This document shows positions 1-64,000 of a stretch of DNA of 64,000 bases, one piece after another. The stretch lies in NCBI RefSeq assembly GCF_030684185.1, contig NZ_JAUXOY010000017.1, positions 1-64,000 on the forward strand, in the 5' to 3' direction. The translations under genes and the position numbers were made by a program. The notes beneath the pieces were generated by a model that had not been told where the DNA came from, did not search any database, and saw only the letters and a list, made by a program, of their open reading frames with translations. Origin of the DNA: Methylotenera sp. (GTDB lineage: Bacteria; Pseudomonadota; Gammaproteobacteria; Burkholderiales; Methylophilaceae). Position 1 is the first letter of the stretch; each line of letters begins with the position of its first letter.

Positions 1-69
1 CATCATGCCACCATCATTCAGTGTGAAGGAGGCAGCTACCGAAGAAAATCATCTATGCAAAAACAGTAG
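1..69 (+). CDS. 3' end of an IS21-family IstB-like transposition ATPase, cut by the window edge
   Basis: Frame 1 is open from the first base and ends with TAG at 67-69. The 22 visible residues begin HHATIIQCEGGSYR, which resembles the C-terminal HH-x(n)-EG-x-SYR stretch of IstB helper ATPases of IS21-family elements. It is followed within 15 bases by IS-end-like repeats, which fits the end of such an element. Only the tail is visible, so family membership is an inference from a short match. Confidence 0.5.
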   Translation, partial: HHATIIQCEGGSYRRKSSMQKQ

Positions 70-80
70 TAAAAATCTCA

Positions 81-131
81 GCGTCAACTAGACAAGATAA
101 TTGTCGCTGAACTGGACAAGATAGTTGACGC
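81..131. repeat. IS21-type end repeats (two direct copies inside a 10-bp inverted repeat)
   Basis: Two 18-base direct copies (86-103 and 110-127, period 24, 16 of 18 identical, core GACAAGATA) lie inside a perfect 10-bp inverted repeat, GCGTCAACTA (81-90) and TAGTTGACGC (122-131). Multiple transposase-binding repeats next to the istB stop are the usual end structure of IS21-family elements. The exact terminal base cannot be fixed from one end. Confidence 0.5.
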
Positions 132-193
132 GCTACAGATATCTGCCTTTATGATCAATCATCTGACAGCCCCCGCCTAAAACTGCTACTTCT

Positions 194-2335
194 GTGTGCG
201 ATTTGTTAGGTGAAAATGCTGGATTGAACCTATTGTTAAGTCACTGGAATATACCTAGTGATAAATTAGAACCTCAAATTAGAAGTCAGCTAAGTTATCG
301 TCAATATTCTAGCAATATCGGTGTTTTAATTAATTTTGCTAAAAAGTATGGTTATAAACCTGTCACTGGTAGTGCAAGAAGTAAACTAGAACCCCAACTA
401 AGTAATATTCAATTGGAGGCTTTATTATGTCCAGCTGAAGCAGCTACAAAACTTAAAACTGCCATCGATAATTTTTTTTCATTCAACCAAAATACATATA
501 TCAGTGTTACAGCAGGGGCTGGTAAAACCAAATCCGTAATAAGCATTTTAGCTGATGCTGTTATGACAGGTAAAAAAGTGCTTTTCTTGGCAAAAGAACA
601 TAAGTTTGGTCAGCAGGTTGAAAGCGATTTAAATGTAGAAATTCTAAAGCGAAAAGCTCAGTTCATGGTTTTTTCACGTGAAAAATTCCAATATACAAAT
701 AGTGTGATAAGAATTAAAGGTAAGTCCCAGCCATTGTCAGAGGAGTCAGATATTAAAATTTGTTCAAATGAAGAACTTAGTAAAAGGCCATCTATAGCGC
801 CTAAAGATTGTATCGAGCACTGTTATCTACAGGGTGAATGTAACTACACCACGCAGTTTTCCAGTAGTGCCAACATACGCATTATGACTCATAACGAATG
901 GTTTAATAATCCTTCTAAATGGTTCAAAGGTTTGGAATACAAAACTGAAAAAATATATGGCACGCCATATGGTGAGAAGGAGCAATATTCAGTCAGCCCA
1001 TCTGTAGAGGAAAGCTATTGGAAACCTGATTACATTGTCATTGATGAAGACATAATGACGCATGATGATGAGATTAATCGGGTTTTTGAAGATGAGCATT
1101 CCCCATATGCATCAATTCAATCAATATTAAAAGATTTGAAATTAACTAATAATTTAGAATCAGCGATAAAGCGTAACCAAAATTTAATCCTGCAAGATGC
1201 AACTCATAACTATAAAACTACTAATAGCGGAAAATATACAGAACTAAATCCGAAGTACTCGGAAATTCTTGCTTGCTTTAATAGTTTTATAAATTCAACT
1301 CAAATGTACTGGTTAGATGGTATTTATTTCAAAGATGACAAACTACACATTAATCGGCTAAAGCGAGTTGCCGAAAGATATAGAAATGTTCCAACATTGA
1401 TATTAGATGCTACAGCAAATGGGCAAGTAATTAGAAAGGTTTATCCAAATTATAAGTACGATAAAATTGCAGTAAAATCAAACTCAGATATTAATGTTTA
1501 CCAAATGTGTAATGCTAATTTGACTAAAAATCATCTTCAAAACCAAAAAAATATGGCTACATTAATTACAGGCTTTAAAACGATAGTCCGAAAGTATAGA
1601 AATGTTGGGTTGATTAGCTATAAAGCAATTAAAGGAAATGAAAACTTTATTGAAAGTTTGGCTAATGAATTAGGTGTTAGTATTTATGCGCATTTTGGCA
1701 ATCTACGTGGACTTAATTTATTTGAAGATGTTGACTGTCTGCTTATTGTTGGAAGGTATTCATTACCACAAGAACGTACACAAGAAATTGCTCAGGCCGT
1801 GTATAACGTGAGTGAATTTGATAATATTGAACGCTCATATTTAGATGTACCAGTGCGGATGAAATCAGGACAGGCGAAGATATTAAACAACTACGTTTAC
1901 AACAATTCAATGCTTCAATCTATATATGAACAAAAATCAATAGCTGAAACGATTCAGGCTGTAGGTAGGGGGCGGACGATATTCGGGGAACCTAAGGATA
2001 TTTTCCTTTTCTCTAATGAGTCGCTTGGAGCTGATATAGAAATTACTGAATTTTTTAAATATGAAGACTATTTTGAAAAAAACAGATTAGACGAATCTAC
2101 CGTTAATAAGCTACTTGATATTGGATATATCTTTATTAATAATAAAAACATTGTAAAAGTTTTAAAAGAAGTTAATTTTACATCCAAAAACAAGATTGAA
2201 AATTATGTTAAAAACCATAAGGATGAAATCATAAGTCAGCTAAAGGATGCTGGGTTTAGGTTACATCATGAAATGTCAAAGTGTCTTGTATCTAATATAT
2301 TGAAGTTTGAGGAGTTTTTGCTGAAGAACAATTAG
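194..2335 (+). CDS. SF2 helicase-like ATPase, orphan accessory gene
   Basis: The 713-residue protein has a Walker A motif TAGAGKTKS near residue 108, a Walker B-like YIVIDEDI near residue 285 (DEDI instead of DEAD/DEAH), and a motif VI-like QAVGRGR near residue 600. These are the ATP-binding and arginine-finger motifs of superfamily 2 helicases. A cysteine-bearing segment (C-x3-C-x5-C around residues 210-220) lies where iron-sulfur helicases carry their cluster, but I cannot claim a cluster. The start is a GTG without a Shine-Dalgarno sequence, and the frame is open a little further upstream (to about 167), so the N-terminus may have been cut by the IS end at 81-131. A+T-rich codon use suggests acquired DNA. 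The substrate is unknown. Confidence 0.65.
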   Translation: MCDLLGENAGLNLLLSHWNIPSDKLEPQIRSQLSYRQYSSNIGVLINFAKKYGYKPVTGSARSKLEPQLSNIQLEALLCPAEAATKLKTAIDNFFSFNQNTYISVTAGAGKTKSVISILADAVMTGKKVLFLAKEHKFGQQVESDLNVEILKRKAQFMVFSREKFQYTNSVIRIKGKSQPLSEESDIKICSNEELSKRPSIAPKDCIEHCYLQGECNYTTQFSSSANIRIMTHNEWFNNPSKWFKGLEYKTEKIYGTPYGEKEQYSVSPSVEESYWKPDYIVIDEDIMTHDDEINRVFEDEHSPYASIQSILKDLKLTNNLESAIKRNQNLILQDATHNYKTTNSGKYTELNPKYSEILACFNSFINSTQMYWLDGIYFKDDKLHINRLKRVAERYRNVPTLILDATANGQVIRKVYPNYKYDKIAVKSNSDINVYQMCNANLTKNHLQNQKNMATLITGFKTIVRKYRNVGLISYKAIKGNENFIESLANELGVSIYAHFGNLRGLNLFEDVDCLLIVGRYSLPQERTQEIAQAVYNVSEFDNIERSYLDVPVRMKSGQAKILNNYVYNNSMLQSIYEQKSIAETIQAVGRGRTIFGEPKDIFLFSNESLGADIEITEFFKYEDYFEKNRLDESTVNKLLDIGYIFINNKNIVKVLKEVNFTSKNKIENYVKNHKDEIISQLKDAGFRLHHEMSKCLVSNILKFEEFLLKNN

Positions 2336-2805
2336 CCTCCTACTTATTCTTCTAGGTAGTCTATTTTAAATGTATAGATATTAAATCACCTAGAATTTAT
2401 GTAGAAATCTGATTTTTTCAATTTAATTGCATATTCTGGAGCATCGTGAACACCCATTATGGTCGAACGTGAACGCTTTTTGCCTATTCACCAGAATAGG
2501 TGTTCACGATGGCAGAATGACCGTTCACGATGGCAGAACCTAGCGTGAATTGTGCTGGAACTTAACCTGTAAATGCTGGAGCATCTCCAAGTTTGGAGTT
2601 GTGATGCCAGCAGCAAGGAGTTCCATGCGCCAACGTCAGTGGTTCGATGGGGTGTGGGATAAGTCAAAGTCCTTCGACCTGCCAGTCACCTTCAGCCCTG
2701 TTTTTACGCCTTGAAAAATCCTAATGGAAAATCTGGGATTATACGAATTAATAATTGTATTGTTGAATTGCACTCAGAATTGGAGGGCGTCCGAGACTAA
2801 ATTCT
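2336..2805. other. gene-free IS debris
   Basis: No convincing gene lies here. The stretch holds the IS-end-like repeat cluster described separately (2441-2538) and, at 2624-2713, a short open stretch of about 30 codons with no recognisable product. It separates the helicase-like gene from the LprI-like gene and looks like remains of insertion elements. Confidence 0.4.
2441..2538. repeat. second IS-end-like repeat cluster
   Basis: GTTCACGATGGCAGAA occurs at 2502-2517 and again at 2523-2538 (period 21). An inverted relative, GCATCGTGAAC, sits at 2441-2451. Clusters of such GTTCACGATG repeats mark ends of IS21-like elements. No transposase remains between the copies, so this is probably a solo or degraded end. 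Confidence 0.4.
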
Positions 2806-3207
2806 TTATCTAGGTAGTGTATTTTGGAGATATTTAACTCTTTCAGCAATAATTCCAGCCTTACAACTCCCGTATTGTAAATATGTGCCTTCCTGACCAA
2901 ATGCAAGTGCACCATCGTTTTCTGCCAAAAAGTAATTGCATGCACTGTCTTTATATTTAATCCATAATCTTTGCTCAGTGAGAAGCTCATTATATGCATT
3001 TAAAGATATTTCTTTAATTTCCTTTGATATATCTGACCATGCTTTAGTAAGCATTTTTTCTTGATAACTCATTTCTTTTTCAGTGCATGTTCCAAAGTTT
3101 CTATTAGTTCCCGCCGATTTCATACATCTATCAAACTCATTGGATAAATCACTAGCGTATGAGTTGTTAGTTAATAATAAAAATACTATTAATGAAATTT
3201 GCTTCAT
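2806..3207 (-). CDS. secreted LprI/DUF1311-like protein
   Basis: The start is placed at the ATG at 3207, giving about 133 residues, because a hydrophobic signal peptide (MKQISLIVFLLLTNNSYAS) begins there and a GAGG-type ribosome site precedes it. The frame continues upstream but adds only a non-signal extension. The mature part has the spaced cysteines and the Y-Q-x-L/M-T-x-A-W and E-Q-R-L-W-I-x-Y-K-D-x-A-C pattern of the LprI/DUF1311 family, periplasmic proteins of which one mycobacterial member inhibits lysozyme. Function here is not known. It sits alone between IS debris and the secreted-protein operon. Confidence 0.7.
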   Translation of the reverse strand: MKQISLIVFLLLTNNSYASDLSNEFDRCMKSAGTNRNFGTCTEKEMSYQEKMLTKAWSDISKEIKEISLNAYNELLTEQRLWIKYKDSACNYFLAENDGALAFGQEGTYLQYGSCKAGIIAERVKYLQNTLPR

Positions 3208-3426
3208 GTTGGCCTCGTTGTATATTAAATAATAAAATGCAGAATGCACTTATAGGCTTATTTTCTATTCTTTGCTTTATCCAACCTACAAAATATAGAT
3301 TTTGAAGTGTTTTAACAAAAATTAATGAAAGTCGCTTTCTCACTAGACCTGCTCACAGATTATACTTAACTGAACATATCGATATAATTCAGGGGTGGTG
3401 CAGACATATCGTTATACAACGTTATT

Positions 3427-3870
3427 TTATAAAGGATAAGCAATAGCAGTGTAATAAAAATTATCATTTACCCATTCGCCTAGATAGATATAAACACCCG
3501 TATCAGCTCCAGCATGTTCACTCTGAATACTTTGATAAGAATCATTTCTTTCATTATTACTCTGTGCTACTTTTGAATGTTCTTGAGTCGTAATTTTAGA
3601 CCCTTCAAAGAATTTTATTGCGCCTTCCTCGGCACTTAGTTTAGAAGTTCTAATCGCATTGAGCTTAGATTTTTTTTGACCATCTTTTAAATCTGCCACA
3701 CCTACTGAAATTAGGTATCGTCGGTCATTAATAGTTGTTAATTCCACGTTGGTTGATTTCAATATTTCACTAGACTGCGCTTGTTTTAAAAGCGCAGTTG
3801 TTACGTCTCCCGCATGTAATTGGGATAACGGCATGAGAATTGCTAGCATCATGATGTAATAGCGCATCAT
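3427..3870 (-). CDS. secreted hypothetical protein, last gene of a four-gene operon
   Basis: This 147-residue protein has a signal peptide ending at SQLHAG. It is followed by a compact domain with strands around 45-55 (RRYLISVGVAD), a helix rich in K/A/E (LNAIRTSKLSAEEGAIKFF) and a terminal strand (FYYTAIAYPL). The strand-helix order recalls the LPP20/FlgT-N type domain seen in the other operon members, although similarity is weak. Its ATG overlaps the stop of the gene before it (ATGA at 3867-3870), so the two are translationally coupled. Function unknown. Confidence 0.6.
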   Translation of the reverse strand: MMRYYIMMLAILMPLSQLHAGDVTTALLKQAQSSEILKSTNVELTTINDRRYLISVGVADLKDGQKKSKLNAIRTSKLSAEEGAIKFFEGSKITTQEHSKVAQSNNERNDSYQSIQSEHAGADTGVYIYLGEWVNDNFYYTAIAYPL

Positions 3871-4469
3871 TGTGCGAATTTCAAACTCATTACTCTATCC
3901 ATTGCTGAGTTAGCTTTATCCAAGTCACCAGTAGTGAAATAAAGGTTAAATAAATTCTTCCAAGCGTCTATAGCACTCGGATTAGTTTTTACTTTTAATT
4001 CCGATTCCGAAATTTCTTTAACAATGCTACTTTCTACAACATTTGCATCCAATGTATTAGAGGTGTTTGCTTTAGATAATGATGGGGTAATATTTGCAAT
4101 TGGTATTTGTGATACTTGGTAATAGGCACCCTCATTTTTACCTAATTCAAGTATTTGCATTCCGCTTAATTGGAACTTTGAAGCGCCTTTATATTTGCGC
4201 TGTAAATGCTTTAATAACGTGAATCGTGTCAATAAGTTAAGCTTTGACCTTCGATACTCGACTGTCGAATTAAGGTTTCCATCTGAAAATATTGCTTGTA
4301 TGAGATAGCAACTCTTTCCGTCTCGTACCAGCTCTGCTACAGCATTTTTATTATCATTAAGAAAGTATTCTGCTTTAATTGCTTCAGCATTAGCGTACAG
4401 CGGTTGAACCAATAAAATGCCAATGCTGAGAACGGTTACCTTAACTAATTGTTTGGTCAAACAACGCAT
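3867..4469 (-). CDS. secreted hypothetical protein with a C-terminal TPR-like segment
   Basis: The 200-residue protein has a signal peptide (LLVQPLYANAEA), then a domain containing CYLIQAIFSDG and a helix LNLLTRFTLLKHLQRKY. The C-terminal helix pair (AIDAWKNLFNLYFTTGDLDKANSAMDRVM) reads like one tetratricopeptide repeat. Its start touches the stop of the upstream gene at 4469 and its end overlaps the next gene, so it belongs to one transcript with both. It may be a periplasmic partner of the FlgT-N-like proteins; this is inference from context only. Confidence 0.6.
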   Translation of the reverse strand: MRCLTKQLVKVTVLSIGILLVQPLYANAEAIKAEYFLNDNKNAVAELVRDGKSCYLIQAIFSDGNLNSTVEYRRSKLNLLTRFTLLKHLQRKYKGASKFQLSGMQILELGKNEGAYYQVSQIPIANITPSLSKANTSNTLDANVVESSIVKEISESELKVKTNPSAIDAWKNLFNLYFTTGDLDKANSAMDRVMSLKFAQ

Positions 4470-5092
4470 TAGAAGTTATTGTAATTTTTGCTACGTTTTA
4501 TCTCGTCGCCTACTTGGACTGACTCACTAGCGGAACTATTATTAGCTGAAGTAGCATTACTCATATCACTCTTAATATGGGCTTTAATTGAATCTGCTGC
4601 ACCCATGCTTTTTCTGCTGATACCTACGGTTACTTTAACTACACCATTTTTAGTATCCACTTTTTGTTCCAGCGTCAGTACGCCTTTTAGAATTTGGTCT
4701 GCTGAGTTATGAATTTCAGTACTCATCGTTTCAACACTCTTACGTGTAGCTGACTCCGCGTCCGAACCATTTTTTTCTGCCAGCACTTTAGTTATGTCAC
4801 TAATTGAATCTTGTGTTGATACCCGCTCATTGAGGAATTTTACAATTTCAGCTTTCGCTGACAATGTTGCTTTTTTTGTAGATAGAATCACATCCTGACG
4901 GTCACCAAATCTTAATGCAGCCTCGCCAACAGAACGAATCTTGAGCCAACTTGATGCATCATCAGCCATTTCTAATGTAACACCAGTAATGTCTTCATAG
5001 ACAACAAATTTGTCATCAGCAGCTTGAGCAAAGTTTGAATTCAATGCAAAAAGCATTGTTAAAGTGATTGCTAATTTATTTTGTTTAAACAC
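4469..5092 (-). CDS. secreted LPP20/FlgT-N-like hypothetical protein
   Basis: The protein has 207 residues with a signal peptide ending SNFAQAAD. The middle contains WLKIRSVGEAALRFG, a helix ATLSAKAEIVKFLNERVST and a final strand pair ILKGVLTLEQKVDTKNG-VKVTVGIS. This order (strand, helix with A-x-x-A-K, strand pair) is like LPP20 and FlgT N-terminal domains, envelope-associated modules. The C-terminal 45 residues are low-complexity and polar. It is 24 bases downstream of the 421-residue gene and overlaps the next one. Confidence 0.6.
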   Translation of the reverse strand: MFKQNKLAITLTMLFALNSNFAQAADDKFVVYEDITGVTLEMADDASSWLKIRSVGEAALRFGDRQDVILSTKKATLSAKAEIVKFLNERVSTQDSISDITKVLAEKNGSDAESATRKSVETMSTEIHNSADQILKGVLTLEQKVDTKNGVVKVTVGISRKSMGAADSIKAHIKSDMSNATSANNSSASESVQVGDEIKRSKNYNNF

Positions 5093-5116
5093 TTTATTTC
5101 CTTTATTAAACGTTAA

Positions 5117-6382
5117 TTACGAACCATAGTGAGGGCAATCACCAATTACAATATCTACTGTTTTAAACTCTTTAATTATGTCCCGCTTAACAACCTCATT
5201 TATATGAAGGAAAAATTCATCACTATCTTTCGCCTCTAGCCAATATTTACGGCTTTCATAGTATTGTTTTTGTCTTATATCTAATTTAGAGCTATAAAAA
5301 TCTAAACGCATATCCTTATATGGAAAACCATAAACATTCACACTGCCATTAATTATAAATGGGTTTGTTGCTTCCTTTTTATAGTAGTAATCCTTTGACA
5401 GGCAACTACTCACTTGATGAACAACTTGTCCAGCAGAGTTTTTTATATCGAGGTTAATTGACAGGCTCTTATTATTCTCACGAACCAGTTGGAAAATTTG
5501 GTGTAGTAAATTCTTATCATTTACTTTCAAGGATACGGGTCTGTCTTGAGATGTGTATCCCAGGCCAAGTAAAGCATCATGTTCACCATTAGAAATATCA
5601 CCCGTATTTTTCATGATACTAATAAATTCATCACGGAATTTAGGTTCCCATCCAACCAGTGTAGTAAAGGCTATACGCACATCATCATCTTTAATTGGGT
5701 CTATTTTAGGTTTTCCAATTAGAACAGCCCTTACAGCGGACTGAGGAAATTTTTTCATCATACCAGCCCATAGGTCAAGTGTTGAGTTTGTATTATCAAG
5801 CTTTGTTAATGCCTCACCAAATAAACTTTCGGAATCAAGGTCGGTAGTAGCAATATTTTGGTCTTCAAGCGCTCTTCGTAATTTGGTGGATGTTACAGTC
5901 GCCCTGATTTTTGTTTCAAACAAACCGTCTTCACGCTTATTTTGTGAGATAACTTCTGTTTTTTCAACAAACGCAGCACTCAGGCTGATGACCTTATCTT
6001 TAATCACATCATCATTTTTAGTAATCAAATCTGATGAAACATAGCTTCCAACTGCTTTTTGAACAGCTTGTCTTATTGCATCTTCTTTAGAAGTTTCTAG
6101 AGATTCTCCAACACCAGAGACTTCTATTACTTTATTTGTTTGAGCTTTGTCTGAGGTTTTATTAGTGGATTTATCAAGATTAAAATCACTAAGTGTTGAA
6201 TTGGAAGACGCATTGTTACTTTGCGTATTTGTTTGAGTTTTAATGCTTGGAGCAATGCTACCTATACTGTCCTGTAGCTCTTTCAAACCCTTTAAAATGC
6301 CTTCTAATCCACCAGCATAAGTTAAATTTGGGCTAAAAAAACACAGAAACCATGAACACAATAATATTTTTCTTATTTTCAT
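5117..6382 (-). CDS. secreted protein with an FlgT N-terminal-like domain, first gene of the operon
   Basis: The 421-residue protein has a signal peptide (residues 1-23, ending NLTYA), a Ser/Asn/Thr-rich linker at about 45-85 and an FlgT-N-like domain at about 86-170 (VIEVSGVGESLETSKEDAI, AVQKAVGSYVSSDL, FVEKTEVISQ, LFETKIRATV). The remaining 250 residues are unrecognised, with two cysteines that could pair. FlgT-N domains occur in proteins around the flagellar basal body and in outer-membrane-associated assemblies; no flagellar gene is nearby, so a flagellar role is not supported. It leads the four-gene minus-strand operon ending at 3427. Confidence 0.65.
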   Translation of the reverse strand: MKIRKILLCSWFLCFFSPNLTYAGGLEGILKGLKELQDSIGSIAPSIKTQTNTQSNNASSNSTLSDFNLDKSTNKTSDKAQTNKVIEVSGVGESLETSKEDAIRQAVQKAVGSYVSSDLITKNDDVIKDKVISLSAAFVEKTEVISQNKREDGLFETKIRATVTSTKLRRALEDQNIATTDLDSESLFGEALTKLDNTNSTLDLWAGMMKKFPQSAVRAVLIGKPKIDPIKDDDVRIAFTTLVGWEPKFRDEFISIMKNTGDISNGEHDALLGLGYTSQDRPVSLKVNDKNLLHQIFQLVRENNKSLSINLDIKNSAGQVVHQVSSCLSKDYYYKKEATNPFIINGSVNVYGFPYKDMRLDFYSSKLDIRQKQYYESRKYWLEAKDSDEFFLHINEVVKRDIIKEFKTVDIVIGDCPHYGS

Positions 6383-6891
6383 AAATTATTTTCATATATT
6401 AATGAACGACTATATCAGACACAACTTGGTAATGAATACATTATGAACATAAATTTTTCAAATATATTCAGCAAGATAAGTCATTACTTCATTTTATTTT
6501 TAAAGTACTTTTGTTAAGCTCTGTTAAGAGCTTGAGAGGTATTTAATGATGCACTCTAGTTTTATATATTATTCAACTTAATACCTAAATTTTAGTACAA
6601 AAAATTTTTCAATAACACGCATGCCCACTAAAGGGCAACTTTGTATATGGGCTATAAGCTTTTTTCTAATAGCTTAACTATATTGCTTACTCTTAAAAGT
6701 TGCCTTTCTAAGCATTCAACAGAGTCTTTTTCGTATTATTTTAGTGTATTTAATAGTTAATTAATTTATAATTGCATCTTACGGAATAGGTAAGACATAT
6801 AATTTTTTATATTTGTTGGTATTTCTGTTGGTATATTGTAACTAGAGTGCATGCTAACTAATTGGTTTTGTTAGTAATTATAGAGATTTAT
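6383..6891. other. gene-free, A+T-rich island end with nested inverted repeats
   Basis: I see no gene in this stretch. It holds a perfect 13-bp inverted repeat (ATGCACTCTAGTT at 6549-6561, its complement at 6840-6852), an inner inverted repeat GGCAACTTT / AAAGTTGCC (about 6625-6710) and a 12-base-spaced direct repeat TGTTGGTAT (6814-6822, 6826-6834). Short direct repeats beside an attachment core are typical arm-type sites of tyrosine integrases. A small structured RNA from the inner repeat is possible but unproven. Confidence 0.45.
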
Positions 6892-6911
6892 CACGGACAC
6901 CTCTTCCGCCA
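6892..6911 (+). other. attR-like remnant: 3' end of a serine-type tRNA
   Basis: The 20 bases CACGGACACCTCTTCCGCCA end in an acceptor-stem-like CTCTTCCG-CCA, as in tRNA-Ser 3' ends. No tRNA body precedes it. Immediately downstream is a tRNA-like terminator, and core chromosomal genes follow. The simplest reading is the distal repeat (attR) of an island that entered the 3' end of a tRNA gene lying to the left of this window. The tRNA identity is an inference from the acceptor arm only. Confidence 0.5.
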
Positions 6912-6920
6912 AATTTTTAG

Positions 6921-6951
6921 TGCCGCTTAAAGCCAAGCGGCATTTGTTTTT
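6921..6951 (+). terminator. intrinsic terminator, probably of the ancestral tRNA gene
   Basis: TGCCGCTT (6921-6928) pairs perfectly with AAGCGGCA (6935-6942) around the loop AAAGCC, followed by a T-rich tail. It lies 10 bases after the tRNA-like 3' end, where a tRNA terminator would be. Confidence 0.75.
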
Positions 6952-6975
6952 AAGCCAACATTTTAAGGATTTATC

Positions 6976-7254
6976 ATGAGCCAAATCATCATCGACCATA
7001 ACCCATCACAAGAAAAATTAAAAGAACTAGGCGTTTCTAGCTGGTCAATTTGGGATTGCGCACCATCAAAATTTCCGCTTAACTTTGATTCAGCAACAGA
7101 AAGTGCATATTTGCTAGAAGGCGAAATCCACGTGACTCCAGTAGGTGGCGAAACAGTTGTAGTTAAAGCAGGTGACTTTGTTGTATTTCCTAAAGGTTTG
7201 AAATCAAACTGGGAAGTGACAAAACAACTGAAAAAACACTACAAGCACTCATAA
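6976..7254 (+). CDS. small cupin-domain protein (DUF861/EutQ-like), copy 1
   Basis: The 92-residue protein is a single cupin: AYLLEGEIHVTP (first cupin motif, with E but without the usual HxH pair) and VKAGDFVVFPKGLKSNWEV (second motif, G-D-x-V-x-F-P-x-G). Such proteins are assigned to the DUF861 cupin group, whose substrates are mostly unknown. An AAGGA ribosome site precedes the ATG. It is followed by its own terminator and then by a paralogue of 91 residues, so the pair arose by tandem duplication. Confidence 0.8.
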   Translation: MSQIIIDHNPSQEKLKELGVSSWSIWDCAPSKFPLNFDSATESAYLLEGEIHVTPVGGETVVVKAGDFVVFPKGLKSNWEVTKQLKKHYKHS

Positions 7255-7283
7255 TTGCAATTTAGTAAGAGTGGAATACAATA

Positions 7284-7308
7284 AGCCTTGATGATTCAAG
7301 GCTTTTTT
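7284..7308 (+). terminator. intrinsic terminator after cupin copy 1
   Basis: AGCCTTGA (7284-7291) and TCAAGGCT (7296-7303) form a perfect 8-bp stem with loop TGAT, followed by a T run. Confidence 0.85.
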
Positions 7309-7362
7309 ATTGCTTTTGATTTTTAGAGCTTTGATTTTTGCTGATCATTTCAGGAGAGCACT

Positions 7363-7638
7363 ATGAGCAAAATTATTGTAGAAAAACCTACGCCAGAAAA
7401 ATTAGCATCGCTTGGCGTGGCTCGCTGGCCAACTTGGTCAAAAGAAGCCTCGCAATTTCCATGGAGCTTTAGCACACAAGAAATTGCCTATATTCTTGAG
7501 GGTGAAGTAACCATTACGCCAAATGATGGTAGCGGTGCTGTGAGTTTTCAAGCGGGTGACTTAGTGACGTTTCCAGCAGGATTGTCTTGCACATGGCATG
7601 TTAAAAAAGCGCTAAGCAAACATTATCAGTTAGGATGA
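7363..7638 (+). CDS. small cupin-domain protein (DUF861/EutQ-like), copy 2
   Basis: The 91-residue protein is a paralogue of the preceding cupin, sharing the E-K-L-x-x-L-G-V-x-x-W start, the AYILEGEVTITP strand and the AGDLVTFPAGLSCTWHV motif. It has an AGGAG ribosome site and its own ATG. It is convergent with glnD, with only 23 bases between the two stops. No catalytic activity can be deduced. Confidence 0.8.
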   Translation: MSKIIVEKPTPEKLASLGVARWPTWSKEASQFPWSFSTQEIAYILEGEVTITPNDGSGAVSFQAGDLVTFPAGLSCTWHVKKALSKHYQLG

Positions 7639-7661
7639 TTGCGTACATAAGCGCTTAGTGT

Positions 7662-10340
7662 CTAAATTTCGCTAATAAGTGCTTCTTTAAGGGCTAGTAT
7701 GCGAAGCGCATCAAGTTTTTGACCTTTTTTCGCTGAAATTAAAAAGGTGTCTTCAGCACGATTGCCCAGTGTATTGATTTTTGCATTATGTAATTCAATT
7801 TCATGCACCAAGAATTGGTGCGCCAGCGTGGCAAGTAAGCCTGGGCGGTCGTTGGCAATAATCTCCAGCTTATGATTGTTATTATCAGCCTCCTGCGTAA
7901 TAGTGGCTTGAGCCAGTATGGGCATATGCTTTACTTGACGGCTAATACGACCTTGGAGTGGTGGCTCAAGCAGGCAATTTTTATCAAGTTTTTGTGTCAG
8001 TTCAACCTCGATAAATTTTAATAAACCACTATAACTAACTGACTTACCTGATTGATCTAAAACAATAAAACTATCTAAGGCATAGTCATGTTCTGTGGTG
8101 TAAATCTTAGCTTCTACGATGTTATAACCCATGCGATCAAAAAAATTACATATTCTGGCAAACAAGTCATTTTGGTCTTTGCTGTAAATCATCACTTGAA
8201 TGCCATCACCGCTCGGACTTAATCGCGCACGGACAATCGGTTGGTTGGTATTTAAATGCGGGGTTAGAAGTCTGCTGTGCCACGCAATTTCATCACTTTC
8301 ATGGCGAATAAAATAACTAGAACCGAACTTCTCCCATAAATGTTCATAGGATTGTGCACTTAAGCCGAACTTTTTTAATCTTTCTGCGGCTTCAGATTTG
8401 CGCGTTGTAATAGCTTGTTGTACATATAACAATTGGTTTGTTAGTGCGTGTTTAGTCGCGTTGAATAAGCTTTCAAGCAGCTTCGCTTTCCATGCGTTCC
8501 ATACCAGTGGACTGGTTCCTCTAATGTCAGCAACGGTGAGCAAATAAAGTGCAATCAATCTGCGTTCATTAAGCACAAAGTGCGAAAATGTTTCGATAAC
8601 AGCTGGGTCTGATAAATCAGATTTTTGTGCAGTAGAGGACATTTTTAAATGCGCTGCAACCAGCCATGCAACCAGTTCACCATCCGCTTTGGGTAGTCTG
8701 TGCAACTTGCAAAACCGAATGGCATCGATGGTACCTAGCTCAGAATGGTCGCCACCTCGACCTTTTGCAATGTCATGAAACAGCGCAGCTAGATATAATA
8801 AATGGGGTGCGTCAAATTCGGCAAATAATTGACTACACAGAGGAAATTCATGTTTAAGCTCAGGCTTTGCAAAGCGCCGTAAATTAGCCAGTACATTTAA
8901 AATATGTTCATCTACGGTATATACATGAAATAAATCATGCTGCATTTGGCCAATTATTTTACCAAATGCAGGAATATAGCTACCTAAAATACCATAACGA
9001 TTCATGGCGCGAAGCGCATGATTGACCCCATTTGGCTGCGATAGTACTTCAATAAACAACTTCTTGTTATGTTGACTTTGTCTAAAGTCACGATTTACTA
9101 AACGTTTTACGCGTTGCAGATTACGCAATAAAGTTGCGCCCATCCCTTTAAGTTCCGGATGTTTCTGCAACAATAAAAAGGCTTCGAATATAGATGAAGG
9201 TTGTTGTTGTAATAAGCCCGCAGTTTTAGCTTCTAATAACTGATCACACGACTCAAAGTGTTCATTGATTGAAATAATCACTGGTGGTGTAGTAGAAATC
9301 ATTTGCTGAAAAGATTTGAGCAGGACTTCATTTATTAAGCTGACGAATTTAACGCTGCGGTAATAACTTTGCATCATTTGTTCGCTGGCGCGTTTACGAG
9401 GTGTATTCACATAGCCTAGTGAATCAGCTAATTCATTTTGAAAATCAAACAACAATCGGTCTTCGCGGCGATTGCTCAAAAAATGTAATCGTATGCGTAG
9501 TAATTGAAGATTTCGTTGATGTTGCTGAATTTGACGGGCTTCAAGAGGCGTAATAATGTTTTGTTTTGTTAATAATGCCCAGGTATTACTTGACGTTGTT
9601 AGGCGTGAGCCACCCATATTTAAGCACTGCGTAACCCACAGTATCATGTGTATATCTCGCAAGCCGCCCGGGCTTTCTTTGATATTGGGTTCTAAATTAT
9701 AGGCGGTGTCGTTAAATTTGTAATGACGGTTGTTTTGCTCTTTTAGTTTGGCGGAAAAAAAATTGGCTATATCTGTTGGTTTTTCAAGTGTGCCATTCAC
9801 TCGGTTCAAAAAACTTTTGTAAAAATTAGTTTCGCCTGTCAGTAGCCGAGATTCAAGCAAATTGGTTTGAACTGTAATGTCTTTTTTTGCTTCATCTACA
9901 CATTCGTTTAAACTGCGAACACTATGACCTACATTTAAGCCTATGTCCCACAACAAGCCTATTAGGGCTTCAAGCTTGTTATTGATGGAATTGCTTTGCT
10001 CAGTATCAGGTACGTTATCAGGCAACAAAATGAGCAGGTCGATGTCCGAGTAAGGATAAAGCTCACCACGACCGTACCCACCAACGGCAATTAAACAGCA
10101 ACTTTCATCGATATTTGCTTTCGACCAAATAGTAATGAGCAGTCTATCGATTAGCTTACAATGCTGCCTAAATAGGTGCGTGTTATTAGGTTTTTTTAAG
10201 AAGTCTGCTTTTATTGCAGAAAAACCATCTTTTAGATATTGCCGCCAAGCGGCTATATTATTTTTATCAGACTCTTTTGACGTATATTCTTCAGTATATT
10301 GATTACCAGAATGCATAAAGTCAGACTGTTTTTTGGACAA
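7662..10340 (-). CDS. glnD: bifunctional uridylyltransferase/uridylyl-removing enzyme GlnD
   Basis: GlnD senses glutamine and adds or removes UMP on PII proteins, controlling nitrogen assimilation. The 892-residue protein has every expected domain: the nucleotidyltransferase motif GGYGRGELYPYSDIDLL at about 87-103, the PII-uridylyltransferase segment (ESPGGLRDIHM), an HD phosphohydrolase centre LFHDIAKGRGGDHSELG at about 515-532 and two C-terminal ACT domains (about 710-780 and 830-890, the second with NDRPGLLATLA). Its start overlaps the end of map by 20 bases, so map and glnD form one minus-strand unit, as in many proteobacteria. Confidence 0.97.
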   Translation of the reverse strand: MSKKQSDFMHSGNQYTEEYTSKESDKNNIAAWRQYLKDGFSAIKADFLKKPNNTHLFRQHCKLIDRLLITIWSKANIDESCCLIAVGGYGRGELYPYSDIDLLILLPDNVPDTEQSNSINNKLEALIGLLWDIGLNVGHSVRSLNECVDEAKKDITVQTNLLESRLLTGETNFYKSFLNRVNGTLEKPTDIANFFSAKLKEQNNRHYKFNDTAYNLEPNIKESPGGLRDIHMILWVTQCLNMGGSRLTTSSNTWALLTKQNIITPLEARQIQQHQRNLQLLRIRLHFLSNRREDRLLFDFQNELADSLGYVNTPRKRASEQMMQSYYRSVKFVSLINEVLLKSFQQMISTTPPVIISINEHFESCDQLLEAKTAGLLQQQPSSIFEAFLLLQKHPELKGMGATLLRNLQRVKRLVNRDFRQSQHNKKLFIEVLSQPNGVNHALRAMNRYGILGSYIPAFGKIIGQMQHDLFHVYTVDEHILNVLANLRRFAKPELKHEFPLCSQLFAEFDAPHLLYLAALFHDIAKGRGGDHSELGTIDAIRFCKLHRLPKADGELVAWLVAAHLKMSSTAQKSDLSDPAVIETFSHFVLNERRLIALYLLTVADIRGTSPLVWNAWKAKLLESLFNATKHALTNQLLYVQQAITTRKSEAAERLKKFGLSAQSYEHLWEKFGSSYFIRHESDEIAWHSRLLTPHLNTNQPIVRARLSPSGDGIQVMIYSKDQNDLFARICNFFDRMGYNIVEAKIYTTEHDYALDSFIVLDQSGKSVSYSGLLKFIEVELTQKLDKNCLLEPPLQGRISRQVKHMPILAQATITQEADNNNHKLEIIANDRPGLLATLAHQFLVHEIELHNAKINTLGNRAEDTFLISAKKGQKLDALRILALKEALISEI

Positions 10341-11130
10341 ACTCAGGAATAGCAGGCGAGCCGCTAGACAAGGTCATCACTTCATAACCTGTTTCAGTGA
10401 CTAAAATTGTATGTTCCCATTGCGCGGATAAGCTACGGTCTTTTGTGACGATAGTCCAACCATCTGGCATATGTTTAATATCGCGTTTACCGGCGTTAAT
10501 CATAGGTTCTATGGTGAACATCATGCCTGCCTTTAGTGTAGCACCCATGCCGGGCTTGCCGTAATGCAACACTTGCGGGTCTTCATGAAACACCTTGCCG
10601 ATACCGTGACCACAAAACTCACGAACCACGCTATAACCACTTTTTTCGGTAAAAACTTGAATAGCCGAGCCAATATCACCCAATGTCGCGCCAGGCTTCA
10701 CTTTGGTAATGCCTAGCCACATGGCTTGATAAGTGATTTCGCACAAACGCTTGGCTTGGGCTGTGACTTCACCCACATAAAACATGCGGCTGGTATCGCC
10801 ATGGTAACCATCTTTAATGACAGTAATATCAATATTGACTATGTCACCATTTTTTAACTGTTTGTCACTCGGCACGCCGTGACAAATCTGCTGGTTTATT
10901 GAGGTGCAAATAGATTTAGGGTAGGGTCTATGACCATCTGGAGCATAGTTTAGCGGCGCTGGAATGGCGTGTTGTACATCTACAATGTAATCATGACAAA
11001 GTTTATCCAGTTGATCTGTTGTGACACCATGTACAACGTAAGGGGTGATAAAATCTAGCACTTCAGAAGCGAGCTTACCCGCGATGCGCATTTTTTCTAT
11101 ATCTTGCTGGTTTTTAATTGAGATTGCCAT
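10321..11130 (-). CDS. map: type I methionine aminopeptidase
   Basis: Map removes the initiator methionine from nascent cytosolic proteins. The 269-residue protein has the metal-binding residues of the family: HGVPSDKQLKNGDIVNIDIT (first Asp), YHGDTSRMFYVG (second Asp), the GHGIGKVFHEDP His motif, TIEPM (Glu) and SAQWEHTILVTETG (last Glu). Length is close to the usual 260-270. It stands upstream of and overlapping glnD. In many bacteria map follows rpsB; here it is divergent from rpsB with an HDOD gene between. Confidence 0.97.
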   Translation of the reverse strand: MAISIKNQQDIEKMRIAGKLASEVLDFITPYVVHGVTTDQLDKLCHDYIVDVQHAIPAPLNYAPDGHRPYPKSICTSINQQICHGVPSDKQLKNGDIVNIDITVIKDGYHGDTSRMFYVGEVTAQAKRLCEITYQAMWLGITKVKPGATLGDIGSAIQVFTEKSGYSVVREFCGHGIGKVFHEDPQVLHYGKPGMGATLKAGMMFTIEPMINAGKRDIKHMPDGWTIVTKDRSLSAQWEHTILVTETGYEVMTLSSGSPAIPEFVQKTV

Positions 11131-11193
11131 GAACTTGCTATTTTAAGAATGTGAAGCATATTTTAGCATAGCAATTATTCATCATTTATATTT

Positions 11194-12030
11194 CTATTGA
11201 ATTCTTGGGACCCCTACGATACGCATCACTCTGTCAATATCCATCCGTAACAGTGCGGCAATATCACTGTAATCATCAGGCAAAGCTGCATCATCCCAAC
11301 CATTTGCAGAGTGGCGTGCAAGGTTAATCGCTAGTATTACATTACGCACACGCTGTTCGCTTGAGGCATTGTCTTGCATTAGTTTAGAAAGTAGGGGGGG
11401 CAGCTGAAATATCTCCACTAGCTCCTTTTGTAAATCCTGCAATCTAAAACCCAGCACATCTTGCTGAACTGCGACACTTCTGAGTGTTTTGTCAGCATGC
11501 TGCATAGCATATATCGCATTCATTTTGTCCGGTGCGAAGCACCACATTAACATCTCAGCTAAATCGTGTAGTAAGGCGGCAGTTCTAACTTCCTCTGCAT
11601 GAAGGTCTGCCAGATGGGTTGCCCAATCCGCAGCAAAATGTGCGGCTTGATGCGCACGTCGAACAAGCCTAAGCAGGTGCATTAAAGCGGGTAGATTAGA
11701 CTTCAGTATATCTTCAACCAATACTTTGGGCTGTAGATTTAGGAAAAACGAACTCGTCCCCATCATTAATATGGCTTGGTCGGCTTGCACAAGATCTTGA
11801 AGTTGTTTTTTACCTTTATGCTTCTGTGAAAAAGTTAATACCTTAAATACCATCATTGGATCATTCAAAACAGCTGATGAAATAGCGCGAGCACTTAAGT
11901 TATCTTCATCTTCTTTCAAGCGTGCAATTTCGCGTGCAGTATGTTTAAGTACCGGAATTTCAGCCTTTCTAATAAAATCAATCCAGGCACTTATATCCCT
12001 GGTGACTAATTCTTGGGGTGTTGATGACAT
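11194..12030 (-). CDS. HDOD-domain protein
   Basis: The 278-residue protein begins its HDOD domain near residue 20 (PVLKHTAREIARL) and carries the degenerate HD-like motif AALLHDLAEMLMW near residue 150. HDOD proteins are HD-related output domains found in signalling and gene-regulation contexts, usually without proven enzymatic activity. It is transcribed in the direction of map but separated from it by about 60 bases, and is divergent from rpsB across a 372-base region. A regulatory role is plausible, not shown. Confidence 0.85.
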   Translation of the reverse strand: MSSTPQELVTRDISAWIDFIRKAEIPVLKHTAREIARLKEDEDNLSARAISSAVLNDPMMVFKVLTFSQKHKGKKQLQDLVQADQAILMMGTSSFFLNLQPKVLVEDILKSNLPALMHLLRLVRRAHQAAHFAADWATHLADLHAEEVRTAALLHDLAEMLMWCFAPDKMNAIYAMQHADKTLRSVAVQQDVLGFRLQDLQKELVEIFQLPPLLSKLMQDNASSEQRVRNVILAINLARHSANGWDDAALPDDYSDIAALLRMDIDRVMRIVGVPRIQ

Positions 12031-12402
12031 TTAACAATCTCCTTTGCTAGCTTCACAACATACAGGTTGTCGTAATGATTAAAAGCATTAAAAAGAACTA
12101 TAAAAATAGCGCTTATTATTCAATGGCAAGGTTTATAGTGAATTTGCATTCAATATCGAGCCAAAATGAATTGGCGGTTAATCATTTGAAGTAATAAGCT
12201 AGCAAACTCAAATGCTTAGTGGTATTATTTCGCCTCTGCAATTTAGCAGAAACGTATTGAGAAATACGTTGTTTAAAATTTACATACAACCCAATCAAGG
12301 GTGCCTTAGACTTAAACCTAACTTTAATTAGAGTAAGGTTTTGTAAAATAAGGTGTTTTTGGAGTTGTGTGAATATATAACCCTTTTGAAAAGAGAAATA
12401 TT
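12031..12402 (+). promoter_or_regulatory. rpsB promoter region and structured leader
   Basis: This gene-free stretch holds two adjacent perfect hairpins: TCTGC / GCAGA (12235-12250, loop AATTTA) and AACGTATT / AATACGTT with a GAGA tetraloop (12251-12270). In gammaproteobacteria the rpsB leader binds ribosomal protein S2, which represses rpsB-tsf translation; these hairpins sit where such a leader would lie, about 130 bases before the rpsB start. S2 binding here is an inference. I cannot name the promoter elements with confidence. Confidence 0.5.
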
Positions 12403-13149
12403 ATGTCAGTCACTATGCGTGATATGTTGGAAGCTGGAGTTCACTTCGGCCATCAAACCCGTTACTGGAATCCAAAAATGGCACCGTTTATTTTTGGTGA
12501 CCGCAACAAAATCCATATTGTTAACCTTGAAAAATCATTACCAATGTTTGAAGATGCGCTTAAACACGTACGCACATTGGCTGCAAACAAGGGTCGTATC
12601 TTATTCGTAGGTACAAAACGTCAAGCACGCGATATCGTAAAAGAAGAAGCGAGTCGTTCTGGTTGTGCTTATGTAAATCACCGTTGGTTAGGCGGTATGC
12701 TGACTAACTTTAAAACTGTTAAACAATCTATCAAGCGTCTTCATGATTTTGAAGCGATGTTGCTGGATGGCAGCTTAGAAAAGTTTGGTAAAAAAGAAGC
12801 ATTAGGCTATAAGCGTGAAATTGAAAAATTAGAGCGTTCAATTGGCGGTATTAAAGAAATGGGCGGTTTGCCAGACGCTATTTTTATTATCGACGTTGGT
12901 CATGAAAGCGGCGCGATTACTGAAGCGGCTAAACTAGGTATCCCTGTGATTGGTATTGTAGATACTAATAACTCACCTGATGGCGTTGCATTCGTTATTC
13001 CTGGTAATGATGACTCAAGTCGTGCGATTCGCTTGTATGCGCGTGGTATTGCTGACGCGGTGCTTGAAGGCCGTAACTCTGTTATTACCGAGCTTGTTAA
13101 ATCTGCTAGCGAAGAAACTGCGGAAGCGGCTGAAGTAGCGGCTGCGTAA
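12403..13149 (+). CDS. rpsB: 30S ribosomal protein S2
   Basis: The 248-residue protein has both S2 signatures: the N-terminal [20 protein letters not shown] and the central [20 protein letters not shown] followed by [13 protein letters not shown]2 sits on the head-body junction of the 30S subunit and helps recruit S1. It starts the rpsB-tsf pair, with a GAGAAA-type ribosome site before the ATG, and is followed by a terminator hairpin that could attenuate tsf transcription. Confidence 0.98.
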
Positions 13150-13162
13150 TAGAATATACCTT

Positions 13163-13187
13163 AAAAGGGGCTTACAGCCCCTTTTTT
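13163..13187 (+). terminator. intrinsic terminator/attenuator between rpsB and tsf
   Basis: AAAAGGGGC (13163-13171) pairs with GCCCCTTTT (13177-13185) around TTACA, with T residues continuing to 13187. A terminator here is common and sets a lower or separate level of tsf expression. Confidence 0.85.
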
Positions 13188-13295
13188 AATTTTAGAATAG
13201 AGCTTTGACTTTCTTCTAAAATATTAAAAATATACATTTAAATCAATAAATTAAATCATAACTTTAATGTGATTTATGGAAATTAGGAGCTTAAA

Positions 13296-14171
13296 ATGGC
13301 TGAAATTACCGCAAGCATGGTAAAAGAATTACGTGAGCGCACAGATGCGCCTATGATGGATTGTAAAAAAGCATTGACTGAAGCAGAAGGCGATATGACG
13401 CGTGCTGAAGAAATTTTGCGCGTACGTTTTGGTAATAAGGCAAGCAAAGCGGCTGGCCGCGTAGCTGCTGAAGGTACTGTGGGTATCAGCATTAGCGCAG
13501 ATGGTAAATCTGGCGCGATGATCGAAGTGAATTCTGAAACGGATTTCTGTGCTAAAAATGAAGACTTTTTGAAATTTGTTAACGAATTAGCGGCTATTGT
13601 TGCGGCTAATACGCCAGCAGATATCGCTGAAGTTAGCACGTTAAAAATGCGTGATTCTACTGTTGAAGAAACGCGCGCGCAATTGGTTGGTAAAATCGGC
13701 GAAAACATCACGCCACGTCGTTTCGTTCGCCCTGCAGTACAAGGCAAACTTGCCAGTTATGTTCATGGCAGCAAAATCGGTGTGTTAGTTGATCTAGTGG
13801 GTGGCGATGACGCTTTAGCTAAAGACATTGCAATGCATATTGCCGCAGCTAAACCAAAATCATTAGATGCTTCAGGTATTGATGCCAGTTTGATTGAAGC
13901 TGAGCGCCGTGTCGCCATTGAAAAAGCTAAAGAGGCTGGTAAGCCTGAAGCTATGTTGGAAAAAATTGCGGACGGAACAGTACAAAAATTCCTAAAAGAA
14001 GTTACTTTATTGAGTCAAACATTTGTTAAAGATGACAAACTTACGATTGAGCAATTGCTTAAATCTAAAGGCGCATCAGTGGCTTCATTTACCATGTTTA
14101 CTGTTGGTGAAGGCATTGAGAAAGTGGTCGTTGATTACGCGGCAGAGGTTGCAGCAGCAGCAAAAGTATAA
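13296..14171 (+). CDS. tsf: elongation factor Ts
   Basis: EF-Ts exchanges GDP for GTP on EF-Tu. The 291-residue protein has the N-terminal UBA-like segment ([20 protein letters not shown]) and the signature core [10 protein letters not shown] near residue 85 that contacts EF-Tu, with Cys replacing the more usual Val. Length matches the family. A GGAG ribosome site precedes the ATG. It lies downstream of rpsB as in almost all bacteria and ends before a strong terminator. Confidence 0.98.
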
Positions 14172-14250
14172 TCTTGAATATAAATTTTATTCAAAATACG
14201 AAATATCGTGACTTGAAAATATAATTTGTTAATATCAATTTGCAAGACCG

Positions 14251-14287
14251 AAAATGGATTAAGCATATTGCTTAATCCATTTTTTTT
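14251..14287 (+). terminator. intrinsic terminator after tsf
   Basis: AAAATGGATTAAGC (14251-14264) pairs perfectly over 14 bp with GCTTAATCCATTTT (14270-14283), loop ATATT, followed by a T run. Confidence 0.9.
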
Positions 14288-14375
14288 AGCAAAGATTTAA
14301 TAATTTTTACACTTAATTTTGGCATGAATAGTGGTTTTTATGCTTAAATAAGCAAACTTAAAAAAGAGGAATATT

Positions 14376-15092
14376 ATGGCTGCACCTGCCTATAAGCGCA
14401 TCTTACTCAAACTTTCTGGCGAGGCCTTGATGGGCGATGATGCCTATGGGATTAACCGCGCTACTATCAGTCGCATCGTTGGAGAAGTGAAAGAAGTTGT
14501 TGATCTGGGCGTGCAAGTTGCCGTGGTAATTGGTGGTGGCAATATATTCCGTGGTGTAGCGCCAGCAGCTGAAGGTATGGATAGAGCGACTGCAGATTAT
14601 ATGGGTATGCTTGCTACGGTGATGAATGCTATGGCATTGCAAGATGCCATGAAAAATATTGGGCTCAACGCACGCGTGCAAAGTGCACTGAATATTGAAC
14701 AAGTAGCAGAGCCTTATATTCGCGGCAAGGCAATTCGTTATTTAGAAGAAGGGCGTGTGGTTATTTTTGGTGCCGGCACAGGAAATCCATTCTTTACTAC
14801 AGATACTGCAGCAGCACTTCGCGGTATGGAAATGAATGCTGAAATAGTCATTAAGGCCACTAAAGTGGATGGTATCTATACAGATGATCCTAAAACCAAC
14901 CCCGAGGCGATGCGCTATAAAACTATCACGTTTGATGAGGCGATTACTAAAAATCTTAAAGTGATGGATGCAACGGCACTCACTTTATGCCGTGATCAAA
15001 AACTACCTATTTCAGTATTTAGTATATTTAAACAGGGTGCACTTAAAAAAGTGGTCATGGGTGAAGATGAAGGCACTATGGTTACTCCCTAA
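14376..15092 (+). CDS. pyrH: UMP kinase
   Basis: The enzyme phosphorylates UMP to UDP with ATP. The 238-residue protein is of the bacterial amino-acid-kinase-fold type: [10 protein letters not shown] near the N-terminus, [11 protein letters not shown] at about 50-60, the nucleotide-binding [16 protein letters not shown] in the middle and [13 protein letters not shown] later. An AGAGGA ribosome site precedes the ATG. It begins the pyrH-frr-uppS-cdsA-dxr-rseP-bamA string. Confidence 0.98.
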
Positions 15093-15196
15093 GGGTTACA
15101 CCTTTATGGCTACGCCATAAGCAGTTTTTTGAAAGTTGAAGCTATAGCATCGTCAAGAATGTGTAAAAAATTATAAGTATTAAGTTGGAGAAAGAA

Positions 15197-15754
15197 ATGT
15201 TAGACGAAATTAAAAAAACCACAGAACAAAAAATGTACAGGTCTCTAGAAGCGTTAAAGGCGGACTTAGCAAAAGTGCGTACTGGTCGTGCTCATACTGG
15301 TTTGTTAGATCATGTGATGGTCGAGTACTATGGCTCTATGGTTGCCGTCAATCAAGTTGCTAACGTTAATTTAGGCGATGCCCGCACAATTAACGTACAA
15401 CCTTTTGAAAAAAGTATGATTGGTAAAGTTGAAAAGGCTATTCGTGATTGTGATTTGGGCCTAAATCCTGCCACTAATGGCGATTTAATTCGCGTTCCTA
15501 TGCCTATGCTTACTGAAGAGCGTCGTCGTGATATGACTAAGATTGTACGGTCTGAAGCGGAAAGTGCAAAAGTTTCGGTGCGAAATGTCCGCCGCGATGC
15601 CAATGACACATTGAAGAAGTTATTAAAAGATAAAGAGATTTCTGAAGATGATGAGCGCCGTGCACAAGACGACATTCAAAAAGCTACAGATAAAGCTGTA
15701 GCTGAAATAGATAAAATGTTGCAAGCCAAAGAAGTAGAGTTAATGGCTGTATAA
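15197..15754 (+). CDS. frr: ribosome recycling factor
   Basis: Frr works with EF-G to split the ribosome after termination. The ATG at 15197 is chosen because GGAGAAAGAA directly precedes it and it gives 185 residues, the standard length. An in-frame TTG 12 bases upstream lies within the ribosome site and is unlikely. The basic patch [13 protein letters not shown] and the C-terminal [19 protein letters not shown] are typical of the family. It lies 104 bases after pyrH. Confidence 0.98.
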
Positions 15755-15824
15755 GCATCTATGGCTTCTGAAACTTCTACTACGATTAACTTTAAAAACT
15801 TAAACTCATCTGACTGGAGCGTGT

Positions 15825-16583
15825 GTGGCTTTTTTTACTAGCGCTACTCAGAACATCCCATCTACCGCTGAAATTCCTAAACACATCGCTGTTATTATGG
15901 ATGGCAATGGACGCTGGGCGCGCAAGCGCTTTTTACCTCGAATAGCAGGCCATAAACGAGGCGTTGAAACTGTACGTGACCTGGTTAAATATTGCGCGAG
16001 TCTAAAAGTTGAGTATTTAACATTATTTGCCTTCAGTAGTGAAAATTGGCGCAGACCAGCAGAGGAAGTCACTTTTTTAATGGGCTTGTTTATGCAGGCG
16101 TTAAAACGTGAGGTAACAAAGTTACATCAAAACAATATCAAGCTGATTATGATTGGCGATCGTAGCCGTTTTGATGCAGAACTGGTCTCCCAAATTGAAG
16201 CATCCGAACAACTCACTGCTGGCAATACTGGTTTAATATTGACAATAGCCGCTAATTACGGTGGTCGTTGGGATATTCTACAAGCGGTTAATAAAATGCA
16301 ATTGGCTACACCCCAACTGACAGGGTTTTATCGCGAAGACCATCTTAGCCAATATTTATCAATGAATTATGCGCCAGAACCTGATTTGTTTATCCGTACT
16401 GGTGGCGAAAAACGCATTAGTAATTTCCTGCTTTGGCAGCTTGCTTATACAGAGTTATATTTCACTGATACCTTATGGCCTGACTTTAACGAAGAAGCCT
16501 TTAACTTGGCCATTCAATCATATCAAAAACGTGAGCGTCGATTCGGTCGTACAAGTGAACAACTCACTGAAGCTAAAATTTAG
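15825..16583 (+). CDS. uppS: undecaprenyl diphosphate synthase
   Basis: UppS makes the C55 lipid carrier for peptidoglycan and O-antigen from FPP and IPP. The 252-residue protein has the cis-prenyltransferase motifs [11 protein letters not shown] (catalytic Asp near residue 25), the SSENWRRP loop and [12 protein letters not shown] with the substrate-binding Arg. The start is a GTG with GGAG five bases upstream. cdsA follows after 31 bases. Confidence 0.97.
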
Positions 16584-16614
16584 CTTCATATAAATTATTT
16601 AACGCCTAAAAATC

Positions 16615-17442
16615 ATGCTTAAAACTAGAATCATCACAGCCATTGTGCTTATTGTTGGCTTTACCGCAGCATTATTTAAAGCTTCTGACATGGCGTGGGC
16701 TTTTATTACTTTGGCGGCAACGCTCATTGCAGTTTGGGAGTGGTCAAATCTGATTAAGCTAGCAAAGCGTCAAATGTATCTCAATATGACCATTGCTTTG
16801 AGTCTTGGCTTGATGGTGATTTTTGCATCAAATATACCATTGGGTCATTACAAGGATGAGTTGGAGTTTGTTCTGTTATGTACTTCCGCTCTATTTTGGA
16901 TAGTTTTAGCCCCCGTTTGGCTTATTTCAAGAAAGAAAGTTAGCCAAAAATTTATATTGAGCCTGCTGGGATTATCCCTGCTACTAGCTTTATGGGTGGC
17001 TTTGAATGGTTTGCATAGTATCAGTCCGTGGTTGTTATTGGGGGTGCTGGCAACAGTCTGGTTGGCTGATAGTGCAGCCTATTTTGCAGGAAAGTCTTTT
17101 GGGCGCCATAAACTTGCACCTGAAATTAGCCCTGGAAAAACATGGGAAGGTGTTGCTGGTGCAATTTTGGCTGCAACTTTTTATGGACTATTACTCTGCC
17201 ACTACTTACATTACAGTCATTGGTTGATTGTAGGTTTATGGCTCATTGTTGTGCTTAGCGTGATGGGTGATTTGTTTGAATCACTATTGAAACGGCAGGC
17301 TGGCGTTAAAGATAGTAGCCAGCTACTGCCAGGCCATGGCGGTGTGCTTGATAGAATAGATGGGTTGATTCCCACCTTGCCATTGGTCTTGTTTTATATT
17401 TATTTCCCTCTTTTTTCAAATCTGCAATTACATGTTCGATAA
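16615..17442 (+). CDS. cdsA: phosphatidate cytidylyltransferase
   Basis: CdsA makes CDP-diacylglycerol for all phospholipids. The 275-residue integral membrane protein has about eight hydrophobic segments and the family signature near the C-terminus, SLLKRQAGVKDSSQLLPGHG followed by GVLDRID. Its last codons overlap the start of dxr by 11 bases, indicating translational coupling. Confidence 0.96.
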   Translation: MLKTRIITAIVLIVGFTAALFKASDMAWAFITLAATLIAVWEWSNLIKLAKRQMYLNMTIALSLGLMVIFASNIPLGHYKDELEFVLLCTSALFWIVLAPVWLISRKKVSQKFILSLLGLSLLLALWVALNGLHSISPWLLLGVLATVWLADSAAYFAGKSFGRHKLAPEISPGKTWEGVAGAILAATFYGLLLCHYLHYSHWLIVGLWLIVVLSVMGDLFESLLKRQAGVKDSSQLLPGHGGVLDRIDGLIPTLPLVLFYIYFPLFSNLQLHVR

Positions 17443-18637
17443 ACTCTCAGGCCAACAATCACAAAGTGTAACGATACTTGGTGCGACTGGCACTATTGGT
17501 TCGCAAACTTTAGACGTAATTTCACAGCATCCGGAACGTTTTAGTGTTTTTGCTTTGTCTGCAAATAATAACGTAAAAGGTTTATTCAGTTTATGCGAGA
17601 AATACACACCTAAATTTGCAGTGATGTTGCAGGAAGCCGCCGCCGCAGAGCTAAGTTTACAACTGAAGGCTATTCACTCAAATACTGTTGTTTTGCATGG
17701 CGAAGCGGCACTAAATGAGATATCTTCGCATGAACAAGTCGATATTGTAATGGCTGCTATCGTAGGCTCTGCTGGCCTGCATCCAGCCATGGCCGCAGCA
17801 AAAGCAGGCAAACGTATATTGCTTGCAAATAAAGAAACCTTGGTGATGGCAGGCAACTTGTTTATGCAAGCGGTTATAGATGGTGGTGCTACTTTACTGC
17901 CTATAGACAGCGAGCATAACGCTATATTTCAAGTGATGCCTCAACAACGTAGTAGGCAACTGGCAAATATGGGTGTAAAGCGAGTATTGTTAACTGCATC
18001 TGGTGGGCCATTTCGGAATGCCAGCCTGCAAGAGCTTAAAGTGGTGACCCGGGCACAGGCATTAAACCACCCCAACTGGGTAATGGGACCTAAAATTACC
18101 GTAGATTCTGCCACAATGATGAATAAAGGATTGGAAGTCATAGAGGCACATTGGCTATTCAATGCGCTGCCTGAGCAGATTGATGTGGTGGTACATCCTC
18201 AAAGTGTGATTCATTCTATGGTGGAATATATTGATGGCAGTGTGCTAGCACAGTTAGGTAATCCAGACATGCGCACACCAATCGCCTATGGACTTGGCTA
18301 TCCTGAACGGTTAACCAGTGGTGTTAGCAGCTTGGATTTACTGACAGTTGGAAGATTGGATTTCTGCCCACCTGACTTAGAGCGCTTTCCATGCCTGAGA
18401 ATTGCTTATGATGCATTGAATATGGGCGGCACTGCACCAGCCATTTTGAATGCAGCGAATGAAATTGCAGTGGAAGCATTTTTGGCGGAAAAAATTGGTT
18501 TTATGGATATTCCGCATATCATTGAGAATGTGTTAACCGCATCCAGTATCGGGCAAGTGGAATCCATTGAACAGTTAGTGGCTATAGATGTTCAGGCAAG
18601 ACGAATTGCTAAACAATACATAAGCACCTTATGTTAA
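17432..18637 (+). CDS. dxr: 1-deoxy-D-xylulose 5-phosphate reductoisomerase
   Basis: Dxr makes methylerythritol phosphate, the committed step of MEP isoprenoid synthesis. The 401-residue protein has the NADPH motif LGATGTIGSQTLDVI (about 15-29), LLANKETLVMAG, the metal-binding LPIDSEHNAIFQ, the loop LTASGGPFR and HPNWVMGPKITVDSATMMNK. The start overlaps cdsA and the end overlaps rseP by 7 bases, so three genes are coupled. Its product feeds UppS upstream in the same cluster. Confidence 0.98.
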   Translation: MFDKLSGQQSQSVTILGATGTIGSQTLDVISQHPERFSVFALSANNNVKGLFSLCEKYTPKFAVMLQEAAAAELSLQLKAIHSNTVVLHGEAALNEISSHEQVDIVMAAIVGSAGLHPAMAAAKAGKRILLANKETLVMAGNLFMQAVIDGGATLLPIDSEHNAIFQVMPQQRSRQLANMGVKRVLLTASGGPFRNASLQELKVVTRAQALNHPNWVMGPKITVDSATMMNKGLEVIEAHWLFNALPEQIDVVVHPQSVIHSMVEYIDGSVLAQLGNPDMRTPIAYGLGYPERLTSGVSSLDLLTVGRLDFCPPDLERFPCLRIAYDALNMGGTAPAILNAANEIAVEAFLAEKIGFMDIPHIIENVLTASSIGQVESIEQLVAIDVQARRIAKQYISTLC

Positions 18638-20025
18638 CCGCACTCGCTTTTATATTTACGCTGGGCTTGTTAGTGACTGTGCATGAATTTGGTCACTATC
18701 AGGTGGCCAGATGGTGTGGAGTGAAGGTGCTAAAATTCTCTATTGGATTTGGTAAGCCGCTTTGGTCTAAACAATTTGGGGTAGATAAAACAGAGTTGGT
18801 GATTGCAGCAATCCCATTAGGTGGTTACGTAAAAATGCTCGATGAGCGCGAGTTTGCAGATGAGCCGAATGCAGACTTGCAGTTATCACAAACAATTTAC
18901 TCAGAAACCGAGTTGAAACGAGCGTTTAATCGGCAATCAGTCTATAAGCGCATTGCCATTGTGCTTGCAGGGCCGCTGGCAAACTTATTGCTCGCTATAT
19001 TTTTATATTGGCTTTTATTTATGATGGGAATCGTTGGCATAAAACCCATAATTGGTAAGGTTATTGAAAATAGCCCAGCCGCTGCAGCTAACTTTGTACT
19101 AGGTGACACTATACAAAAAATCAATGGAAAACATGTTGCTTCATGGCAAGATGCCGGTTGGATTTTGTTAAATGAATCATTTAAGAGTAAAAGTGTAGAA
19201 GTGGAAGTGTTAAGCCGCAGTCAAAAAACGCATACGCATCAACTTGATATATCTAACATTAATTCCGAAAGTAATAGTAAAGATGTTTTGAGTGGACTAG
19301 GGTTAGCTATTTACCAGCCTGATATTCCTGCAAGAATAGATGAAGTGATTAAAAATAGTCCGGCATATTTAGCTGGATTTAAATCACAAGACTTGGTGCT
19401 TAGCATCAATAAAATCAAAGTGAGTACAAGGGATGATTTTGTTCAAGAGGTTAGGCAGCATCCTGACGCGACGTTGGATGTAGTAGTCGAGCGCGATTCG
19501 GTAGAAGTTCAACTTTCAGTTACACCAGAGCAGGTAATCGAGAATGGCAAAATAGTGGGGCGTATTGGCACTTCGTTCAAGCAAGAACAACGTGTGATTG
19601 ATGAGTTTTTTGTCACCACACATTATTCCACGCTCGGTGCATTCGTTAAAGCGACTGAGAAAACTTGGGACAACTCAATATTTACTTTAAAAATGCTTGC
19701 TAAAATGTTAACGGGTCAAATTTCATGGAAAGGTGTAAGTGGCCCTGTGACTATTGCCAGTTATGCTGGACAAAGCGCCAACATGGGCTTGAAGGTATTT
19801 ATTGGTTTTTTAGCGATAATCAGCATCAGTATTGGTGTACTTAATCTACTGCCTATACCGGTATTAGATGGCGGACATTTGATGTATTATATAGTTGAAA
19901 TTTTTACTGGAAAACCGACACCTGAATCAGTCATGATTATCGGGCAAAAAATTGGGTTTTCCCTGCTAGGTTTTATGATGATCTTAGCGCTTTATAACGA
20001 TATCAATCGATTGATAACAGGCTGA
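18631..20025 (+). CDS. rseP: RIP metalloprotease RseP
   Basis: RseP is the site-2 protease that cleaves anti-sigma factor RseA and cleared signal peptides. The 464-residue protein has the zinc motif HEFGH at residues 18-22 in the first membrane segment, two PDZ domains in the periplasmic part (around 130-320) and the second metal motif [12 protein letters not shown] near residue 420. It overlaps dxr and is followed by bamA after 4 bases, the standard envelope-stress arrangement. Confidence 0.97.
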
Positions 20026-20029
20026 CTGC

Positions 20030-22378
20030 ATGGCAACATTAAATTTAAAAAAACTAAAAAAATCAGACAAGTCATTTATGAATTTTAAGCTTAAGTCTGC
20101 TCTTGTCTTGATTTCTGGCTTATATGCAAATTCTGCATTAGCGCTTGAACCCTTTGTCGTTAAAGACATCCGTGTCGAGGGTATACAGCGCACCGAGGCT
20201 GGTACGGTATTCACTTACCTACCAGTAAAAGTCGGCGAAACCATGAATGATGAGCTTGCTTCTCAGGCTATTAAGTCGTTATATAACACTGGCTTTTTTA
20301 AAGACGTACGTATCGAAGCTGAAAATGATGTCCTAGTGGTCACGGTACAAGAGCGTTCATCCATTGCTCAGATTGATTTTAGTGGTAATAAATCATTTCC
20401 TACGGACAAAATGAAAGAAGGTCTCAAGCAGATTGGTATCGCTGAAGGCCTGATATTCGATAAGTCACAACTTGACCGCGCTGAGCAAGAGGTCAAACGG
20501 CAGTATTTATCTCAAGGTAAATATGGTGCAACTGTTAAAGCGGTGGTATCACCGCTAGAGCGTAATCGCGTAGCGGTTCGTTTTGATATTGAAGAGGGTG
20601 CTGTTTCAAAAATTCGCAACATTAATATCGTCGGTAATCAAACATTTTCCACCGATGATTTACGTGCAGAGTTTTTACTTACTACGCCCAATTGGATGAG
20701 TTGGTGGAATAAAGATGACCAATACTCCAAACAAAAATTAAACGCAGATCTTGAAACGCTGCGATCATTCTACTTAAATCAAGGTTATCTTGAGTTCAAT
20801 ATTGATTCAACGCAAGTGTCAATTTCACCTGATAAAAAAGATATATACATTACCGTGAATGTCACTGAAGGTGAAAAATATACTATTTCAGAGGTGAAGA
20901 TTGCTGGTGAAACAATAGTCTCGGATGAGGAAATACAACAACTCATTACCATCAAAAAGGGCGATACCTTTAGCCGTGAGAAGGTCACACAGTCGAGCAA
21001 GGCGATTAGCGATCGATTGAGTAATGATGGTTATGCATTTTCAAATGTAAATCCAGTGCCTGAAGTAAATAAAGAGCAACATACTGCCGCATTTACTTTT
21101 TTTGTTGATCCCGGCAAACGGGTTTATGTAAGGCGTATCAATATTGCAGGCAATACCAGAACACGTGATGAAGTGGTTCGTCGTGAAGTACGCCAGTTAG
21201 AGTCTTCTTGGTACGCTTCAAATAAAATCAATCGTTCTAAAGAGCGCTTGATACGTACGGATTTCTTTTCGGATGTGAATGTAGAAACGCCTGGCGTTCC
21301 AGGCACAACGGATCAGGTGGATTTAAATATCAGCGTGACTGAAAAATCTACTGGCAGCATACAATTTGGTGCTGGATTATCAAGTAATGAAGGTGTAGTG
21401 CTGGGTATTACCGTTAACCAGAATAACTTCTTAGGTACTGGTAACCGTGTCAGTGCGCAAGTAAATACGGGTAAGGTTAATACCACATACTCTCTATCCG
21501 TCACCGATCCCTATTTTACGCCAGATGGTGTTAGCCGAGGGTTTGATGTATATCGTCGTGATGTGAACACAAGTTCGCTTAACGTTGCTTCTTATAATAC
21601 ATCTTCATATGGTGGAGGTGTGCGATTTGGTATACCCTTAAATGAGCGTGATGGTATCAATTTTGGCCTTGCAGCAGACTTTACAACGGTAGATTTAAAC
21701 ACTCAAAGTCCTACTCAGTATCAAAAATTCTGTGGCAATACTACTGGATGTAGTAGTAACTCTGTGGTTGCATCAGCGGGTTGGGCACACGATACGCGCG
21801 ACAATATTATGTTCACCACAAATGGCGTATTGCAAAAGTTGTCTGGTGAGATTTCATTGCCAATATTAGATTTAAATTACTATAAAATTGATTACAAACA
21901 AGCGTGGTTCAAGAACGTTTATAAAGATTTTACTTTTATGTTAAATGGTGAAATTGGTTACGCTGATTCATATGGTAATAAAAATTACCCATTCTTCAAG
22001 AACTATTTTATGGGTGGTGTAAACTCTGTTCGAGGTTATGATAACGGATCACTTGGCCCTAAAGATATTGACCCAATTACGGGCCAAGACTTTGCAGTGG
22101 GTGGTACTAAGCGTTTGTTAGGCAATGCGGAGTTATTTTTTCCAGTGCCAGGTTTAAAAGACTCTAAGCAGTTTAGATTAAGTGCCTTTGTTGATGGTGG
22201 TAACGTGTGGGGTACTGAATCAGGCTATAGTTTGAGTGATTTACGTTATTCAGCAGGTGTCGGTATTAGTTGGCTCTCACCATTTGGCCCTTTGAAACTG
22301 GTCTTTGCTAAGCCGTTGAACAGTAAAGATGGCGACAATACCCAGAACCTGCAATTCCAGCTAGGCTCTCAATTTTAG
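20030..22378 (+). CDS. bamA: outer membrane protein assembly factor BamA
   Basis: BamA folds beta-barrel proteins into the outer membrane. The 782-residue protein has a signal peptide ending SALALE, five POTRA domains (the first starting [20 protein letters not shown]) and a C-terminal barrel carrying the VRGY motif ([15 protein letters not shown]) and ending in phenylalanine. The start at 20030 has AGG seven bases upstream; an internal ATG at 20078 would give a more compact signal peptide and cannot be excluded. It is followed by skp. Confidence 0.97.
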
Positions 22379-22506
22379 AGCTAACTAAATTCTGATAAGT
22401 AAATTGCAGGCATAATATTATTCGGTTAAATGTTGCAGCATAATTGACCATGTGTCTTGTGGCATAATAATAGAAATAAAGAAGTAGTTGTTTTAGGAGA
22501 TTTTAA

Positions 22507-23010
22507 GTGAGTAGTATCTTAAAAAAATTAGTGTTAGCTAGCTTTCTGACGTTTGCAGTCATTGCACATTCTGCTGAATTAAAAGTTGGGTATGTACAAG
22601 TTGATAAAATCTTACAAGAGGCACCGCAAACTGCCGAAAGTGGTAAAAAGCTAGAACGTGAATTTAGCCCGCGCTCACAAGAGCTAGATCGTATGGCTAA
22701 ACAGATTAAAGACTTGGAAACTGCTTTAGATAAAGACGGTTTGACCATTACTGAGGCAGATCGTCGTAGTAAAGAACGTGATATTCAAAATATCAAGACA
22801 GAGTTTCAACGTAAGCAGCGTGAACTGCGTGAAGACATTAACCTGCGTAAAAATGAAGAGCTTGGAAGTTTGCAAGATCGTATCAATAAAGCGGTTCAAT
22901 CTGTTGCTAAGGCTGAAAATTATGATTTAGTAATGTATAGCGGTGTAGCCTATGCAGCAGACAAAATTGACATCACGGATAAAGTGCTGAAGTTATTAGG
23001 TAAAAAATAA
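22507..23010 (+). CDS. skp: periplasmic chaperone Skp/OmpH
   Basis: Skp carries unfolded outer membrane proteins to BamA. The 167-residue protein starts at a GTG with TAGGAGA upstream, has a signal peptide ending IAHSAE, then KVGYVQVDKILQEAP and a long charged coiled-coil region (about 45-130) as in OmpH proteins. It sits between bamA and lpxD, the usual position. Confidence 0.95.
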   Translation: MSSILKKLVLASFLTFAVIAHSAELKVGYVQVDKILQEAPQTAESGKKLEREFSPRSQELDRMAKQIKDLETALDKDGLTITEADRRSKERDIQNIKTEFQRKQRELREDINLRKNEELGSLQDRINKAVQSVAKAENYDLVMYSGVAYAADKIDITDKVLKLLGKK

Positions 23011-23059
23011 TCTACCTTAAGTTTTTTAGTCATAAGATTTATTTTTCAAGGCCATACTA

Positions 23060-24097
23060 ATGAGTAAAAATTACTCACTTAGTGATATTGCAAAGGCGTT
23101 AGGTGGCCGCATAGTAGGTGATGAGGCCACTTCAATATCCCGTGTTTCATCACTGCTCAATGCGCAATCTGGCGACATTTGTTTTATTAATGACGCCAAA
23201 TATCAAAAGTCGCTTGTTTCAAGTCTGGCAAGTGCTGTTGTATTAAGAGAAAAAGATTCAGCTTTAACAACGCTGCCTAGAATTATTGTAGAAAATCCTT
23301 ATGCTTATTTTGCTAAGCTATCTGCGTTTTTAAATCCACCAGCTATACATCAATTGGGTGTTGCGTCTAGCGCAGTTGTAGATTCTACAGCCAGCATTCC
23401 TGCATCATGCAGCATTGCGCCGTTAGCGGTGATTGGTGCAAATGTAGTGCTGGGTGAACATGTTATTATCGGTAGCGGATGTGTTATTGAAAATGATGTA
23501 TCGATTGCTGATAATACTTGTTTAGAGCCTCACGTCACCATTAAGCATCATTGTAATATCGGGAGAAATTGCCATATATTTTCAGGTGCGATTATTGGTT
23601 CTGATGGTTTTGGTTATGCTGAAGAAGCTGGAAAATGGCTAAAAATCCCTCAAGTTGGACGGGTTTTCATTCATGACAATGTTGACATTGGCGCAAATAC
23701 TACAGTCGATCGTGGTGCATTAGATGATACGATTATCGAAGAGGGCGTTAAGCTCGACAACCTGATTCAAATAGGTCATAACTGTGTCATTGGCGCGCAT
23801 ACCGTAATTGCTGGATGCACTGGCATAGCAGGTAGTGCCAAAATCGGTAAGCACTGTAAAATAGGCGGTGCCGCCATGATATTAGGTCATTTAGAGATTG
23901 CTGACCATGTGACAATCTCACCTGGCAGCATGATTACCCGATCTTTATCAGTTTCAGATACTTACACGGCACTTATGCCATTTCAAACGCATAAAGCATG
24001 GTTAAATACCGCTGCAAAAATTCGTCATTTAGATGAACTTTCGGATAAAATTAAACAACTTGAAAAAGAGGTAGCTCTGTTAAAATCTAACAAGTGA
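23060..24097 (+). CDS. lpxD: UDP-3-O-(3-hydroxyacyl)glucosamine N-acyltransferase
   Basis: LpxD adds the second acyl chain in lipid A synthesis. The 345-residue protein has the N-terminal uridine-binding domain (residues 1-100), then a left-handed beta helix of hexapeptide repeats, and the catalytic region [14 protein letters not shown] with the active His. A coiled tail ([15 protein letters not shown]) ends it. The N-terminal motif [17 protein letters not shown] is typical. Confidence 0.97.
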
Positions 24098-24142
24098 AAA
24101 CTATAAAATATAGTGAACCAAAAGAAATGAGCTGAGACAAAA

Positions 24143-24619
24143 ATGACCAATAATACCGAATCTAGCAGTATGGATATTCATGAAATCCTTGATCACCTTC
24201 CGCATCGCTATCCTTTTGTACTGATAGACCGTGTTATTTCTATGAAAATAGGTGAGGAAATCACTGCATTGAAAAATGTCACAATTAATGAGCCTTTCTT
24301 CCCTGGCCACTTTCCTTACCACCCAGTGATGCCAGGTGTATTGATTGTTGAGGCGATGGCGCAAGCTGCCGCAATATTGTCATTTAAAACCATGGGTGTG
24401 AAACCGAGCGATGATTCAGTATATTATTTTGCAGGTATCGATAGCGCTCGTTTTAAAAAACCCGTATCACCAGGTGATCAAATCATCCTTAATGTAAAAA
24501 TCGACCGCATCCTAAAGGGAATTTGGAAGTATTCTGGCGTAGCCCGAGTAGATGGCACAATAGTTGCTGAAGCACAAATGATGTGTATATTAAAAGCTAT
24601 CGATAAAAAAGAGAAGTAG
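24143..24619 (+). CDS. fabZ: 3-hydroxyacyl-ACP dehydratase FabZ
   Basis: FabZ dehydrates 3-hydroxyacyl-ACP in fatty acid elongation and balances flux to lipid A. The 158-residue hot-dog protein shows the motif [11 protein letters not shown] and the catalytic [20 protein letters not shown], with His and Glu in place. The ATG at 24143 is weakly preceded by a ribosome site; the ATG at 24170 (MDIHEIL) is a plausible shorter start. lpxA follows after three bases. Confidence 0.97.
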
Positions 24620-24622
24620 GCA

Positions 24623-25405
24623 ATGCCAGCATCAAAAATTCATCCAACGGCAATCATCGATGCCACAGCCGAACTTGATTCTAGCGTAGAAATCGGTCCT
24701 TATTCAATTGTTGGTGCTAACGTTAAAATAGATGCAGGCACACGCGTAGCTGGCCATGTGATAATCAACGGGCCTACGATTATTGGTAAGAATAATCATA
24801 TCTTTCAATACTCATCTCTTGGCGAAGCGCCGCAAGATAAAAAATATAAAGATGAACCCACGTTACTTGAGATTGGTGATAACAATACCATTCGAGAGTT
24901 TTGTACATTTAATCGCGGCACGATTCAAGATAAAGGCACCACTAAAATCGGCAACGATAATTGGATCATGGCCTATGTACATATTGCGCATGACTGCCAA
25001 ATAGGTAATCACACGATTTTCGCTAATAATACATCTCTTGCGGGCCATGTAGATATTGATGACTATGCCATTTTAGGCGGATTTACGCTCATTCATCAAT
25101 TTTGTAAAGTTGGCTCGCATGTAATTACCGCTGTTGGTTCGGTGGTATTTAAAGATATTCCACCTTATGTGACTGCAGCTGGTTATGACGCTAAACCGCA
25201 TGGCATCAATGCTGAGGGATTAAAACGCCGTGGCTTTAGCGCTGAGAGTATTTTGCAAATTAAACGCGCCTATAAGGCTTTGTATCGGAATGGTCTTACA
25301 TTAGATGAGGCTAAAATTGAACTTGCTGCAATGCAAAAAACCACGCCAGAAATTGGTTTACTCACTGATTTCTTGAAAATTTCCACTCGCGGCATCGTCC
25401 GTTAA
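24623..25405 (+). CDS. lpxA: UDP-N-acetylglucosamine acyltransferase LpxA
   Basis: LpxA carries out the first step of lipid A synthesis. The 260-residue protein is a hexapeptide-repeat left-handed helix (ATAELDSSVEIGPYSIVGAN and following) with the catalytic region YVHIAHDCQIGNHTIFANN. The C-terminal helical part begins LKRRGFSAESILQIKRAYK. It is followed by lpxB nine bases later. Confidence 0.98.
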   Translation: MPASKIHPTAIIDATAELDSSVEIGPYSIVGANVKIDAGTRVAGHVIINGPTIIGKNNHIFQYSSLGEAPQDKKYKDEPTLLEIGDNNTIREFCTFNRGTIQDKGTTKIGNDNWIMAYVHIAHDCQIGNHTIFANNTSLAGHVDIDDYAILGGFTLIHQFCKVGSHVITAVGSVVFKDIPPYVTAAGYDAKPHGINAEGLKRRGFSAESILQIKRAYKALYRNGLTLDEAKIELAAMQKTTPEIGLLTDFLKISTRGIVR

Positions 25406-25414
25406 GTTGCTATC

Positions 25415-26548
25415 ATGGTAAGAATTGGTATTGTCGCTGGAGAAGCTTCGGGTGATTTGCTTGGCAGTCACCTTATTCAAGCATTAAAGTCAAAACGTTC
25501 AGACATTGAGTTTGTTGGGATTGCAGGCCCTAAAATGATGGGAGAAGGCGCTCAATCTCTTTTCCCTATCGAGCGCTTATCAGTACGTGGTTATATAGAA
25601 GTTATCAAACACCTATTTGGCCTGCTTAAATTACGTCGCCAGCTGCTTAAGCACTTTTTAACTAACCGCATTGATTTATTTATTGGCGTTGATGCCCCGG
25701 ATTTTAATTTTTGGCTGGAAAAAAAGCTTAAAAATAAAGGTATCAAGACTATTCATTATGTTAGCCCTTCAGTTTGGGCATGGCGAAAAAATAGAATCAA
25801 AAAAATCAAACATGCTGTATCACATATGCTGGCATTATTTCCATTTGAACCCGCGTTATATCAAGGTGCTGGTATACCTGTCACTTATGTTGGCCATCCT
25901 TTGGCGGACATATTGCCAATGGAACCAGATACTAACGCAGCGCGTGACGGTTTAAGACTAAAGTCATCTGCCTTGGTCATCGCTATGCTGCCAGGTAGTC
26001 GCCAAAGTGAAGTGCAGCAACACGCAGAACTATTTGTTAAGACGGCAAAGCTGATTTACGCCGACTATCCAAATGCAATTTTTTTAGTGCCTTTAATTAC
26101 GCGTGAAACTAGACAGATTTTTGAATTGGCCATTTTTCACGAGCATGAAAACTTGCCTATTCAGATATTATTTGGGCACGCACATGATGCCATGGAGGCC
26201 GCCGATGTCGTGATTGTAGCGTCTGGTACAGCTACGCTTGAGGCGGCGCTTCTGAAAAAACCTATGGTTATTACCTACCGTATGTCTAAATTAAGCTGGC
26301 AAATCCTTAAACGCATGCGTTTGCAACCTTATGTGGGTTTGCCCAATATATTGGCAGATAAATTTGTGGTGCCAGAACTTTTACAGGATGATTCTACACC
26401 TGAAAAACTTGCTGAGGCTACAATAAAGCTGATTAGTGATACTGGTTACGCCGCTGAAATTAAAGCAGAATTTACAAAAATTCACCTCAGTTTACGACAA
26501 AATACCGCAGAAAAAGCAGCGGTGGTTATTCTCTCTCATTTAGCATAA
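25415..26548 (+). CDS. lpxB: lipid-A-disaccharide synthase
   Basis: LpxB condenses UDP-diacylglucosamine and lipid X. The 377-residue GT-B glycosyltransferase has the N-terminal GIVAGEASGDLLGSHLI, the central YVSPSVWAWR and the LLPGSRQSEV and ASGTATLEAALLKKPMV motifs in the C-terminal half. It ends the lpxD-fabZ-lpxA-lpxB run. Confidence 0.98.
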   Translation: MVRIGIVAGEASGDLLGSHLIQALKSKRSDIEFVGIAGPKMMGEGAQSLFPIERLSVRGYIEVIKHLFGLLKLRRQLLKHFLTNRIDLFIGVDAPDFNFWLEKKLKNKGIKTIHYVSPSVWAWRKNRIKKIKHAVSHMLALFPFEPALYQGAGIPVTYVGHPLADILPMEPDTNAARDGLRLKSSALVIAMLPGSRQSEVQQHAELFVKTAKLIYADYPNAIFLVPLITRETRQIFELAIFHEHENLPIQILFGHAHDAMEAADVVIVASGTATLEAALLKKPMVITYRMSKLSWQILKRMRLQPYVGLPNILADKFVVPELLQDDSTPEKLAEATIKLISDTGYAAEIKAEFTKIHLSLRQNTAEKAAVVILSHLA

Positions 26549-26566
26549 ATATCAGCCGCAAAACTA

Positions 26567-27142
26567 ATGCAGCTAATTTGTGGTGTAGATGAAGCAGGAC
26601 GAGGACCATTGGCTGGTGCGGTTTACGCGGCAGCAGTTATTTTAAATCCTGAACGTCCGATATTCGGTTTGGCAGACTCAAAAAAGCTATCTGAAAAAAA
26701 ACGCGACTTATTAAACGTTGAAATCAAACAACATGCGCTGGCTTGGGCAATTGCTAGCTGTAGCGCTCAAGAGATTGATGAAATCAATATCCTGCAAGCT
26801 AGCTTATTAGCCATGAGGCGCGCTATTGAAACTATGCAAACACAGTTCGATATCATTCCTGATTTAGTACAAGTTGATGGCAATCAATGTCCCGAAATCA
26901 GCTTACCTTGCCAAGCGATAGTGAAGGGAGATAGTAAAGTGCAAGCCATTTCAGCGGCTTCTATACTGGCAAAGGTGGCGCGAGATGCTGAGTTATATGA
27001 ATTAGATAAAATCTATCCGCAATATGGCTTTGCTCAACATAAAGGCTACCCAACTGTCTATCATTTAGAAATGTTGAATTTGTATGGTATTACGCCACAG
27101 CATCGCCTCAGCTACGCCCCAGTAAAACGTTTATGCCAATAG
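26567..27142 (+). CDS. rnhB: ribonuclease HII
   Basis: RNase HII removes ribonucleotides from DNA. The 191-residue protein has the acidic residues of the family: [15 protein letters not shown] (Asp and Glu), LVQVDGNQ (Asp) and AKVARDAEL (Asp). It lies 18 bases after lpxB, as in many proteobacteria, and its 3' end overlaps the convergent methyltransferase gene by 12 bases. Confidence 0.97.
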
Positions 27143-27853
27143 TAAAAATACCGTTGGCCTTTTGTGTAAATCTGGCAATGGTGATTTTTTCCAAGTTGCA
27201 ATTGATTTGGTTACTATCTTCTCAGCCGCTAAACTAATATCACAAGCTAAACACAACCTGGTATTAGGCTGGCAGACGCTTAGTATAGCTTCCAGCATAT
27301 GCTGGTTACGATAGGGCGTTTCAATAAATAACTGCGTTTCTTTGTGCGTAAGTGAGCGTTTTTCAATTTCTTTGAGCTTTTGGTTGCGTTGAGATTTATC
27401 CACTGGCAAATAGCCTAGAAACGCAAATTGCTGTCCGTTAAGGCCTGAAGCCATTAAACTCAATAAAATCGAGCTAGGGCCTACAAATGGCACAACGCGG
27501 ATGCCTTTTTGATGGGCTAGTTCGACTAGTTTTGCACCTGGGTCTGCAACACCAGGACAACCTGCGTCGCTCATTAAACCTATATCTTTGCCAGCTAATA
27601 GTGGTTTGAGTAAATCAGGTAACGATTTGTCTTCGGTATGTTCATTCAGCAGGTTCAGGCTTAGTTCACGGACTGGCTTAATGGTTTTAATGGTGCTTAA
27701 AAAATGACGCGCTGATTTTTCGCTTTCCACCACAAAGGTATCCAGTTGCTGTGAAATACTGACGACGTCAGGCGGCAACACTTTGGCGATGTTGTCTTCA
27801 CCAAGGGTTACAGGAATTAAATACAACGTGCCTAATTGAGGTGATTGCGCCAT
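27131..27853 (-). CDS. SAM-dependent methyltransferase, RsmI/tetrapyrrole methylase family
   Basis: The 240-residue protein has the tetrapyrrole-methylase fold of Rsm[14 protein letters not shown] at the start, [19 protein letters not shown] (SAM loop) and [20 protein letters not shown]. It lacks the C-terminal domain of true RsmI (the 16S rRNA C1402 enzyme) and has an altered start motif (VTLGEDN rather than TPIGNL), so it is probably the shorter paralogue of unknown target. It ends convergently with rnhB and starts one base from the end of the DUF4139 gene. Confidence 0.85.
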
Positions 27854-29317
27854 TTAGTACTTAACAATCGCTCTGTAGCTTAAAGTGGTACTGCCCTCAG
27901 CTGGAATCTCGACTTTCCAAACTGCTAAATGGCTATTCACTTTTTTGTGTGCTTGGCTCTCTGAAGTAATCGTCCAATCACCTGAAATGGGCTCTTGAAC
28001 GGTGACTGTTATTTTTTCCTTTTTTGCGTTTTTTAAGGTGATTTCATAAGCACTCTCAAATGCACTATTGCCTTTAGAGGGACGTGGCAGCGTTTTGAAA
28101 TCAGTTTGTTTCTTATCAGCAGTGACATCAAAAGATTCACCTAATTTGAGTCTAATCACTTCATTTTTTGGCGTGTGGTCTATATTGTCTTCGCCCACAA
28201 ATTGCGCGTTGCCAGCACTATCCTTTTTGTAGACGCGCATGATTCCTTTGGGTAAGGGCATGCCTAATTTTGCTGCTTCTTTGTTATCAAACTCAACAAA
28301 CACAGCAACTTTCAGTTTTGAGCCCAAGTCACCGTAGCTACTTTGATAGTAATAATCTGCGCCACGCAATACCAGTTCTTTGCGTGCTGGTATATTAGTT
28401 GCTGAGAGTAGGGCCACTTGTTTGGTTTGATTTTCGGCAATTGTCGTTGGCCGATCCAATGAATATAAGTGATATTCCAACAGAGACTCTTCTGCCATTG
28501 GCGCAGCTGCCTCTGCCATCATTACCAGATCTTTACGCATGGTCTTCGCACGCGGATAGTGTTCTTGCACTCGATTTACATCCCCGGCCACTAATTGTAA
28601 CTTAGCGTTTTTGTAACTCGTACCGCTAGTATTGGTAAGCGTTACCCAACCTGATAAATCCAGCATATTTTCTTTGCTATTGAGTTCAGCAACGTAATCT
28701 GCCTTCCAGCCTAACCCCCCTGTGAGGTAGCTCAGTTCTATAGTTTGGTCAGTTGCGCCTTTATTGTTTATTTGAGTAACTAATGTAGGTCTGTCACGAA
28801 GACTTTCTGGCACATCGTTATACACAATACGATTGCCATGGATACCTGATTCAATGCGGTTACCTACTTTTAAAACCACACCATTATTGGCTGATAGTAC
28901 TGTGGCTTGCTCTGTGGTTTCTAAACCAGTTGCCGGGTGTGTTTTAACCAAACTTACTGTTTTACCTACATACTTTTCAAGTAATTTTTCAGGTGTAAGC
29001 AAATCGAAATCAAAATTCTGTTCAATTAAAGTCAAGCTGCCAGGTGCGTTTATGCTCCGTAGCAATGCAGTTTCCGGCCGGATTTGTGCACTTACATCGC
29101 GCAGTGCCAGTGCATTTAACCCAGTTTTTAGTTTCACATGACGAGTGTCTTTTACTAATGCCAAATCGCCGTTATAGATTGTTACCGCTACATTTTGCTG
29201 ATCGCTTAATGAGCTTCGTGTTTCATCAAGCTCCATTGCGATAGCACCTGTATAAATAGTTGAAAGTGTAGCGAGCAACATTAGCTTGTGTTTATTTAGC
29301 TTAGTCTCAAATGGCAT
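27854..29317 (-). CDS. exported DUF4139-family protein
   Basis: The 487-residue protein has a signal peptide (LATLSTIYTGAIAMEL) followed by VAVTIYNGDLALVKDTRHV and a long beta-rich domain ending in GSTTLSYRAIVKY. The middle GGLGWKADYVAELN and VTLTNTSGTSYKNAKLQLVAG are typical of DUF4139 proteins, some of which contain mucoidy-inhibitor-like segments. The function of the family is not established. It stands immediately upstream of the methyltransferase gene, probably on the same transcript. Confidence 0.8.
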   Translation of the reverse strand: MPFETKLNKHKLMLLATLSTIYTGAIAMELDETRSSLSDQQNVAVTIYNGDLALVKDTRHVKLKTGLNALALRDVSAQIRPETALLRSINAPGSLTLIEQNFDFDLLTPEKLLEKYVGKTVSLVKTHPATGLETTEQATVLSANNGVVLKVGNRIESGIHGNRIVYNDVPESLRDRPTLVTQINNKGATDQTIELSYLTGGLGWKADYVAELNSKENMLDLSGWVTLTNTSGTSYKNAKLQLVAGDVNRVQEHYPRAKTMRKDLVMMAEAAAPMAEESLLEYHLYSLDRPTTIAENQTKQVALLSATNIPARKELVLRGADYYYQSSYGDLGSKLKVAVFVEFDNKEAAKLGMPLPKGIMRVYKKDSAGNAQFVGEDNIDHTPKNEVIRLKLGESFDVTADKKQTDFKTLPRPSKGNSAFESAYEITLKNAKKEKITVTVQEPISGDWTITSESQAHKKVNSHLAVWKVEIPAEGSTTLSYRAIVKY

Positions 29318-29425
29318 GTTTAATCTCCAAAATTGTTCAAATATTAGCGATTGGGAGTTCTACCCAATACGCTACGAATCACTTAACGCATCAACATGCA
29401 AAAGGGGTTATTTTTAAGAGATTTT

Positions 29426-30010
29426 TTATAAAACTGCTATTTTTTCATTTTTTAACATATTTATAAGCTTGATGAGCGGCAACCCTATGAGTGCGTTCGG
29501 GTCTTCGCCTATCATGCGCTCAATCAGTGCAATACCTAATCCTTCTGATTTTGCGCTACCTGCACATTGGTAGGGTTGTTCTTTATTCAGATAATTTTCG
29601 ATTTCTTCGTCACTAAGCTGCCTAAAGCGCACTAAATAGGGTACTACTTCAGCTTGCATATTACCTGTAGCGGCATTATATAAGCAAAGTGCGCTATGAA
29701 AAGTGACCTCTCGACCACGCATTAATTGTAATTGCTTTGTTGCGTTTTGATGATTAAGTGGTTTGCCAAGTTGCTCGCCATCCAGCGTAGCGACTTGATC
29801 ACATCCAATAACTAATGCATGCGGATATTCACTGCCAATTTTTCTGGCTTTAACTTGCGCAAGCCTTAAAGCGGTTTCGTGTGGTTTTTCGTTTGCTCGA
29901 GGTGTTTCATCTACGCGTGGTGATATGCTGCTAAAAGGGATTTGCAGCTTTTGTAAAAGATCGCGCCTGAATTCAGAAGAAGAAGCTAATATTAAAGTTT
30001 GTTTTATCAT
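29426..30010 (-). CDS. maf: Maf family nucleotide pyrophosphatase (YceF type)
   Basis: Maf proteins hydrolyse modified or non-canonical nucleoside triphosphates; the YceF group prefers m7GTP. The 194-residue protein has the phosphate-binding [15 protein letters not shown], the [11 protein letters not shown] loop, [13 protein letters not shown] and the [11 protein letters not shown] segment. In many relatives maf is next to yceD-rpmF; here the pyruvate carboxylase pair lies between. A bidirectional-looking terminator precedes its start. Confidence 0.93.
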
Positions 30011-30025
30011 TTTATTTAAAAAAAT

Positions 30026-30057
30026 AAAAGCCGACAGAGTCGTTTCTGTCGGCTTTT
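30026..30057 (-). terminator. intrinsic terminator after the pyruvate carboxylase pair
   Basis: AAAAGCCGACAGA (30026-30038) pairs perfectly over 13 bp with TCTGTCGGCTTTT (30045-30057), loop GTCGTT. On the minus strand the stem is followed by T-rich sequence and then the maf start. Confidence 0.9.
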
Positions 30058-30076
30058 GGTTTAAATTTCAAACCAT

Positions 30077-31933
30077 TTATTCAGGTTGAATTTCAAGTAG
30101 CGATTCATCAGGGGTGACGGTATCACCTTTGATGACATGCACTGCAACCACAATGCCTGAAGTCGCTGCTTGAATTTCATTTTCCATTTTCATCGCCTCA
30201 ATCACCAAAACACCATCACCAGCATTTACTTTATCACCCACTTTAGCTTTAACGGCTACCACTGTACCAGGCATTGATGTTGTTACATGGCCAGCATGAG
30301 AAGGGCGCGGACGACCGCTTTTTGCTGAGTCCGACACTGCTTTCTTTTTACCTCTACCATTGCTACCACCTGATACTTCAATTTCACTCAAGGTTTCAAC
30401 GATTACTTCTTCAGCAATACCATCAATAGACACATAGAATGGACGTTTCTCTTCGCCTGCGTGGCCACTTCCAGTAAGGTTGATATGGAAAGTTTCACCA
30501 TGAAGCGTAATTTTGAACTCGGTAGGCGCAAAGCGTGAGGCAGAGGCCTTCATCGCGGCTTTGTCATGTAACGCTTCAGGTACTAATGAGCCTGCATTGC
30601 GTTCTTGTAAGTAAGTTTTACCAATGTCTGGAAACATTGCATAGGTCAGCACATCTTCTTCAGATTTGGCAAAACGTTCCGCTTCACTTGTGAGTTTAAT
30701 CATTTCAGGTGTCAATAAATCTGCTGGCCTGCAGGTAATAGGTTCTGCATCACCAATCGCCAGTTTCTTAATATCGGCATTAACTGCGCTTGGTGCTTTA
30801 CCGTATTGGCCTAAGAAGTAGTTTTTGACTTCGTTGGTGATGGATTTATAACGTTGACCTGTCATTACGTTCAACACAGCTTGTGTGCCAACAATTTGCG
30901 AAGTCGGCGTCACCAAAGGGATATACCCAAGATCTTTCCGTACCAAGGGAATTTCAGCCAATACAGCATCCATCCGGTCTAGCGCACCCTGATCTTTCAG
31001 TTGATTGCTAAGATTTGAAATCATGCCGCCTGGTACTTGGTTTAATAATACGCGCGTATCTACACCAGAAAACTCACTTTCAAACTGCCAATATTTTTTA
31101 CGGACTTCACGGAAATAAGCCGTTACTTCTTGCATCGCGGCAATATCTAGCCCTGTATCAAATTCAGTGCCTTGCAATGCTGCAATCATGCTCTCGGTTG
31201 TTGGGTGGCTCGCACCTTCTGAGAACGCTGCACTACAGGTGTCTATCATCACTGCGCCATTTTCAAGCGCGCGTAGCATATTCATACTTGCTAAGCCACT
31301 GGTTGCATGGCTGTGCATGTGAATAGGTAAGTTAACATTCGCGCGCAAGGCTTTTACAAGGTCAACTGTGGCTTGTGGTGTGAGTAAGCCTGCCATATCT
31401 TTAATAGCAATAGTGTCAGAACCCATGGCTTCAAGTTCTTTAGCGATGCCTACAAAATGCGCGACATCATGCACAGGACTAGTGGTATAGCTAATTGTAC
31501 CTTCAGCATGTTTACCGGCTTTTTTTACAGCTTCAATAGAAACTTGTAGGTTTCGGGTGTCGTTGAGCGCATCAAAAATACGGAAAACATCAACACCATT
31601 ATCAGCAGATTTCTGCACAAATGCACGTACCACATCATCAGAATAGTGACGATATCCTAACAAATTTTGGCCACGCAATAACATTTGAATGCGGGAGTTT
31701 GGTAAGGCCTTACGCAATGTTTTTAAGCGCGCCCAAGGATCTTCTTTTAAATAGCGCACACAAGCATCAAAAGTGGCGCCGCCCCAAGCTTCTAGAGACC
31801 AAAAGCCAATCGCATCCAGCTTGCTGCAAATAGGTAGCATATCTTCTGTACGCATGCGTGTGGCAATGTGGCATTGATGGCCATCTCGAAGGACCAGCTC
31901 GGTGACGTGTACTTTTGGGGTTTGTTTTGTCAT
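30077..31933 (-). CDS. pycB: biotin-dependent carboxylase, carboxyltransferase plus biotin carrier (pyruvate carboxylase subunit B / OadA type)
   Basis: The 618-residue protein has an HMG-CoA-lyase-like carboxyltransferase domain (LVLRDGHQCHIATRMRTEDM; metal ligands in MHSHATSGLA), a conserved carboxylase region and a C-terminal biotinyl domain with EAMKMENE, whose Lys carries biotin. OadA of the decarboxylase sodium pump has the same layout, but no beta or gamma pump genes are present. The biotin carboxylase gene 60 bases upstream points to two-subunit pyruvate carboxylase, an anaplerotic enzyme. Confidence 0.9.
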   Translation of the reverse strand: MTKQTPKVHVTELVLRDGHQCHIATRMRTEDMLPICSKLDAIGFWSLEAWGGATFDACVRYLKEDPWARLKTLRKALPNSRIQMLLRGQNLLGYRHYSDDVVRAFVQKSADNGVDVFRIFDALNDTRNLQVSIEAVKKAGKHAEGTISYTTSPVHDVAHFVGIAKELEAMGSDTIAIKDMAGLLTPQATVDLVKALRANVNLPIHMHSHATSGLASMNMLRALENGAVMIDTCSAAFSEGASHPTTESMIAALQGTEFDTGLDIAAMQEVTAYFREVRKKYWQFESEFSGVDTRVLLNQVPGGMISNLSNQLKDQGALDRMDAVLAEIPLVRKDLGYIPLVTPTSQIVGTQAVLNVMTGQRYKSITNEVKNYFLGQYGKAPSAVNADIKKLAIGDAEPITCRPADLLTPEMIKLTSEAERFAKSEEDVLTYAMFPDIGKTYLQERNAGSLVPEALHDKAAMKASASRFAPTEFKITLHGETFHINLTGSGHAGEEKRPFYVSIDGIAEEVIVETLSEIEVSGGSNGRGKKKAVSDSAKSGRPRPSHAGHVTTSMPGTVVAVKAKVGDKVNAGDGVLVIEAMKMENEIQAATSGIVVAVHVIKGDTVTPDESLLEIQPE

Positions 31934-31993
31934 ATTTAACTCTTTACTTTAATTTATATATTCAATTTATTGTTTTAATTGACTATTCTTAAT

Positions 31994-33412
31994 CTAAATT
32001 CCTTCATGTGCGGCTATTGCTGCTGAAATAGCCGCAGCAATCATTTCGGGTGGTATCTCATTTGCATAATTTGTTAGCTCCGGGTGCGACTCAACAAAAC
32101 TGGTGTTGAAATTAGCATCTCTGAAATCCTTATGCTTTAAAATCTCTTGATAGTAAGGAATGGTCGTTTTAACCCCATAAATCAACATATCATCTAGTGC
32201 ACGGCGGCCACGCTCAATCACACTATCCCAATCCAGAGCCCAAACGGTGAGTTTGGCGCACATAGAGTCATAATAGGGCGGAATGACATAGCCACTATAA
32301 ATCGCTGCGTCCATACGCACACCTGGTCCGCCTGGGGCATAGTAGCGCGTGATCTTGCCAAAGCTCGGTAAAAAGTCATTTTTTGGATCTTCCGCATTGA
32401 TGCGAAACTCCATGGCGTAACCCCTAAACTGCACTTCTTTTTGCTGGTATTGCAATGGCAGGCCATAAGCAACACGAATTTGCTCTTGTACAATATCAAT
32501 GCCGGTAATGGTTTCTGTCACAGTATGTTCAACCTGCAGGCGCGTGTTCATTTCCATAAAGTAAAATGTATTATCTGAGTCTAATAAAAACTCTACAGTT
32601 CCAGCATTCTCATAACCGACGGCTTTAGCTGCTTTTACCGCTAAACCACCAATGTATTCGCGTTGCGCTTGTGTAAGTTGCGGAGAGGGTGCAATTTCAA
32701 TCAACTTTTGATTACGCCGTTGAATTGAGCAGTCACGTTCAAATAAATGAATGACGTTACCTTGTGAATCCGCCAGAATTTGTACTTCAATATGGCGAGG
32801 CGTTACAACACATTTTTCCAAAAATACTTCAGGTTTACCAAAAGCCTTACTCGCTTCAGAAATGACGCGGTCATAATTGCTTAAAAGTTCTTTTTCGCTA
32901 TCACAACGGCGTATGCCACGCCCACCACCACCGTTGGTAGCTTTTAACATCACAGGGTAGCCAATTTTTTTAGCCAAAGCTACCGCCTCTTCCAAATTGG
33001 CTAAATTGCCATCACTGCCAGGTGTGCAAGGGATTCCAGCGCTAGTCATGGCGTTTCTAGCCTGAATTTTATCGCCCATTTGACGAATGACAGATGCGTT
33101 AGGTCCAATGAACTTAACGCCACGGCGTGCGCAGATTTCAGCTAATTCTGGATTTTCTGATAAAAATCCATAGCCTGGATGAAGCGCGTCGCAACCGGAG
33201 GCTACTGCAAGATTCACAATCTTATGGGCATTCAAATAACCAGCAACTGGATCCGCACCAATGTTGTAAGCTTCATCTGCCTTTTTAACATGAAGCGCTT
33301 GACGATCGGCATCCGCATAAATCGCCACAGACTTAATACCCATTTCTGAGCAAGCGCGTACAATACGCACTGCGATTTCACCGCGGTTAGCTACAAGAAT
33401 TTTTTTGAACAC
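31994..33412 (-). CDS. pycA: biotin carboxylase subunit (pyruvate carboxylase subunit A type)
   Basis: The start is placed at the GTG at 33412, giving FKKILVANRGEIAVRIVRA right after it, an AAGGG site upstream and 472 residues, the usual length. The frame is open 108 bases further but those residues have no family similarity. The ATP-grasp motifs are KATNGGGGRGIR, the RDCSIQRRNQKLIE motif, EFLLDSDNTFYFMEMNTRLQ and the lid region. It charges biotin on the adjacent subunit B. AccC of acetyl-CoA carboxylase is similar, but its usual partner accB is absent here. Confidence 0.9.
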   Translation of the reverse strand: MFKKILVANRGEIAVRIVRACSEMGIKSVAIYADADRQALHVKKADEAYNIGADPVAGYLNAHKIVNLAVASGCDALHPGYGFLSENPELAEICARRGVKFIGPNASVIRQMGDKIQARNAMTSAGIPCTPGSDGNLANLEEAVALAKKIGYPVMLKATNGGGGRGIRRCDSEKELLSNYDRVISEASKAFGKPEVFLEKCVVTPRHIEVQILADSQGNVIHLFERDCSIQRRNQKLIEIAPSPQLTQAQREYIGGLAVKAAKAVGYENAGTVEFLLDSDNTFYFMEMNTRLQVEHTVTETITGIDIVQEQIRVAYGLPLQYQQKEVQFRGYAMEFRINAEDPKNDFLPSFGKITRYYAPGGPGVRMDAAIYSGYVIPPYYDSMCAKLTVWALDWDSVIERGRRALDDMLIYGVKTTIPYYQEILKHKDFRDANFNTSFVESHPELTNYANEIPPEMIAAAISAAIAAHEGI

Positions 33413-33508
33413 GTTACAACCCTTAAATTTGATACTCAAACTCAGCAATTGTAACATGCGTATTCTTATTGCTAAATCCCCAACACTAATTTTTAGGGTA
33501 CTAAAAAA

Positions 33509-34036
33509 ATGAGTATGCATTCAATATTGATAGACAATCTTGCTTTTTCTAAAAAAAATGAATACCTAAAAGGCGAATTGTCCTTAGAAGACTGCCCTCG
33601 ATTGTATGAACTTTTAAAACCTTCGAACGCCACTTCCGTGCAAAGCTCGAGCACCCTTGGTTCAATTGGCTACATATTGCAAGGTAAGTCAGATGCGGCT
33701 GGGCAGCATTTGTTGCATCTGTCATTAACTACAAATATAACGACCATTTGCCAGCGCTGTTTAAGTAAGATGCCACTTAAACTAAACCTAAGCTTCAATT
33801 ATTTAATTGGTAATGTAAGTGATACCGATGCAGAGGCTGTTGATATTGATAATAGTGACGATTTTGACTTGCAGCAAGCCAGCAAGTCTATGGATGTTGT
33901 TGCGTTAATCGAGGATGAAATTATCATGGCCATGCCAATTGCACCCAAGCATGAAGAAGGTTGTATAGAGCTGGTAACCCAAAGCGGGGAAAACCCAAAT
34001 CCATTTGCGGCATTAAAAGGTTTAATTAAGCCTTAA
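33509..34036 (+). CDS. yceD: YceD (DUF177) family protein
   Basis: The 175-residue protein belongs to the YceD family found just before rpmF and implicated in 23S rRNA or ribosome biogenesis. The CQRC pair near residue 88 and the later D-V-V-A-L-I-E-D-E-I-I-M-A-M-P and P-x-H segment are characteristic, as is the end with F-A-A-L-K-G-L. It is divergent from pycA, with a 96-base region between. Confidence 0.93.
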   Translation: MSMHSILIDNLAFSKKNEYLKGELSLEDCPRLYELLKPSNATSVQSSSTLGSIGYILQGKSDAAGQHLLHLSLTTNITTICQRCLSKMPLKLNLSFNYLIGNVSDTDAEAVDIDNSDDFDLQQASKSMDVVALIEDEIIMAMPIAPKHEEGCIELVTQSGENPNPFAALKGLIKP

Positions 34037-34050
34037 AAGCTGATTAAAAG

Positions 34051-34079
34051 CTGACAAAAGCTACGTTTTATATTATAGT
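34051..34079 (+). promoter_or_regulatory. sigma-70 type promoter upstream of rpmF
   Basis: CTGACA (34051-34056, five of six matches to TTGACA) and TATAGT (34074-34079) are separated by exactly 17 bases. It would transcribe rpmF and perhaps plsX, in addition to read-through from yceD. Confidence 0.55.
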
Positions 34080-34189
34080 GCCGCTCTAGCAGTTTAACGT
34101 AATCTTAAATTAGTGATGCAAAGTAGTATTTTATGCATTAGTTTGTATGTAATTGAGATGATGTTTTAATCATTTTATTGGAGTTTAAT

Positions 34190-34369
34190 ATGGCAGTTCA
34201 GCAAAACAAAAAGTCACCATCAAAACGTGGTATGCACCGTTCACATGACTTTTTAGTCAACCCAGCTTTAGCAGTTGAGCCTACAACAGGCGAAACTCAC
34301 TTACGTCACCACATTAGCCCGAACGGTTATTATCGTGGTCGTAAAGTAATGCCGTCAAAAGGCGAATAA
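34190..34369 (+). CDS. rpmF: 50S ribosomal protein L32
   Basis: The ATG at 34190 gives 59 residues, starting [20 protein letters not shown], the L32 hallmark. A TTG 12 bases upstream lies in the TTGGAG ribosome site and is not the start. The C-terminal half ([18 protein letters not shown]) is also typical. This copy lacks the zinc-binding cysteines found in some L32 proteins. It lies between yceD and plsX. Confidence 0.97.
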
Positions 34370-34453
34370 CAGTACTATCGAATTTGATTTTCAAATTATA
34401 TCTAACTAGAAAAATCTAGAATTAGAAGTTTGAATAGATACGCATCGATCTCA

Positions 34454-34492
34454 TTAGCGCCGCGCCATTATTGGGGCGGCGTTAGTGTTTTT
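34454..34492 (+). terminator. intrinsic terminator after rpmF
   Basis: An imperfect stem of about 13 bp (TTAGCGCCGCGCC at 34454-34466 with GGGGCGGCGTTAG at 34473-34485, wobble pairs included), loop ATTATT, followed by a T run. Confidence 0.7.
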
Positions 34493-34577
34493 AGTGCGCT
34501 AATTAATACAGCTCATTGAATCAGCAAGTAGCTTGTATTAGCTAATGGCAAACTGAGTATAACTACCGAGTAAAATT

Positions 34578-35633
34578 ATGGATATTACGCTCGCAATAGA
34601 TGCAATGGGTGGCGATCATGGCCCACATATCACCATTCCCGCCGCGCTTAAAGCGCTTATAGAAGATGATGAACTCAATATTGTATTGGTTGGCTTAAAA
34701 GACGCTATCGAATCTGAGCTAAAAGCCCGTAAAGCGACTACAGGTCCCAGGTTACGTATTCATCATGCAAGCGAAGTAGTTACTATGGATGAGTCACCAC
34801 AGCTTGCGCTTAAGAATAAAAAAGATTCTTCCATGCGCGTGGCTGTTAATTTAGTGAAGAGTGGCGAGGCGTCTGCTTGTGTCAGTGCAGGCAATACAGG
34901 GGCCCTTATGGCGACCGCACGCTTTGTGTTAAAAACCTTGCCTGGTATTGATAGGCCAGCGATTGCAGGTATATTTCCCAGTCAAAAAGGTAAGACTTAT
35001 ATTTTGGATTTAGGTGCAAATGCTGATTGTACAGCAGATCAGTTATTGCAATTTGCCGTGATGGGTAGCATGTTGGTTTCTTGTGTTGAGCACAAGCCGA
35101 ATCCTACTGTAGGCTTGCTCAACATTGGCTCTGAAGAAATTAAAGGCAATGAAGTTGTAAAGCAAACAGGCGAGCTGCTGAGAAAAAGTCACTTGAATTT
35201 TTATGGCAACATAGAAGGCAATGATATTTTTAAAGGTACTACAGATGTCGTGGTATGTGATGGTTTTGTAGGTAATGTTACACTTAAAGCTTCAGAGGGT
35301 TTAGCTCAAATGATGGGGCGTTTCCTTTCGCAGGAATTTAAGCGTAATTGGTTAACCAAGCTCATGGGCTTGGTAGCTATGCCAGTACTTAAGGCATTTA
35401 AAAGTCGTATGGATCCCCGTAACTACAATGGCGCCAGCTTTTTAGGTTTGCGTGGTATCGTAGTGAAGAGTCACGGTGGTGCTGACGTCGTTGCATTTTT
35501 AAATGCTATTCATACGGCAGTTGAGGAATCACGTAGTGGTGTGCTAAAACGCATTACAGAGCAACTTGAAATAGAGCATATACAATCGCAACACGCCATT
35601 GCGTCCAATACAGATATTGTGGATAACGAATGA
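34578..35633 (+). CDS. plsX: phosphate acyltransferase PlsX
   Basis: PlsX converts acyl-ACP to acyl-phosphate for phospholipid synthesis. The 351-residue protein has the family start [25 protein letters not shown]-like [37 protein letters not shown] and the C-terminal [16 protein letters not shown]. It overlaps fabH by four bases (ATGA), so the two are coupled. Confidence 0.98.
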
Positions 35634-36580
35634 CACACTCACGAATTACAGGAACAGGAAGTTATCTTCCGAAAAAAATACTCACCAATGCTGATTTAGA
35701 AAGCATGGTCGACACCACCGATGAGTGGATTTTTACACGTACCGGCATTCGTGAGCGTCACATTGTGGCAGATGACGAATCCACTAGCGATTTAGCGCTG
35801 CATGCTGCACGTAACGCCATTGAGTCCGCAGGAATAGTAGCTAACGATATTGATTTGATTATTGTAGCTACCACAACACCAGATAAGATTTTCCCTAGTA
35901 CGGCTGTGATATTACAAAATAAACTGGGCATTGCTGGCTGCCCGGCATTTGATATACAAGCCGTGTGCAGTGGATTTGTATACGCACTTGCAACCGCTGA
36001 TAACTTTATTAAATCTGGTGCTGCTAAATGTGCTCTGGTGATTGGAGCAGAAACTTTTTCCCGTATCGTTGATTGGACTAACCGTGGAAACTGTATTTTA
36101 TGGGGTGATGGTGCTGGTGCGGTGATATTGCAAGCCAGTTCAGAGCCGGGTGTTATTTCTACTCATTTGCATGCGGATGGGAATTATGAAAAAATGTTAC
36201 ATGTGCCTCGAAACGATGACCCCAACGGTCGTGATACCGTGGTAATGGAAGGTAATGGTGTTTTTAAAGTCGCAGTGAATACGTTAGACGCAATCGTGGA
36301 TGAAACTTTAATCGCCAATGGCATGCAAAAATCAGATATTGACTGGTTGGTACCACATCAGGCAAACATTCGTATTTTGCAAGCTACCGCAAAAAAATTA
36401 GAGATGAGTATGGATCAAGTGGTGGTGACGGTAGATAAGCATGGTAATACCTCTGCTGCCTCTATACCGCTGGCACTGGATGTAGCCGTTAGGGATGGAC
36501 GTATTAAACGTGGTGAGATTGTTCTGATGGAAGCTTTCGGTGGCGGATTTACCTGGGGTTCTGCCTTAATTAAGTTTTAA
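35630..36580 (+). CDS. fabH: beta-ketoacyl-ACP synthase III
   Basis: FabH starts fatty acid synthesis by condensing acetyl-CoA with malonyl-ACP. The 316-residue protein has the catalytic triad in context: Cys113 in [12 protein letters not shown], His in [11 protein letters not shown] and Asn in [11 protein letters not shown]. The TRTGIRERH motif is present near residue 38. It overlaps plsX and precedes fabD. Confidence 0.98.
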
Positions 36581-36645
36581 ACATCGAATTAAATGTTTAA
36601 AACGAAAAATCTATTTACACCAGTCTGTTAATAGCTACTGCAACT

Positions 36646-36679
36646 AAATTACTAGCACATTAAAATTACTAGCACATTA
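36646..36679. repeat. perfect 17-bp tandem duplication upstream of fabD
   Basis: AAATTACTAGCACATTA occurs twice in direct succession (36646-36662, 36663-36679), nine bases before the fabD start. It probably reflects a recent slippage duplication and covers the ribosome-binding region of fabD, where no good Shine-Dalgarno sequence is visible. Confidence 0.9.
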
Positions 36680-36687
36680 AAAATCAT

Positions 36688-37614
36688 ATGAAAAAATTAG
36701 CATTTCTATTCCCTGGTCAAGGCTCGCAATCAGTAGGCATGATGGCTGGTTTCGGAGACTCGGGTATTATTCGCAATACTTTTACCGAAGCCTCTGATAT
36801 TTTGGGGCTTAATTTTTGGTCGATGGCTACTGAGCCGAATGAAGGCATTAACGAAACCACTAATACACAGCCCATTATGCTCATTGCTGGCGTTGCTACA
36901 TGGCGTGCATGGCAAGCGACTACAGGCAAGCTCCCAAGTGTGCTTGCTGGTCATAGTCTTGGTGAATATACTGCGCTGGTTGCATCTGGCGCTATTTCAT
37001 TCGCAGAAGCGCTACCCCTGGTTTCTTATCGGGCAGAAGTGATGCAAAGCGCTGTGCCTGCTGGCGTCGGTGCAATGGCGGCAATATTAGGCTTGGATGA
37101 CGATGCTGTGCGTGCTGTCTGTGCTGAAGCTGCGTTAAGTGAAGTATTAGAAGCTGTTAATTTTAATTCACCTGGTCAAGTGGTCATTGCTGGCAACAAA
37201 ACGGCGGTAGAACGCGGTATGGAGCTTGCGAAAGCAAAAGGTGCTAAACGCGCACTCCCATTGCCGGTAAGCGTTCCTTCGCATTGCGCACTTATGAAGC
37301 CTGCCGCTGTAAAACTTGCAGAATACTTAAAAAATGTAACTATACTTACGCCTCAAATACCTGTCATGCAAAATGCAGATGTCGTTGCATTTCAAGATGG
37401 CGATAAAATTAAAGATGCTTTAGTTCGCCAGTTATATAGCCCCGTCCGTTGGGTGGAAACTGTACAAGCCATTCACGCACAAGGTGTAACGCAAGCTGCA
37501 GAATGTGGGCCTGGTAAAGTATTGGCAGGTCTGACTAAGCGTATCGTCGCTGAGTTGCCATGCGTCGCATTAACGAATAATGAAGCTTTATTTGACTTGC
37601 AAGGTCAGTTGTAA
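36688..37614 (+). CDS. fabD: malonyl-CoA:ACP transacylase
   Basis: FabD transfers malonyl groups to ACP. The 308-residue protein has the N-terminal LFPGQGSQ, the nucleophile motif GHSLGEY (Ser90), the Arg in SYRAEVMQ and His in VPSHCALM, completing the active site. It lies between fabH and fabG. Confidence 0.98.
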   Translation: MKKLAFLFPGQGSQSVGMMAGFGDSGIIRNTFTEASDILGLNFWSMATEPNEGINETTNTQPIMLIAGVATWRAWQATTGKLPSVLAGHSLGEYTALVASGAISFAEALPLVSYRAEVMQSAVPAGVGAMAAILGLDDDAVRAVCAEAALSEVLEAVNFNSPGQVVIAGNKTAVERGMELAKAKGAKRALPLPVSVPSHCALMKPAAVKLAEYLKNVTILTPQIPVMQNADVVAFQDGDKIKDALVRQLYSPVRWVETVQAIHAQGVTQAAECGPGKVLAGLTKRIVAELPCVALTNNEALFDLQGQL

Positions 37615-37662
37615 TTTAGCGCTGCTAATAATTAGTAAATATAATATATTCAGGGGATTACC

Positions 37663-38403
37663 ATGTTAACTGGACAAATTGCTTTAATAACAGGCGCAAG
37701 CCGTGGCATAGGTGCAGCAATTGCGCTGGAACTTGGTGAACAGGGCGCAACTGTTATTGGAACGGCAACTTCAGCCAATGGAGCGGCGTCTATCAGCAAA
37801 GTTTTGGCTGGTGCCAATATCAAAGGTGAGGGCATGGCCCTAGACGTTAACGATGCTGCACAAGTGGAAGCTACTTTGAAAGCGATTGCTGAAAAGTACG
37901 GTGATGTAAGTATTTTGGTTAATAATGCGGGAATCACTCGTGATACTTTACTGATGCGCATGAAAGATGAAGATTGGGATGCTGTTATCAGTACCAATTT
38001 AACCTCAGTATTTCGTATGAGCCAGGCGGTATTGCGCCCGATGATGAAGGCACGTACGGGCCGTATTATCAGTATTTCATCAGTAGTAGGCCATATGGGA
38101 AATGCTGGTCAGACTAACTATGCCGCGGCAAAAGCTGGCATGACTGGTTTTACAAAATCTTTGGCCGCTGAAGTAGGTAGCCGTGGAATTACTGTTAATT
38201 GTGTTGCGCCAGGTTTTATTGATACTGATATGACCGCAGAGTTGCCTGAAGATATCACCAATAAAATGCTGGCGCGTATTCCTGCGGGGCGGTTAGGCAA
38301 TGTTAAGGAAATCGCCGCTACGGTGGCCTTTTTAGCATCTCCAAATGCAGCTTATATTACCGGTGAAACGATTCATGTAAATGGTGGTATGTTAATGGTT
38401 TAA
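37663..38403 (+). CDS. fabG: 3-oxoacyl-ACP reductase
   Basis: FabG is the NADPH-dependent reductase of fatty acid elongation. The 246-residue short-chain dehydrogenase has the cofactor motif TGASRGIGAAIA (about 10-21), NNAGITRDTLLMRM, the catalytic Ser in ISSVVGHMGNAGQ, YAAAKAG with Tyr and Lys and the C-terminal ITGETIHVNGGMLMV. An AGGGG ribosome site precedes the ATG. Confidence 0.98.
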   Translation: MLTGQIALITGASRGIGAAIALELGEQGATVIGTATSANGAASISKVLAGANIKGEGMALDVNDAAQVEATLKAIAEKYGDVSILVNNAGITRDTLLMRMKDEDWDAVISTNLTSVFRMSQAVLRPMMKARTGRIISISSVVGHMGNAGQTNYAAAKAGMTGFTKSLAAEVGSRGITVNCVAPGFIDTDMTAELPEDITNKMLARIPAGRLGNVKEIAATVAFLASPNAAYITGETIHVNGGMLMV

Positions 38404-38460
38404 ATCTGTTGATTAATTCATCAAATTAATTCAGATAAAATTTTTGTATTGATTAAGTTT

Positions 38461-38489
38461 TTGGTATTCTGTTCGAGTTTTGGTAGAAT
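38461..38489 (+). promoter_or_regulatory. sigma-70 type promoter of acpP
   Basis: TTGGTA (38461-38466) and TAGAAT (38484-38489) are separated by exactly 17 bases and lie about 45 bases before acpP, which needs high expression. Confidence 0.65.
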
Positions 38490-38534
38490 ACTGTCTTAGC
38501 TGATAAAGCTATTTTTAATAAAAGGGGTAATTAG

Positions 38535-38771
38535 ATGTCTGACATCGAACAACGCGTTAAAAAAATTGTTGCAGAACAACTTGGTGCAAATGAAGCTGAT
38601 GTTAAAAACGCTTCATCATTTGTAGATGATTTAGGTGCTGACTCACTTGATACAGTTGAGCTTGTAATGGCACTTGAAGAAGAATTCGATTGTGAAATTC
38701 CTGATGAAGAAGCAGAAAAAATCACAACTGTTCAATTAGCGATTGATTACATCAATACTAACCTCAAATAA
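38535..38771 (+). CDS. acpP: acyl carrier protein
   Basis: The 78-residue acidic protein carries growing acyl chains on phosphopantetheine attached to Ser37 in [20 protein letters not shown]. An AAAGGGG ribosome site precedes the ATG. It has its own promoter and lies between fabG and fabF, the standard order. Confidence 0.99.
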
Positions 38772-38911
38772 ATATACGTAAGTTGTAAGCGCTTTTAAAG
38801 CTAATTACTTTGAAGCCATTTACAACGATGCAATCGCTTCAAAACCCAGTAACCATTTCACAATTTTTTGTAAAAGGTTTCTGGGTTAATCATTTTTAAG
38901 AGACTTTCTTT

Positions 38912-40144
38912 ATGTCTAAACGCAGAGTCGTCGTTACTGGTCTTGGTGTGGTTTCACCTGTAGGTATTGGTGTTAAAACTGCATGGGATAACCTTATTGC
39001 TGGTAAATCTGGCATTACACAAATTACCAAATTCGATGCGAGTGCTTTTGCATCCACCATCGCAGGTGAGGTAAAAGACTTTAATCCAGAAGATTTTATA
39101 ACCGCAAAAGACGCCCGACGAATGGATACGTTTATTCAGTTTGGTCTTGCTGCCGCAATTGAGGCGGTAAAAGATTCCGGAATAGTCGCTACAGAAGAAA
39201 ATGCGGAGCGCATCGGTGTTTCGATTGGCTCTGGAATTGGCGGAATGCAATTTATTGAAGATACTGACATCCTTTATCAAGAGTCAGGTCCTCGTAAGAT
39301 ATCTCCGTTCTTTATTCCTGGCACGATTATTAATATGATCTCCGGTAACCTGTCAATTATGTTTGGCTTTAAAGGCCCTAATGTCGCCATTGTTACTGCT
39401 TGTACAACTGGCACGCATTCGATTGGCGATGCTTCTCGAATGATTGAATATGGTGATGCAGATGTAATGATTGCTGGTGGTGCTGAAGCTGCGATTACTC
39501 GCTTAAGTGTGGGCGGCTTCGCTGCCTCACGTGCACTTTCAACACGTAATGATGACCCTGCAACCGCAAGCCGCCCATGGGATAAAGACCGCGATGGGTT
39601 TGTTATAGGCGAAGGAGCAGGCGTAATGGTGCTTGAGGAGTATGAGCATGCAAAAAAACGTGGCGCAAAAATCTATGGAGAACTCAGTGGTTATGGCATG
39701 AGTGCGGATGCGTATCACATGACTGCGCCTAATATGGACGGGCCACGTAGGTCCATGCGTAACGCCATGAGCAACGCGGGTATTGACCCAAGTGCAGTGC
39801 AGTTTATCAATGCACACGGTACCTCTACGCCACTGGGAGACTCTAACGAGACCAACGCAATAAAAGCTGCATTTGGGGAACATGCCTACAAACTGGTGGT
39901 CAATTCAACCAAGTCTATGACTGGACATTTACTGGGTGGTGCGGGCGGTTTGGAGTCAGTATTCACTGTGCTTTCTATTTATAATCAAGTGTCACCACCT
40001 ACAATTAACATATTCAATCAGGATCCAGAATGTGACCTGGATTACTGCGCAAATACCGCAAGAGATATGAAGATTGAATATGCGCTAAAAAATAACTTTG
40101 GTTTTGGCGGAACTAACGGTAGCTTGGTTTTTAAAAAAGTTTAA
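38912..40144 (+). CDS. fabF: beta-ketoacyl-ACP synthase II
   Basis: FabF elongates acyl-ACPs. The 410-residue protein has the nucleophile Cys164 in [14 protein letters not shown], the two active-site His in [11 protein letters not shown] and [14 protein letters not shown], and the C-terminal [14 protein letters not shown]. The core motif reads ACTTGTHS. A strong terminator follows. Confidence 0.98.
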
Positions 40145-40171
40145 GCATTTAATAAAGATACACTCACTTTT

Positions 40172-40200
40172 AGCCTGCGAATAAAATCGCAGGCTTTTTT
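40172..40200 (+). terminator. intrinsic terminator after fabF
   Basis: AGCCTGCGA (40172-40180) pairs perfectly with TCGCAGGCT (40187-40195), loop ATAAAA, followed by a T run. It separates the fab genes from the pabC-mltG-tmk-holB unit. Confidence 0.9.
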
Positions 40201-40252
40201 ATTCTGCTTACATGTTGGTTAATTGACCTTTGCTATGGTTTAATTAGGGCTT

Positions 40253-41086
40253 ATGAATAGCGCACATTCTTATATAATTAATGGTGATTTCAATCAGGTG
40301 ATTACACCGCTAGATCGCGGTTTTGCTTACGGCGATGGGGTTTTTCGTACGATGTTAATGCGTAATGGGCAACCTGAATGCTGGCCATTACATTACCAAA
40401 AACTGGTGGCAGATTGTGCCGCAATAGGTATCGTTTGTCCAAGTGCAGAGTTGCTGATGAATGATATGCAGCAATTAATTTCAATCAAAGAGCTTACGGA
40501 TAATCTATCGAGTGTCATTAAGGTGATTATTACTAGAGGCGAAGGCGAGCGGGGTTATGCCGTGCCAGCTGTTACAAACCCTACACGAGTGATAGTCAAA
40601 TCAGCAATGCCGAGTTATGCGAAAGAAAACTTTGTGATAGGCGTCAATTTGCATGTGTGCAAAACGAGGTTGGCAGTGCAAACTAAACTTGCTGGTATAA
40701 AGCACTTAAATCGCCTTGAAAACGTGATGGCACGCATGGAATGGCATGATGAAAACATATTTGATGGTGTCATGTTAGACCAGTATGAGAACGTTATTGA
40801 ATGCACTATGAGTAATATTTTTGCTCGTTTTGATAAGGTATTAGTCACTCCGGACTTAAGTCAGTGTGGCGTGGCGGGTATGACGCGACAGCGTATTATG
40901 GGGCTGGTTTCATCACTTAATTTAACAGTTGAAGTTGAAGCATTGCCCTTGATAAAGCTAACTCAAGCTGATGAAGTGATTATCTGCAATAGTTTATATG
41001 GCGCATTTCAAGTAAGTAAAATTGGTCAGAATACCTGGTCACTGCAGTCGTTAGCCAAAAACATCAGAAACCTTCTAAGCTCATGA
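40253..41086 (+). CDS. pabC: aminodeoxychorismate lyase
   Basis: PabC is the PLP enzyme that releases p-aminobenzoate for folate synthesis. The 277-residue fold-type IV protein has DRGFAYGDGVFRTML near residue 22, the PLP Lys in KHLNRLENVMARMEW, DGVMLDQYENVIECTMSNIF and the C-terminal DEVIICNSLYGAF. It overlaps mltG by four bases. The order pabC-mltG-tmk-holB is the same as in E. coli. Confidence 0.95.
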   Translation: MNSAHSYIINGDFNQVITPLDRGFAYGDGVFRTMLMRNGQPECWPLHYQKLVADCAAIGIVCPSAELLMNDMQQLISIKELTDNLSSVIKVIITRGEGERGYAVPAVTNPTRVIVKSAMPSYAKENFVIGVNLHVCKTRLAVQTKLAGIKHLNRLENVMARMEWHDENIFDGVMLDQYENVIECTMSNIFARFDKVLVTPDLSQCGVAGMTRQRIMGLVSSLNLTVEVEALPLIKLTQADEVIICNSLYGAFQVSKIGQNTWSLQSLAKNIRNLLSS

Positions 41087-42078
41087 TAAAAATTATAAAA
41101 AAATGGTTTTTACTAACCCTGATAGCTATTTGTATATTGGGTGCATTGCTTGCTTATTATGCAGCTTCACCTTTAAGACTACAGCCTAACAGCCAGGAAA
41201 TCGTCATTCAGCCTAACAGTGGGCTTAAAAGCATCGCGAATCAGTTAGTTGAACAAGGGGTATTAACTGAGCCTTGGCGCTTTATCATTATCGCTAAATT
41301 GCTTAATAAGGAAAAAAATTTGCAGGCGGGTAATTACACCTTAAATAGAAATGTTACGCCTTATCAATTATTACTTTCGCTAAATCACGGTAAGGCAACG
41401 CAAGGCAGCGCTACCTTTATTGAAGGCCGTACCTTTCAGCAAATGCGTGATAGAATTAAAAAAAATGATGCTATAAAACAAACAATTACAGTGTTATCTG
41501 AACCTGAAATATTAAAACTTATGGGCTCAGAATATAGCATTGCTGAAGGGTTATTCTTTCCTGATACTTACTATTTTGATCGTAATACTGCAGATACCGT
41601 TATTTTGAAGCGTAGTTATGATGCTATGCAAAGTAAGCTGAAAGTGGCTTGGGAAAGACGTGAAGCTGGATTGCCCTACAAGAATAGTTATGAAGCATTA
41701 ATTATGGCTTCTATTGTTGAAAAGGAAACAGGTAAAGCGAGTGAGCGGCCAATGATTGCCGGTGTATTTATCAATCGACTACGTATTGGTATGCGCCTAC
41801 AAACTGATCCAACCGTTATTTACGGTATGGGGGCGCAATATAATGGAAACATCCGTAAAAAAGATTTACTAACAGATACCCCTTATAATACTTATACGCG
41901 TAACGGATTGCCACCTAGCCCAATCGCGATGCCAGGTATGGCTGCCATTGAAGCGGCTTTGCACCCAGAAAAAACGAAGGCGCTTTATTTTGTTGGTAAG
42001 GGTGATGGTAGCCACGCTTTTTCGAACAATTTAGAAGACCATAACCGGGCAGTAGTTAAATACCAATTAAAAAAATAA
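41083..42078 (+). CDS. mltG: endolytic murein transglycosylase MltG
   Basis: MltG is an inner-membrane lytic transglycosylase that terminates glycan strand growth. The 331-residue protein has an N-terminal membrane helix (LLTLIAICILGALLAYYA), a LysM-like segment, then the catalytic YceG domain with IMASIVEKETG (catalytic Glu), RLRIGMRLQTDPTVIYG and the C-terminal YNTYTRNGLPPSPIAMPG. Confidence 0.97.
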   Translation: MIKIIKKWFLLTLIAICILGALLAYYAASPLRLQPNSQEIVIQPNSGLKSIANQLVEQGVLTEPWRFIIIAKLLNKEKNLQAGNYTLNRNVTPYQLLLSLNHGKATQGSATFIEGRTFQQMRDRIKKNDAIKQTITVLSEPEILKLMGSEYSIAEGLFFPDTYYFDRNTADTVILKRSYDAMQSKLKVAWERREAGLPYKNSYEALIMASIVEKETGKASERPMIAGVFINRLRIGMRLQTDPTVIYGMGAQYNGNIRKKDLLTDTPYNTYTRNGLPPSPIAMPGMAAIEAALHPEKTKALYFVGKGDGSHAFSNNLEDHNRAVVKYQLKK

Positions 42079-42103
42079 GTTGATTAGAAAAAATATACGA
42101 AAT

Positions 42104-42724
42104 ATGACAGCTAAATTTATTAAACCTAAATTCATTACACTGGAAGGCATGGATGGCGCAGGTAAAAGCACGCATATTGCTAACATTATCGAGATTTTAA
42201 AATCACAAGGGCGCGAAGTCGTATCAACACGCGAACCAGGCGGTACCGCCCTTGGCGAGCGTTTACGAGAACTATTACTACATGAAAATATGCATGCAGA
42301 AACGGAGACGTTACTTATGTTTGCTGCCAGACGTGAGCATATTGCAACTGTGATACAACCTGCGCTGATGAGAGGTGCTTATGTATTGTCTGACCGTTTT
42401 ACAGATGCTACTTATGCATATCAATCTGGTGCAAAAGGTGTTGCTGCCAGCAAAATCCAATTGTTAGAACAATGGGTGCAAGGGAGTCTGCAGCCAGACA
42501 TCACACTTTTGTTCGATGTACCTGTAGAAGTGAGCATGGAAAGGCTAGCCAGCGCACGTACACCAGATAAATTTGAACGGGAAGGTGCGGATTTTTTTAC
42601 CCGTATTAGGGGAGCTTACTTGCAGCGAGCCAAAGATAACCCAGTAAGATTTAGAATAATTGACGCTAACAGGCCTTTAGATAAAGTTAAGAAATCAGTT
42701 GAAGATATTATTTCAACCTTATGA
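42104..42724 (+). CDS. tmk: thymidylate kinase
   Basis: Tmk phosphorylates dTMP. The ATG at 42104 gives 206 residues with PKFITLEGMDGAGKSTH (P-loop) near the start; a TTG at 42080, two bases after the mltG stop, is a less likely start. TREPGGT (DR-equivalent region), LLMFAARREHI and the SDRFTDATYAYQ motif are all present. Confidence 0.96.
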   Translation: MTAKFIKPKFITLEGMDGAGKSTHIANIIEILKSQGREVVSTREPGGTALGERLRELLLHENMHAETETLLMFAARREHIATVIQPALMRGAYVLSDRFTDATYAYQSGAKGVAASKIQLLEQWVQGSLQPDITLLFDVPVEVSMERLASARTPDKFEREGADFFTRIRGAYLQRAKDNPVRFRIIDANRPLDKVKKSVEDIISTL

Positions 42725-42739
42725 TTAATTTTAAAATAA

Positions 42740-43753
42740 ATGAATAGTTTAACTAAAATTTACCCTTGGCAAGCTGATGTTTGGCGGCTTGTTAATCAAG
42801 ATGATAAGCGCAGGGCACATGCTTTACTGTTGCATGGTCGAGCTGGAATCGGGAAGTATGATTTCGCAAGATGTTTAAGCCAAGCGCTTTTATGTGCGCA
42901 TAAAGATGATTTGGGTCATGCTTGCGGAAAATGCTCAAGTTGTAATTGGTTTAATGAAGAAAGCCACCCTGATTTCCGTTTGTTAAGCCCGGAACAAGAG
43001 GCCGATACTGATGAAGAGAGCTCAGCTTCCAAAAAAACTAAGAAAAAAACACAAATTTCAGTGGCGCAAATTCGTGAGTTGAGTGATTTTTTAAGCCTAT
43101 CCAGCCATCGTAGCGATGGCTTACGTATTATATTGATTCATCCAGCAGAAGCGTTGAATTTGGCTTCTGCTAACGCTTTATTAAAAATGCTCGAAGAACC
43201 AGCAGAAGGTGTCGTTTTTATTTTAGTGGCGCATCAATTGCAACGTTTATTGCCAACTATTATAAGCCGTTGCCAAAAAATCAATATGCCTATGCCTTCA
43301 GATATGCAAGCATTGGCTTGGCTTAACGAGCAGGGCGTAAAAAATGCCAAGGAACAACTAGCTTATTTGGAAGGTTCGCCAATCAAGGTGTTTTCTGAGC
43401 AATTACAGTTTGCGCAGCTTACAGAAATATGGCGGTTATTAGCCCTTGGAAGCAAATTGCAACCACATATTGCAGCACCAATGCTTATTGCCAGCTCAGT
43501 AGAAATAGGTGTAATTGCTTTGCAAAAATGGATTTATGATATTGTCGCTATTCGATTTTCTCAACAATTACGTTATCACGCAGCGCATGCAACAGCTTTG
43601 CAAGCACTGGCAGACAAGGTAAACTTAGCTAGCTTGTTTCAACTGCAAAAAAAAGTAGATAATTTACGTAAGTTGGCGCTTCATCCACTCAATCATGAAT
43701 TGCAAATGGAAAGCCTGTTGCTGGAATATACTCGAATTTTTCAACCTAATTAA
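42740..43753 (+). CDS. holB: DNA polymerase III subunit delta'
   Basis: HolB is the delta' subunit of the clamp loader. The 337-residue protein has the AAA+ Walker A-like HGRAGIGKYDFAR, four cysteines of a zinc module (C-x8-C-x2-C-x2-C in CAHKDDLGHACGKCSSCNW), a charged spacer at about 90-110 and the ALLKMLEEPAEGVVFILVAH and ISRCQ motifs. It follows tmk as usual. Confidence 0.96.
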   Translation: MNSLTKIYPWQADVWRLVNQDDKRRAHALLLHGRAGIGKYDFARCLSQALLCAHKDDLGHACGKCSSCNWFNEESHPDFRLLSPEQEADTDEESSASKKTKKKTQISVAQIRELSDFLSLSSHRSDGLRIILIHPAEALNLASANALLKMLEEPAEGVVFILVAHQLQRLLPTIISRCQKINMPMPSDMQALAWLNEQGVKNAKEQLAYLEGSPIKVFSEQLQFAQLTEIWRLLALGSKLQPHIAAPMLIASSVEIGVIALQKWIYDIVAIRFSQQLRYHAAHATALQALADKVNLASLFQLQKKVDNLRKLALHPLNHELQMESLLLEYTRIFQPN

Positions 43754-43797
43754 CAGGTTAATTCACATTGCTGCATTTTAATTAGTAGGAAACAATA

Positions 43798-44169
43798 ATG
43801 GCTGAAAATCTAGCAGATAATATTACAACCGCCCCGAAACCAGGAGTTCTATCACTCGCGATTAAAGAAAAAGCGGCGCTGTATGCCGCCTATATGCCTT
43901 ACCTTAAAGGTGGAGGGTTATTTATTCCGACCAGTAAATCTTTTAAAATTGGTGAAGAAGTATTTATGCTATTAAGTTTAATTGATGACCCTATGAAACT
44001 AAAGGTTGTTGGGCATGTGGTTTGGGTTACACCAGCTGCTCAGGCAGGTAGGCCACAAGGGGTCGGTGTGCAGTTTAGTGATAGAGATGGTGGTTTAGAA
44101 GCCAAAAATAAAATAGAAAACTTATTAGGAAGCGCACTCAAATCATCACGTCCTACTAACACGATGTGA
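43798..44169 (+). CDS. PilZ-domain protein
   Basis: The 123-residue protein resembles the small PilZ proteins encoded next to holB in many proteobacteria, which act in type IV pilus biogenesis. The sequence GLFIPTSKSFKIGEEVFMLL and VVGHVVWVTPA fits the PilZ barrel, but the c-di-GMP-binding RxxxR motif is not evident, as in pilus-type PilZ. Four-gene context tmk-holB-pilZ-tatD is conserved. Confidence 0.88.
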   Translation: MAENLADNITTAPKPGVLSLAIKEKAALYAAYMPYLKGGGLFIPTSKSFKIGEEVFMLLSLIDDPMKLKVVGHVVWVTPAAQAGRPQGVGVQFSDRDGGLEAKNKIENLLGSALKSSRPTNTM

Positions 44170-44184
44170 TTTTGATATTTAGCC

Positions 44185-44964
44185 ATGCTTGTTGATTCAC
44201 ACTGTCACCTTAACTTCCCTGAACTTTTAGAAAAACTGTCAGACATTAAGCAGTCTATGCTTGATAATGAAGTAGGGTATGCATTGTGTATTTCAGTCAC
44301 ATTACCGGATTTTCCGCAAGTATTAGCTTTGGCAGAAGCCAATGACAACTTTTTTGCCTCTGTAGGGGTGCATCCAGATTACGAAGATATAGATGAGCCG
44401 ACCGTAGATGAGCTATTAAAGCTGGCAAATCATCCTAAAGTGATTGCTATAGGTGAAACAGGTTTAGATTACTTCAGGCTTACAGGTGATTTAGAATGGC
44501 AGCGCTTGCGTTTTCGTAACCATATTCGCGCTGCAATAGCATGCGGTAAACCTTTAGTGATACATACGCGCAATGCAGCTGAGGATACGTTACGCATCAT
44601 GCGTGAAGAGAATGCACAAAAAATCGGTGGAGTAATGCACTGTTTTACTGAAAGTTTAGATGTTGCCTTACAAGCAATTGAGCTAGGGTTTTATATTTCA
44701 TTTTCTGGAATTGTTACCTTTAAAAATGCGTTATCAATCAAAGAGGTAGCTCAGAAAATTCCTTTAGATAGACTGCTGGTGGAAACAGACTCTCCATATC
44801 TGGCCCCTGTTCCATATCGGGGTAAAATCAATCAACCAAGCTACGTCAAAAATGTAGCTGAAGAGATTGCAAGGTTAAGAGACATATCGTTTGAAGAGAT
44901 TTCGATAGCTTCCACGGATAACTTCTTTCGTTTATTTAGCCATGCAACCGCATACAAAACATGA
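44185..44964 (+). CDS. ycfH: TatD family metal-dependent DNase (YcfH type)
   Basis: The 259-residue TIM-barrel hydrolase has MLVDSHCHLNFPEL, GVHPDYED, the metal Glu in AIGETGLDYF, PLVIHTRNAAEDT and LVETDSPYLAPVPYRGK, all family motifs. TatD proteins are 3'-5' DNases. Its place after holB and pilZ matches ycfH. Confidence 0.95.
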   Translation: MLVDSHCHLNFPELLEKLSDIKQSMLDNEVGYALCISVTLPDFPQVLALAEANDNFFASVGVHPDYEDIDEPTVDELLKLANHPKVIAIGETGLDYFRLTGDLEWQRLRFRNHIRAAIACGKPLVIHTRNAAEDTLRIMREENAQKIGGVMHCFTESLDVALQAIELGFYISFSGIVTFKNALSIKEVAQKIPLDRLLVETDSPYLAPVPYRGKINQPSYVKNVAEEIARLRDISFEEISIASTDNFFRLFSHATAYKT

Positions 44965-44995
44965 CTAAAAATGCTGATATGAAATCGAGCGTAAA

Positions 44996-45760
44996 GTGCA
45001 ATTAACCATGTTGGGTGTTGGTTCAAGCGCGGGAACACCAATGGTTGGATGTCTATGCGCAACCTGTACATCTAGCGACCGACGTAACAACAGAACGCGT
45101 TGTTCTAGCTTAATTCAGTTAAATAATGGCAAGGTAATATTGATAGACACAAGCCCAGACCTGCGGCAACAAGCATTGAGAGAAGGACTTACGCAAATAG
45201 ATGCGGTGCTATACACCCACACGCATGCTGATCACTTGCACGGTATTGATGATTTACGCGGGTTTTGTCAGATTCAACGCAGTCAAATCCCCCTTTACGG
45301 CAGTTATGATGCCATGTCACATATATCTGACAAGTTCGGCTATACATTACGTGAGGCTAGTAACTTTTGGGATTTACCAGTACTGAAAGTTAATCCGATA
45401 GATGCACCATTTGAGCTATTTGGACAGCTCATAATCCCAATACCACTCAAACATGGTAACAGTGGTATTTACGGATACAGGATAGGTGATATGGCTTATC
45501 TGACCGATGTTTCAAGCATTCCAGAAAGTTCACTAGCGCTATTGTGTAACTTAAAAATATTGCTATTGGATTGTCTAAGATATACGAAACACTATACTCA
45601 TATTAATGTTGAACAAAGTTTGTACTATGCTGGTCTTATACGTGCGAAATCAACTTATCTGATACATATGACTCATGAGCTTGAATTTGCAGCTTTAAGT
45701 AAACAGTTACCAAACAATGTTTTTGTAGGTTACGATGGACTTAAATTATTTATGGAATAG
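44996..45760 (+). CDS. metallo-beta-lactamase fold hydrolase, PhnP-like
   Basis: The 254-residue protein starts at a GTG so that the first strand QLTMLGVGSSAGTP is complete. It has zinc-binding cysteines near the N-terminus (GCLCATCTS), the THTHADHLHGID motif at about 75-86, YLTDVS and a final His in YLIHMTHE. This is the layout of PhnP phosphodiesterases, but no phosphonate genes are nearby, so the substrate is unknown. Confidence 0.9.
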   Translation: MQLTMLGVGSSAGTPMVGCLCATCTSSDRRNNRTRCSSLIQLNNGKVILIDTSPDLRQQALREGLTQIDAVLYTHTHADHLHGIDDLRGFCQIQRSQIPLYGSYDAMSHISDKFGYTLREASNFWDLPVLKVNPIDAPFELFGQLIIPIPLKHGNSGIYGYRIGDMAYLTDVSSIPESSLALLCNLKILLLDCLRYTKHYTHINVEQSLYYAGLIRAKSTYLIHMTHELEFAALSKQLPNNVFVGYDGLKLFME

Positions 45761-45889
45761 GTCAGCTAAACAAATTTATGTACGTTATGTAGGGTGATAG
45801 TTTTTATGTTTTAAGTACCTTTTTTGTTTTAATTAGGACTATTTAAAATATAAATGAGATAATTACAGCTTAATAGGGAGATTTAATAA

Positions 45890-46285
45890 ATGCAGTTTAC
45901 TTTGAATAATATAATATTGAAATTATGTATAAGTATTGCTACAGCAATATTTTTTACTACGGCTGTAGGTCAAGTTAACGCAGCACCAGTTAGTAAAACA
46001 TATACTGAGGATCAATTTTTAGATACCTTTAGTGGTAAAACAAAAAAATTAGTTACTGCAAAATTAGGTGCGCCATTTAAAAAAGAATTATCTGTAAAAC
46101 CAGCAGGCGCAGCTGGTTTTCTGGGTAAGGTTGGTGCCGATGAAAAAAACTCTAAGCGCGTGAATGTTGAAATGTGGTACTACAAAAATATAGTTAAATA
46201 CGACCCTAAACGTACTTACAAAGAAACTGAAATTACATTTGTTAATGATAAGGTAATGAACATCGCTTTTTTCAATAACAGATAA
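45890..46285 (+). CDS. exported SmpA/OmlA-fold-like hypothetical protein
   Basis: The 131-residue protein has a signal peptide (TAIFFTTAVGQVNAAPV). The mature part, FLDTFSGKTKKLVTAKLGAPFKKE, then VNVEMWYYKNI and the final strands KETEITFVNDKVMNIAFF, matches the pattern of SmpA/BamE-type small domains. A ribosome site AGGGAG precedes the ATG. It is the last core gene before the dif array. Exact function is unknown. Confidence 0.7.
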   Translation: MQFTLNNIILKLCISIATAIFFTTAVGQVNAAPVSKTYTEDQFLDTFSGKTKKLVTAKLGAPFKKELSVKPAGAAGFLGKVGADEKNSKRVNVEMWYYKNIVKYDPKRTYKETEITFVNDKVMNIAFFNNR

Positions 46286-46313
46286 TTTTCTGGTATCGAT
46301 TAGGTGGAACATA

Positions 46314-46342
46314 ATAAAGCCAGTGCTAAACACTGGCTTTAT
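46314..46342 (+). terminator. intrinsic terminator before the dif array
   Basis: ATAAAGCCAGTG (46314-46325) pairs perfectly over 12 bp with CACTGGCTTTAT (46331-46342), loop CTAAA. It shields the integrated elements from read-through of the 45890 gene. Confidence 0.85.
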
Positions 46343-46355
46343 TTACATGCAACTT

Positions 46356-46383
46356 ACTTCGTATAATGTATAGGAATACAAAT
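46356..46383 (+). other. dif-like site 1: good XerC arm, degenerate XerD arm
   Basis: ACTTCGTATAA (XerC arm) is followed by TGTATA (centre, 46367-46372) and GGAATACAAAT (degenerate XerD arm). The E. coli dif site has the same centre and spacing. The left half is chromosomal; the right arm belongs to the first satellite. The same arm pattern is found in the attachment site of the Vibrio TLC satellite, which lacks a good XerD arm. Confidence 0.8.
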
Positions 46384-46462
46384 TCAATTTAACTGCTTTT
46401 AGTGCCTATTTTTAAAAATACAGGGTTAAATTTTCGATTGGTCATCAGCCGTTGAAAGATTT

Positions 46463-46786
46463 TCAGGCTCCCTTCGTAAAAGCGGAGTTTTCAAAATCGT
46501 TAATGTTCCGACTTTTTATACGCCTTTCGTATCGGTTATAACCCAGCATCGGACCGCGTTTACCCATGACGATTTGAAACGGGTAATTGATACGCCAGAG
46601 CTTGCCAAACTTAGTGCCTTTCAATTTCCCATCCAGCAGCATCTGACGGACACGCCGCGTTGAGGTGTGAAACAGCTTGGAAGCTAAGTCCACATTGACT
46701 GCAACCAGCTTACCATCAAGCATAAATTCACCGTCCCTTGTCGGCTTTGGTGTTTCATAGTTTGAGGCGGAATAGTTTTTTAGCAT
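46463..46786 (-). CDS. satellite 1 helix-turn-helix (excisionase-like) protein
   Basis: The 107-residue protein has a MerR/excisionase-type winged-helix segment at about 30-75: AVNVDLASKLFHTSTRRVRQ, then MLLDGKLKGTKFGKLWRIN. The homologue in satellite 2 is 88 residues and shares STRR-x-R-x-L-x-D-G-x-L-x-G-x-K and G-x-R-G-P. Its ATG overlaps the stop of the 104-residue gene (ATGCTAA). As the last gene of the operon it may regulate the element or assist Xer recombination; neither is shown. Confidence 0.7.
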   Translation of the reverse strand: MLKNYSASNYETPKPTRDGEFMLDGKLVAVNVDLASKLFHTSTRRVRQMLLDGKLKGTKFGKLWRINYPFQIVMGKRGPMLGYNRYERRIKSRNINDFENSAFTKGA

Positions 46787-47094
46787 AAGAAACCCCTGAG
46801 AGCTAATACTGGCAACGGATACAAAGGGGTTGCCAGTAAATATGTTTTAACCCGTGGGTGAAGAAGTGTGCATGTTATAAGACACGCACACTGCCTAAAA
46901 CACCAGGTTAAACCCAAAACCTTAAAACCGTCGGCAGGGCGCGCAATGACCTTCAGCAAGCTACCAACCTTAACCGCACGCGATAAACTGCGCCTCAATG
47001 CGAAATGGCGCAAGTCTACATGGGGGAACCGAGTTCCCCCATACCTCATAACACCATTTAAGGCGTTTTGAAGCGTTTTTAGGGGGTTAGTCAT
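46780..47094 (-). CDS. satellite 1 protein of 104 residues, unrecognised
   Basis: I do not recognise this protein. It fills exactly the space between two neighbours, overlapping both by 7-8 bases, and the satellite 2 counterpart (111 residues) does nearly the same. The two share only the central segment LKVIARPADGF / PKVISRPASGF with some silent codon differences, which supports coding. The same DNA also holds strong hairpins (46807-46838 and 47021-47041), so it may double as a replication or packaging sequence. Confidence 0.45.
   Translation of the reverse strand: MTNPLKTLQNALNGVMRYGGTRFPHVDLRHFALRRSLSRAVKVGSLLKVIARPADGFKVLGLTWCFRQCACLITCTLLHPRVKTYLLATPLYPLPVLALRGFLC
46807..46838. repeat. 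hairpin in satellite 1
   Basis: TACTGGCAAC (46807-46816) pairs perfectly with GTTGCCAGTA (46829-46838) around a 12-base loop. It occupies the position where satellite 2 has its 14-bp-arm palindrome (48543-48572), with a different sequence. Confidence 0.8.
47021..47041. repeat. conserved 9-bp hairpin, satellite 1
   Basis: TGGGGGAAC (47021-47029) pairs perfectly with GTTCCCCCA (47033-47041) around loop CGA. TCTACA precedes and TACC follows. Satellite 2 has the same structure with a one-pair-shorter stem (48747-48765), so pairing is kept while sequence changes. Confidence 0.85.
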
Positions 47095-47518
47095 GTTTAC
47101 CCCCTAACACCAAGCGTAAAAGCGGTTTAAAGTCGATTACGTGCGCCGCTTGCCGTTTTGTATTTCGGCGTTCATAATCCGCTTGCCAGTAACGCGCCAT
47201 CGTAAAGTAATGAGAAATGTAAGTGAGTTCATGTTGTCGGAAAGGTCTACCCACGGGCGACCAAAGGGTGTCACCTTTGATTACCCAACCTTTCCAAGCC
47301 GACGACAACAATGCACCATTGGCAAGGCAGCGCAGCAGCTTAAACGCAGAATAGGGGATGCGGGTCGCACCGCATTCCCAATGCGCTATCGTTCTACTGG
47401 TCACCTGAAGCAACTTGGCAGCATCTTCAACACTCAATCGATTCATCAATCTAACTTCCTTAAATTTTTCTCTATCAATGGGCTTGTATGGCTTGCGTTT
47501 GTACTTTTTGCGCTTCAC
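47087..47518 (-). CDS. VC1465/XafT-type Xer recombination activation factor (DUF3653-like), satellite 1
   Basis: The start is the GTG at 47518, overlapping the upstream stop (GTGA), giving 143 residues. An N-terminal helix-turn-helix (LSVEDAAKLLQVTSRTIAHW) is followed by IPYSAFKLLRCLANG and the domain AWKGWVIKGDTLWSPVGRPF with YFTMARYWQADYE. This matches, from memory, the family of XafT, the TLC-phage protein that activates XerCD recombination without FtsK. The satellite 2 copy is about 90% identical over the first 120 residues; the C-terminal tails differ. A role in integrating or excising the element is inferred. Confidence 0.75.
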   Translation of the reverse strand: MKRKKYKRKPYKPIDREKFKEVRLMNRLSVEDAAKLLQVTSRTIAHWECGATRIPYSAFKLLRCLANGALLSSAWKGWVIKGDTLWSPVGRPFRQHELTYISHYFTMARYWQADYERRNTKRQAAHVIDFKPLLRLVLGGKHD

Positions 47519-47736
47519 CAACGAAGTTGACTAGGCACAATTTTGGCGGGCGGGTAAATCCACCAATGCTTAGTCCTGACGTGTTGACGGGCACCAATAA
47601 CGCGACCTTGATTGCAATATTTGCGTAGTAGATTGTATGAAAGACCGTTGCTATCAGCAAAGCTGCGCAGGCTAACTGGCTCACATTTGGAAGATTGGAA
47701 GGCAGCGTGATTAAGCCTAGATTCAGCGATAATCAT
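47515..47736 (-). CDS. satellite 1 small helix-turn-helix protein
   Basis: Placed at the ATG at 47736 (73 residues); a TTG two codons upstream overlaps the previous stop. The core CEPVSLRSFADSNGLSYNLL, then RKYCNQGRVIGARQHVRTKHWWIYPP, resembles an excisionase-type winged helix with the terminal W-W-I-Y. The last codons (PSQLRW) overlap the activator start. The satellite 2 homologue is about 65% identical. A regulatory or Xis-like role is inferred. Confidence 0.7.
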   Translation of the reverse strand: MIIAESRLNHAAFQSSKCEPVSLRSFADSNGLSYNLLRKYCNQGRVIGARQHVRTKHWWIYPPAKIVPSQLRW

Positions 47737-47738
47737 AA

Positions 47739-48005
47739 TCAAGCCGCCTTGACCAGATTTACGTCAGCTATGCGCTTGACGTAAATCTGGTCAATCCAGC
47801 TTTGCATGCGCATAAGCTTTTCTTCGGGGGACGGTTTCAGATGCTCCCAGAACACATCACAGGTGCGTTTTAGAAGCTTGGGGTTTTTGTGAGGAAATCC
47901 AGATTCATGAGCGTAAAGCCCTTCATCAATTAGTTTAGCGAGTAACTCTAATTGAAGTCTAGAAAGCTGAATATTGTAATTTTGTTGCGGTGTAGCGTTT
48001 GCCAT
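47739..48005 (-). CDS. satellite 1 first-gene protein, unrecognised
   Basis: The 88-residue protein starts with an excellent AAGGAG ribosome site 7 bases upstream. It shares MANATPQ, QLELL, ESG, LLKRT-x-D and EHL-x-PS with its satellite 2 homologue and is otherwise diverged. It is predicted to be mostly helical and has no recognised motif. It leads the operon and sits 72 bases from the dif-like site, so its promoter must lie at or across the attachment junction. Confidence 0.65.
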   Translation of the reverse strand: MANATPQQNYNIQLSRLQLELLAKLIDEGLYAHESGFPHKNPKLLKRTCDVFWEHLKPSPEEKLMRMQSWIDQIYVKRIADVNLVKAA

Positions 48006-48034
48006 TTTGGCTCCTTTTGGAAGAGACCAAAAGC

Positions 48035-48093
48035 AGGGTTGAAAATGAATAACTGTTCCGCAAAATAATATACTGTACTTCGTATAATGTATA
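48035..48093. repeat. att-proximal repeat shared by both satellites (copy 1)
   Basis: About 60 bases ending in the left half of the dif-like site are almost identical to 49755-49813 (one G/A difference seen). High conservation next to the attachment core, in contrast to more diverged genes, suggests a required recombination or promoter sequence. Confidence 0.85.
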
Positions 48094-48104
48094 GCGATTC
48101 AAGT
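48077..48104 (+). other. dif-like site 2: good XerC arm, degenerate XerD arm
   Basis: ACTTCGTATAA, centre TGTATA (48088-48093) and a degenerate right arm GCGATTCAAGT. The left half comes from satellite 1 and the right half from satellite 2. The right arm differs from that of site 1 at several positions, so the satellites are independent insertions rather than one recent duplication. Confidence 0.8.
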
Positions 48105-48219
48105 TTAAATTTCCGCTTTTGGTGCATGGTTTAAAAAATACTGCGATTAAATTTTCGTTCGGTAATCAGCCGTTGAAAGATTTTCAGTCCTTTCGTTTTT
48201 TTTCTTTTGGAGTTCACTA

Positions 48220-48486
48220 TCAAGTGTTCCGTTTATTCTTTGGCACATAATCCCTAAACAATCGACCTTCATTCTGCCTTTGAAGCATGTGTGGCCCACG
48301 TCGGCCAGTGGTTAATCGGTAGGGGTAGAGAATCTGCCAAGCCTTGCCCCTTTTATTGCCAGCCAAACGACCGTCGCTTAATAATTTGCGGATGCGTCGA
48401 GTAGAAACCGAGAAATAAATAGAGGCTTTTTCAACCGTCACAAAGCTAAATTGAAACAGATTATTTGCGGAATAGTTTTCTAGCAT
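48220..48486 (-). CDS. satellite 2 helix-turn-helix (excisionase-like) protein
   Basis: The 88-residue counterpart of the 46463 gene, with the same winged-helix segment (VEKASIYFSVSTRRIRKLLS, then DGRLAGNKRGKAWQILYPY). It is only about 45% similar to its twin and shorter at the C-terminus. Its ATG lies two bases after the stop of the 111-residue gene. Confidence 0.7.
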   Translation of the reverse strand: MLENYSANNLFQFSFVTVEKASIYFSVSTRRIRKLLSDGRLAGNKRGKAWQILYPYRLTTGRRGPHMLQRQNEGRLFRDYVPKNKRNT

Positions 48487-48488
48487 AG

Positions 48489-48824
48489 TTAAAAGCCCTC
48501 AAAGTCAATATTGGCAGGGATTACAGCAGGTTTTAAGAGCTGGTACAGGTTCTCCCGAGGGAGAACTTGTACGGGTGTTACAGTAAACCCGTCGCCCCAA
48601 TTCTGCCCGCCGTCTAAAGCCGTCGAGCAACCCCTCAAACCCTTAAACCCAAAACCGCTAGCAGGGCGCGAAATTACCTTTGGCAGAATACGCCAGGTCA
48701 ACTCACGCGAAATAATGCGCAGAAGGCCGTTATAGCGCTGTCTACATGGGGAACTGCGTTCCCCATACCCCAGCATCAAATTCGCGCCTTCACCCTGCGG
48801 GAAGGCAACAACAGCAAAGTTCAT
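48489..48824 (-). CDS. satellite 2 protein of 111 residues, unrecognised
   Basis: Counterpart of the 104-residue protein in satellite 1, starting in an ATGA overlap with the Xer activator stop. It shares the PKVISRPASGF core. Coding is supported by conserved boundaries, not by a recognised domain. The DNA also holds a 30-bp near-perfect palindrome (48543-48572) and the conserved hairpin at 48747-48765, so a structural role of the DNA itself is possible. Confidence 0.45.
   Translation of the reverse strand: MNFAVVAFPQGEGANLMLGYGERSSPCRQRYNGLLRIISRELTWRILPKVISRPASGFGFKGLRGCSTALDGGQNWGDGFTVTPVQVLPRENLYQLLKPAVIPANIDFEGF
48543..48572. repeat. 30-bp near-perfect palindrome in satellite 2
   Basis: GTACAGGTTCTCCC (48543-48556) and GGGAGAACTTGTAC (48559-48572) flank GA; one mismatch in 14 bp. 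The inner 8 bp are perfect. It may be a replication-origin hairpin, packaging signal or operator. Confidence 0.85.
48747..48765. repeat. conserved 8-bp hairpin, satellite 2
   Basis: TGGGGAAC (48747-48754) pairs perfectly with GTTCCCCA (48758-48765) around loop TGC. The flanks TCTACA and TACC are the same as in satellite 1. Confidence 0.85.
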
Positions 48825-49237
48825 ACAGCACCCCCAATAATCAAGCGAAGCGGAGTTTTTTTCGGGTCTTGTCTTGCGGTGTTTCGTCGTTCATAATCAG
48901 CTTGCCAGTAACGCGCCATCGTAAAGTAGTTAGAAATGTAGGTGAGTTCATGTTGTCGGAACGGTCTGCCCACGGGTGACCAAAGGGTGTCGCCTTTGAT
49001 TACCCAACCTTTCCAAGCCTGAGGCAACAAGGCACCATTGGCTAGGCAGCGCAAAAGCTTAAACGCGGAATAGGGGATGCGGGTCACTCCGCTTTCCCAG
49101 TGCGCTATCGTTCTGCTTGTCACCTGTAACAGCTTGGCGACTTCATCAACACTTAATCGGTTCATCATTCTCACTTCTCTGAATTGCTCTCTATCAATGG
49201 GTTTGTATGGCTTGCGCTTGTATTTTTTGCGCTTCAC
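48821..49237 (-). CDS. VC1465/XafT-type Xer recombination activation factor (DUF3653-like), satellite 2
   Basis: 138 residues from a GTG overlapping the upstream stop. It has the same helix-turn-helix (LSVDEVAKLLQVTSRTIAHW) and the AWKGWVIKGDTLWSPVGRPF domain as its twin, with about 12 differences in the first 120 residues. Strong conservation compared with the flanking genes suggests purifying selection on this function. Confidence 0.75.
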   Translation of the reverse strand: MKRKKYKRKPYKPIDREQFREVRMMNRLSVDEVAKLLQVTSRTIAHWESGVTRIPYSAFKLLRCLANGALLPQAWKGWVIKGDTLWSPVGRPFRQHELTYISNYFTMARYWQADYERRNTARQDPKKTPLRLIIGGAV

Positions 49238-49437
49238 CAGCGAAGTTGACTAGGTACAATTTTGGCGGGCGGGTAAATCCACCATTGTTTAGTCATAACG
49301 TGTTTACGAGCGCCAACGATACGACCTTGCAGGCAGAACTTGCGGAGCTGGTCGAGCGATAAGCCAGTGGTAACAGCAAAAGTGCGTAAGCTAACAGGTT
49401 CACATTTGGGAAGTTTGGGCGCATGGTTTGTCATCAT
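49234..49437 (-). CDS. satellite 2 small helix-turn-helix protein
   Basis: 67 residues with the core CEPVSLRTFAVTTGLSLDQL, then RKFCLQGRIVGARKHVMTKQWWIYPP, homologous to the 47515 protein. The start overlaps the previous stop (ATGA) and the end overlaps the Xer activator start. Confidence 0.7.
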   Translation of the reverse strand: MMTNHAPKLPKCEPVSLRTFAVTTGLSLDQLRKFCLQGRIVGARKHVMTKQWWIYPPAKIVPSQLRW

Positions 49438-49724
49438 GCAGCCCCAGATAATTCAGCATGTGCGCATACGCCCGCTGACGCGAATCGACTGCGCCCCCGC
49501 TGAATTTTTTTGACCCAGTTCTCAAAACGTTTTTGTTTTTCGTCGGCAGAGGGTTGGAGATGTTCATAAACCGCATCAAAGGTGCGTTTTAATAACTGGG
49601 GATGCGGATGTGCATAGCCGGATTCAAGAGCAAAAATTTCTTGCTCAAGCATTTTTTCAAGAAGCTCCAATTGTGAGCGAGTGAATGAAACATTAAATCT
49701 TTTTTGCGGTGTAGCGTTTGCCAT
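49434..49724 (-). CDS. satellite 2 first-gene protein, unrecognised
   Basis: 96 residues with an AGGAG ribosome site. It shares MANATPQ, QLELL, ESG, LLKRT and EHLQPSADEK with its satellite 1 homologue; the C-terminal 25 residues are unrelated. Its function is unknown. Confidence 0.65.
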   Translation of the reverse strand: MANATPQKRFNVSFTRSQLELLEKMLEQEIFALESGYAHPHPQLLKRTFDAVYEHLQPSADEKQKRFENWVKKIQRGRSRFASAGVCAHAELSGAA

Positions 49725-49754
49725 TTTGTACTCCTAGAGGCATACGCCAAAAGC

Positions 49755-49813
49755 AGGGTTAAAAATGAATAACTGTTCCGCAAAATAATATACTGTACTT
49801 CGTATAATGTATA
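49755..49813. repeat. att-proximal repeat shared by both satellites (copy 2)
   Basis: Second copy of the roughly 60-base segment also found at 48035-48093, ending at the centre of the dif-like site. Confidence 0.85.
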
Positions 49814-49824
49814 TTATGTAAAAT
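49797..49824 (+). other. dif-like site 3: complete XerC and XerD arms
   Basis: ACTTCGTATAA, TGTATA (49808-49813), TTATGTAAAAT. The right arm differs from the E. coli XerD arm TTATGTTAAAT at one base and the centre is identical. It is the only complete dif-like site in the window, formed by the left half from satellite 2 and the right half of the 6.6-kb element. It should be functional for XerCD. Confidence 0.85.
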
Positions 49825-49863
49825 AATACACCTTCAACAAAATCACATAAAAGGGATTATTTT

Positions 49864-50256
49864 ATGTGCTATCACACCGACTTATTCGGCGATGTTATCG
49901 TGTTAAAAAGTGACGTTCTATTATGGCTTGATGAGGTTGCGCATTTGCGCAACCGCACTAAATCCACGCTAGAACAATACTTTAAAAACTTTGATGTAAT
50001 AAATAAAATAAAGTTATCAAAACTTAATGGTTTATTCTATTCTGTTATATCAAAATATGAATCATCCGAAAAATATAACGATTGCGAATTACAAGTGCTT
50101 GAAACTGTTTATAAAAAAGTTTTAGACGAAAAAAAACCAGCTTGTCCTAGCTGGTTCCATGTGTGTAATAATTTTGAATGTGTGGTATTTAAACAACAAA
50201 TAAAACGCGATAAAGCCCGCGCTAAATATTTAAAACGTACTATTTTAAAGTCTTAG
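49864..50256 (+). CDS. unrecognised 130-residue protein on the strand opposite to the rest of the phage element
   Basis: The protein starts at an ATG with AAGGGA eight bases upstream. It contains LLWLDEVAHLRNRTKSTLEQ, then YFKNFDVINKIKLSKLNG, two cysteines and a basic C-terminus (RDKARAKYLKRT). A helix-turn-helix could lie at about 28-55 but is not certain. Its isolated strand and position next to the attachment site resemble repressor or recombination-control genes in small phages. It ends convergently with the 65-residue membrane protein gene. Confidence 0.6.
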   Translation: MCYHTDLFGDVIVLKSDVLLWLDEVAHLRNRTKSTLEQYFKNFDVINKIKLSKLNGLFYSVISKYESSEKYNDCELQVLETVYKKVLDEKKPACPSWFHVCNNFECVVFKQQIKRDKARAKYLKRTILKS

Positions 50257-50437
50257 TTTTTTTTGCATTAGTTCTATATTCTAATAGCTTATAAAACGCC
50301 AGCATTGATATAAGGTAACACCATATAAATGATTGTTTAGTATCACACTCATAGAGGTATATTGCTGATAAAAACAATGTAGAAAATATAGCTATCGTTG
50401 GTAACACCACACTAATTATAATTTTATTTAGTTCCAT
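50240..50437 (-). CDS. small two-helix membrane protein
   Basis: The 65-residue protein has two hydrophobic segments, IIISVVLPTIAIFSTLFLSA and FIWCYLISMLAFYKLL, and a basic tail. No family is recognised. It is the last minus-strand gene of the phage-like element and overlaps the convergent 130-residue gene by 17 bases. It could be a second lysis or membrane structural protein. Confidence 0.6.
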   Translation of the reverse strand: MELNKIIISVVLPTIAIFSTLFLSAIYLYECDTKQSFIWCYLISMLAFYKLLEYRTNAKKTKTLK

Positions 50438-50468
50438 TTTTATATTTTAACCCTTGTTTTTAAAAATA

Positions 50469-51377
50469 CTATCCCTTAACCCATCGCCTTTGTTCTCTAT
50501 GTGTTTCCCTGTATTTTCTCTGCCTAAGTTTATTGCCTTCACGCCTTGTTAATCTCTGACCGTATGCCGATGATGTTAGTTTATATCCAAAAATAGTTTT
50601 AGTGTCCATTTTATTCATTATCGCCATGAATGTATTTTCTGCTAATGTCCAGTATCTGAGAAACTCTTGAAAATCTTTAATATATTTCTTTTTCGCCGCC
50701 GCCAAGAGTTTGCCTTTTTCTCTATAGGCAACTTCCGATATTTTTAAAGAGAACTTATCTATCATCTGAGTTTTAACTTCTCTAATTAGTTGTGTTGGCG
50801 GCGTTTCTAATATGCTTCCTACTTGTAAATTAAGTCTTGTATTTAATTCTGCCACTAAAAAACTATCTATATCGCTCTTTATGTTGTCAGGCGGGAATAA
50901 TGGGCTAAATATTATTGTTTCTTTTCCCATGGCTTTTGATATTTTCTCGTTTACAATGTCTGCCATCCATTCACCTAATTCCTCTGCTAGGGTTTCACTG
51001 TAAAAATTATCAATGTCGCAAGTTATGCCATATTTTAATTCTAGTTTTTCTGAAAAAGTTTTAGCCGCCGCCGCGCCCGCCGCCGTTAATATCGCCTCTT
51101 TATCTAAACTTTCTACTACGTTACCCAATATCTTAGAAAGCCACTTTCTAACCGCCTCTTTCATATTTAAAATTATTTCAGATCCCTCTACAGCCCCTTT
51201 TACATAAACAAGTGCCTTTAATCCTGCCTTGCCCGCGCCTCCAAATATAGGCGCGATTACATCAAGAGTATCATTCACCGCCGCGTCGTGGTCTTCTTTA
51301 GATGAATACGGATACCATCTTTGCTCTTCGGTTAGTTCTTCTTTCCTTGTATATAATTTTTTAAACGGGTTTATCAT
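50469..51377 (-). CDS. 302-residue phage protein with hydrophobic segment and basic tail, unrecognised
   Basis: The protein has a Gly/Ala-rich hydrophobic stretch at about 40-65 (LDVIAPIFGGAGKAGLKALV), another at 93-107 (AILTAAGAAAAKTF), amphipathic helices and a strongly basic C-terminus (RLTRREGNKLRQRKYRETHR). It starts in an ATGA overlap with the 155-residue gene. The basic tail could bind nucleic acid. It may be a DNA-pilot, membrane-spanning or packaging protein of the virion; no homologue is recognised. Confidence 0.6.
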   Translation of the reverse strand: MINPFKKLYTRKEELTEEQRWYPYSSKEDHDAAVNDTLDVIAPIFGGAGKAGLKALVYVKGAVEGSEIILNMKEAVRKWLSKILGNVVESLDKEAILTAAGAAAAKTFSEKLELKYGITCDIDNFYSETLAEELGEWMADIVNEKISKAMGKETIIFSPLFPPDNIKSDIDSFLVAELNTRLNLQVGSILETPPTQLIREVKTQMIDKFSLKISEVAYREKGKLLAAAKKKYIKDFQEFLRYWTLAENTFMAIMNKMDTKTIFGYKLTSSAYGQRLTRREGNKLRQRKYRETHREQRRWVKG

Positions 51378-51841
51378 AATGGTTTAGCTACCAAAATTAA
51401 ATCCCATGATGCTAATACTACCGTGCCAGTTCCACCCCCTTTTAATAATAATACCACCGAAGAGTTAGAGGCTGATTTGCTTATATATAAATTTGTTGAG
51501 TCTGCCGATACACAAATATTAGCTGTTGTTGTTGGTCTTGCTAAATCCCCTACAGAATAGCCTAATGCCGCCACTTTACATTCAGCGTAGATCTCTAATG
51601 ACAATGGTCGCCCACCCATTCCATGCGCCATTGATGTTTGCAGGGCTGTTGATGTTAAAGGCATTTTTAATATAACCGCCGCTCCTGCCAAACCCACTAA
51701 TTGATTCCAATTGTTAACGCCATTGCCTATTTTTAATAGCTTTCGCGTTTCGTCATATGCCAATTCTCCATCCTGCAAAATTGGATTGACGCTTGAAAGA
51801 TTAACTCCACTATCGCGCCTTAATCTTATTATGTTTGCCAT
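51374..51841 (-). CDS. tail-fibre/spike-like protein with a phage N-terminal attachment domain
   Basis: The 155-residue protein starts IIRLRRDSGVNLSSVNPILQ, then DGELAYDETRKLLKIGNGVN. This R-R-D-x(n)-N-P-I-L-Q-D-G-E-x-x-Y-D pattern is common at the N-terminus of phage tail-fibre or spike subunits (Mtd-like). The C-terminal 90 residues are beta-rich and unrecognised. The start overlaps the stop of the upstream paralogue (TAATG). Duplicated host-binding subunits are inferred. Confidence 0.7.
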   Translation of the reverse strand: MANIIRLRRDSGVNLSSVNPILQDGELAYDETRKLLKIGNGVNNWNQLVGLAGAAVILKMPLTSTALQTSMAHGMGGRPLSLEIYAECKVAALGYSVGDLARPTTTANICVSADSTNLYISKSASNSSVVLLLKGGGTGTVVLASWDLILVAKPL

Positions 51842-52203
51842 TAACCCGCCGCCCCGCCGCCGTCAATTACAATTAGCGTTAAATCAGGCGCGTTTGTTAA
51901 ATTTAAATAATTGCCATCAAACAATTCAGGTTTGCCTGTTAAATTTGCATAAGCACCATCAAACAATTCAGGTTTGCCTGTTAAATTTGCATAAGCACCA
52001 TCAAAAGCTGTTAATGCGGGTGCATTTAATAAATCGTTATAATCCGTTTTTAGCCACACTAATTCATTCCATGTGGTTGACCCATCCCCGACCTTCTGCC
52101 TCTTGCTCGTTTTATCGTAACCGATTTCTCCATCCTGTAAAATCGGGTTTTGCGCCGACCAGTTAGTATCACTATCTCTTCGCATTCTAATTCTTTGACC
52201 CAT
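51841..52203 (-). CDS. tail-fibre/spike-like protein with 14-residue repeats
   Basis: The ATG at 52203 is preferred because GAGG lies nine bases upstream; an ATG at 52209 is too close. The N-terminal domain (MRRDSDTNWSAQNPILQDGE, then IGYDKTSKRQKVGDGSTTWN) is the same as in the following gene. Then come three copies of a 14-residue repeat FDGAYANLTGKPEL, two identical and one diverged, matching the F-D-x-x-Y-x-x-L-T-x-K-P repeats of known tail fibres, and a Gly-rich end. Probably host recognition. Confidence 0.75.
   Translation of the reverse strand: MGQRIRMRRDSDTNWSAQNPILQDGEIGYDKTSKRQKVGDGSTTWNELVWLKTDYNDLLNAPALTAFDGAYANLTGKPELFDGAYANLTGKPELFDGNYLNLTNAPDLTLIVIDGGGAAG
51894..52019. repeat. 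42-bp repeats coding for the fibre motif
   Basis: Two nearly identical 42-base units and one diverged unit lie in the fibre-like gene (14 codons each). The two identical copies differ very little at DNA level, so copy number may change by slippage or recombination and alter the fibre length. Confidence 0.8.
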
Positions 52204-52251
52204 TTTCATTTTCCTCTAGTTAATTATAAAATATTGCTATTTACTTGATTT

Positions 52252-52623
52252 TTAATTTATTGCATTGCCGCCATCAATAAAATAATCTTCATTATCTTGC
52301 CACTGCCCTAAATTTCTATCTGTTAAAGTTTCAATCTCTAATGCCAAGTAATCTTTTGGAGTGTTTGCGTTTTTGACTGTTAGCGCATCAATGTGAACCT
52401 GTTTCGTTAATCTGCTTTTACTTGCGCGTATAAGGTTGCTCTCAATCCAGTATTTTGCATTTACTTCATTTTTAAACGAAAACTCATTGCCGTTACTACC
52501 CACTAAAATATAATTTATGCTTTCTAACTGCCAAAATCCATTTTTCTCAATTGGCAAAAAAACTTCATTCTCAAAATGTAATTTTAGGCATGTGAACGGT
52601 AAAACTTTTATTTTTAAAGCCAT
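52252..52623 (-). CDS. 124-residue phage protein, unrecognised
   Basis: The ATG at 52623 (MALKIKVLPFTCLKLHFENE) follows a GGGG-containing site; a start six codons upstream is also open. The protein is beta-rich in prediction with no motif I know. Its place between the lysis genes and the fibre-like genes suggests a structural protein. Confidence 0.55.
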   Translation of the reverse strand: MALKIKVLPFTCLKLHFENEVFLPIEKNGFWQLESINYILVGSNGNEFSFKNEVNAKYWIESNLIRASKSRLTKQVHIDALTVKNANTPKDYLALEIETLTDRNLGQWQDNEDYFIDGGNAIN

Positions 52624-52641
52624 TTTTTTCCCCGTATTCAA

Positions 52642-52794
52642 AACTATTAAAAAATCACTTTAAATTTTGAAAAATTATGTTTTTTTTCATTTTTTTAAAT
52701 GAAGCCAGTTGTCGAGGGATATTAAAATTGTATCGTTACGCGTAACGAAGTTTTAAACAAGTTCCTAGGGACGATTTTTCGCTTGCTTGCTTAT
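52642..52794 (-). other. gene-free region between holin and structural genes with a perfect 16-bp palindrome
   Basis: TCGTTACG (52733-52740) and CGTAACGA (52741-52748) form a perfect 16-bp palindrome; a second near-palindrome GTTCCTAGGGAC lies about 15 bases further on. Spacing and symmetry resemble a repressor operator, or an origin element. A promoter for the fibre-like genes would be expected in this interval. Confidence 0.55.
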
Positions 52795-52995
52795 TTAATC
52801 ATTATTATCATTCCGCGCTATATCAGTCACGCCTAAAATAGTGCCTATCGCCCCTGCAATTAGTGTGATTTGTTCAGGGTTTGAGAAAATACCTAAAGCA
52901 CCGCCTAATAAAGCAATTCCGCGCCATGTTGAATGTTGTTTTGATTGCCTAATCGCCCAAGGACATACGGACGCGCAAAATGTTGGTATTTTCAT
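52795..52995 (-). CDS. holin-like small membrane protein
   Basis: 66 residues, with the hydrophobic segment WRGIALLGGALGIFSNPEQI, then TLIAGAIGTILGVTDIARND. This W-R-G-x-x-L-L-x-G-x-L-G-I-x-x-x-P-E-Q arrangement is typical of small phage holins. It lies 41 bases downstream of the M15 endolysin gene, so the two form a lysis cassette that would let virions leave by lysis. Confidence 0.7.
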   Translation of the reverse strand: MKIPTFCASVCPWAIRQSKQHSTWRGIALLGGALGIFSNPEQITLIAGAIGTILGVTDIARNDNND

Positions 52996-53036
52996 ATTTT
53001 ATTTTTCACTTTTTATTGTAATTTTTTATTAAAATT

Positions 53037-53405
53037 CTAAACTTCAAAATGTCCTGTTTCCTTTAATTTGCCAGTCCATCGCCCCGCCCAAAGCAAGCCC
53101 ACACTTTCGCCAATTTTTCCAGCCTCTAAGAATGCGTCTTTATTATTCCAGTCGCACTTTCCATTTGCCAAAACGCAAAAATCGAAAGCCAGCCCAAAAT
53201 TATGCTTACTTTTACCGCCTTTTAAATTTGTTAAAATTTTGCCCGCTTTTGTTCTTCCACTTTGCCAAAGTTCGTCTTGTTCTTCACTTGTTCGCAACGT
53301 GCATACTATCAATATATCTATGCCTTTCTGCTTGCATAGCTCGACAAACCTCAAAGCCTTCATTTTAATCTCTGGCTTTAAATCGTTAATATCTCTTGAT
53401 GACAT
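53037..53405 (-). CDS. M15 family peptidoglycan peptidase (endolysin)
   Basis: The 122-residue protein is a CwlK/VanY-type M15 peptidase. Zinc ligands are visible: His68 and Asp75 in GKSKHNFGLAFDF and His119 in ETGHFEV at the C-terminus. TLRTSEEQDELWQSGRT is the usual substrate-binding stretch. No signal peptide, so it would need a holin (the next gene). Expected to cut stem-peptide cross-links; exact bond unknown. Confidence 0.85.
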   Translation of the reverse strand: MSSRDINDLKPEIKMKALRFVELCKQKGIDILIVCTLRTSEEQDELWQSGRTKAGKILTNLKGGKSKHNFGLAFDFCVLANGKCDWNNKDAFLEAGKIGESVGLLWAGRWTGKLKETGHFEV

Positions 53406-53433
53406 AAACTACCTATTTATTCCTAAATAAAAA

Positions 53434-53493
53434 AAGTGGCGAGTCCCTTTGTTTTAATCGCTTTCACTCGAAAAACGCCAATCCCCGCCACTT
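53434..53493 (-). terminator. 60-base structured segment after the 188-residue gene
   Basis: AAGTGGCG (53434-53441) pairs with CGCCACTT (53486-53493); an inner CGAGT / ACTCG pair extends the structure. On the minus strand it is followed by a T run, so it may be a terminator or a packaging signal between the 188-residue gene and the endolysin gene. Confidence 0.6.
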
Positions 53494-53507
53494 AATACCG
53501 CACCTAC

Positions 53508-54074
53508 TTAAACGATTGCGTTAAATCGCGCAATTTCATTTGTATAGTACGTTTCAATTGCTAAAACGGCGTTCTTTTTAGTAACTAAGCTTGCGTACAA
53601 TGCCAATAATGCCGCATTTGGGCTTGTGTGATAGCCTTGCGCCTCTGCCGCTTGCACTTTAGCAAGTGCATTTGTTTTATTGTCTAATAAGCCATCTTTA
53701 AGTTTTTGAAACTTAGTTTTTTGTTTTAGCGCATCTGCAATAGGGTCAGTAGGTGGCACAAAAGCTTTAGATAGCTTCACCGCTTCATCTATGTTAATGC
53801 TTATTGTCTGAACATCATTAAACGCGCCATTAACCCATTTGATAATGTCATCAAGTGCGCTAAATGTCTTAACTTCACCGTCATCCGTAGAAGGCGTGAA
53901 TGTTTTATATGGTGACGCAACATCGCCAGTTTGAAATGTTACATTTGCTTGAAACTTTAAATTTTTAATATCTGTTACTTTGGCATCAATTGCAATTCCA
54001 CCACTAAATAACCCACTTGATAACCCAATTGCGCTTTTCTGATTAGCGCGGTTTGCTGACAATACCATAGGCAT
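53508..54074 (-). CDS. candidate virion protein of 188 residues, unrecognised
   Basis: AAGGA lies six bases before the ATG, the best ribosome site in the element. The N-terminal half is beta-rich (GGIAIDAKVTDIKNLKFQAN, then VTFQTGDVASPYKTF) and the C-terminal half helical (AEAQGYHTSPNAALLALYAS). Size, strong translation signal and position after the origin suggest an abundant structural protein, possibly the major capsid protein, but no fold can be assigned. Confidence 0.6.
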   Translation of the reverse strand: MPMVLSANRANQKSAIGLSSGLFSGGIAIDAKVTDIKNLKFQANVTFQTGDVASPYKTFTPSTDDGEVKTFSALDDIIKWVNGAFNDVQTISINIDEAVKLSKAFVPPTDPIADALKQKTKFQKLKDGLLDNKTNALAKVQAAEAQGYHTSPNAALLALYASLVTKKNAVLAIETYYTNEIARFNAIV

Positions 54075-54164
54075 ATAAATCCTTTTTTAAATTAAAATTA
54101 TTTTACATCTGCCTATTTTTTAAGCAGTTGTAAAGTTAATCTATCCTAACAAATAAAAATGATT

Positions 54165-54220
54165 TTGTGTAAGTTACAGTTATTTACACAAGTCCGAGGG
54201 CGCAAGCGGCTTTCGCCGCT
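54165..54220 (-). other. candidate rolling-circle origin
   Basis: Read on the minus strand, hairpin AGCGGC-GAAA-GCCGCT is followed by TGCGCCCTCGGACTTGTG and a second hairpin with arms TTGTGTAA / TTACACAA (54165-54191). The middle segment recalls, from memory, the P2 phage origin core GCGCCTCGGAGTCC nicked by gpA. It lies in the only gene-free stretch between the gpA-type gene and the 188-residue gene. Nick position is not determined. Confidence 0.5.
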
Positions 54221-54243
54221 CGCTTAAAAACAAAGTCAAAACC

Positions 54244-54441
54244 TTAAATACAAAACAATAAATATTGATATTCTGCTAATTTTTTACGAAAATTGTTAAT
54301 TCCCATTACAACTATCACATAGTCAATATCTTTGTTTTGATATAACCTGTTATCCCCATGTTCTACTTTTCTATACCCCGTCATACCAATTGCAATAAGT
54401 TTTGCCAACAATAAATCTTCGGCGCTTATATAAACTTCCAT
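54244..54441 (-). CDS. 65-residue protein after the replication gene, unrecognised
   Basis: The ATG at 54441 (MEVYISAEDLLLAKLIAIGM) follows AGGAG by four bases; longer starts at 54453 and 54465 overlap the end of the replication gene. The protein has KDIDYVIVVMGINNFRKKL and no recognised domain. It could be a replication accessory or single-strand-binding protein by position only. Confidence 0.5.
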   Translation of the reverse strand: MEVYISAEDLLLAKLIAIGMTGYRKVEHGDNRLYQNKDIDYVIVVMGINNFRKKLAEYQYLLFCI

Positions 54442-54449
54442 TTTTCTCC

Positions 54450-55979
54450 TCATGCCTGCACCCATTCCGCTCGATTAGTTGCCACTACTTCAAACCCAAA
54501 TCGCTCCCCCACGCCTAGCACTTTAAACGATAGCGTATCACCATACCGACCATGCACATTTAAAACGTCATAATCAACCATAAACAAACTTTTACGCGGC
54601 GGCGTTTCAAGCCCGCCCATACTTTCAATAAATTGCGCAAAGTTTGCCTTTATGTCGCCGTTCTTTTGGCACGCTTGCCATGCTTTTACAAATTCAGGTC
54701 TTTTGCCCTCCAGCTTGCCCTCATCCACTCGACGCAACTCTCTCCACACTGAAACATAGTGCCCGCCAATCTGCTGAAACTGCCTAATGCGCCAACACGC
54801 CGCCCACGCTTCAACACGCTCGTACAAGGTCTCACTCGAATGCATCTCACTTTCATCCGACTTCTCTCCATCGCCTAACCCTCCGATATTTTTTAATACA
54901 TACTTAAGAACATAACCAGCCGCGCTACCTTTAAGCGGGTTAATACTCACAAATTTAACTCTATTCTGTTTAGCTCCTGCTTCATCACCACTATCCGCCA
55001 AAAAATGCAACCTAAAAGCCCCGCGTATTTTTTCTTTCAACTTATCGCACTTGCGATAAAATAAAATTAAATGCCAGTGTGGTGTTCCATCATGATGCGG
55101 CTCTGCAATTCTCAAACCATAAAATCTAACGCCATTTTTTGCCAGTAAAGCCCTAACCCGCGCCCAGCATTCAACTAAATACTTTTGCGCATCGTCTGGC
55201 TTAGTTCCATCATATTTTTGATTAGCTTTTCCATTTGCAAGTACCGCGTGCATTCTTGAGGGAGTTGTCACCGTTACAAATTCAGAGCTATGCCCATACT
55301 TTGTTGCTAATTCCTCAAACCCTCGCATGCGGGTAACAAGTTCCGCTCGTCTATTCTCATGGTTAGACGTGCCAGTCGCCGCTATTGCGCCTAAACTCAT
55401 TACTTCACCATTTGCCGTGTTTACCATATTGATATTTTCTAGAGTTTCAATATTGCGCCTACGTTGTGCCTTTCGCCTTTCTAACGCATCGTCTGAACAG
55501 TAAACTTCCGCTCTTTTTGAAACTAAACCCGCGTTCAATGCCGCACCCTCTGCTCTTTTATTATGCGCAACCCGCAACCCGCGCAACCACCAAGATGCAT
55601 CACTTAACCGCGCCAAAATCTGCTTTCTATCGTGTTCAATTGGATAGCGCACGTTTAACTCAAAACATAAAGCCTCTAGAGTTTCATATAGGTTAAATGC
55701 TTTAGACACACCCCCCCTAGTGGTTTGCTCGCTCATAAGAACCCTAACCCGCGCTACCATATCAACCGATAATAAGATTAAATCGTCATCTGACGCACCA
55801 ATATCAATAGACCCCTTAGTGGCATCACTTAAATCCAGTAACCATAAGTTTGCCTCTTTTAGGCTTTTTTCAGCTTTTATAGCGTGTTGCTTGCGTGCGG
55901 TATTTCCCCACTTTCTAGGTAATTTCAAAATGATATTATCAACAAATTGCACTTGTTCACGTTCACGGTTGTATTTCAT
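54450..55979 (-). CDS. phage replication initiator, P2 gpA-type HUH endonuclease
   Basis: The 509-residue protein has the HUH metal motif in EPHHDGTPHWHLILFYRK (His301, His303), two candidate catalytic tyrosines in AAGYVLKYVLKN (Tyr356, Tyr360) and the GPA-family tail CWRIRQFQQIGGHYVSVWRE. P2 gpA itself is longer (about 760 residues). Such proteins nick the double-strand origin and start rolling-circle replication. It starts in an ATGA overlap with the upstream 113-residue gene. Confidence 0.9.
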   Translation of the reverse strand: MKYNREREQVQFVDNIILKLPRKWGNTARKQHAIKAEKSLKEANLWLLDLSDATKGSIDIGASDDDLILLSVDMVARVRVLMSEQTTRGGVSKAFNLYETLEALCFELNVRYPIEHDRKQILARLSDASWWLRGLRVAHNKRAEGAALNAGLVSKRAEVYCSDDALERRKAQRRRNIETLENINMVNTANGEVMSLGAIAATGTSNHENRRAELVTRMRGFEELATKYGHSSEFVTVTTPSRMHAVLANGKANQKYDGTKPDDAQKYLVECWARVRALLAKNGVRFYGLRIAEPHHDGTPHWHLILFYRKCDKLKEKIRGAFRLHFLADSGDEAGAKQNRVKFVSINPLKGSAAGYVLKYVLKNIGGLGDGEKSDESEMHSSETLYERVEAWAACWRIRQFQQIGGHYVSVWRELRRVDEGKLEGKRPEFVKAWQACQKNGDIKANFAQFIESMGGLETPPRKSLFMVDYDVLNVHGRYGDTLSFKVLGVGERFGFEVVATNRAEWVQA

Positions 55980-56317
55980 TTCGCGCTCGCTTTATTGCTA
56001 TACGCGTAATTCGCAACTCTCTTGTTTTTCTCTAAAGATAAAGTTGTATCTAAAATGTATATATAAGAATTGATAGTGTTAAGCGCAAGTAAAAATGACC
56101 TATGTTCTATCTCGTTACCCTTCAATATTGGAATTATCGGTAATAATTGCGTTAAGTTATGGCGCATCAATTCCACAGCTTCAGCTAAATATGCCGCGCC
56201 TCTAATATCTAATGTAGGGTGATTGCTGTTATTCATGGGTGAAAGATTGTTACCCATGTTTAAAGCTGGTATTTTTTCAGGTGATAAAACTTTGTAAACT
56301 GCACTATCTCGCAACAT
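55976..56317 (-). CDS. 113-residue protein before the replication gene, unrecognised
   Basis: First gene of the minus-strand run, 80 bases from dif-like site 4. The protein contains HPTLDIRGAAYLAEAVELMR, then LPIIPILKGNEIEHRSFLLA, is predicted mainly helical and ends with a basic tail. Coupled to the replication gene by an ATGA overlap. A regulatory role in replication is possible from position. Confidence 0.6.
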   Translation of the reverse strand: MLRDSAVYKVLSPEKIPALNMGNNLSPMNNSNHPTLDIRGAAYLAEAVELMRHNLTQLLPIIPILKGNEIEHRSFLLALNTINSYIYILDTTLSLEKNKRVANYAYSNKASAK

Positions 56318-56385
56318 AAAAGCCTTTCTTATGTCGCTTTACAAGCCCGCATGATTAGCGCACTATTTAATGCTTATTACAAGAT

Positions 56386-56413
56386 TTTGCTGTGTGTGTA
56401 TATTATGTAAAAT
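56386..56413 (+). other. dif-like site 4: degenerate XerC arm, good XerD arm
   Basis: TTTGCTGTGTG (poor XerC arm), centre TGTATA (56397-56402), TTATGTAAAAT (good XerD arm). Arm polarity is opposite to that of sites 1 and 2, so the 6.6-kb element carries an attachment site lacking the XerC arm. Confidence 0.75.
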
Positions 56414-56438
56414 CACGCACTTACACTAAAATCGCATA
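56397..56438. repeat. repeat of the phage element's left end
   Basis: Aligned with 49808-49849, about 34 of 42 bases match, including 17 of 17 through the XerD arm and then AAAATC and CATA blocks beyond it. Similarity outside the Xer arm suggests either the remnant of another related element or a conserved dif flank. Confidence 0.6.
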
Positions 56439-56452
56439 TAAAAAGGTAGTCG

Positions 56453-56971
56453 TTAATTAATTTTATATTTTATGAGTCGATCAATACTAAGTTTACCCGC
56501 CCCGCCGAAAAAGAGTGGCAAAAGCATCACAAGATATATTAGGGGCAATTTGTAATTTCCAAATCCATCACCTTCTTCATCAATAAATCGATAGCCATTC
56601 AGCAGTTCGTTCAAGCTAGTCAAATTCTCAGGCAAGTGCACCGTTACTATAGCGACAACTGTAAGAATCATTAATGACAGTGTAAAAAACCTTGTGGCGA
56701 AACCGAATACCAAAGCAAATGCGCCAACTATTTCAAAAAATGTAGCAATACCCCAGCTAATATCTGGAGGTAATAAGTTAAATGGAAACGGGAAATCTAA
56801 ATCAGCAAACCAATTTGTACCATGCAGCTTTTCAAAGCCAGCTTCGCCAAACTCCCATGCTAAAAATAAGCGCACTAATAACGGGGGGATGCTATCTGAA
56901 ATGGCAATAAAATAGTTTATGACTGTTTTGTATAGGTTGTATCCAGTTAATAATAATTGGTTATTGAGCAT
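56453..56971 (-). CDS. DoxX-family membrane protein
   Basis: The 172-residue protein has four hydrophobic segments; LLVRLFLAWEFGEAGFEKLH, IATFFEIVGAFALVFGFATR and the C-terminal LPLIYLVMLLPLFFGGAGKL are DoxX-like. DoxX proteins are membrane proteins linked to redox or quinone functions in some bacteria. It is the first chromosomal gene right of the array, 40 bases from the site. Confidence 0.85.
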   Translation of the reverse strand: MLNNQLLLTGYNLYKTVINYFIAISDSIPPLLVRLFLAWEFGEAGFEKLHGTNWFADLDFPFPFNLLPPDISWGIATFFEIVGAFALVFGFATRFFTLSLMILTVVAIVTVHLPENLTSLNELLNGYRFIDEEGDGFGNYKLPLIYLVMLLPLFFGGAGKLSIDRLIKYKIN

Positions 56972-57107
56972 TTATGTCCCCTTGCATCTCTCTAATAGTG
57001 AATTAACCCGAGTAAGAAGATTTATTTACTCGTGTGATGCAAATTAGTCGGTGGGAAGTCTATATACTTACAACATATTTTGATTTGAGTTAAGTACTAA
57101 CTAGAAT

Positions 57108-57755
57108 TTACACTTGGCTAGTTCGAACTTTATTGACGGATTTCGTGGCTTTTAAATATTTATAATAGATTCTGATACCTAGCAGAACTACTAAAATAAC
57201 TGCATAGAATAATGGCTCGCGTATATCTTTTTTTACTAGCCACCAAAAATGTACTACGGCTAAAATTGCAATAACATAAACTAACTGATGTAATTGCTTC
57301 CAGTGATTGCGTAAGCGCTTCATCATGGCGTTATTGGATGTTATTGCAAGCGGAATCGTCAAAATAAATGCGGCAAAACCCACTAATATTCGTGGGTGCT
57401 TGGCTATGTCTTTAGTGATTTCAGCCCAATCAAAAGAAAAATCAAGCCATGCATAAGTAATAATATGTAAGCACGCATAAAAAAACATGAATAAACCTAA
57501 CATACGCCTAAGTTGAATTTGCCAACTGCGTCCAGTAAGCAGTCTAATGGGCGTTAGACTTAAGGTTGTCAATAGTATGAATAATGCCCAAAATCCCGTG
57601 GAACGCTCAATAAACTCAACTGGGTTGGCAGACAAATTATCTTGGTAACCTAACCAAATCAATCGAGAAAATGGGATAAAACAAAGTATAAAAACAGATA
57701 CTTTAATCCAGAGTATTTGCCTTTTACTAGGGATATTCGACAAAGAAGTTAACAT
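57108..57755 (-). CDS. msrQ: heme-binding membrane subunit MsrQ
   Basis: MsrQ (YedZ) passes electrons from quinols to MsrP. The 215-residue protein has six hydrophobic segments and the heme-ligand histidines of the family (FFYACLHIITYAW and LRNHWKQLHQLVYVIAILAV plus VHFWW). TGFWALFILLTTLSLTPIRL is typical. It follows msrP after 26 bases. Confidence 0.95.
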   Translation of the reverse strand: MLTSLSNIPSKRQILWIKVSVFILCFIPFSRLIWLGYQDNLSANPVEFIERSTGFWALFILLTTLSLTPIRLLTGRSWQIQLRRMLGLFMFFYACLHIITYAWLDFSFDWAEITKDIAKHPRILVGFAAFILTIPLAITSNNAMMKRLRNHWKQLHQLVYVIAILAVVHFWWLVKKDIREPLFYAVILVVLLGIRIYYKYLKATKSVNKVRTSQV

Positions 57756-57781
57756 GTCTGGCTGGTTTTAAAGTTTTTAAT

Positions 57782-58828
57782 TCAGAAGTTTTTACGCAGA
57801 TCTAAACCCGCGTACAACTGCCCTACTTGTTCGTTATAGCCGTTAAACATCTGTGTTTTAATGCGACCTGCAAACAAACCTGCACCAATACGTTTTTCAG
57901 AGGATTGCGTCCAGCGTGGATGCTCAACTTGTGGGTTTACATTTGCATAAAACCCATATTCTCTTGGTCCAGCTTTCATCCAACTTGTCATTGGCATTTT
58001 TTCAACAAAGCGAATTTTTACAATCGCTTTTGCTCCTTTAAAGCCATATTTCCAAGGTACCACCAAGCGCATAGGCGCACCATTTTGATTGGGCAGTTGT
58101 TCACCATATAACCCAACAGCCATGATGGTTAGTGGATGCATTGCCTCATCCATGCGAAGCCCTTCTATATATGGCCAGTCAAGCACTTGAAGATTTTGAC
58201 CTGGCATTTGCTGTTTATCTGCTAGAGAGATAAATTCAATGTATTTAGCATTTGCATTGGGTTCAGCCCATTTCACCAATTGAGCCAAAGGAAAGCCTAT
58301 CCATGGAATCACCATAGACCAGCCTTCAACGCAACGCATACGATATATGCGTTCTTCTAGCGGAGCAAGTTTATAAATATCTTCAATGCTAATGGATTTA
58401 TTTTTTTTAACCTCACCCTCAATGCTCACTGTCCAAGGATGAGGTTTGAAAAGTTTGGAGTTATTAACTGGCTCACTTTTATCGGTGCCAAATTCGTAAT
58501 AGTTGTTGTATGTGGTTACATCTTCATAAGCTGTAAGTTTTTCGCCCATACCATAAGTTGTTTTTGTATACCCCATAATTTTCTGGTGTCGAGCGAACTC
58601 AGTAGCTTTTATTATAGCAGGCGCATTTGCCCGGCCTAACAGTTTTCCAGCCCCTTCAGACGTAGTGCCCGAGTTTAATGTAGCGGCTTTAAGAGGATTG
58701 CTAAGTATGGACGCAGTACCAGCAATTAAGCCAAGGCCAGCTTTTTGGATAAATTCTCTACGGTTATCAAAAACTGATTTAGGTGTGATTTCAGATGGGA
58801 TGATGTCAGTTTTTGTTTGGATAATCAT
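57782..58828 (-). CDS. msrP: periplasmic methionine sulfoxide reductase catalytic subunit MsrP
   Basis: MsrP (YedY) is a molybdopterin enzyme that repairs oxidised methionine in periplasmic proteins. The ATG at 58828 gives 348 residues with a twin-arginine signal NRREFIQKAGLGLIAG near residue 25. The molybdenum-ligand Cys lies in YRMRCVEGWSMVIPWIGFPL; WKYGFKGAKAIVKIRFVE is also conserved. A TTG four codons upstream is unlikely as a start. Confidence 0.95.
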   Translation of the reverse strand: MIIQTKTDIIPSEITPKSVFDNRREFIQKAGLGLIAGTASILSNPLKAATLNSGTTSEGAGKLLGRANAPAIIKATEFARHQKIMGYTKTTYGMGEKLTAYEDVTTYNNYYEFGTDKSEPVNNSKLFKPHPWTVSIEGEVKKNKSISIEDIYKLAPLEERIYRMRCVEGWSMVIPWIGFPLAQLVKWAEPNANAKYIEFISLADKQQMPGQNLQVLDWPYIEGLRMDEAMHPLTIMAVGLYGEQLPNQNGAPMRLVVPWKYGFKGAKAIVKIRFVEKMPMTSWMKAGPREYGFYANVNPQVEHPRWTQSSEKRIGAGLFAGRIKTQMFNGYNEQVGQLYAGLDLRKNF

Positions 58829-58938
58829 GGCCGCTCTCAATTAGGTTTGTGGTGAGATAGTGCTAGTGCCGTTTAGTCGAACTGAAATAGACTTCCTTAC
58901 AAAAATGCCATGATTATTTAGCAGACAATCTATACAAG

Positions 58939-59841
58939 CTAAAATAAACCAGCAGTCTCTTGATCTATCTCTTGGGCTAAAGCTTTGTCATTGGTAGTTT
59001 TTGCGATGGATTTGGCATATTCAACTAAAGTCTTCGCTGCTGGAATTTCACCTTTAGCCACTTTAACTTTAGCTAACACATAACTACCTTGTGCTTCATA
59101 ATATGCACCGCCCTGCTCTTTTGCGAACTTTATGATTTTATTCAGCACATTTTCTGCACTCGTATAATTTTTAGAAATATTGTAATAACGGCCGAGTTCT
59201 ATGCTCGAATGAGCGTATTGATCTAATGTTCCAACTTTATCGTACATTAGATAGGCCTTGATTTGATATTCAAGCGCTAAATCATTTTGGTTCATTTTAT
59301 GATGTGTCAATGCAGCTTTCTCATAACTCTCCCCACGCTCGTTATCATTGGCTGCCAGCTTGCTACCTAGCATATATTCAGCCAAAGCCTGTGCTAATTG
59401 ATTGCTTTCAAAATAAACATCTCCGATTTCATTATGCCCCATACGCTCAAACGCTTGATTCTTTGCTGCTTTTGCATTGATTATGGTTTGCTGAAAACTG
59501 GCAATTGCTAGCTCATTTTGCTTGAGTGAGCTGTAAGTACGGCCTATTAGTAAAGCAGATATTGTTTTATCAAAAGCATCAGTTGATTGTGCGTCAGCTG
59601 ATTTGTATGAAGCCAATGCAGCGTCAAAGTCATTTTTGGCAGTCAATGCGCGACCTTGGCAAATTAAAGCATCTTTGTCTGAATTATTATTACTTAACGC
59701 TTTTTTTGCCTGAATTAATGCGTTATTTAAGTCGCCCTTTTGAACAGCCTGATTACAAGCATCTACTTCACTAGATGCAGCATGAATACTATTAAAAAAC
59801 AATGTGATAATTATAGAACTTAAAGTAACTTGTAACTTCAT
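58939..59841 (-). CDS. exported tetratricopeptide-repeat protein
   Basis: The 300-residue protein has a signal peptide (IIITLFFNSIHAASS) and about six TPR-like helix pairs (NALIQAKKALSNNNSDKDAL, FDAALASYKSADAQ, ELAIASFQQTII and others). TPR proteins act as protein-interaction scaffolds; the partner is unknown. It stands alone between msrP and cysQ. Confidence 0.8.
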   Translation of the reverse strand: MKLQVTLSSIIITLFFNSIHAASSEVDACNQAVQKGDLNNALIQAKKALSNNNSDKDALICQGRALTAKNDFDAALASYKSADAQSTDAFDKTISALLIGRTYSSLKQNELAIASFQQTIINAKAAKNQAFERMGHNEIGDVYFESNQLAQALAEYMLGSKLAANDNERGESYEKAALTHHKMNQNDLALEYQIKAYLMYDKVGTLDQYAHSSIELGRYYNISKNYTSAENVLNKIIKFAKEQGGAYYEAQGSYVLAKVKVAKGEIPAAKTLVEYAKSIAKTTNDKALAQEIDQETAGLF

Positions 59842-59924
59842 TTTTGTATCTCTTTCTGATTATTTTTTATTGAAATCAAACTTTTCATGTATCAGGAAAA
59901 CAATTTCGCACAACATTTTAAGTC

Positions 59925-60746
59925 TTATAAGTACGTAGCCCAATTATGCATACTGCCACTAGCAAAAAAGCTTGGGTTCAACAAAGAACTCTTGCTGTTA
60001 TAACTTAAACTAGCACCAGCTTCATCCACAATATCTCCACCAGCTTCTAGCAATATGCAATGCGCTGCGGCTGTGTCCCATTCTGATGTAGGCCCTAATC
60101 TAGGATAGACATCCGCTAGCCCCTCTGCCACCAAGCATATTTTTAGAGAGCTACCCAAGCGGATTAGTTCAGGTTTTTCTCCAGTGGCATTTTCAAGATT
60201 CCTCATAAAATTTTGCATTTTTTCATTAGAATGCGAGCGGCTACCAGCGATGATTGGTATTTTTATATTTAACAATCTAGTTTGAATTTTTTCCGGATTA
60301 TTTGATTTTGCGTGTTTGTAAGCACCGTATGATTGGCTGGCAAAATATAACAACTCTGTTACTGGTGCATATACCACGCCTAATACGGGCTTTTTCCCAT
60401 CAATCAGGGCGATATTAACGGTAAATTCACCGTTACGTTTTACAAATTCTCGCGTTCCATCCAGTGGGTCAATCAACCAATATTGCTGCCATTTGCTGCG
60501 TATTTCATAATCTATTGCTTCAGACTCTTCAGTCAGAATTGGAATATTTGGTGTGAGTTTACTTAATGATGCAACTATTACATGATGCGCGGCTAAATCC
60601 GCTTGAGTCAGCGGTGAATTGTCATCTTTTCTGACTACATCAAAATCCGTTGAATATACTTGCATGATTGCATCACCAGCAGCTTTAGCAATAGCGATGG
60701 CTTGTTCTAGATATTGATGATAGTTTTGATTACTCATTGTTGTCAT
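59925..60746 (-). CDS. cysQ: 3'(2'),5'-bisphosphate nucleotidase CysQ
   Basis: CysQ removes PAP formed in sulfate assimilation. The 273-residue inositol-monophosphatase-fold protein has ILTEESEAIDYE (metal Glu), YWLIDPLDGTREFVKRNGEF (the D-P-L-D-G-T motif) and SEWDTAAAHCILLEAGG. The first ATG (60746) or the one three codons later could be used. ligA lies 11 bases upstream, so they share a transcript. Confidence 0.93.
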   Translation of the reverse strand: MTTMSNQNYHQYLEQAIAIAKAAGDAIMQVYSTDFDVVRKDDNSPLTQADLAAHHVIVASLSKLTPNIPILTEESEAIDYEIRSKWQQYWLIDPLDGTREFVKRNGEFTVNIALIDGKKPVLGVVYAPVTELLYFASQSYGAYKHAKSNNPEKIQTRLLNIKIPIIAGSRSHSNEKMQNFMRNLENATGEKPELIRLGSSLKICLVAEGLADVYPRLGPTSEWDTAAAHCILLEAGGDIVDEAGASLSYNSKSSLLNPSFFASGSMHNWATYL

Positions 60747-60757
60747 TTAATGGCAAT

Positions 60758-62806
<2,049 letters not shown>

Positions 62807-62828
62807 TTAATTTACAACGGTTGAATTT

Positions 62829-64000
62829 TTAAGAAAATAATCTGTGTGCGCAATCAGAGCCTGGAACGATACCGCGGACTAACATAGTGGCTTGAATCAC
62901 TTTAAGTTGCTGACGGATTTTTTCAATCTGGATATCACCCAATACTCTATTGTTATCATCGACCAGTACAGAATTTAAGCCTATTTCCATCTGCCTTGCG
63001 ACTTGCACCATATGACTGAATACTTCTGCTGATTGTTTTACATGTGGAATATCCAACTGGAAGGTCACGCCTTTTACAACGGAAGTTCTTAGCATTTCAG
63101 GGCTAAATGGATTGCCATCGCGGTTAAACATCACAAATGATGGATGTAATTGAGGATTAAGCGAAGCTTGCGTATTACTTGGTTGATTGTCAGATAATTC
63201 ATCAAAATATTTAAAACCACCATCTGCAGTCAGTTTAAGGCCTTGAGACTCAGCTAAACCTCTTAGTTTAGTGCCTGTGAACGCGCCGCTTTCACCATGT
63301 ACTAAATGGAAACCTATGGTTTTATCAACCTCTATACAAAATAAATCTAGCGCATTTGCTACTGTAAGTGCATCGCCAGCTCCTTGCCATTCCACATGGC
63401 CGTTTATATCCAGACCTAATGTTTCAACAGCCAACTGAAAGCGATTTAAAGTGTTACGCGTCACTGCTCCACCACGATCTGCCAGTTGCATGCTACACGC
63501 CACTTTTGATATTTGTTGATTGAGGGCTTCTTGACTGGATTGTAAGTCTTTAAGTAGATGCCATTGTTTGTTCGAATCCAGTACATGTACAAAAATGGGT
63601 TTATCAAAGTCGTCAAATAATGAATTCAGCGCATTATTCAATGTGCTGACCGAAGTTTCTGTCGCCAGATACAATAATGCTGTTAAGTCAATTTGTCCAT
63701 GCAACATGGAAGGTAGGCTTACTGCTGAGTCTGAGGTGTCTTTTTGTTGGGCATTAACTTCAATACTCGCACCTGTGTTTTTAGCAACCTCATTGTTTTT
63801 AGTAAACTCATTTTTTGGATTAATTTCTTCATCAAACACAGCTCTAAACGCATTTGTTTGCTCGGGATTGACTTTAATTACCGATTCTTGATGATGGCTA
63901 GCAATAGATTCTGCATTATTGGGAGACAGTTTTTCTAACTTGGATTTTTCTAATTTGGAATTGACGAGCTGATTGTAAGTTGCTTCTATAGATTCATCTT
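62829..64000 (-). CDS. zipA: cell division protein ZipA, N-terminal part outside the window
   Basis: The frame is open to the window edge (no stop between 63839 and 64000; the upstream residues include SIEATYNQLVNSKLEKSK), so the gene is cut by the edge. The C-terminal half is the FtsZ-binding domain: FQLAVETLGLDINGHVEWQG, LFCIEVDKTIGFHLVHG, VKGVTFQLDIPHV and MVQVARQMEIGLNSVLVDDN. ZipA anchors FtsZ to the membrane. The zipA-ligA order is common in betaproteobacteria, with smc usually upstream. Confidence 0.9.
   Translation of the reverse strand, partial: DESIEATYNQLVNSKLEKSKLEKLSPNNAESIASHHQESVIKVNPEQTNAFRAVFDEEINPKNEFTKNNEVAKNTGASIEVNAQQKDTSDSAVSLPSMLHGQIDLTALLYLATETSVSTLNNALNSLFDDFDKPIFVHVLDSNKQWHLLKDLQSSQEALNQQISKVACSMQLADRGGAVTRNTLNRFQLAVETLGLDINGHVEWQGAGDALTVANALDLFCIEVDKTIGFHLVHGESGAFTGTKLRGLAESQGLKLTADGGFKYFDELSDNQPSNTQASLNPQLHPSFVMFNRDGNPFSPEMLRTSVVKGVTFQLDIPHVKQSAEVFSHMVQVARQMEIGLNSVLVDDNNRVLGDIQIEKIRQQLKVIQATMLVRGIVPGSDCAHRLFS

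What the first reader, a model, noticed from the sequence alone, without database searches (positions are those of the whole stretch)
49814..56402. Candidate undescribed small lysis-type phage integrated through XerCD
The 6.6-kb element pairs a P2 gpA-type HUH initiator (Rep 54450-55979) with an M15 endolysin, holin-like protein and Mtd-like fibre proteins, but lacks inovirus Zot/pI and a microvirus capsid. The capsid is not identifiable by sequence. The size is close to that of Cellulophaga ssDNA phages. Lysogenic integration of such a phage at dif would be novel as far as I know.
Basis: partly seen in the sequence, partly recalled or inferred. Interest (0 to 1): 0.9.

Follow-up and report, generated by a model that had tools for sequence, protein, structure and literature searches.

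The report
Small dif-integrated phage-like element, capsid unknown
A compact 6.6-kb phage-like element sits at the bacterium's chromosome-dimer-resolution site; it shares its replication and integration genes with a tailless double-jelly-roll phage but carries a different, mostly unrecognisable set of late genes, so it may be a small phage with an unknown shell or a satellite that borrows one.

Summary
The element is real: 6,589 bp between two copies of a 17-bp repeat (49808-49824, 56397-56413), the left copy inside a complete dif (49797-49824) found in 43 of 52 genus genomes. It is about 90% coding. Rep is a P2-gpA/RstA-type HUH protein with intact motifs; an M15 endolysin, a weak holin candidate and two Mtd_N proteins are present; no Zot, double-jelly-roll (DJR) capsid or P-loop ATPase was found. 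New here: the cassette orf130 | attP | orf113-Rep has its closest kin in L227, a circular (by terminal repeat) 10.26-kb tailless DJR phage (Rep 52-53%, orf113 36%), and in fragment L148 (orf113 40%, orf130 45-46%). So the element joins a DJR-phage replication/integration cassette to a different late module. dif integration of such phages is not novel (NO16, PhiCjT23), and kinship to Cellulophaga ssDNA phages has no sequence support. Late proteins orf188, orf302 and orf129 gave no convincing relative in the collections searched, which differed per protein. Structure prediction never ran (queue full, then switched off), so the capsid question stays open. I favour an autonomous small temperate phage with an unrecognised capsid (candidate orf188); main rival: a TLC/RS1-like satellite of a DJR phage.

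The parts
49797..49824 (+). complete chromosomal dif (XerC arm ACTTCGTATAA, centre TGTATA, XerD arm TTATGTAAAAT) = left attachment site
   Evidence: empty-site order in L139/L140
56397..56413 (+). right attachment half-site: centre TGTATA + XerD arm, no XerC arm (TLC-type attP, inferred)
   Evidence: same layout in L227
49864..50256 (+). orf130, divergent gene next to attP, putative regulator (inferred from position only)
   Evidence: 45-46% to L148, 58% over 33 aa to the G008 relic; similar 128-aa ORF in L227, compared by eye; weak PHROG hits, E 0.001, unknown function
55976..56317 (-). orf113, first gene of the replication operon
   Evidence: 36-40% to L227/L147 and L148
54450..55979 (-). 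Rep, P2 gpA/RstA-type HUH endonuclease, HWH and two-tyrosine motifs intact
54244..54465 (-). orf73, unknown
   Evidence: no relative
53508..54074 (-). orf188, orphan; best host-codon score in the element; followed by a terminator-like hairpin; candidate major structural protein (inferred)
   Evidence: no convincing relative; weak sub-threshold Phage_tube_2 hit
53405..53510 (-). predicted hairpin with T-run between orf188 and M15 (terminator-like; not listed by the terminator scan, whose loop limit is 8)
53037..53405 (-). M15 (VanY-like) endolysin
52795..52995 (-). holin-like 66-aa protein (weak)
52252..52623 (-). orf129 (123 aa from ATG), orphan
51841..52209 (-). Mtd1: Mtd_N domain plus short repeated motif, putative receptor-binding protein
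51374..51841 (-). Mtd2: Mtd_N domain, putative receptor-binding protein
50469..51377 (-). orf302, orphan with basic C-terminus
50240..50437 (-). orf65, small membrane protein
   Evidence: hydropathy peak 2.33

Best explanation
An intact small temperate phage-like element that lives as a circular molecule and as a prophage at dif. Host XerC/XerD join its attP (centre plus XerD arm only) to dif, leaving a complete dif on one side so that the host site stays usable. orf130, divergent from the orf113-Rep operon across attP, probably controls the switch; Rep starts rolling-circle replication. After induction orf188 and the Mtd/orf302 group supply structural and receptor-binding proteins, and M15 plus the holin candidate lyse the cell. 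The control/integration/replication cassette is shared with tailless DJR phages such as L227; the DJR capsid and ATPase module is absent and a different late module stands in its place. I think it most likely encodes its own unrecognised capsid (best candidate orf188). Shown: boundaries, gene content, cassette kinship, no recognisable DJR, Zot or ATPase gene. Inferred: Xer integration, regulation, replication mode, lysis, packaging.
For: Attachment sites. Empty-site gene order in L139 and L140 of 18 dif regions. Cassette kinship: (window Rep with L227 and L148, SH-aLRT 100). L227 is a DJR phage by homology. The 12 ORFs each score best in their own frame and cover 90% of the element; orf188 has the highest codon score. 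Terminator-like hairpin after orf188. Own lysis and Mtd_N genes. A relic of a related element at dif in another species, G008.
Against: No capsid fold was shown: structure prediction never ran (25 busy replies, then switched off). orf188 has only a sub-threshold tail-tube match (E 0.0026, 17.8 bits against a cut-off of 27) and chance-level PDB matches (best E 0.063). No packaging ATPase. No second copy of the late module was found, so selection on it cannot be tested. The right half-site alone is not beyond chance at 2 mismatches. The terminator scan found 8 sites against 5.0 (sd 2.2) in shuffles and did not list the orf188 hairpin. No evidence of excision or virions.
Confidence: 0.5

Rival explanations
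1. A helper-dependent satellite of a DJR tailless phage, working like TLCphi or RS1 do with filamentous phages: it keeps the shared replication/attP cassette, brings its own lysis and spike genes and is packaged in a helper capsid.
For: The cassette is closest to a DJR phage; no capsid or ATPase recognisable; attP layout and lack of recognised morphogenesis genes recall TLCphi (PMC4246890, passages); a DJR prophage exists in the same host family (G106).
Against: It carries its own lysis and receptor-binding genes and an orphan with host-like codons, unusual for such satellites (recalled). With the L227 capsid as query, no match in the host's own genome and a match in only 1 of 187 family genomes.
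Confidence: 0.27
2. A remnant: a DJR prophage that lost its capsid module and gained cargo, no longer able to move.
For: The DJR capsid and ATPase are missing; a mostly deleted related element exists at dif in G008.
Against: The attachment sites, the Rep motifs and the ORFs are intact and tightly packed; apart from the weak holin match to L002 the late genes show no similarity to the DJR contigs compared.
Confidence: 0.13
3. A Xer-integrated plasmid-like element with accessory genes picked up from tailed phages, never packaged.
For: Rolling-circle-type Rep; M15 and holin-like genes resemble a pair in contigs such as L047, which has tail-spike and head-protein matches.
Against: Lysis genes plus two Mtd_N proteins make little sense without a particle; no close match to orf188 (best E 0.3) or orf302 in the plasmid collection.
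Confidence: 0.1

Closest known systems
Tailless DJR phage L227 (IMGVR_UViG_3300004201_000019, 10,257 bp after removing a 59-bp terminal repeat) and fragment L148 (4.9 kb, no capsid gene on it)
   Same: orf130-like gene, orf113 and Rep (51-53%) in the same order; attP between orf130 and orf113, with centre plus XerD arm in L227
   Different: L227 has a packaging ATPase, DJR capsid, tail-collar-type protein and lysozyme; none of these found in the element. L148's site has both arms with a long centre
Vibrio NO16 (proposed Asemoviridae)
   Same: non-tailed temperate phage with dif-like sites (PMC9966536, abstract and passages)
   Different: 10.6 kb with a DJR capsid (annotated); none found here
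PhiCjT23-like phages (Flavobacterium)
   Same: 6.0-8.4 kb prophages, Rep near one end, dif motifs at both ends, temperate icosahedral ssDNA phage (PMC9719478, passages)
   Different: capsid is a 239-aa DJR protein with an internal membrane; the element has no DJR-like protein and one clear membrane protein by hydropathy; no sequence kinship found
TLCphi/RS1 satellites (Vibrio)
   Same: Xer integration; TLCphi has a replication module but no morphogenesis genes (PMC4246890, passages)
   Different: they are packaged as filamentous phages (recalled); the element has lysis and Mtd_N genes
CTXphi RstA / P2 gpA
   Same: same Rep family (32% over 96% to RstA; 34-42% to Reps of 30-37 kb phage records, top 20 of 324 listed)
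   Different: no Zot or filamentous module; no tailed-phage head genes

Membership tests
gpA-type HUH Rep (PF05840) | profile match, HUH and two tyrosines | tested here: met
   2.7e-71; H301-W-H303, Y356, Y360 invariant; motif roles recalled
Vinavirales / DJR tailless phages | DJR major capsid protein | tested here: not met
   capsid profile against 12 element proteins: best E 0.13 (Mtd2); hhalign of 7 of the 12: best probability 0.9 percent
Vinavirales / DJR tailless phages | packaging ATPase | tested here: not met
   no P-loop motif in the 12 proteins; no profile hit
Filamentous phages (Inoviridae) | Zot/pI morphogenesis ATPase | tested here: not met
Microviridae | VP1-type capsid | tested here: not met
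   no such Pfam or PHROG hit in the 12 proteins
Finnlakeviridae / Obscuriviridae / PhiCjT23 group | homologous capsid or structural genes | tested here: inconclusive
   tblastn of orf188, orf302 and orf129 against phages gave nothing useful; presence of these phages in the collection not checked; no fold comparison possible
Xer-integrated elements (TLC class) | attP with centre and XerD arm, full dif on the other side | tested here: met
   XerD-first class from PMC4246890 passages, the missing XerC arm of TLCphi is recalled; XerCD action itself not testable here
DJR-phage satellite | mobilised by a helper | not testable with these tools
   no DJR capsid match in G000, which does not exclude an infecting helper

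The most novel reading that the evidence does not exclude
A temperate phage lineage with an undescribed capsid: orf188 (188 aa) founds a new capsid type, and the phage arose by swapping the DJR capsid/ATPase module of a dif-integrating tailless phage for an unrelated late module while keeping the replication and integration cassette.
Probability: 0.33. Interest if true: 0.82.

Novelty: new variant of a known kind. Interest (0 to 1): 0.52.

Why it matters
Small tailless prophages are often recognised by their capsid genes (marker use in PMC11630473, passages); an element with their backbone but no recognisable capsid could be overlooked by such screens. It is either a new capsid type or, as far as I know, the first satellite tied to DJR phages, and one induction experiment could tell these apart.

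Tried and rejected
Relatives of the late module. orf188: viral contigs, 52 genus genomes (itself, and G036 at E 4.5e-4, 36% over 79 aa of a 223-aa ORF that I judged unrelated), phages (23, two records at E 3), plasmids (26, one at E 0.3), genome contigs (49), a class sample of 369 genomes (102, only itself). orf302: phages (24, none), an order sample of 399 genomes (25: itself and 7 weak hits, E 0.003-0.008, five of them to the same stretch of about 100 aa in ORFs of 502-536 aa; not followed up), viral contigs (30), plasmids (117, none). orf129: phages (118, none). A joined query of five proteins (orf188, orf302, orf129, orf113, orf73) in 187 family genomes (46) found only the element and the same G036 hit. 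Coverage is uneven: orf129 was not searched in viral contigs, plasmids or genome contigs, orf302 not in genome contigs. Single-protein scans of viral contigs and genome contigs need exact short peptides and miss distant kin. NCBIfam and PADLOC named nothing in the element above a cut-off.

orf188 as a DJR capsid: rejected on sequence; it is also shorter than the smallest DJR capsid named in PMC9719478 (239 aa). The Phage_tube_2 hit (below cut-off) and the PDB decorator-protein hit (E 0.063) are taken as chance. Strand skew as a sign of ssDNA: rejected, since the DJR phage L227 has similar skew (0.20 against 0.22). Similarity of the sequence right of attR to the orf130 leader: not significant (106 of 2000 shuffles). 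A scan of genome contigs with Rep alignment A4 found nothing; viral-contig scans with A4 (80) and orf113 alignment A2 (116) found only L148 and L227. In the Rep tree duplicates, Reps under 350 aa and all but one Rep per locus were left out, L148 was labelled DJR by kinship only, and the G106 DJR prophage was carried under 'other' (L006), so the group counts there are not used. The G106 DJR prophage has a XerD half-site at one end (103) but no full dif was found in the 10 kb next to its other end (109), so its integration at dif is not shown.

Literature: searches for a DJR-phage satellite (91, none; 126, two papers), Xer satellites (108, 10 of 15 listed) and Methylotenera prophages with dif (125, 8 of 115 listed) showed no description of this element; of most of these only listings were seen. 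This does not show that none is in print.
Full report
What is there. The window lies on contig C5 of a 2.72-Mb genome. Between 49808 and 56413 lies a 6,589-bp element bounded by a 17-bp direct repeat. The left copy is part of a complete dif, 49797-49824. A dif-like sequence (up to 3 mismatches) occurs in 43 of 52 genus genomes, so this is taken as the chromosome's own site. The right copy has only the centre and XerD arm; taken alone such a half-site is not rare (20 of 100 shuffles hold two or more at 2 mismatches). Among the 18 dif regions I took out of the 43 genomes, L139 has the SmpA-like gene, dif and the DoxX gene side by side with no element, and L140 has SmpA, dif and MsrQ/MsrP: the empty arrangement. 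The host is probably a Methylophilaceae relative; that name is my inference and comes from no call.

Genes. One gene (orf130) reads rightward from the left end; the other eleven read leftward as a compact series with several overlaps. The 12 ORFs cover 90% of the element, and each scores best in its own frame under the codon use of 36 host genes. Rep matches Phage_GPA at 2.7e-71 and CTX RstA at 32% over 96%; its HUH and tyrosine motifs are invariant in alignments with seven and with two relatives. M15 has good profile matches. In 17 of 60 viral loci with a related M15 a small protein like holin66 lies within about 600 bases downstream; one of these, L047, looks like a tailed phage by its tail-spike and head-protein matches. 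Two proteins carry an Mtd_N domain; some weaker tail-fibre matches reach into the rest. orf188, orf302, orf129, orf130, orf113, orf73 and orf65 have no Pfam family above its cut-off.

Kinship. L227 is circular by a 59-bp terminal repeat and encodes a packaging-ATPase-like protein, a major capsid protein and a lysozyme-like endolysin. The capsid is called DJR by homology: it groups with the L002 capsid, whose matches include Vibrio phage proteins annotated as double jelly roll. It is 64% identical to one in a prophage of G106, in the host's family. L227 and L148 also carry orf113 (36% and 40%); L148 carries orf130 (46%) and L227 a similar 128-aa ORF across the contig junction (by eye). In the element and in L227 attP lies between orf130 and orf113, with the centre and XerD arm conserved and no XerC arm; in L148 both arms are present around a long centre. 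In a tree of 85 Reps the window, L227 and L148 form one group with SH-aLRT 100 (long branches elsewhere). A relic of dif plus the first 33 codons of an orf130 relative lies at dif in G008.

What is missing. A profile of the DJR capsids found nothing among the 12 proteins (best E 0.13, Mtd2), and hhalign of 7 of them found nothing. There is no P-loop and only one clear membrane protein by a simple hydropathy scan (orf65), whereas DJR phages carry several membrane proteins (PMC9502842, passages). So the element shares a cassette with DJR phages but fails their defining features and is not filed as one.

How it works. I favour an autonomous small temperate phage (0.5 for the whole statement). orf188 stands apart between a gap of about 170 bases upstream and a predicted hairpin with a T-run downstream (not listed by the terminator scan) and has the highest codon score of the element, as expected for an abundant structural protein; the element has its own lysis and receptor-binding genes. 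The main rival is a satellite of a DJR phage, parallel to TLCphi, which has a replication module but no structural genes (PMC4246890, passages). No DJR capsid match is in the host genome, but a helper could come from outside. Neither is shown; the planned structure test could not be run.

Known or new. Tailless phages at dif are known: PhiCjT23-like prophages of 6.0-8.4 kb (PMC9719478, passages), NO16 (PMC9966536, abstract and passages) and a few Vibrio tailless prophages, for which the paper leaves open whether host or phage recombinases act (PMC11630473, section 34). The element has no integrase match. New, as far as the searches show, is this cassette joined to a late module without a recognisable capsid. 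A parallel case of virus-like elements without hallmark genes is the Charybdis group (PMC12324425, abstract); no sequence comparison with it was made.

Limits. Only one copy of the late module is known, so selection on it cannot be tested. The collection scans with single proteins are insensitive, and not every protein was searched in every collection (see Tried and rejected). Whether the Cellulophaga ssDNA phages are in the phage collection was not checked.

Noticed in passing
window 46355-49797: Two tandem elements of about 1.7 kb left of dif, each starting with a XerC arm plus centre but no XerD arm (VGJ-like half-sites, class recalled), with DUF3653 and small HTH proteins and no replication protein among the 8 proteins scanned. 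Relatives of these genes lie at dif in 4 of 18 genus regions examined (L133, L134, L135, L143).
   Followed up: partly
L128 9073-9241 (G008): Relic at dif: complete dif followed by the first 33 codons of an orf130 relative, the rest gone.
   Followed up: yes
L015 and L016 (G106): A DJR prophage inside an identical stretch of at least 15.9 kb present twice about 143 kb apart: real duplication or assembly artefact.
   Followed up: partly
L148 2985-3030: An attP-like site whose XerC and XerD arms are separated by an unusually long centre, reminiscent of CTX attP1.
   Followed up: no
window 54076-54244: GC-rich predicted hairpin in the gap between the end of orf73 and the start of orf188, without a T-run; possible replication or packaging signal; energy not compared with shuffles.
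   Followed up: no
window 50469-51377 (orf302, residues 138-242): Five genomes of the order sample match the same stretch of orf302 weakly (E 0.003-0.007) in ORFs of 502-536 aa; chance or a distant shared domain.
   Followed up: no
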